A stretch of DNA of 20,504 nt, taken from IMG/VR virus record IMGVR_UViG_3300001589_000032, positions 24,703-45,206 of that record. One strand, written 5' to 3'. The notes under the pieces are model-generated. The model was not told the DNA's origin and did no database searches. It worked only from the letters and a program-made list of their open reading frames with translations. This document shows, piece after piece, positions 1-20,504 of the stretch (its first letter is position 1; the number at the start of each line of letters is the position of its first letter). Both the position numbers and the translations under genes were made by a program. The DNA is from a virus.

Positions 1-168
1 GAAAATGTAATATCGTTCCTTGATTATCTTCCTGAAGAGTTTGGTTTACATCGCTATATTGATTTTGATAAACAATTCAACAAAACCTTCTTAGATGTTA
101 TCGATCCGATTCTATCAGCCGTAGGCTGGAACTCGAAAGAGATTGCGACACTCGAAGAATTCTTTTAA
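1..168 (+). CDS. 43: DNA polymerase, gp43-like, C-terminal end (partial)
   Basis: The window opens inside an open frame (frame 1) that ends at TAA 166-168, so only the last 55 residues are visible. They include YIDFDKQFNKTFLDVI, then an Ile-Leu-(x)2-Val-Gly-Trp segment and a final LEEFF. This pattern of D-(x)3-F-x-K-(T/S)-F-(x)n-P-hydrophobic, ending in a short L-(x)2-(L/F)-F tail, is how T4 gp43 and its marine relatives end; in T4 the tail binds the sliding clamp. Family B replicative polymerase is therefore the likely identity. The catalytic part lies outside the window, so the call rests on the tail and on the downstream replication genes. Transcription of the next gene restarts at a promoter immediately downstream. 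Confidence 0.7.
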   Translation, partial: ENVISFLDYLPEEFGLHRYIDFDKQFNKTFLDVIDPILSAVGWNSKEIATLEEFF

Positions 169-176
169 AATAACTG

Positions 177-205
177 TGTACATTATATGCAAAGTGTGTT
201 ATAAT
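177..205 (+). promoter_or_regulatory. Early-type promoter (TGTACA-17-TATAAT), first of six
   Basis: TGTACA at 177-182 and TATAAT at 200-205 are separated by exactly 17 bases, with an extended -10 TGT directly before TATAAT and CCACATA shortly after it. It lies in the short gap between the polymerase end and the Sm-like gene, whose ATG at 229 follows a GGAGA ribosome binding site. Five more copies of the same arrangement occur in the window. Confidence 0.85.
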
Positions 206-228
206 AGACCACATAACGGAGAAAAAAA

Positions 229-501
229 ATGCAATTAGTAAGACTAACCTCGGGAGAGGAAATCATCGGTCAAGTCGAAGAATCAGAAAATACAATCGCA
301 ATTAGCGAAGCGTATTCTATGGTATCGACAGAACCAGGTAAAATCGGATTTATTCCATTTATGGCATACGCCAAAGATGAAAGGATCGTAATTCAACGTC
401 AATTTGTAATGATGATTTTAGAACCTGTAGACGAATTAGTAGATCAAATCAGATCTATGAGAAGCGGTATAGTAACAGCTAAACAAGGAATTATAGTATA
501 A
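229..501 (+). CDS. Small Sm-like fold protein
   Basis: A 90-residue protein starting with VRLTSGEEIIGQVEE. A start of the type (V/I)-x-L-x-T/S-G-E-E-(I/V)-I-(x)2-V is characteristic of the small Sm-like (LSm-fold) proteins of marine T4-like phages, typically encoded next to replication genes. The remainder alternates hydrophobic beta-type segments (for example IGFIPFMAYA and QFVMMILEP) with a helical C-terminus. A role in RNA or nucleic-acid binding is family-based inference; no catalytic motif is visible. It is the first gene of an operon behind the promoter at 177-205, with a good GGAG site, and its stop shares one base with the next start. Confidence 0.55.
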   Translation: MQLVRLTSGEEIIGQVEESENTIAISEAYSMVSTEPGKIGFIPFMAYAKDERIVIQRQFVMMILEPVDELVDQIRSMRSGIVTAKQGIIV

Positions 502-914
502 TGAGTAATAACTGGGTAAAAGACATCGAAACGATGCAAGACAAATTCGGCACTTTGGACTGGATTTTTGATAATAAAACAGATAAAGCAAAACTAAAAA
601 CTTTTTTAGAGTTTCGCATTAACTTCTTACAGGAAGAACTTGACGAAACCAAAAAGGCATTTGATACTTTAGATGGTGAAGAACTAGTAGATGGATTAAT
701 TGATCTATGCGTAGTAGCCATCGGAACCTTAGACGCGTTCGGAATAGATGCTCATAAAGCATGGGACGAGGTTCTTAAAGCTAATATGTCAAAGCAGGTT
801 GGTGTAAAAGAAGGCCGACCAAATCCACTAGGACTTCCAGATCTCATGAAACCCGAAGGTTGGAAAGCTCCATCACACGCAGGAAACCATGGTATCTTTA
901 ACGATATTCGATAG
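501..914 (+). CDS. MazG-like nucleotide pyrophosphohydrolase
   Basis: A 137-residue all-helical protein with the metal-binding signature of the MazG/all-alpha NTP pyrophosphohydrolase superfamily: E45-E46-x-x-E49 followed by E61-x-x-D64, then a hydrophobic helix (DLCVVAIGTLDAF). Such enzymes split (d)NTPs into NMP and pyrophosphate. In T4-like phages, relatives clean the dNTP pool (T4 gp56 is a dCTPase/dUTPase of the same superfamily) or act on signalling nucleotides as in cyanophage MazG. With a dCMP hydroxymethylase about 3 kb downstream, removal of unmodified dCTP is an attractive role, but substrate cannot be read from sequence. The C-terminal third is rich in Gly and Pro. It overlaps the next gene by 26 bases. 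Confidence 0.75.
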   Translation: MSNNWVKDIETMQDKFGTLDWIFDNKTDKAKLKTFLEFRINFLQEELDETKKAFDTLDGEELVDGLIDLCVVAIGTLDAFGIDAHKAWDEVLKANMSKQVGVKEGRPNPLGLPDLMKPEGWKAPSHAGNHGIFNDIR

Positions 915-1806
915 TATATACGACAACAAAACAATCAAGCGAGTTGATTACAATTCATTTGATGATTTTGAAAAAGTGTTATACAAATTGGCAAAAAGTG
1001 ATAAGTATCAAAAGAAAGCTGATGCTCCCTTAATATCACCTGCCACATATAAGACCGGAACCACTCGAGCTAATACGAATGTCATTAGTTGGGGTGGTTT
1101 CGGCATTGTCGATGTAGATGACTATGAAGGTTCAATTGAAGATATTCATGAAAAATATTCAAAATATAAATATGTTTGCTATTCTACGGCAAGCTCAACC
1201 AAGGCACATCCAAAGTTTAGATTGGTATTTCCATTAACTGAATCAGTTCCGGCTGATAAAATTAAACACTTTTGGTTTGCTTTAAACAAAGAAATAGGAG
1301 ACATCGCAGATGCTCAAACAAAAGACCTCAGTAGAATGTATTACGTCCCCTCACAATATCAAGGTGGGTACAACTTTATATTCACACACGACGGATCAAT
1401 CATGGATCCGAATGAGCTCATGGAAAGACACCGATACGTTGTCACAAATGAATCGTTTTTCGATAAGCTTCCAGAATCTATCAGAACAGGAATCATCGAA
1501 CATAGAAAAGCAAAACTTAACAACACTGACTTTTCATGGACTGGATATAGAGACTGCCCTTTTGTAAACAAAAAACAAGTTGAAGAATATAAGGGCATTA
1601 CCGGTTCAGGATGGTATTTACAAATGTATAAAATTATGGTATCAACCGCGGGCAACGCGATGCAGCGAGGTTATCCAATCTCCGCTCGCGAAGTAGCATG
1701 GATATGTTCAGATTTAGATAATGACACTGGCGGATGGTATGGAAAACGTGATATGACTAAAGAGGCGGAAAGAGCAATTGACTTTGTGTTCCGAAATAAT
1801 ATATGA
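889..1806 (+). CDS. Primase-polymerase-like (AEP-type) protein
   Basis: A 305-residue protein. The start at 889 follows AGGAA and lies within the end of the MazG-like gene. The N-terminus SLTIFDSIYDNK is like the V-T-I-F-(x)2-I start of phage primase-like proteins. Residues 71-78 (FGIVDVDD) fit the D-x-D metal motif of archaeo-eukaryotic primases, and 98-115 (YSTASST, then AHPKFRLVFP) fit the second motif around the conserved Ser/His and the R-hydrophobic-V-hydrophobic-P strand. LSRMYYVPS could hold the third. It would be a primase-polymerase or a relative with another nucleotide role. No helicase or zinc domain is present. No T4 gp61-type primase is seen in this window, though it may lie elsewhere. 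Family recognition is from memory of the motif pattern. Confidence 0.55.
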   Translation: MVSLTIFDSIYDNKTIKRVDYNSFDDFEKVLYKLAKSDKYQKKADAPLISPATYKTGTTRANTNVISWGGFGIVDVDDYEGSIEDIHEKYSKYKYVCYSTASSTKAHPKFRLVFPLTESVPADKIKHFWFALNKEIGDIADAQTKDLSRMYYVPSQYQGGYNFIFTHDGSIMDPNELMERHRYVVTNESFFDKLPESIRTGIIEHRKAKLNNTDFSWTGYRDCPFVNKKQVEEYKGITGSGWYLQMYKIMVSTAGNAMQRGYPISAREVAWICSDLDNDTGGWYGKRDMTKEAERAIDFVFRNNI

Positions 1807-2309
1807 TTAAAAAAATAAAATTAGCATTCGGATTATCCGCACTTGCATTTTTCGCATATGCAGTAATTGCTCAGGAAGTTAAAGCTTCAGATGAAAATGG
1901 CGAAGTATATTGTTTAGCATTAAATATGTATTTTGAGGCTGGTAATCAACCAATGGCAGGTAAAATCGCAGTATCTCACGTAGTTCAAAACCGAGTAATT
2001 AATCCAAATTATCCAAGTACTATATGCGATGTTATATACCAAGCTAAATATGAAGTTAATGATAATGGCAAAGTTGTTCCGCAAAGACATATGTGCCAGT
2101 TTAGTTGGTTTTGTGATGGCAAATCCGATACACCCGAAGACAGTTATACTTGGGAAACTTCGTATTATTTGGCTTGGGCAATATTTTTAGGTGAATATGG
2201 AGATATTACTGAAGGATCTACGCATTATCATGCAGATAGTGTTTATCCTTATTGGGCAGATTCACTAGAAGAAACGGTTATAATTAATAACCACACATTT
2301 TACAAATAG
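1803..2309 (+). CDS. Cell wall hydrolase, SleB family, with signal peptide
   Basis: A 168-residue protein overlapping the previous stop by ATGA. Residues 1-28 form a signal peptide or signal-anchor: two Lys, a hydrophobic stretch (LSALAFFAYAVIA), then possible cleavage after VKA. The rest matches the SleB/Hydrolase_2 family of peptidoglycan hydrolases: CLALNMYFEAGNQ with E45 as the likely catalytic acid, a following V-(x)2-N-R-V, PSTICDVI and CQFSWF at 98-103. The product should work in the periplasm on peptidoglycan, as an endolysin or as a local wall remodeller. If the hydrophobic segment is not cleaved it could be a SAR-type endolysin. No holin-like gene lies next to it, which is typical of dispersed lysis genes in T4-like phages. 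The strongest alternative is a host-wall modifying protein not used for lysis. Confidence 0.8.
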   Translation: MIKKIKLAFGLSALAFFAYAVIAQEVKASDENGEVYCLALNMYFEAGNQPMAGKIAVSHVVQNRVINPNYPSTICDVIYQAKYEVNDNGKVVPQRHMCQFSWFCDGKSDTPEDSYTWETSYYLAWAIFLGEYGDITEGSTHYHADSVYPYWADSLEETVIINNHTFYK

Positions 2310-2318
2310 GAGAAAAAA

Positions 2319-2588
2319 ATGAATGTTAAAAAAATGTTACATAACCAGGTTCTAGTAACCTCTGTTGAACGAGAAGAAACCACTAGTGGTGGTATCATAC
2401 TTACAAAAGAAATTACTAAAGGCCAAAAGCCGGCTTTAGTTTTGGCTGTTAGCACCGGTGCAATATTATGTGTATCAACAGGAGATAGAGTATTCCTTGA
2501 TTGGAGCAAATCTATGCCGGTTGATATTGACGGTGAAGCTGCAGCAATTATTGATGTTGAACACATTAAAGCAATAATAGGAGAATAA
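2319..2588 (+). CDS. GroES-like co-chaperonin (gp31-type)
   Basis: An 89-residue protein with the length and layout of GroES: an N-terminal strand (LHNQVLVT), a mobile loop with TTSGGIIL at 21-28, where the hydrophobic tripeptide after GG is the GroEL-binding site, then VLAVSTG, a GDRVFLDW strand, and a C-terminal D-V-E-H-I-K-A-I-I. GroES itself has the same T-(x)0-2-G-G-I-hydrophobic-L loop. T4 gp31 replaces host GroES during folding of the major capsid protein, and this product likely does the same for this phage. The 5' side has an AGGAG site. It may equally be an acquired host-like GroES; the loop looks closer to the bacterial sequence than to T4 gp31. Confidence 0.8.
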   Translation: MNVKKMLHNQVLVTSVEREETTSGGIILTKEITKGQKPALVLAVSTGAILCVSTGDRVFLDWSKSMPVDIDGEAAAIIDVEHIKAIIGE

Positions 2589-2589
2589 T

Positions 2590-3009
2590 ATGTATACGTA
2601 TAATGTAGAAGTGACAAGAGTAGTTGACGGAGACACGATCGATGTTAATGTCGATTTAGGCTTTGGAATGGTTTACAAAAAGCAAAGAGTTAGAATGATG
2701 GGCATTGATACTCCTGAGTCACGAACTCGAGATCTAGAAGAAAAATTCTATGGTAAGCAAAGCAAGTATTACTTAGAAGATTTATTAGATGGTCAAAATG
2801 TCTCATTGATATCACATGATAAAGGCAAGTTTGGTAGAATTCTCGGTGAATTATTTATTGACGGAGATTTTAATACTTCGGTAAATCAAATTATGATTAA
2901 TAATTTCCATGCAGTTCCATACTATGGAGATTCTAAAGAATTGACTGAAGAACATCACATGGCTAATAGAAAAGCATTGAACGAGCAAGGTATTGTATAT
3001 GAAGCTTGA
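2590..3009 (+). CDS. Staphylococcal nuclease-like (thermonuclease) protein
   Basis: A 139-residue protein with the SNase fold motifs: VTRVVDGDTIDV at 8-19 (D15 as calcium ligand), then RVRMMGIDTPES at 33-44, with R35, D40, T41 and E43 at the same numbers as in the mature staphylococcal enzyme, and GKFGRILGEL, where R83 matches the second catalytic arginine. All core residues are present, so an active calcium-dependent nuclease is likely. There is no signal peptide, so it should act in the cytoplasm, perhaps in host DNA or RNA breakdown. It starts one base after the co-chaperonin stop and overlaps the next gene by 11 bases. Confidence 0.85.
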   Translation: MYTYNVEVTRVVDGDTIDVNVDLGFGMVYKKQRVRMMGIDTPESRTRDLEEKFYGKQSKYYLEDLLDGQNVSLISHDKGKFGRILGELFIDGDFNTSVNQIMINNFHAVPYYGDSKELTEEHHMANRKALNEQGIVYEA

Positions 3010-3457
3010 AGATCTCAAAGGATGTTATAGCGCTATAGTTACTCCGGAGTTTATAGCTCGTAGGGATAAAATGGTAGAACACTTAGATGCAGGAATTCGT
3101 GGAGCAAACTGTGAATTTCCTGAACATGATCAGGCTAGTATGGATCCAAACCAAGTTTTATCTAAGGACGGAGAGATGCGGTATGACACAATGCATCTTG
3201 TTGATAATGTTACTTTAGATTATAAACAATATGCTAAGTCTGGTGTACATATTTCTCCATTTATAAAAAGATCAATTTTGTCAGGCCACACACAAAAACT
3301 AGTCATCTGGAAATGGTGGCCTAATAATTTTGCTCCAGATTTAAATGAAAATACACCAGTATCATACGAAATTTTAGGGGTTGTCGACGCGAAAGAAGCT
3401 GTAGACAATCTAGAATATGTAGATGGTAAACAAAGGTTTAAATTTCCATTAAAATAA
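2999..3457 (+). CDS. Conserved-looking hypothetical protein
   Basis: A 152-residue protein that I do not recognise. The start used is ATG 2999 (MKLEDLKGCYS); a TTG two codons earlier is possible but has no advantage. The sequence is soluble in character with three close tryptophans (KLVIWKWWP) in its C-terminal half and a beta-rich end. No signal peptide, transmembrane segment or catalytic motif is visible. It is the last gene of the first operon, and a new promoter begins 12 bases after its stop. Confidence 0.6.
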   Translation: MKLEDLKGCYSAIVTPEFIARRDKMVEHLDAGIRGANCEFPEHDQASMDPNQVLSKDGEMRYDTMHLVDNVTLDYKQYAKSGVHISPFIKRSILSGHTQKLVIWKWWPNNFAPDLNENTPVSYEILGVVDAKEAVDNLEYVDGKQRFKFPLK

Positions 3458-3469
3458 TTAAAAAAAGTG

Positions 3470-3498
3470 TGTACATTCTAAGTTACTTGTGTTATAAT
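3470..3498 (+). promoter_or_regulatory. Early-type promoter (TGTACA-17-TATAAT), second of six
   Basis: TGTACA 3470-3475, a 17-base spacer, and TATAAT 3493-3498 with TGT directly before it; ACCATAT follows. It drives the nucleotide-metabolism operon starting at 3528. The 70-base gap contains nothing else that I can identify. Confidence 0.85.
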
Positions 3499-3527
3499 AA
3501 CCATATCAAAATCAAAAAGGCATTATT

Positions 3528-3833
3528 ATGAAATTCGATGAAGGCAAAGCTCCATTAGCTTTAATACCACCAGAAGCATTATTAGAAATCGCAGAAGTCT
3601 TTGGCTTCGGCGCCGAAAAGTATGGTGTAAACAACTGGCGTGATGACGGCGATTCAACGAGCAAGTTGCGAACTTATTCTTCAATCCAACGACATCTTAA
3701 CGCTTGGCATGCAGGTGAAGACCTAGATCCAGAATCTGGTAAAACACATTTATCTCATGCCGCAACTCAATTAATGATCTTAATGATGCATTGCGCAGAA
3801 CATCCAGAACTCGACGATAGGTATAAAAAATGA
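3528..3833 (+). CDS. dATP/dGTP diphosphohydrolase N-domain-like protein
   Basis: A 101-residue protein matching the small phage family annotated as dATP/dGTP diphosphohydrolase N-terminal domain (DUF5664). Typical features are the start KFDEGKAPLALIPPEAL, the segment FGFGAEKYG-x-NNWR, then a helix with R-H-L-N-A-W and the C-terminal SHAATQLMILMM. The family is helical and is thought to act on deoxynucleotides; here it consists of that domain alone. It is the first gene of an operon with dCMP hydroxymethylase and dCMP deaminase, which supports a dNTP-pool role. Whether its target is a purine nucleotide or dCTP cannot be told. Its stop overlaps the next start by ATGA. Confidence 0.7.
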   Translation: MKFDEGKAPLALIPPEALLEIAEVFGFGAEKYGVNNWRDDGDSTSKLRTYSSIQRHLNAWHAGEDLDPESGKTHLSHAATQLMILMMHCAEHPELDDRYKK

Positions 3834-4486
3834 ATAGTATAAGCGAAATTCGAGGTTTATTTAAAGCCAGACTTTTAAACAAAATGTTTACCGAAGACAG
3901 AAATGGCGGTAAAACTATTGAGTTAATCGGTGCATCCTTTGTTGCTGACGAACCTGCTATTTTTGGCAAACCCAACAAACATTACATCGACGCTGAAATA
4001 GATTGGTATATACATCAATCTACAAATATTAACGATATTTATCGTGGTGAGCGTGAACCACCGGAAGCATGGAAAATGACTGCTAATGATCATGGCGAAA
4101 TTAATTCAAATTACGGACACTTAATTTTCAGTGAAAAGTATCATAATCAATTTGAACAAGTTGTACTAGAACTTACTAGAAATAGAGATTCGCGTAGAGC
4201 TAGTATGGTATATCAAAGACCTTCTATTTGGCACGAGTGGTATGAAAATGAAAAGAACGATTTTATATGCACTAATGCAGTTACGTATTATATACGAGAC
4301 GATGTATTAGAATGTGTAGTTCAAATGAGATCTAATGATGTAATATTTGGTTACCGCAATGATTATGCTTGGCAAGAATATGTTCTTGGGGAATTAGCCG
4401 ATGAGCTCGGAGTTGACGTTGGTCAAATCCATTGGCAAGTACAAAACCTACACGTTTACGAACGTCATTTTGATTTAGTAGTATAA
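3830..4486 (+). CDS. 42: Deoxycytidylate (dCMP) hydroxymethylase, T4 gp42-like
   Basis: A 218-residue member of the thymidylate synthase fold. KTIELIGASFVADEP at 28-42, GEINSNYG at 89-96, DSRRASM at 120-126, CTNAV with nucleophile C147, MRSNDVIFGYRNDYAWQ at 166-182 and LHVYERHF at 207-214 follow T4 gp42 almost residue for residue (C148 and D179 in T4). The key point is D178, in the position where thymidylate synthases carry Asn (N177 in E. coli). Asp there selects cytosine, so the expected reaction is dCMP plus methylene-tetrahydrofolate to 5-hydroxymethyl-dCMP. The protein stops soon after the last motif and lacks the roughly 28-residue tail of T4 gp42. The phage thus probably makes 5-hydroxymethylcytosine. 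A separate ThyX at 12669 supplies dTMP. Confidence 0.92.
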   Translation: MNSISEIRGLFKARLLNKMFTEDRNGGKTIELIGASFVADEPAIFGKPNKHYIDAEIDWYIHQSTNINDIYRGEREPPEAWKMTANDHGEINSNYGHLIFSEKYHNQFEQVVLELTRNRDSRRASMVYQRPSIWHEWYENEKNDFICTNAVTYYIRDDVLECVVQMRSNDVIFGYRNDYAWQEYVLGELADELGVDVGQIHWQVQNLHVYERHFDLVV

Positions 4487-4487
4487 T

Positions 4488-4949
4488 ATGTGGGAATCAA
4501 CTAAAATTTACAAATGGGATAAAAGATATATAGCTTTGGCCCAACACATTGCGTTGTGGTCAAAAGACCCATCAAGAAAAGTAGGAGCAATTGCAGTAGG
4601 ATCTAAGGGGCAAGTTTTAGCCCAGGGTTACAATGGATTTCCACGTGGAATATCTGATAGCGATACTATGTATCAAAATAAAGTTACTAAATATCAACAT
4701 GTAGTACATGCGGAAATGAATTGTATTTACAATGCGACATATAATGGAACATCACTAGACGGTGCAACATTGTATATACACGGATTACCGGTTTGTTCAG
4801 AATGCGCTAAAGGCATTATACAAGTTGGAGTAACCAGAGTAGTAACAAAAGAAATTGACGATTCAATGCCAGAAAGGTGGGTTGAATCAACAGAGTTAAC
4901 TAAAAAGCTGTTTACCGAAGCCGGTATAACTTATGACTTCATAGACTAA
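4488..4949 (+). CDS. cd: dCMP deaminase
   Basis: A 153-residue zinc-dependent cytidine/deoxycytidylate deaminase. Visible motifs are DPSRKVGAI, the substrate-side GYNGFPRG at 48-54, the zinc and catalytic HAE at 74-76, and the zinc pair C103-x-x-C106 in VCSECAKGI. It converts dCMP to dUMP, which ThyX then methylates. Compared with T4 Cd (about 190 residues) it lacks the insert between the GYNG and HAE motifs. It starts two bases after the hydroxymethylase stop, so the two enzymes that compete for dCMP are translated from one message. Confidence 0.93.
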   Translation: MWESTKIYKWDKRYIALAQHIALWSKDPSRKVGAIAVGSKGQVLAQGYNGFPRGISDSDTMYQNKVTKYQHVVHAEMNCIYNATYNGTSLDGATLYIHGLPVCSECAKGIIQVGVTRVVTKEIDDSMPERWVESTELTKKLFTEAGITYDFID

Positions 4950-4956
4950 GAATGAA

Positions 4957-5033
4957 GCGTTCTTAGCTCAGCTGGATAGAGCAACGGCCTTCTAAGCCGT
5001 AGGTCGGAGGTTCGAATCCTCCAGGACGCGCCA
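4957..5033 (+). tRNA. tRNA-Arg (anticodon TCT)
   Basis: A full 77-base cloverleaf with encoded CCA. Acceptor GCGTTCT pairs with AGGACGC; D stem GCTC/GAGC; anticodon stem ACGGC/GCCGT around loop CTTCTAA, giving anticodon TCT; T arm GGAGG TTCGAAT CCTCC; discriminator G. It reads AGA, which is visibly common among Arg codons in this AT-rich window. It lies between two genes on the same strand and presumably needs processing from the operon transcript. Confidence 0.96.
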
Positions 5034-5051
5034 AAAAAAGAGGAAAGAAAA

Positions 5052-5330
5052 ATGTTATATGTAGATTACAAATTTGAAATGAACCAAGCAGGATTAACTT
5101 TTACAGATGTAGACAGTAAACTAGAACCAAACTGTCTATTAAAAATCAACCAAACTCCATTTAATATTGGTGATACATTTTTGTTAACAACCAATTCAGA
5201 AGGATGTCTATTTTTTAAAAAGGTTGATATTCTTATTGACGGAGCTGAAGTTAAATGTTCTAGTTGTGCTGAAAAGGAATTGCAACTAGAATTACCAATT
5301 GACCTACCAATGTATCAAGTTGGAATTTAA
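5052..5330 (+). CDS. Hypothetical protein with CxxC
   Basis: A 92-residue protein of unknown function, preceded by a strong AGAGGA site just after the tRNA. The body is beta-rich (DTFLLTTNSEGCLFFKKVDI). A C-S-S-C pair at about 70-73 is a possible metal or disulfide site, but no second pair is present. I recognise no family. Confidence 0.65.
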   Translation: MLYVDYKFEMNQAGLTFTDVDSKLEPNCLLKINQTPFNIGDTFLLTTNSEGCLFFKKVDILIDGAEVKCSSCAEKELQLELPIDLPMYQVGI

Positions 5331-5342
5331 TTAAGTAATATT

Positions 5343-5543
5343 ATGGTAACTAAAAACGATATAACTGGAGATAGTATACGATCAAAATCCCTATCTAAGC
5401 AAGGTAGAGATAATTGGGATGCTATATTTGGTAAACCTAAAGTGAGAAAGACTACACCAGATCACGGTTCTACTAAAGTTCACAAAGACAAAAGCAAATA
5501 TGAACGTAACGAAAAACATAAAACATTACATAGCGATGAATAG
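5343..5543 (+). CDS. Small basic hypothetical protein
   Basis: A 66-residue protein starting VTKNDITGDSIRSKS and ending in a Lys/His-rich tail. The N-DNWDAIFGK segment resembles short unnamed proteins in marine T4-like phages as I remember them, but I cannot name a function. It is mostly hydrophilic and probably disordered after residue 30. No clear Shine-Dalgarno site precedes it; translation may be coupled to the gene upstream, 12 bases away. Confidence 0.55.
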   Translation: MVTKNDITGDSIRSKSLSKQGRDNWDAIFGKPKVRKTTPDHGSTKVHKDKSKYERNEKHKTLHSDE

Positions 5544-5544
5544 T

Positions 5545-5832
5545 ATGGCAGATTTTGATCCGAACGAAATCAAAAACAGTAAGCGAATATTTAAAAGTGC
5601 TACACCGAAATATACATTAGATTGGTACATTAAATGGATCGCATCGGTTTTTGTATTAAGTGCAATGTCAATTAGAGGCATTGATGGATATCAATATTAC
5701 GATGTTGTATTATCGGCTACAGGTATTTCCCTTTGGCTGTGGGTATCTATTATCTGGCAAGATCGCGCGCTTATTTTACTTAATGGCGTAGGTTTATTAT
5801 TTTTGCTAAGGAATCTGTTTACTATATTATGA
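5545..5832 (+). CDS. Small integral membrane protein
   Basis: A 95-residue protein with a hydrophilic first 25 residues and three hydrophobic stretches: WYIKWIASVFVLSAMSI, DVVLSATGISLWLWVSIIW and ALILLNGVGLLFLLRNL. It is likely an inner-membrane protein with three segments. I start it at ATG 5545 (MADFDPNEIK), one base after the previous stop. In-frame ATGs at 5536 and 5500 would overlap the upstream gene and add a segment unlike the rest. Function is unknown; a holin is conceivable from size and topology, but its position away from late genes argues against it. Its stop overlaps the next start. Confidence 0.65.
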   Translation: MADFDPNEIKNSKRIFKSATPKYTLDWYIKWIASVFVLSAMSIRGIDGYQYYDVVLSATGISLWLWVSIIWQDRALILLNGVGLLFLLRNLFTIL

Positions 5833-7004
5833 AAAAAACTGAATACTATTACGATTTTTTAAAGTACTTTGAGTTGGCTAAAGATCAACAGATAAAGTGT
5901 AATGTTCCTAATTTCATGCCTCATATGGAAAGCTGTATGAATGATGATCTAATGGAAAACGTTGAGCTATATGATGTAGTCGAGCGTAAATATGCCGGAT
6001 TTTCTCAGATTATTAACGATATATTTTATGGTTGGACTGATAAACATCCGTATTGGGACAGAATGCAAGCTGGCCAGGCAACAGCACAAAGAGAGCTTGT
6101 TGCAAAAAACTGGACTGGAAAAACACATTCATTAGAAACTTGGTTATATTTGTTTATTCTACATAGAGTTACGGGCTCTGCGATTAATTACGGAACCAAG
6201 CCTTCTGGATATCACAATACGCTATTGTTTAAGCTACACCTAGCTGAAGACATTAACGATATGAAAAAGATTATTAAAGCTGAAGGTAAATTAGGAAAGC
6301 CATTTTATACTTCAATTGGATATCAATTCCCAGCATTTCCAAAACCAACATCTGATTATAAAAAGGGCGGAGACTATTTCTTATGTGAATATGCTCCGAT
6401 ACTGGCAAAAAAATTATCTCACTTCTTGGCTATTCCAGGCAAAAAAGATCTTAGAGAAGTTGGTGAATTCATGTTAAAATGGAATGTTGAAAACGGTTTA
6501 AGACGATACGCATTTCAATATGCTGCAGTCGTAGCTGATATAGCAGATTGGTTTCCACATTTGGTTAATACTGAGAGTATGTTTTATTACGGAACTAATG
6601 CGGTTGAATGCATCTCATATTTAGGAATCAACAATAATAAATTAAAGAAAGAAGATTTTTTAGATGAAGTTATGATGCAAATTTATAGTGACACTGGAAG
6701 TGTTCCTTATAATGCAGAAGATGTTTGTTGTGACTACATTAGATGGGTAGAAAATTATGTCAGACCTGGTAATGATTATGCTCATCTTGATTATGATAAC
6801 CTATGGTCTAGTAGCGACATTAAAGATCACCCGAGAGGTAGACAAAAACCAATGTTAGAACTTGGTTTAATAGAAACGTTCAATGGAATGAAATCACATC
6901 CTTCAGATTTAAAAGTGTTAGACGATAATAATTTAACAGCAAATGATTATAAGGCTATGGTACAACATTTGATGATGGATAAGGATATACGCAATGCCTC
7001 ATAA
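5829..7004 (+). CDS. Putative amino acid:DNA transferase-like (aGPT-PPlase-like) protein
   Basis: A 391-residue protein, mostly helical. The segment ETWLYLFILHRVTGSAINYG (103-122) followed by PSGYHN (125-130) resembles the H-R-(x)-T/C-G-S-G/A and G-Y-x-N signature that I associate with alpha-glutamyl/putrescinyl-thymine pyrophosphorylases, later described as amino acid:DNA transferases. Those enzymes attach amino acids to activated hydroxymethyl-pyrimidines in phage DNA. Supporting context: a hydroxymethylase upstream and a PLP enzyme overlapping directly downstream. The call is tentative because I cannot align the whole protein and no DNA-base kinase is visible in the window. The C-terminal third has two Asp/Tyr-rich stretches and no recognisable domain. 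Confidence 0.4.
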   Translation: MKKTEYYYDFLKYFELAKDQQIKCNVPNFMPHMESCMNDDLMENVELYDVVERKYAGFSQIINDIFYGWTDKHPYWDRMQAGQATAQRELVAKNWTGKTHSLETWLYLFILHRVTGSAINYGTKPSGYHNTLLFKLHLAEDINDMKKIIKAEGKLGKPFYTSIGYQFPAFPKPTSDYKKGGDYFLCEYAPILAKKLSHFLAIPGKKDLREVGEFMLKWNVENGLRRYAFQYAAVVADIADWFPHLVNTESMFYYGTNAVECISYLGINNNKLKKEDFLDEVMMQIYSDTGSVPYNAEDVCCDYIRWVENYVRPGNDYAHLDYDNLWSSSDIKDHPRGRQKPMLELGLIETFNGMKSHPSDLKVLDDNNLTANDYKAMVQHLMMDKDIRNAS

Positions 7005-7869
7005 TAATCACGTAGAAGACGGATTCAATAAAGACATCGGACTAATGCAACCGGAGGAAGCTAAGGAATATTATTTAGAATTAGCCAAGAATTGGGAAGA
7101 TCCAAATCCAGCTCCAGTCGAGGTTATACATGACGGTATTAGAGTTATTAGAGATGACTTAATTGTAGGGTCTAAAACTAGAGGTGGAGATTGTTTAATA
7201 AGTACTATTAAGGAAGAAACAATCGCATATGTTCAACCACGAACCGGTTTAGCTGGTGTGAGTATATTAGATGCCGCTAAAAGACATAACAAAAAAGTAA
7301 GGCTATACATGCCATCTAGCAAGAGAATATCTCATCATCAAGCTTGTTGTATTGAGCAAGGAGCCGATGTTAGTTTCCATAGAATAGCAGCAATGCCAAA
7401 TTTAAACAAAATAGCCTTAGAAGATGCAAGAAAAAACGGATATTATTTCGTACCATTAGGTTTAAAACATGAGATGGTTACTGCTGGAATGGTGAAGGTT
7501 GCGAGTGCCCTACGCGCACCAAACGAAGTTTATGTAGCCACTTCTACAGGTGTGCTAACCAGAGCGCTTCAGATTGCATGGCCAAATGCAAAATTTACAT
7601 CTGTTGCAGTGTCTAGAAACATGAAAGCTGGAGAATTAGGAAGGGCTGCTGTTATAAGTGAACCTAAACAATTCATGGCTTCAGAAAAAACAGAGAACCT
7701 TCCACCATTCCCGTGTATCGACACATATGACGGAAAGGTGTGGAAGTACATACCAAAAAATACAGGAAGAGATATTTTATTTTGGAATGTTGGGCCAGAG
7801 CCTACATTAGATAATGAAATGATATATGAGACAATTGATAGTTATAGAGACTGGGATAAAAATTTATGA
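6994..7869 (+). CDS. PLP-dependent enzyme, fold type II-like
   Basis: A 291-residue protein whose middle resembles the tryptophan-synthase-beta/ACC-deaminase (fold type II) PLP family. A candidate Schiff-base lysine is K61 in VGSKTRGGD. QPRTGLAGVSILDAAKRH at 81-98 fits the substrate-side helix, MPSSKRISHHQ at 106-116 and GADVSFHRIAAMP at 123-135 the domain crossover, and VATSTGVLTRAL at 181-192 a phosphate-binding loop. PLP enzymes with this pattern occur in phages next to base-modification genes, where they are thought to remodel an amino acid joined to the base. It overlaps the transferase-like gene by 11 bases and the SGNH-like gene by 4, so the three are co-translated. Substrate is unknown. 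Confidence 0.6.
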   Translation: MPHNNHVEDGFNKDIGLMQPEEAKEYYLELAKNWEDPNPAPVEVIHDGIRVIRDDLIVGSKTRGGDCLISTIKEETIAYVQPRTGLAGVSILDAAKRHNKKVRLYMPSSKRISHHQACCIEQGADVSFHRIAAMPNLNKIALEDARKNGYYFVPLGLKHEMVTAGMVKVASALRAPNEVYVATSTGVLTRALQIAWPNAKFTSVAVSRNMKAGELGRAAVISEPKQFMASEKTENLPPFPCIDTYDGKVWKYIPKNTGRDILFWNVGPEPTLDNEMIYETIDSYRDWDKNL

Positions 7870-8447
7870 TAACAGGAACATTTAATAAAATACCAAAGAA
7901 AAAAAATAGCCACGGTTTTGGGTGGGCTAGAACCTGGTCAGAAAACCTTGGAGTTGACATTAATCATAATGGAGATTATGTCGAAGTATTATATTTAGAT
8001 CATGGAGTAAACTTCGGTGGATCTCTAAATTTATTTTCAGGATTCAATGATGAATTAAAAGATAGAATAAATAACTTTTTAGAAGCTAAAGTAATATATT
8101 CATTAGACATCGATATGCCTGACTATGGCGAAATGCTAAAGAAACGTAAAGATGTTACCGATAAAGATTGGTGCGATAAAGTAACTGAGAAATGTAAAAC
8201 TGCAAAAAGATTAAAATCTACAGATATTGTAGATATCAAATGGTTAACAATAGGCGACTCACATACTGCAGCATACGCAAAAGAAAATTCACTTGTAATT
8301 AAAACTGATGGCTTAACTCTTAATGGTCAAATAAAAACAGATTTTGAATATGTTATACAGCATATAGAAGAATGTTTTCCAAGGGGTATTACTATGTCAT
8401 TCGGAAATATAGATATTAGACATCATGTTTGCAGACTAAAGGCCTGA
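7866..8447 (+). CDS. SGNH/GDSL hydrolase-like protein, N-terminal part (frame-disrupted)
   Basis: A 193-residue ORF. Residues 1-120 form an unrecognised domain with WARTWSENLG, YLDHGVNFGGSLNLFSGF and SLDIDMPDYG. From 126 the SGNH hydrolase core begins: LTIGDSHT at 127-134 (block I with the nucleophile Ser132) and SFGNIDIRHH at 178-187 (block III). The frame then ends at TGA 8445-8447, before the catalytic His block. That block is in the next ORF, which lies in the +1 frame. Read through a one-base shift, the protein becomes [11 protein letters not shown] and continues without interruption. Alternatives are programmed frameshifting, a real mutation, or an extra A in the AAA run at 8438-8440. 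Role within the putative DNA-modification operon is unknown; SGNH enzymes are esterases or acyl transferases. Confidence 0.6.
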   Translation: MITGTFNKIPKKKNSHGFGWARTWSENLGVDINHNGDYVEVLYLDHGVNFGGSLNLFSGFNDELKDRINNFLEAKVIYSLDIDMPDYGEMLKKRKDVTDKDWCDKVTEKCKTAKRLKSTDIVDIKWLTIGDSHTAAYAKENSLVIKTDGLTLNGQIKTDFEYVIQHIEECFPRGITMSFGNIDIRHHVCRLKA

Positions 8448-8457
8448 TATAAAGCCT

Positions 8458-8820
8458 ATGTTACAATCATGGAAAAAATTTGGTGATGAACTAGAGCAAA
8501 AGGGTATAAAGGTAGAGTATTCTACTCCATGGCCCATTGAGTTTGAAGAGCGTAAATTGCCAAAAACTGGCTATTATAAAGGCCAGCCTTTTTGGGGATC
8601 CCGAGAAGAAAGAATGCAAGCCTTATCTGAATGGATATCTTGCATGGATGAACTGGGTATGACGCGAGTCAAATACCCTGAAGAATGGCTTACTATGAAT
8701 AGTGAGCAATACGCCAAAGACAAAATGGAAAGTGTCTCTTCGGTGCATCTATCACCAGAATGTTATCGAAGAAAAAATTGGGCAATTAACTGTGTACAAT
8801 TGACAGATTTCATGTTATAA
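8458..8820 (+). CDS. SGNH/GDSL hydrolase-like protein, C-terminal part
   Basis: A 120-residue ORF in the +1 frame relative to the preceding one. It continues that protein: [31 protein letters not shown] and, near the end, [12 protein letters not shown], where H97 would be the catalytic histidine of SGNH block V (the usual Asp three residues earlier appears to be Ser). There is no convincing ribosome binding site before ATG 8458, and the open +1 frame extends upstream to 8440 without a start, which suggests the ATG is not the true beginning. It is best read as the second half of the gene at 7866. An early-type promoter for the next operon lies inside its last codons. Confidence 0.55.
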
Positions 8821-8821
8821 T
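8793..8821 (+). promoter_or_regulatory. Early-type promoter (TGTACA-17-TATAAT), third of six
   Basis: TGTACA 8793-8798, 17 bases, TATAAT 8816-8821 with TGT directly before it and ACCATAT after. It overlaps the end of the upstream coding sequence, and its -10 includes the stop codon TAA. It drives bS21, UvsX, the small gene and gp41. Confidence 0.85.
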
Positions 8822-8852
8822 ATACCATATACAAAATAAAAGAAGAGGAACT

Positions 8853-9131
8853 ATGCCAAGTATTAATTTAAAAGCACAACCAAGAAAGTTTAACAAAAAT
8901 CGGAAAGGAAAACGTGACGATCGTCCGCCACAAGATATGCCGTTTGATGTTGCTTTACGAAAGTTTAAAAAGGCTGTAGAAGCTGCAGGTATCTTACAAG
9001 ATGTCCGTAAAAAAGAATTCTACGAAAAGCCAACAGCAAAGCGTAAGCGTAAAAAAGCCGAAGCTATATCGCGCCATAAAAGACAATTAAGGTCTATGGA
9101 ACAAACACAATTCGGAAGGAGAAAAAGATAA
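8853..9131 (+). CDS. rpsU: Ribosomal protein bS21, phage-encoded
   Basis: A 92-residue, very basic protein. Residues 30-75 match bacterial S21: [36 protein letters not shown] and a following S-R-H-K. S21 joins the 30S subunit late and helps base-pairing between the message and 16S rRNA. Phage copies are known, especially in marine phages, and are thought to favour phage messages on host ribosomes. This copy has an extra N-terminal arm of about 28 residues rich in Lys/Arg before the S21 core. It is the first gene after its own promoter, with a strong AGAGGA site, and its stop overlaps the uvsX start. Confidence 0.93.
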
Positions 9132-10183
9132 TGTCAGTGATGGATAAACTAAAAAAGAATTCGAAAATTAAAACATCGGACATATTAGCAGATTCAGTGT
9201 TCTTTAGCGAAAAAGAAATGACTGCAACAGAAGTACCAATGATAAACGTTGCGTTATCTGGAGATCCCGATGGAGGCTTAAGTCCAGGTTTAACTGTACT
9301 AGCAGGCCCATCGAAGCATTTTAAAACTTCATTTGCGTTATTAATGGCAGGTGCATATCTAAAAGAACATAGCGATGCAGTATTGTTATTTTATGATTCT
9401 GAATTCGGTTCACCTCAATCATACTTTGAATCTTTTGGTATAGATACGCAACGAGTATTACACACTCCAATAACAGATGTCGAACAATTAAAATTTGATA
9501 TTGTTGGCCAATTAGAAAATTTAGATCGTAACGACAAAGTTATTGTTGTTATAGATTCTATTGGTAACTTAGCTTCTAAGAAAGAATTAGAAGATGCGCT
9601 GAACGAAAAGTCAGTTGCTGACATGTCAAGAGCTAAAGCACTTAAAGGTCTATTCAGAATGGTCACTCCTTATCTGGCTATGAAGAATATTCCTTTGCTT
9701 GCTGTTAATCATACGTATCAAGAAATCGGATTATTTCCTAAAGCGATTGTTTCAGGTGGTACTGGTATTTATTATTCAGCAGATAACATTTGGATTATCG
9801 GAAGACAGCAACAAAAGACTGGTACAGAAATTAAAGGTTACAATTTTGTAATCAATGTAGAAAAGTCTAGATTTGTAAAAGAAAAATCTAAGATTCCAAT
9901 TACAGTAACATGGGAAGGAGGCATCGCGCCATACTCTGGACTACTAGATGTAGCATTAGCTGGTGGATATGTTCAAAAACCAAATGTAGGTTGGTATTGT
10001 AGAGTAGACATGGAAACTGGTGAACTTGTTCAGCCGAAGGTAAGAGAGAAAGATACGCTAAACGAGGATTTCTGGAAACCAATATTTGAAACTACCAACT
10101 TTAAAGAGTTCTTAATTGGCCACTACCAAATAGGACATAAACCATTATTAGACGTAGAGTTAGATATAGAGCAAGAACAATGA
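9131..10183 (+). CDS. uvsX: UvsX RecA-like recombinase
   Basis: A 350-residue RecA-family recombinase of the T4 UvsX type. Walker A is AGPSKHFKTS at 58-67 (a form of G-x-x-x-x-x-K-T/S typical of UvsX) and Walker B is VIVVIDSIG with D142; VNHTYQEIG is the L2-side motif. It forms filaments on single-stranded DNA and drives strand exchange for recombination-dependent replication and repair. Gene order uvsX - small gene - 41 repeats the order uvsX - 40 - 41 of T4. Length is slightly below T4 UvsX (about 390). Confidence 0.95.
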   Translation: MSVMDKLKKNSKIKTSDILADSVFFSEKEMTATEVPMINVALSGDPDGGLSPGLTVLAGPSKHFKTSFALLMAGAYLKEHSDAVLLFYDSEFGSPQSYFESFGIDTQRVLHTPITDVEQLKFDIVGQLENLDRNDKVIVVIDSIGNLASKKELEDALNEKSVADMSRAKALKGLFRMVTPYLAMKNIPLLAVNHTYQEIGLFPKAIVSGGTGIYYSADNIWIIGRQQQKTGTEIKGYNFVINVEKSRFVKEKSKIPITVTWEGGIAPYSGLLDVALAGGYVQKPNVGWYCRVDMETGELVQPKVREKDTLNEDFWKPIFETTNFKEFLIGHYQIGHKPLLDVELDIEQEQ

Positions 10184-10509
10184 TAAAAAATATGGATAAT
10201 CATTATATAACTGTAGAACACCCAGAATCGGACTTTTATGCTATACATTTAAATGAGAATTCTCCTTATGATGGAGTAAGGTTTATTTATGGAACAGTTT
10301 CTATTAAAGAATCTCCGGAGCTAGATATGGCAACTTTGTCATTTACTTATAACATTAACGATCCAGGTGATTTTGACCACGACACATTGAAAGAAGACGA
10401 GAAATTTAATAATTATCTCGGCGATTTATTAACACATATTATTAACGAAGGGACAACAAAACTTGCAGAACGAGATACCAACACACGTACTAAGTCATCT
10501 ACTAAATAA
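10180..10509 (+). CDS. Hypothetical protein in the T4 gene 40 position
   Basis: A 109-residue acidic protein overlapping the uvsX stop by ATGA, which supports the start at 10180 although ATG 10192 is also possible. No motif is recognised, and it has no membrane segment, so similarity to T4 gp40 (a small membrane-linked prohead assembly factor) is by position only. Its last 47 bases overlap the start of the helicase gene in another frame. The C-terminus is a Thr/Lys-rich tail. Confidence 0.65.
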   Translation: MIKNMDNHYITVEHPESDFYAIHLNENSPYDGVRFIYGTVSIKESPELDMATLSFTYNINDPGDFDHDTLKEDEKFNNYLGDLLTHIINEGTTKLAERDTNTRTKSSTK

Positions 10510-11851
10510 CGAAGAATACTGCCGTCGCGTAATACCATACCTTCAGAAAGATTATTTCGAAGGTTGTCATAAAGTAGTATTCGATTTGATTGTAGGATTC
10601 GTAGCAACACATAATAAACTACCAACAGGTAGAGTATTAGATATTGAGCTACAAAAAGTTTCAGCACCAGACGACATATTAAATCAGTCTTCGATGTTAA
10701 TTAACGAGATTAATACACAAACTGATTTAGACACTGATTACCTTATAAACGAAACTGAGAAGTGGTGCAAAGATAGAGCGGTCTATATTGCTATTATGGA
10801 GTCAATTGGCATTATTGATGGTAAAGATGAAGAAAAAAGCGAAGGTGCAATCCCCGAGATATTATCTACTGCATTAGGAGTTTCATTTGATCAAGCAATT
10901 GGTCATGATTACATTGATGATTCCGATGCTCGTTTTGATTTTTACAATAAAACAGAAGAAAGAATTCCCTGGGATCTTGAATACTTTAATAAGATTACTA
11001 AAGGCGGCATTCCAAATAAAACTCTTAATGTGTGTTTGGCTGGTACTGGTGTTGGTAAATCATTATTCATGTGTCACAATGCAGCTTCAGTATTACAACA
11101 AGGTAAGAATGTTCTATATATTACAATGGAAATGGCAGAAGAAAGAATCGCTGAACGTATTGATGCGAATCTAATGGATCTACCTATTCAACAACTTGAA
11201 TCGTTACCTAAAAATGTGTTTGCTGAAAAAATACAAAAAATAGCAAAAGGCACTATCGGCAAGTTACTTATTAAAGAGTATCCTACTGGTGCTGCACATT
11301 CCGGCCATTTCAGGGCATTATTAAATGAATTAAAGATGAAGAAGAAGTTTGAACCTAATATCATATACATAGATTACCTGAACATATGTTCATCTTCTCG
11401 TATGAAAGCAATGGGTGGAAGTATAAATAGTTACACTTACATAAAAGCTATTGCTGAAGAATTACGTGGTTTGGCAATTGAGTTTAATGTTCCAATTATG
11501 ACAGCAACTCAAACGACAAGATCCGGCTTTAGTAATACTGATGTAGGACTAGAAGATACTTCAGAATCTTTTGGATTACCTGCCACGGCTGATTTAATGT
11601 TTGCTCTTATTGCAACAGAAGAATTAGATGAACTAAACCAAGTTATGGTTAAACAACTTAAAAACAGATATAACGATCCGACGAAATATAAAAGATTTGT
11701 GGTCGGTATTGATCGTGCAAGAATGAAATTGTACGATGTAGAAGAATCAGCTCAATCTGATATAATGTCAGATATGAGTATCCCCGATAAACCAATCGCA
11801 ACGTGGGGAGATAGAGAAAATAAAGATACGTTTGCGGAATTCAAAGTATAG
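10463..11851 (+). CDS. 41: Replicative DNA helicase, gp41 (DnaB family)
   Basis: A 462-residue hexameric helicase matching T4 gp41 throughout: HVLSHLLNNEEY at the N-terminus, ALGVSFDQAIGHDY at 138-150, ITKGGIPNKTLNV at 178-190, Walker A AGTGVGKS at 193-200, YITMEMAEERIAERIDANLM, Walker B in IIYIDYLNIC, and AIAEELRGLA followed by ESFGLPATADLMFAL. It unwinds DNA at the fork and moves along the lagging strand. The start is TTG 10463: no ATG lies near the conserved N-terminus, and this places HVLSHLL as in T4. The start lies inside the preceding gene, suggesting translational coupling. Confidence 0.94.
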   Translation: MQNEIPTHVLSHLLNNEEYCRRVIPYLQKDYFEGCHKVVFDLIVGFVATHNKLPTGRVLDIELQKVSAPDDILNQSSMLINEINTQTDLDTDYLINETEKWCKDRAVYIAIMESIGIIDGKDEEKSEGAIPEILSTALGVSFDQAIGHDYIDDSDARFDFYNKTEERIPWDLEYFNKITKGGIPNKTLNVCLAGTGVGKSLFMCHNAASVLQQGKNVLYITMEMAEERIAERIDANLMDLPIQQLESLPKNVFAEKIQKIAKGTIGKLLIKEYPTGAAHSGHFRALLNELKMKKKFEPNIIYIDYLNICSSSRMKAMGGSINSYTYIKAIAEELRGLAIEFNVPIMTATQTTRSGFSNTDVGLEDTSESFGLPATADLMFALIATEELDELNQVMVKQLKNRYNDPTKYKRFVVGIDRARMKLYDVEESAQSDIMSDMSIPDKPIATWGDRENKDTFAEFKV

Positions 11852-11860
11852 GAGAAAAAT

Positions 11861-12022
11861 ATGAATTGGATAAAAGATAGAATCAAAGAAAGAACTTCCT
11901 TGGATGGGGTGTCACTCATCGTGGTATGCGGCTCAGTCGTGTTGTTTGGCGGTATTGCTAAACTAGTAGCATGGGCAGGTTTGGCGTGGGGTATATATAC
12001 TCTAGTAAAAGGAGAAGCGTAG
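11861..12022 (+). CDS. Tiny membrane protein
   Basis: A 53-codon ORF starting ATG 11861 after AGGAG, eight bases from the helicase stop. It has an amphipathic basic start (NWIKDRIKERTS) and one long or two short hydrophobic segments (LIVVCGSVVLFGGIAKLVAW and LAWGIYTLV). It ends at TAG 12020-12022, which shares one base with the GTG of the porin gene. It is probably an inner-membrane peptide of unknown role; good ribosome binding site and tight packing support its being real. Confidence 0.6.
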   Translation: MNWIKDRIKERTSLDGVSLIVVCGSVVLFGGIAKLVAWAGLAWGIYTLVKGEA

Positions 12023-12651
12023 TGAATAGTTTAAAAACATTCTTATGCTCTCTTTTAATGGTAACATCGTTTACCGCTCAAGCAGATACTTCATATAATG
12101 TTTCGGTCACTTCAGATTATTTTTGGAGAGGCATGTCACAAAATGCAGGAAATGTTGCTTTACAAGCAGGTATAGATTATAACCATGAATCAGGTTTTTA
12201 TGCTGGAGCATGGGCCAGTGAAGTAGATTATGGCGACACGGCTAATGTTGAATATGATTTTTATGCTGGTTACAGCACGGATTTAACTGACGATATTAGT
12301 GTAGACTTGGGTGTTATTCAATATAACTTTGATGGTAGTGATTATGATCCTTTCGAAGAAGTTTATTTTGGAGCTTCTTGGAAAAACACAAGTATGAAAT
12401 ATTACCGCAATACTGTTGATGCGCATCTAAGTTATTTAGAAGTATCACAAGCATTGCCATTTATTAAAGCAGCTAATGTGTCAATTGGATATGCTGAACA
12501 TAAAGTTGCTGAAACTGAAATGTCTCATGTGATGTTGATGATCGCAAAGCCCGTAACAGAAAATCTAACAATTGGATTAATGGTAATGGATGGAGTAAGA
12601 TCAGGTACATTTATGGATTCAGCCGCAATAAACTTAACTCTTAATTTCTAA
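12022..12651 (+). CDS. Outer-membrane porin-like protein (TIGR02001/TorF type)
   Basis: Translated from GTG 12022, after an AGGAGA site, to give 209 residues. The in-frame ATG at 11971 would place 17 residues before the signal peptide and is rejected. Residues 1-21 are a signal peptide (SLKTFLCSLLMVTSFTAQA) with cleavage before DTSYN. The mature part has the hallmark of the conserved TIGR02001 putative porin family: VTSDYFWRGMSQ, then LQAGIDYNHESGFYAGAWAS and VDYG, then alternating strands. It ends in LTLNF; a terminal aromatic residue is the usual BAM recognition signal. The product should sit in the host outer membrane. Such a gene in a lytic phage could alter nutrient uptake or block superinfection; both are inference. 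Confidence 0.8.
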   Translation: MNSLKTFLCSLLMVTSFTAQADTSYNVSVTSDYFWRGMSQNAGNVALQAGIDYNHESGFYAGAWASEVDYGDTANVEYDFYAGYSTDLTDDISVDLGVIQYNFDGSDYDPFEEVYFGASWKNTSMKYYRNTVDAHLSYLEVSQALPFIKAANVSIGYAEHKVAETEMSHVMLMIAKPVTENLTIGLMVMDGVRSGTFMDSAAINLTLNF

Positions 12652-12668
12652 TATAACAAGGATAAACC

Positions 12669-13328
12669 ATGTTTAAGGTTCGTGTAGTTTCGTATAGTAA
12701 GCCAGCAATTGGCGTTGATTTGAAAGATGATTTGTTACAAATGGTAGCATATTGCGCTAGGGTGTCGAATCCTAGTAACCAAAATAATGAAGAAACCGCA
12801 GAGAAATTAGTTAAATATTTGATTAAACATCAGCACTGGTCACCTCTTGAGATGGCCAGTGTCTGTATGGAAATTGATACAACCCGGGATATCGCAAGAC
12901 AAATTCTTAGACATCGATCTTTTTCTTTTCAGGAATTTAGTCAGCGGTATGCTGATCCTACTAAAGATTTAACCTTTGTGACGAGAGATGCTCGGATGCA
13001 AGATAACAAAAATCGACAAAACTCCGTTGATATTCCTATGGAAGATTCTATACATCATATATGGGAATCATATCAAGAAGTCATTATTGAGCGTTGTAAA
13101 CACGCATATGATTGGGCAATAAACGCAGGTATTGCAAAGGAACAGGCACGAGCAATTTTACCTGAAGGTTTGACAATGTCTCGTATGTACGTGAATGGAA
13201 CACTAAGATCTTGGATTCATTATATACAATTACGATCTGCTAATGGTACTCAGAAAGAACATCAAGAGATAGCTAAGGCATGTGCTGAGGCAATATACCA
13301 AATATTCCCGCTTGACGACGTTATATAA
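12669..13328 (+). CDS. thyX: Flavin-dependent thymidylate synthase ThyX
   Basis: A 219-residue ThyX. The signature RHRSFSFQEFSQRY at 81-94 corresponds to R-H-R-x(5-7)-S/Q-E-x-S-x-R-Y of the family; HWSPLEMA and the later ARAILPEGL and RSWIHYIQLRS match conserved ThyX segments that bind FAD and dUMP. It methylates dUMP to dTMP using NADPH, FAD and methylene-tetrahydrofolate. Together with dCMP deaminase it makes thymidine nucleotides, leaving the ThyA-fold protein at 3830 free to act on dCMP. ThyX is common in marine T4-like phages. The start ATG 12669 follows AAGGA. Confidence 0.95.
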   Translation: MFKVRVVSYSKPAIGVDLKDDLLQMVAYCARVSNPSNQNNEETAEKLVKYLIKHQHWSPLEMASVCMEIDTTRDIARQILRHRSFSFQEFSQRYADPTKDLTFVTRDARMQDNKNRQNSVDIPMEDSIHHIWESYQEVIIERCKHAYDWAINAGIAKEQARAILPEGLTMSRMYVNGTLRSWIHYIQLRSANGTQKEHQEIAKACAEAIYQIFPLDDVI

Positions 13329-13363
13329 ACATAATTACATATAACAAATAGATATAAAAAATA

Positions 13364-13389
13364 TACACTTTTTTTCAAAAAAAGGTGTA
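13364..13389. repeat. Imperfect palindrome overlapping a promoter -35
   Basis: TACAC and seven T are followed by one C, seven A, and G-GTGTA, forming an inverted repeat of 12 pairs with a single bulged G. It lies 35 bases after thyX and its right arm includes the first bases of the -35 TGTACA of the next promoter. The stem is almost all A-T and no T-run follows, so it is a poor classical terminator; it may be a weak one, or a protein site at the promoter. Confidence 0.5.
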
Positions 13390-13423
13390 CAAAGCCTTAT
13401 AAGTGTGGTATAATGGTACCATA
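13378..13423 (+). repeat. Promoter module repeat, copy 1
   Basis: Forty-six bases covering -35, spacer, -10 and first transcribed bases, identical at 42 of 46 positions to 14043-14088. The downstream leader also resembles the other copy, ending in GATAAGGAA before ATTATG. It is a recent duplication or a recombination module that put two small genes under the same control. Confidence 0.85.
13386..13414 (+). promoter_or_regulatory. Early-type promoter (TGTACA-17-TATAAT), fourth of six
   Basis: TGTACA 13386-13391, 17 bases, TATAAT 13409-13414 with TGG directly before it; GGTACCATA follows. It drives the small gene at 13445, whose ribosome site is AAGGAA. Confidence 0.85.
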
Positions 13424-13444
13424 TTAAAGATAAGGAACTATATT

Positions 13445-13834
13445 ATGAATCAACTAATTGACCAAACCAACGAACTTCTAACCACTATGTCTAATGACTT
13501 AGAACAATGGTACTCACGCAGTGAGTTCTGTACCGATGAGCAGTACATAAAAGATAGAATGGAAGGTATCACGTATCACTTCGAAGAAGGAAGGAATTAC
13601 ATTAAGTTGCTCAAGTCTGAAGAGAATCAATATGATGGATCTCTTAGATCTGGAGTTGTTGGATTCATTGTAAAGAAAAGTCCAAAAGCAATCGATAATA
13701 AAACAAACAAACCTTTTAATGTTGGGGATATGTTGATGGCCGCTGGATATAACGCGCCATCTACAAACTTCGCAAGAGGTAACGTATTGACTGGATATAG
13801 TCAAGCGAATGTCAGATGGACAGGAATTCAATAG
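13445..13834 (+). CDS. Conserved-looking phage hypothetical protein
   Basis: A 129-residue protein starting at ATG 13445 (MNQLIDQTNELLTTMSND), placed after AAGGAA at a good distance. An upstream in-frame ATG at 13403 lies inside the promoter and is rejected. The N-terminal half is helical with EEGRNYIKLLK; the C-terminal half includes GVVGFIVKKSP, AAGYNAPSTNFARGN and ends in NVRWTGIQ. The general look recalls short unnamed proteins in many T4-like phages, but I know no function. Confidence 0.65.
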   Translation: MNQLIDQTNELLTTMSNDLEQWYSRSEFCTDEQYIKDRMEGITYHFEEGRNYIKLLKSEENQYDGSLRSGVVGFIVKKSPKAIDNKTNKPFNVGDMLMAAGYNAPSTNFARGNVLTGYSQANVRWTGIQ

Positions 13835-13843
13835 GAGTAAATT

Positions 13844-14011
13844 ATGAATTTAGAAGAAGTAATAGCAAAATTAGTGGGTGTGACACTTAACGAATCTCAA
13901 GTAAGAGATATCGTTGGAGCGCCAACAATCGAAGAATCAGAGATTTGTGCATGTGGAGACAAACTAGAAGAATGTAAAGATTCTTATGTACACATGACAA
14001 GCGGTGTATAA
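13844..14011 (+). CDS. Small acidic Cys-containing protein
   Basis: A 55-codon ORF starting at ATG 13844 after AGGAG, nine bases from the previous stop. The product is acidic (NLEEVIAKLVG at the start) with a C-x-C-(x)7-C arrangement (CACGDKLEEC), a possible metal site. Unrecognised. The strong ribosome site and clean spacing between two promoters argue that it is real. Confidence 0.6.
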   Translation: MNLEEVIAKLVGVTLNESQVRDIVGAPTIEESEICACGDKLEECKDSYVHMTSGV

Positions 14012-14042
14012 AATACGTATAGAATCTATATACTATTTTCGC

Positions 14043-14088
14043 AAAAAAGGTGTACAAAACCTTAAAAGTATGGTATAATAGTACCATA
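14043..14088 (+). repeat. Promoter module repeat, copy 2
   Basis: Matches 13378-13423 at 42 of 46 bases. The four differences lie at two spacer positions, one base before the extended -10, and one base after the -10; the -35, TGG and TATAAT are unchanged. Confidence 0.85.
14051..14079 (+). promoter_or_regulatory. Early-type promoter (TGTACA-17-TATAAT), fifth of six
   Basis: TGTACA 14051-14056, 17 bases, TATAAT 14074-14079 preceded by TGG and followed by GTACCATA. It drives the run of small genes from 14114 to 14985. Confidence 0.85.
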
Positions 14089-14113
14089 AACAAAATTGAT
14101 AAGGAATTAAATT

Positions 14114-14440
14114 ATGAAAAATAGAAATATAAGTGATAGCTACGTAATGACTGCGTATACTAAAAGCGCAGGAGATATGCTAGAACTAGAAACCGTTAGG
14201 TCAACTGTAAAAGCCATAAACAAAATGGCTGCTCAGAAAGACAAAATGAACGATTACAGGTTTCAAAGCGGTTGGACAGACGTTGAACCGGTAAAATCTA
14301 CTAGATACAGAGTTAAATGTCAAGGTAGAGGACCTAGGACTTCAGCTGCAATAGCTGACGGAAAACATCCTAGAAAATACGATCAGTCTCTTCCGTTAAG
14401 ACATGCAGAAAGGATGGATGTTTATGTCTATACAATCTGA
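14114..14440 (+). CDS. Basic hypothetical protein
   Basis: A 108-residue protein with AAGGAA before its ATG. It is rich in Lys/Arg and short of hydrophobic segments; the middle (VKSTRYRVKCQGRGPRTS) could contact nucleic acid, but that is a guess from charge. No family is recognised. Its end overlaps the next gene by 17 bases. Confidence 0.6.
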   Translation: MKNRNISDSYVMTAYTKSAGDMLELETVRSTVKAINKMAAQKDKMNDYRFQSGWTDVEPVKSTRYRVKCQGRGPRTSAAIADGKHPRKYDQSLPLRHAERMDVYVYTI

Positions 14441-14657
14441 GCTAAAAGCTTTTAAAGAAATCACTAGTTGGGATGAATGCAAACATCCTGTTTTAAATCA
14501 CACCTATATCTTAAACAATCAAGGTCATTGTGTTGGATTTAGATCTACAAAAACTAAAAAATACAAAGAGTTTAGTAAGCCTATGAAGCAGTTTTCAAAA
14601 TCACGCAGGAAGTTTATTGAACTTAAACCAGTCGAAAAATATATGAGTAACGGATAA
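14424..14657 (+). CDS. Small basic hypothetical protein
   Basis: A 77-residue protein. I use ATG 14424 (MSIQSELKAFKEITSW) because AAAGGA lies nine bases upstream; in-frame ATGs at 14403 and 14418 have no better site. It contains C-(x)15-C and a Lys-rich C-terminal half (KTKKYKEFSK, then KSRRKF). Unknown function. The stop shares one base with the next start. Confidence 0.55.
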   Translation: MSIQSELKAFKEITSWDECKHPVLNHTYILNNQGHCVGFRSTKTKKYKEFSKPMKQFSKSRRKFIELKPVEKYMSNG

Positions 14658-14812
14658 TGGAACGTTTGGATAGTTGGAAAGTTATTGCAGTAGATAAACA
14701 CAATAATTTAATAGCAGAATATTTATTTGCTATTAAAGAAGAAGCTTTGGCATTTTATAATGATATGATAAACAAGGATTACGAAACAGTATGCTTTAAG
14801 GTTATGTTGTGA
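14657..14812 (+). CDS. Very short hypothetical protein
   Basis: A 51-codon ORF (MERLDSWKVIAVDKHNN...) starting in TAATG with the previous stop and overlapping the next start. The pattern strand-turn-strand-helix (WKVIAVDKHNNLIAEYLF, then KEEALAFYNDM) looks like a folded small domain. Real by packing; function unknown. Confidence 0.5.
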   Translation: MERLDSWKVIAVDKHNNLIAEYLFAIKEEALAFYNDMINKDYETVCFKVML

Positions 14813-14985
14813 TAGAATACACTGCGTATTTCATAGTAATGATTGGCGCAGCATGGTCATCGTATCTCATCGGTGTCAAAGACGGTGGTGCTAAAATGAT
14901 CGACATGCTCGAGATGGTTGGCATTATCAATGTCGATGATAACGATAATGTAACTCCAAATAAGCTGTATAATCCTAAAAATTGA
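14809..14985 (+). CDS. Very short membrane-anchored protein
   Basis: A 58-codon ORF starting at GTG 14809, overlapping the previous stop by four bases (GTGA). Residues 3-21 form one hydrophobic segment (YTAYFIVMIGAAWSSYLIG), followed by an acidic soluble tail with NVDDNDN. Likely a single-pass inner-membrane protein. It is the last gene before the late cassette; function unknown. Confidence 0.5.
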   Translation: MIEYTAYFIVMIGAAWSSYLIGVKDGGAKMIDMLEMVGIINVDDNDNVTPNKLYNPKN

Positions 14986-14997
14986 GTTAAAAAATAG

Positions 14998-15005
14998 TAT
15001 AAATA
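14998..15005 (+). promoter_or_regulatory. T4-type late promoter box (TATAAATA)
   Basis: An exact TATAAATA, the T4 late promoter -10 recognised by the gp55 sigma factor, 70 bases upstream of the gene at 15075. Two other exact copies in the window lie inside coding sequence, and this is the only one in an intergenic gap at the head of a gene block. It fits late expression of a virion-related cassette. Requires that the phage encodes gp55, which is not in view. Confidence 0.6.
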
Positions 15006-15009
15006 GTAT

Positions 15010-15038
15010 TGTACATTTATTGATAAGGGTGTTATAAT
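15010..15038 (+). promoter_or_regulatory. Early-type promoter (TGTACA-17-TATAAT), sixth of six
   Basis: TGTACA 15010-15015, 17 bases, TATAAT 15033-15038 preceded by TGT. Unlike the other five it is followed by TTTTTATC rather than CCA(C/T)A. It overlaps the region just after the late box, so the cassette may be read both early and late. Another TATAAT at 15063-15068 has no matching -35. Confidence 0.75.
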
Positions 15039-15074
15039 ATTTTTATCAAATAATTAATAGGGTATAATACTAAT

Positions 15075-16448
15075 ATGAAAAGCTTAAGATATTTCGAACA
15101 AATCGAAGAACTTCAAGAAGCCGTAAAGCTAACTCCATCCGAATTGTTAAAACCAAATGCTAATACTGGTATAGACAGAATAGATATTTTAGCACGTCTT
15201 ATAAAAGACGGAAAGCCCCTTGAATTGGCTAAAGGCGGAGTATTTAAAGTAACTGATATAGAAAATGCTATAACTTCAATTGAAATATTCAAAAAACTAA
15301 AAAAACCCTTTACTCTCATAGGTGGCGATAAAATGATAAGCTCTTCCGATCTAGGAAAGAGTAAAGTATTTGGAGGTGGAGGTGGAGCTGGCGGCGGAAC
15401 TCTCAATACTAAAATCACAGAATCTCATCAATGTGTTATGTGTCAAGCTATGTTAGACAACGGAATGCAAGACGAAGAATTCTTTATGAATCACAATATT
15501 CTTAAAGCTGCATATAATAGAGTTTATGTCGATGCTACTTTAGATGAAGTATTATCAGTCGAAGATGGATGGTTCCATTCATCATATGAATCCGCAGTAA
15601 TTCTTATTAAAAACGGTTACATAAATAAGTCGCAGACATTTCATAGAGCAAGTAAATTAATGAATACAGTATATGCAATGAAGAATGTCGCATATAAAAA
15701 TTCTGATCAAAAACCTGTTAAAGATGATAAGTGGAACCCTGGAGATATCTGGGCCGTTAATAAAAGCTATAAATTGTCAACTCTTAGCACCGAAAGTATC
15801 GCAGCTTATAATAAAGCATTGTTACAAGCATTTGTTGATAGAGACTTGGTCGGAATATCATTAAAGCTTGTTAAGAAAACTGCTAAAGCTAAAGAGTACA
15901 ATATTAAATTACCGCCTGATACTGACGACCATAAGATAAAAACTATAATGTTCCAAGGAGAACTTAGAGGAACCTTTTGGTCTAATAAAGGTGCTACTGT
16001 TATATTTGACGCTGGTAAGCTTGACCTAAGGGCTGGATCTGCTGGAGGAGCTATTAAAGCAGAAATCAGAATGAAAACATCGAGAGGCGGCGGTGCCGGA
16101 TACGGAATTATGGCAGAAGGTATAAAGTCGGTTTTTGGAAAGAAAATACCCGACAATAAAGTCATTAATAAAATAGCTAAGAGTATTCTTAAAAAAGATA
16201 AAAGATCTATTAAAATATTTTATGAAATGTATAACAATTTTTATAAAAATGATTCATATGAAAACTTTGAAAAAGAATTGTTATTAAAAGACGTTTATTG
16301 GATAGGTTCAAAGCTAGCGTGTTTATATGTCTTATATTACGTTGATAAAAACAGCGGCACTAAAGCAAATCGTTGGATAACTAAAATTATAAACTATGCG
16401 GGATCTAAATCAGAAGATTCTAGCGCGTACGTGAAGGTATATCAATAA
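15075..16448 (+). CDS. Tagged phage protein with possible PD-(D/E)XK nuclease core
   Basis: A 457-residue protein. The N-terminus MKSLRYFEQIEELQE followed by A16 resembles a T4 capsid-targeting peptide ending in L-x-E|A. Further on are a Gly-rich linker (99-108, FGGGGGAGGG) and C120-x-x-C123. WNPGDIWAV (220-228) followed about 35 residues later by VGISLKLVKK (259-268) resembles the D...(S/E)-x-K pattern of PD-(D/E)XK nucleases, with D224 and K264 as candidate residues. Similar large unnamed proteins with a P-x-D-I-W and G-I-S-L-K pair occur in other large phages as I remember them. Both the nuclease and the packaging ideas are inference. The ribosome site is weak (AGGG at 12 bases), and the stop overlaps the next start. 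Confidence 0.55.
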   Translation: MKSLRYFEQIEELQEAVKLTPSELLKPNANTGIDRIDILARLIKDGKPLELAKGGVFKVTDIENAITSIEIFKKLKKPFTLIGGDKMISSSDLGKSKVFGGGGGAGGGTLNTKITESHQCVMCQAMLDNGMQDEEFFMNHNILKAAYNRVYVDATLDEVLSVEDGWFHSSYESAVILIKNGYINKSQTFHRASKLMNTVYAMKNVAYKNSDQKPVKDDKWNPGDIWAVNKSYKLSTLSTESIAAYNKALLQAFVDRDLVGISLKLVKKTAKAKEYNIKLPPDTDDHKIKTIMFQGELRGTFWSNKGATVIFDAGKLDLRAGSAGGAIKAEIRMKTSRGGGAGYGIMAEGIKSVFGKKIPDNKVINKIAKSILKKDKRSIKIFYEMYNNFYKNDSYENFEKELLLKDVYWIGSKLACLYVLYYVDKNSGTKANRWITKIINYAGSKSEDSSAYVKVYQ

Positions 16449-17713
16449 TGAAATCAAATTTGACGAAAGTTATAAAATCATTTAAAAATCAATTATCGGA
16501 GGCCGCAGGTAAGAACACTCATATGATTCATATTGAGGATCTTATTCTTGACGGTGGAGTTAAGGGGGCGCGCCAAGCTATCCTCGCGCTTAGGTCGTTG
16601 CGAGATATGTTATCGGGTAATGCAAAATCTGCAGTAGACGTTACCGTAAAATGGGACGGTGCCCCCGCCGTATTTGCTGGAGAAGATCCAAGAGATGGAC
16701 AATTCTTTGTTGCTAAAAAAGGAATCTTTAATTCTAATCCTAAGGTATATAAATCTCATGCAGATATTGATGCTGATACTTCTGGAGATCTTTCTAAAAA
16801 ATTAAAAATGGCCTTTGATTATTTACAGCCTTTAGGAATTAAAGGCGTTATACAAGGTGACTTCATGTTTGATAAGTCTGACCTCAAAACTGAAAATATT
16901 GGTGGAGTAAAGCACATAGTATTTCATCCTAATACAATCGCTTATGCAGTTCCAACATCAACTGCATTAGCAAAAGAAATTTCAAGAGCTAAGATCGGTA
17001 TCGTATGGCACACGGTTTATAACGGTGGTACATTTGAAACAATGAGAGCTGAGTTTGGCAGATCAATAGTCACTAAACTTAAACCGTCGAAAGATGTTTG
17101 GATGCAGGATGCAACACTAGATGATCTTTCCGGAACAGCAACATTAACAAAACAAGAAACAGATGAGCTTAATAAAAAGTTGTCTGATGCTGGTAAAATG
17201 TTTAAAAAGATATCAGGTTCTACGCTGAAAGAATTAGAATCTAACAGGGAATTAAACTTACTTATTAACGTTTATAATAACACTAAAGTGAGATCAGGGC
17301 AGAGAATTACCGATACTAAGAAGCATGCAACAGGATTAGTAATGTGGGTAAATACTAGATACCAAAAAGAAATTGATAAGAGAAGCAGTCAAAAAGGTAA
17401 AGATATTCAAATAGTAAAACGTGATCAATTATTACAATTTTTTAGCAAATCTAACATAAAAAGTTTACAAAATGTGTTCGATTTACAAAATTTAGTTGTG
17501 GATAGCAAATTAATTATTATAAATAAACTAAACAGACTAAGTAAAATTGGTACGTTTGTGAAGACTAAGTCCGGATTTAAAGTGACCAACCCTGAGGGTT
17601 TTGTTGCTATAGATCGTATGGAAGGTGGAGCAGTAAAGCTTGTTGATAGATTAGAATTTTCTACTAATAACTTCAGCAAAGATATTATAAAAGGTTGGGA
17701 TAATCCTAACTGA
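16448..17713 (+). CDS. Ligase/nucleotidyltransferase-like protein (KWDG motif; DUF6267-like)
   Basis: A 421-residue protein. After MKSNLTKV an embedded tag-like IKSFKNQLSE-A (9-19) with L-S-E|A is seen. The body begins THMIHIEDLILDGG, then TVKWDGAPAVFAG at 66-78, where K68-W-D-G has the form of the nucleotide-accepting motif I (K-x-D-G) of DNA/RNA ligases and capping enzymes; VIQGDFMF at 134-141 could be motif III and IVWHTVYNGG a motif IV-like strand. Marine T4-like phages commonly encode this protein, which I recall as DUF6267; its function is not established. A covalent nucleotidyltransferase is a reasonable hypothesis. The C-terminal third is helical with no recognised domain. Confidence 0.6.
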   Translation: MKSNLTKVIKSFKNQLSEAAGKNTHMIHIEDLILDGGVKGARQAILALRSLRDMLSGNAKSAVDVTVKWDGAPAVFAGEDPRDGQFFVAKKGIFNSNPKVYKSHADIDADTSGDLSKKLKMAFDYLQPLGIKGVIQGDFMFDKSDLKTENIGGVKHIVFHPNTIAYAVPTSTALAKEISRAKIGIVWHTVYNGGTFETMRAEFGRSIVTKLKPSKDVWMQDATLDDLSGTATLTKQETDELNKKLSDAGKMFKKISGSTLKELESNRELNLLINVYNNTKVRSGQRITDTKKHATGLVMWVNTRYQKEIDKRSSQKGKDIQIVKRDQLLQFFSKSNIKSLQNVFDLQNLVVDSKLIIINKLNRLSKIGTFVKTKSGFKVTNPEGFVAIDRMEGGAVKLVDRLEFSTNNFSKDIIKGWDNPN

Positions 17714-17735
17714 TATGGGGATACCGAGGATAACA

Positions 17736-18119
17736 ATGAAATCGTTTAAAGAACACGACGCAGATCTAACTAATGAAACCGTAGACTTTTCGGAGGCTAT
17801 GTCATTAGCACACAGAATGAAAATGAAAGCTTCATTTCGCAAGAACAAAGCAAAGATCGCACTTGGTAAAAAGAAAGCTGCGAAAAAACTTGCCTCCCCA
17901 GAAAAACTTAAATCCCGTGCCAATAAGGCAGCCAGGGAATTCCTAATCAAAAAAATGTTAAAAGGCAAAAGTAAAGCTGATCTTTCTTTTGCAGCACGTG
18001 CTGGTATCGAAAAAAAGTTAGCCAATAAGAAAGGAATGATTTCTAAAATCGCTAAGAAAATGTTACCAGGAATTAAGAAAAAAGACAGAGCAAAATTAAA
18101 AGATAAAGGTGAGAAGTAA
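17736..18119 (+). CDS. Highly basic tagged protein
   Basis: A 127-residue protein. ATG 17736 is chosen because GAGG lies eight bases upstream; the ATG at 17715 has no such site and would put seven residues before the MKSFKEHDADL tag. After DFSE|A at 18-21, nearly a third of the remainder is Lys/Arg in helical, Ala/Lys-rich repeats (KKKAAKKLA, ARAGIEKKLANKK, KKMLPGIKKKDR). A DNA-binding or core-filling internal protein is likely by charge, comparable in kind to T4 internal proteins. No enzyme motif. Confidence 0.6.
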   Translation: MKSFKEHDADLTNETVDFSEAMSLAHRMKMKASFRKNKAKIALGKKKAAKKLASPEKLKSRANKAAREFLIKKMLKGKSKADLSFAARAGIEKKLANKKGMISKIAKKMLPGIKKKDRAKLKDKGEK

Positions 18120-19307
18120 ATGGAATTTAAGAGTTTTAGTCAATATTTAAGCGAGGCAAAGGGCGAAGTCTATTTCGTCTTTGGTAGGTTTAATCCGCCA
18201 ACACCAGGTCATGCAAAGTTATTTGACAAATTAAAGAAAACCGCAGGAAGTAATCCGTATAGAGTATATGCTTCAAAATCACAAGACGCTAAAAAGAATC
18301 CGTTAACATTTAAAGATAAAATTAAATTTTTGCGCAAAATGTTTCCAAAACACGCAAGAAGCATTATGGCGGATAGCGATGTAAGAACAGCATTAGACAT
18401 TTGTGTTAAGTTATATAAGCAAGGTTTTACATCGGTTACAATGGTTGCTGGTTCAGACAGACTAAAAGAATTTGAAGTGCTTTTAAATAAGTATAATGGT
18501 GTAGATTCAAGACACGGCTTTTATAATTTTGAAAATGAAATAAAAGTAGTTTCTGCAGGAGAAAGAGATCCAGAAGCTGAAGGTGTTAAAGGAATGTCTG
18601 CTTCTAAACTTAGAGCTTTAGTTGCTGCAGGTGATCTTCAAGGCTTTGCAGATGCATCGTTAGAAATTCCAGGTGACGGAATACAAACTCTATACTATGC
18701 TATAAGAAAAGGCATGGGCCTTAAAAAAGAATCTGCTAGAAAGCATACACAACTAGAACCTGTATCAGAGAAAAGAGAAAAGTTTGTAAAAGGTAATCTG
18801 TTTAAGGAAGGTGACGAAGTCGTTTTAAAAGAAACAAATCAGGTTGGTGTTATTCAAAGGTGCGGTACTAACTTTTTAGTAGTTGAATTTGGAGAATGGA
18901 AGAAGCGCGTTTGGTTGGATGATGTAGAGCATTTAGAAGAAAAGAAATATTCTGATATGGATGCCAAACAAAAAGCAGCACATAATAAGCCAAGACCTAA
19001 TGCTCCTGAAAGCGATCATACAAAAGATTTTAAAAAGAAGTTTGGAGAAATGAAAAGCTTCTCTCAGTCTTTAGAAGAAGCTGATGCAAAGAAAGCACTT
19101 CAAAATAAAGCAGATAAAACAAAAATGCCATACGGCATATTAAAAAAAGTATTCGATAGAGGATATGCAGCTTGGAGTTCAAGTCATAGACCTGGAACAA
19201 ATCCAACACAGTGGGGATTAGCAAGAGTTAATTCGTTCGCGACAAAATCAAAAGGAACATGGGGCGGGGCTGATAAAGACCTAGCCGCTAAAGTAAGGGG
19301 AAGTTAA
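18120..19307 (+). CDS. Nucleotidyltransferase fused to DUF5824-like domain, with two tag sequences
   Basis: A 395-residue fusion. Residues 1-13 (MEFKSFSQYLSE-A) are tag-like. From 16, VYFVFGRFNPPTPGH (TPGH at 28-31 in place of HxGH), VAGSDR at 109-114 and SASKLR at 160-165 define a cytidylyltransferase-like nucleotidyltransferase of the NMN-adenylyltransferase type. Residues 222-275 look like an SH3-like barrel (FKEGDEVVLKETNQVGVIQR, then a W-x-D strand). M311 starts a second tag, MKSFSQSLEEA, preceded by GGAGAA. The last 60 residues (MPYGILKKVFDRGYAAW, SHRPGTNPTQWGLARVNSF) match what I recall as DUF5824. It may yield a separate 85-residue product from M311 or by cleavage after E320. Confidence 0.75.
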   Translation: MEFKSFSQYLSEAKGEVYFVFGRFNPPTPGHAKLFDKLKKTAGSNPYRVYASKSQDAKKNPLTFKDKIKFLRKMFPKHARSIMADSDVRTALDICVKLYKQGFTSVTMVAGSDRLKEFEVLLNKYNGVDSRHGFYNFENEIKVVSAGERDPEAEGVKGMSASKLRALVAAGDLQGFADASLEIPGDGIQTLYYAIRKGMGLKKESARKHTQLEPVSEKREKFVKGNLFKEGDEVVLKETNQVGVIQRCGTNFLVVEFGEWKKRVWLDDVEHLEEKKYSDMDAKQKAAHNKPRPNAPESDHTKDFKKKFGEMKSFSQSLEEADAKKALQNKADKTKMPYGILKKVFDRGYAAWSSSHRPGTNPTQWGLARVNSFATKSKGTWGGADKDLAAKVRGS

Positions 19308-19558
19308 TGAAAACGTTTAAAGAAATAAGAGAAAGCCAAACAATTTTAGAAAGAAATTTTAAAGTTGCGTTGGATTTTGACATGGGTGATCCAAGAGAAT
19401 ACGCTGATGATTGGGAATCTGATGGAGTTTATATCGATACTTGGGACAAGAGAGAAAACGAACTTGTTGTCATGAGTAGAGATAAAAGAGGTTTAGAAAA
19501 ATGGTTGGTTGACGTATATGGGTTATCTAAAAAAGAAGTAAGAGGAATGGTAAAATGA
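19307..19558 (+). CDS. Small tagged hypothetical protein
   Basis: An 83-residue acidic protein starting MKTFKEIRESQTILE, with I-L-E at 13-15 followed by R rather than A. The body (FKVALDFDMGDPREY, then a VYIDTWD strand and a KRGLEKWLVDVYGL helix) looks like a small alpha/beta domain. Unknown function. It starts in TAATG with the previous stop and overlaps the next gene by four bases. Confidence 0.6.
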   Translation: MKTFKEIRESQTILERNFKVALDFDMGDPREYADDWESDGVYIDTWDKRENELVVMSRDKRGLEKWLVDVYGLSKKEVRGMVK

Positions 19559-20013
19559 AAAATTTTAAAGAATTGAGAACTAACTATAACACTCATTCTG
19601 AATCGGTTAACGAAAATTGGATGGATGACGAGCCTTATAGTAAAAAGGCTGCATCTGATTTAATCAGAACTGCAAAAAAATCTGTAAGTAAACTTAAAAC
19701 GGAAGATGATTTTAATGATTGGATGTCAGATACTGGATATACTATTATTAAAAAATATCACAAACCAGGCCCTTTTCATAAAGGCGTAAAGACAGATTTC
19801 TTTAAAGATTCCGGTAGTGATTTATTTGCACGATACAAGAAAGAGTTATTAAAAGCATTAAGGCTTAAATTTGAAAACGTTGAAGAATCCTCAGCTTCAT
19901 GGGCAAAGTCACTAGAAGATATTGCTAAGAAAAAGCAATTAGATAAAATATCTGATAAAGACAAAAAGACGTTAATGAAAATTGCTGCTATGATGGCCAA
20001 GGAAAAAAAGTAA
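19555..20013 (+). CDS. Tagged hypothetical protein with Lys-rich C-terminus
   Basis: A 152-residue protein starting MKNFKELRTNYN. It has the tag-like start but no clear L-x-E|A near it. The centre is helical (SDLIRTAKKSVSKL, then FNDWMSDTGY), and the last 40 residues (SWAKSLEDIAKKKQLDKIS and a Met-rich helix) resemble a short tail that I recall in other marine phage proteins. Function unknown. It begins within the last codon and stop of the previous gene. Confidence 0.6.
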   Translation: MKNFKELRTNYNTHSESVNENWMDDEPYSKKAASDLIRTAKKSVSKLKTEDDFNDWMSDTGYTIIKKYHKPGPFHKGVKTDFFKDSGSDLFARYKKELLKALRLKFENVEESSASWAKSLEDIAKKKQLDKISDKDKKTLMKIAAMMAKEKK

Positions 20014-20014
20014 G

Positions 20015-20302
20015 ATGAATACTTTCCATGAAATTTTAAGAAGACAAAAGGCTGCTACCGAGTCTCTTCAGAATGCCAAGGATAAAAAGCTTTCAGAATC
20101 TGCTATGAGCGAAGGTCCATTAGTAATGTCTGATTCAGATATATTAGATACTATCTGGAAGAAAGTAAAACCAGAGTTACAAAAGGATATGTCTAAAGGT
20201 AAATTAGAAGTAGTTAACAACCTAGCTCGTATTGCTAAGTTTAAAATTACAAAGGACGGCCAAGCAAAAGGTAAAACATACAGGTACGACTTAAAGAAAT
20301 GA
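20015..20302 (+). CDS. Small tagged hypothetical protein
   Basis: A 95-residue protein starting MNTFHEILRRQKAA. Possible cleavage points are LSE|S at 26-28 and MSE|G a few residues later, which would release the C-terminal two-thirds. The remainder (PLVMSDSDILDTIWKKVKPE and a basic strand pair with KGKTYRYDLKK) is a compact soluble domain. Not recognised. It overlaps the last gene by ATGA. Confidence 0.55.
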   Translation: MNTFHEILRRQKAATESLQNAKDKKLSESAMSEGPLVMSDSDILDTIWKKVKPELQKDMSKGKLEVVNNLARIAKFKITKDGQAKGKTYRYDLKK

Positions 20303-20504
20303 AAACCTTTGCGGAACATTCTTTATATGAACAGGATCTGGATGAGGCCTATAACCTTATTTTACCTGTCGCTTTAAAGATTGGTAAGGAAATAGTAAAA
20401 CTAGGCGTACCTAAGCTAAGCTTAAAAGCTGCTGTAAAAGGAACAGTAATTTATAGTATTGCAAAAAAATATGATTTAACCGCAATAATTGAAATACAAA
20501 AGTT
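20299..20504 (+). CDS. Tagged protein, N-terminal part (runs off the window)
   Basis: Sixty-eight codons are visible. The start MKTFAEHSLYEQDLDE is followed by A17, giving L-D-E|A, one of the clearest matches in the cassette. Next comes a hydrophobic/basic stretch (YNLILPVALKIGKEIVKLG, then KAAVKGTVIYSIAKKYDL) that may be an amphipathic or membrane-interacting helix pair. The 3' end is missing, so neither length nor function can be given. Confidence 0.55.
   Translation, partial: MKTFAEHSLYEQDLDEAYNLILPVALKIGKEIVKLGVPKLSLKAAVKGTVIYSIAKKYDLTAIIEIQK

Follow-up and report, generated by a model that had tools for sequence, protein, structure and literature searches.

Capsid-targeting-like N-termini on an eight-gene cassette of a marine phage suggest enzyme cargo carried in the head

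The tagged cassette and its gene products

The window analysed here is a stretch of 20,504 nucleotides from a viral contig, and its last part (15075-20504), some 3 kb beyond the gene for the gp41 helicase, holds eight consecutive genes with N-terminal peptides that resemble the capsid-targeting tags of phage T4 (Table 1). All eight reading frames named in the preliminary description exist at the starts given there, and the eighth extends beyond the window as far as the contig end. The form MK(S/T/N)FKE is exact in three genes (17736, 19307 and 19555) and near-exact in two more (MKTFAE in 20299 and MNTFHE in 20015); KSF begins at residue 4 in gene 18120 (MEFKSFSQYLSEA) and at residue 10 in gene 16448 (MKSNLTKVIKSFKNQLSEA), and the weakest tag of the eight is that of gene 15075 (MKSLRYFEQIEELQEA). 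Since most relatives of 15075 start with MKSFLS or an MKNFK-like peptide, and MKSFKNQLSEA opens many homologues of 16448, the tags of these two genes look like drifted copies of the common tag. A start at 17715 for the third gene was rejected and 17736 preferred, judged from relatives.

The cut-like sites that had been claimed are likewise there, in five of the eight genes (LQE|A, LSE|A, FSE|A, LSE|A and LDE|A), with ILE|R and LSE|S weaker, as was said of them; gene 19555 has VNE|N. Three of the eight window genes have R, N or S following the E, which counts against the cargo reading proposed below. From tag start to E the peptides span 12 to 28 residues, and the overall architecture is K-(T/S)-F-K-E-hydrophobic, a linker of variable length and (L/I/V/M/F)-x-E|A. 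Among 16 aligned sequences of gene 1, F7 and E15 of the tag are invariant and the spacing is variable, and relatives of gene 7 show, for example, MKTFKEQSNLDE|AP.

Table 1. Features of the cassette, in window positions; a bar marks the putative cut.
Feature	Position	Strand	Remarks
T4-type late promoter box TATAAATA	14998..15005	+	in gap before cassette
Gene 1, PHROG_1462 protein, 457 aa	15075..16448	+	match 1.4e-32
Gene 1 tag MKSLRYFEQIEELQE|A	15075..15119	+	capsid-targeting-like
Gene 2, DUF6267 (PF19782)	16448..17713	+	KWDG motif; RNA-ligase-like fold suggested
Gene 2 tag MKSNLTKVIKSFKNQLSE|A	16448..16501	+	8 residues longer than in aligned relatives
Gene 3, very basic protein, 127 aa	17736..18119	+	
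Gene 3 tag MKSFKEHDADLTNETVDFSE|A	17736..17795	+	
Gene 4, HxGH nucleotidyltransferase	18120..19307	+	cytidylyltransferase/NMNAT-like; C-terminal DUF5824
Gene 4 tag MEFKSFSQYLSE|A	18120..18155	+	contig's best match to T4 IPIII
Gene 5, 83 aa	19307..19558	+	
Gene 5 tag MKTFKEIRESQTILE|R	19307..19351	+	first six residues as in T4 IPI
Gene 6, 152 aa	19555..20013	+	no match in phage records
Gene 6 tag MKNFKELRTNYNTHSESVNE|N	19555..19614	+	
Gene 7, 95 aa	20015..20302	+	
Gene 7 tag MNTFHEILRRQKAATESLQNAKDKKLSE|S	20015..20098	+	cut site uncertain
Gene 8	20299..20504	+	off window end; contig holds 159 aa, some bases unread
Gene 8 tag MKTFAEHSLYEQDLDE|A	20299..20346	+	

The gene bodies were searched for function with mixed results. 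The nucleotidyltransferase assignment of gene 4 held (PF01467, 24.8 bits against a curated cut-off of 21; phrog_3041, 2e-78); its score against NCBIfam TIGR00125 (16.7) is below the cut-off of 27.7, and it has no PDB sequence match at E 1. Gene 1 had been called nuclease-like, a label that is unsupported since the gene has no significant match in Pfam (none at E 0.1), NCBIfam (none at 0.01), PDB profiles (best E 0.09) or Foldseek (best E 1.0); its AlphaFold model has a mean pLDDT of 82, with residues 1-16 below 50. Gene 2 is a clear DUF6267 member (344.5 bits against a curated cut-off of 27) in which KWDGAP, PEGFVAID and VKLVDR, candidates for the KxDG lysine motif and later motifs of the ATP-dependent RNA/DNA ligase superfamily, are largely invariant across aligned relatives. 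Its model has a mean pLDDT of 72.6, most of residues 365-421 scoring under 50, and gives no more than a suggestion of an RNA-ligase-like fold: in VIA-align 28 of 50 rows are RNA or DNA ligases, with a best Z of 6.9 (below 8) and unrelated helical proteins at Z 6.0-6.3, while PDB profiles gave no match (best E 0.13) and the best Foldseek E was 0.17.

A conserved late promoter box and a gp21-type head protease

The exact late promoter box reported ahead of the cassette is present. The number of TATAAATA boxes in the window is that expected by chance (4 found, 3.9 expected). In all 31 of the 31 loci where the start of gene 1 can be read (9 of the 40 gene-1 homologues, whose match starts beyond residue 12, were omitted from this count), the box lies within 150 nt upstream of it, as compared with 124 of 1518 plus-strand genes. 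On the strength of this conserved position we propose that the cassette would be expressed late.

The preliminary description had made its reading depend on a gp21-type protease, and the gene was found on the phage's own contig (G000:C1:4143-4787), with 51% identity to HTVC008M gp21 (E 5e-69) and a match to the PHROG head maturation protease (phrog_207, 1.2e-78). Cut-like sites of the tag type also occur in gp23, as FLSE|A in Melnitz and LLTE|A in S-CREM2; the HTVC008M gp23 site, FLGE|I, counts against such a correspondence.

The tags against chance and against T4

The likeness to T4 exceeds chance. When the T4 IPIII peptide (taken from the earlier note and untuned) is used as the query under BLOSUM62, seven of the eight cassette genes fall within the top 8 of the 67 genes called on the 45,477-base contig (hypergeometric p 7e-8; Mann-Whitney p 4e-6). 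In a position test across 80 related loci, 118 of the 153 genes that follow the DUF6267 start by up to 1.5 kb bear a tag, compared with 0 of the 229 genes located 4.5-10.5 kb upstream; the internal-window null for the tag regex is 0.82%. Genes in the loci, the phage's own contig, G001 and T4 are the calls of a purpose-made simple gene caller.

One tag is shared by unrelated bodies: 298 tagged genes form 25 BLAST-unrelated families by regex, of which 21 were kept, four (13, 14, 21 and 22) having been dropped by eye as un-taglike before the logo, P3 counts and matrix were made. This looser regex was written post hoc, with the tags already seen, and it predetermines what the logo and matrix show at positions 1-3 (K/R; S, T, N, G, K or R; F/L), leaving the fifth-position E, the hydrophobic sixth position and P3 unforced. 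Counted with family weights, L/I/V/M occupies P3 of the first E[AGS] in 0.73 of the 20 tagged families and in 0.35 of the 37 untagged ones, the raw control in untagged N-termini (253/400, 63%) being inflated by repeated families. In the reverse direction, a matrix built only from the marine tags and applied to the 284 called T4 ORFs ranks ipI, ipIII and ipII among its five best.

A strict regex, FxxFLxE within 30 residues, is enriched in Melnitz (11/217, 3.2 expected) and S-CREM2 (13/219, 3.9 expected) and shows no enrichment in the phage's own contig (3/67 with the core, 2.2 expected) or HTVC008M (6/198, 3.9 expected). Many cassette tags are extended, and for this reason we gave weight instead to the scores with the T4 query, to the position test and to the reciprocal matrix. 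HTVC008M tags are weak (comparing the gp41-gp61 interval with the remaining genes gives p between 0.02 and 0.26, depending on query and test), and its cytidylyltransferase, MKTLKELLRKK, is without the E site.

The marine tag matches both T4 forms, the compact tag of IPIII (MKTYQEFIAE|A) and the extended tag of IPI (MKTFKEFTSTTTPVSTITE|A), the latter being cut after its E. In the available text of a T4 review (PMC9026906) the capsid-targeting sequence (CTS) is an N-terminal peptide of 10-19 residues in which targeting depends mainly on residues 4 and 7 and processing on residues 8 and 10. The window tags show this feature of an N-terminal peptide with targeting residues 4 and 7, these two positions being F/L and I/F/Y/H/L, respectively, in the marine consensus.

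Tagged homologues in cyanophage virions

All of the virion mass spectrometry drawn on here comes from cyanophages and not from the window phage or its close relatives. The literature drawn on in the whole analysis comprises passages of PMC10665884, PMC9602691, PMC9964418, PMC3037559, PMC9146016, PMC3012670, PMC9026906 and PMC5694885. Its virion studies report a cytidylyltransferase, a SAM hydrolase, a kinase and a Cas9-annotated protein from virions, and we read tags on these proteins. Homologues on which we read a tag are, by these studies, among the proteins of purified S-CREM2, S-SZBM1 and S-SM1 virions, for example S-SZBM1_140 (MRFRQFIIE|A) and S-SM1 GC190 (MKKFSAFLNE|A); the S-CRM01 kinase, said there to be in virions, has a tagged homologue, its start being given as MISFDQFLSE. 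In S-CREM2, gp6, 12, 13, 14 and 154 are listed as detected and carry the FxxFLxE core (gp15 and gp155 have a looser form), and non-structural proteins with the core make up 5 of the 13 detected against 6 of the 167 undetected in the published list (p 3e-4). It is through these relatives that encapsidation of the cassette products is supported.

Other measures separate the S-CREM2 proteins less well. Ranking by the T4 query yields p 0.09 or 0.03, depending on offset. The hexamer matrix gives a rank-test p of 0.001, its top gene (gp30) being undetected in virions, and at fixed thresholds it fails to set the virion proteins apart (score 6: 1/13 vs 3/167, p 0.26). Some proteins reported from virions have no clear tag (S-SZBM1 139 and 136, both interval proteins, and S-CREM2 gp17, 156, 160, 165, 174 and 176), and in the passages available the authors of two virion studies allow for co-purification. 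The published passages on cyanophage virions make no mention, as far as they are available, of a new N-terminus after the E. In the non-subscription literature searched, the T4 review PMC9026906 was the one paper found to join capsid targeting with cyanophages, and no paper matched DUF6267 or 'cytitidyltransferase' with phage.

Probable capsid cargo and its alternatives

The tags, their restriction to the cassette, their unrelated carriers, the gp21 gene, the conserved late box and the virion homologues together lead us to read these proteins as capsid cargo, and the T4-like targeting first suggested for them is upheld by the match to both T4 tag forms, the presence of gp21 and the tagged homologues in cyanophage virions. 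We consider it probable that the cassette is expressed late and that its products are targeted to the capsid, trimmed by gp21 and injected along with the DNA. Under such a scheme, gp55-type late transcription from TATAAATA would make the cassette proteins alongside the head proteins, the N-terminal tag would dock each on the gp22 scaffold core, and the phage's own gp21 protease would cut the tags after the E. The mature nucleotidyltransferase, ligase-like DUF6267 protein, basic protein and others would then remain with the packaged DNA, enter the host with it and act at entry. By analogy with the cyanophages, this marine phage probably brings a ready-made enzyme set into its host along with its DNA.

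The tag might instead be a prohead-core docking peptide that marks assembly helpers, which act in the producing cell and are not delivered. The gp21 protease, too, begins with a comparable xxE|A peptide (MKLITEELTDVQLIAE|A in HTVC008M, MKLIAEQIQEVEYITE|A in Melnitz and MKLISEYTDSNIECYTE|A in the phage's own contig), T4 gp22 starts similarly (gp24 less well), and the predicted late expression of the cassette suits such helpers. However, a cargo that includes a SAM lyase, kinases, a nucleotidyltransferase and a ligase-like protein does not consist of obvious assembly factors; in the available virion reports tagged homologues persist in finished particles, and T4 IPI, with the same tag, is described as injected in the T4 text available to us. 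We therefore regard undelivered helpers as unlikely.

Two further explanations carry very little weight with us. Were the shared start an effect of translation initiation or codon usage in an AT-rich, highly expressed late operon, A-rich first codons would be expected and are seen (ATGAAATCGTTTAAAGAA-like, at a GC of ~35%), but neither the fifth-position E nor the distal (L/I)xE|A would, nor the lack of tags on upstream genes of the same genomes (0/229), the many HTVC008M structural genes that start MA rather than MKSF, or the recovery of T4 internal proteins by the marine matrix. That the N-termini are functionless relics of local duplication, one start region having been copied before several genes, would fit the near-identical first codons of adjoining cassette genes but is hardly credible given that the tag persists in three lineages (window-like, HTVC-like and Melnitz-like), keeps its F and E under shifting spacing in gene 1, resembles a functional T4 peptide, and is retained by the cytidylyltransferase adjoining the untagged DUF6267 of S-SZBM1 and S-SM1.

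If the cassette products are capsid cargo, our best guess at their role is nucleotide, NAD or RNA repair together with counter-defence, ahead of phage transcription. More tentatively, and with rather more doubt than confidence, we suggest modular time-zero delivery across the marine Kyanoviridae: a T4-type capsid label on a changing enzyme kit (RNA-ligase-like protein, P-loop kinase, nucleotidyltransferase, SAM lyase and Cas9-annotated protein) that would be head-loaded, trimmed and injected to repair RNA or nucleotide pools and silence host defences before phage gene expression. The tag offers a simple sequence rule that would explain the recurring enzymes in cyanophage virions and predict which hypothetical proteins of ocean phages get injected. 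The question of contaminant or cargo becomes directly testable on named proteins, and candidates for effectors of early infection are DUF6267, PHROG_1462 and the SAM lyases and kinases that are packaged.

Relation to known capsid-borne proteins

The mechanism is already known from T4, and what looks new is an enzyme cargo in marine Kyanoviridae. The cassette shares with T4 IPI, IPII and IPIII the pattern MKT(F/Y)(K/Q)EF and (I)xE|A, the compact and extended forms, the differing bodies and the gp21 protease; the T4 proteins, however, are small, one of them being described in the available T4 text as injected to block a restriction enzyme, whereas here there are at least eight genes, enzymes included. 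T4 Alt, the capsid ADP-ribosyltransferase, is likewise a capsid-borne enzyme, annotated as entering along with the DNA, and the available text places a gp21 site near its N-terminus (ITE-6), but its start, MELITELFDE, is no match for the marine tag (score -3.3).

Also comparable are the virion-associated cytidylyltransferase/NMNAT, kinase, SAM hydrolase and Cas9-annotated protein of the cyanophages S-CREM2, S-SZBM1, S-SCSM1, S-SM1 and S-CRM01, with a homologous cytidylyltransferase and with tagged N-termini where these were read (S-CREM2, S-SZBM1, S-SM1 and S-CRM01), the cytidylyltransferase gene lying in the gp41-gp61 interval in S-SM1 and S-SZBM1 as it does here; in the passages available, however, these proteins are published as virion-associated or possibly co-purified and the tag goes unmentioned. 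The ejection proteins of the giant phages phiKZ and SPN3US, as described in the available text, also lose propeptides to a prohead protease and are ejected with the DNA, although their propeptides are often at least 100 residues long and follow another cleavage motif.

A shared N-terminal tag before unrelated proteins

The preliminary description had proposed that eight consecutive genes share an N-terminal peptide resembling the capsid targeting sequence of T4 internal proteins, and this tag proved real once all eight starts were read out and scored against the T4 IPIII peptide: with that query, seven of the eight cassette genes rank eighth or higher among the 67 genes of the contig. Tags that have drifted in the window are more regular in relatives (gene 1, MKSFLSLEPIREA; gene 2, MKSFKNQLSEA; gene 7, MKTFKEQSNLDEA). 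The DUF6267 tag (gene 2) is shifted 8 residues inward in the window and in one relative (L011), as compared with the other aligned relatives. Capsid targeting of the tagged cassette proteins is very likely, trimming of the tags by the prohead protease gp21 is likely and, by analogy to T4, injection into the host with the DNA is probable. The targeting mechanism is already known; our limited literature searches found no description, for marine Kyanoviridae, of such a cassette with enzyme cargo.

Features discussed, with locations and N-terminal or cleavage sequences (/, putative gp21 cut)
Feature	Location	Sequence
Window	24703-45206 of the 45,477-base virus record	
tRNA-Arg (tct)	window 4957-5033	
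Gene 1, PHROG_1462 protein	window	MKSLRYFEQIEELQE/A
Gene 2, DUF6267	window	MKSNLTKVIKSFKNQLSE/A
DUF6267 tag	window 16448-16501	MKSNLTKVIKSFKNQ
Gene 3, very basic protein	window	MKSFKEHDADLTNETVDFSE/A
Gene 4, nucleotidyltransferase	window	MEFKSFSQYLSE/A
Gene 5	window	MKTFKEIRESQTILE/R
Gene 6	window	MKNFKELRTNYNTHSESVNE/N
Gene 7	window	MNTFHEILRRQKAATESLQNAKDKKLSE/S
Gene 8	window	MKTFAEHSLYEQDLDE/A
Replacement first gene of a relative	L052:8883-10004	MKSLKNYIYEANLQG
gp23 sites, predicted		FLSE/A (Melnitz), LLTE/A (S-CREM2), FLGE/I (HTVC008M)
gp21 sites, predicted		LIAE/A (HTVC008M), YITE/A (Melnitz), LLTE/E (S-CREM2)
tmRNA (SsrA), Melnitz	L092:20985-21437	
T4 gp61.1	L272:18966-19130	MKTFKEFIKED
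T4 ndd.1	L274:47102-47317	MKSFKDVKVGEIF
S-CREM2 gp154		MKNFSSFLTEADE
S-CREM2 gp6		MKDFDSFLEEFD
S-CREM2 gp12		...LRFASFMAEAAV
S-CREM2 gp14		MKRFDAFLTEEE
S-CREM2 gp13		MKDLHSFLTEQD
Cyanophage block	L095:3837-13331; L277:5980-13699; L276:449-4173; L278:2489-6889	

Proteins with no BLAST relationship share the tag: clustered by single linkage (E 1e-3) with the tag left off, the tagged proteins form 25 families, 21 of which were kept after four wrong-looking ones were removed. Family-weighted frequencies are K 0.89, T/S 0.74 and F 0.88 at the three positions imposed by the regular expression, and K 0.54 and E 0.68, then I/F/Y/H/L, at positions that it does not impose. Two residues before the E of the first E[AGS] after the tag, L, I, V or M stands at 0.73 (family-weighted, 20 families) versus 0.35 in untagged controls (37 families, upstream or minus strand). 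The consensus for gp21 cleavage is (L/I)xE, which this preference in the marine tags fits, and sites LIE, ITE and LTE are named in published work. In some relatives (L052 and one family of tagged genes, family 6) the first cassette gene is swapped for one without BLAST similarity; because such replacements keep the same kind of tag, they suggest cargo exchange behind a constant tag.

Tags are confined to the cassette. From 340 IMG/VR loci with DUF6267 homologues, the best 80 were analysed; of 1675 genes called there, the 1656 with starts inside the locus were scored. The regular expression matches 298 of these (18%), compared with 0.82% for 21,680 internal windows. Binned by distance from the start of DUF6267, tagged genes number 0/229 at -10.5 to -4.5 kb, 7/385 at -4.5 to -1.5, 34/98 at -1.5 to 0, 118/153 at 0 to 1.5, 67/117 at 1.5-3, 50/167 at 3-4.5, 12/158 at 4.5-6 and 10/266 beyond; none of the 83 minus-strand genes is tagged. 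In a 128-kb relative (G001), 9 of 171 called genes match, seven of them at 48.7-59.6 kb, and the top 18 for an IPI heptamer query include 11 of the 18 interval genes (p 1e-8). Enrichment in the interval is weaker in Melnitz (p 0.003 to 0.017) and marginal in HTVC008M (p 0.02 to 0.26). Two more sets of 80 loci show tags on DUF6267, cytidylyltransferase and first genes of both lineages; exceptions include HTVC-like cytidylyltransferases without the E site.

Genome setting, protease and putative late promoter

By our own reading, the head module of the record is T4-like, with portal, gp67-like, gp21 (confirmed by separate searches), gp22 and gp23, and replication genes come next. Within the window the order is UvsX, a gp41-like helicase (own reading), a stretch of approximately 3 kb in which most genes are small, and the cassette. 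Absence of a gp21-type protease had been named beforehand as evidence against the proposal; the same contig encodes gp21, 35 kb upstream, and three of seven other records searched also encode it, the remaining four being fragments of 58-66 kb. Cut sites in head proteins were predicted from sequence (table). Wherever the start of gene 1 could be read (31 loci, after 9 of 40 gene-1 homologues were dropped), the putative late promoter box TATAAATA lies at most 150 nt before it; the corresponding figure for plus-strand genes is 124 of 1518.

Phage C48C1, the Methylophilales phage Melnitz group and Pelagibacter phage HTVC008M rank as the best-placed named phages; all belong to Kyanoviridae. In HTVC008M, Melnitz, S-SM1 and S-SZBM1, a gp41-type helicase and a gp61-type primase flank the cassette homologues. 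The tRNA-Arg (tct) is also present in Melnitz, where a tmRNA gene is annotated.

Reciprocal match with T4

T4 IPIII and IPII carry a compact tag, MKTYQEFIAEA, and IPI an extended form, MKTFKEFTSTTTPVSTITEA. The link between marine tag and T4 works in both directions: a six-position matrix made from the marine families alone and run over 284 called T4 ORFs ranked ipI and gp61.1 top (16.9), then ipIII and ipII (11.8) and ndd.1 (11.7), with the next at 5.8. Published T4 mutational work assigns targeting mainly to residues 4 and 7 and processing to 8 and 10 (PMC9026906). In the marine tag, these positions are matched by the F, by the hydrophobic residue and by the (L/I)xE. Gene 61.1, which equals ipI as best T4 match, lies between genes 61 and 41, where the marine cassette also sits, and its product is a candidate unrecognised internal protein. 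Near its start, ndd.1 has VGE/I instead of LxE/A.

Virion proteins of cyanophages

S-CREM2 virions contain cytidylyltransferase gp154, SAM hydrolase gp6, Cas9-annotated gp12, kinase gp14 and small gp13, gp15 and gp155 (PMC10665884 Table 3). The last two are tag-like only loosely (gp15, MNFSEFNES; gp155, MSRFEELRT), and virion-detected gp17, 156, 160, 165, 174 and 176 have N-termini without a clear tag. Of the detected proteins that fall outside the structural set (our own grouping), 5 of 13 carry the core motif genome-wide, versus 6 of 167 undetected proteins (p 3e-4); among the remaining virion proteins it is present in 2 of 39. T4 query scores of at least 15 occur in 5/13 detected versus 5/165 undetected (p 2e-4), whereas a rank test on those scores is weaker (p 0.09 or 0.03).

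The S-SZBM1 virion list holds 30 proteins; among four N-termini read, cytidylyltransferase 140 is tagged (MRFRQFIIEAV) and 139, 136 and 90 have no tag. Its DUF6267 homologue 141, untagged (M-AKNTHLEH), is absent from that list. S-SM1 virions include GC190 and GC15; GC190 starts MKKFSAFLNEAE, and the S-SM1 DUF6267 N-terminus is untagged. An NMNAT of S-SCSM1 is likewise published as virion-associated or possibly co-purified. The S-CRM01 kinase, reported in virions according to the introduction of PMC10665884, was matched at 31.8% identity and starts MISFDQFLSEKK.

Near their starts, gp12-like proteins have GFSSFLKEAE (S-H34) and GFSSFIAEAD (S-B68), and MKTFKEFLEES opens a SAM-lyase-like protein from marine virus AG-345-L05. 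In S-H34, neither the kinase (MRLSQFNENAE) nor the SAM lyase (MKNFEEFKDQA) has the compact site. A cyanophage block with several tags at N-termini or just inside holds a kinase, a Cas9-annotated phrog_3561 protein or similar, small proteins and, in some, a SAM lyase.

Possible cargo functions

Alignment of relatives reveals KWDGAP and later ligase-like motifs in gene 2, and VIA-align places RNA/DNA ligases, including T4 Rnl2, in 28 of 50 rows (Z <8, partly many entries of one enzyme). Gene 4 is an HxGH nucleotidyltransferase by profile matches. Since the single profile PHROG_455 spans both domains, the two products may be partners. For nucleotidyltransferase/NMNAT-type virion proteins, the cited authors speculate on NAD synthesis. 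Related cassettes also hold a tagged P-loop kinase (AAA_33/zeta-toxin-like), and a cargo of ligase, kinase and nucleotidyltransferase suggests RNA or nucleotide repair at entry. S-CREM2 gp6 is a SAM lyase (PF23780, 2e-19), which suggests anti-restriction.
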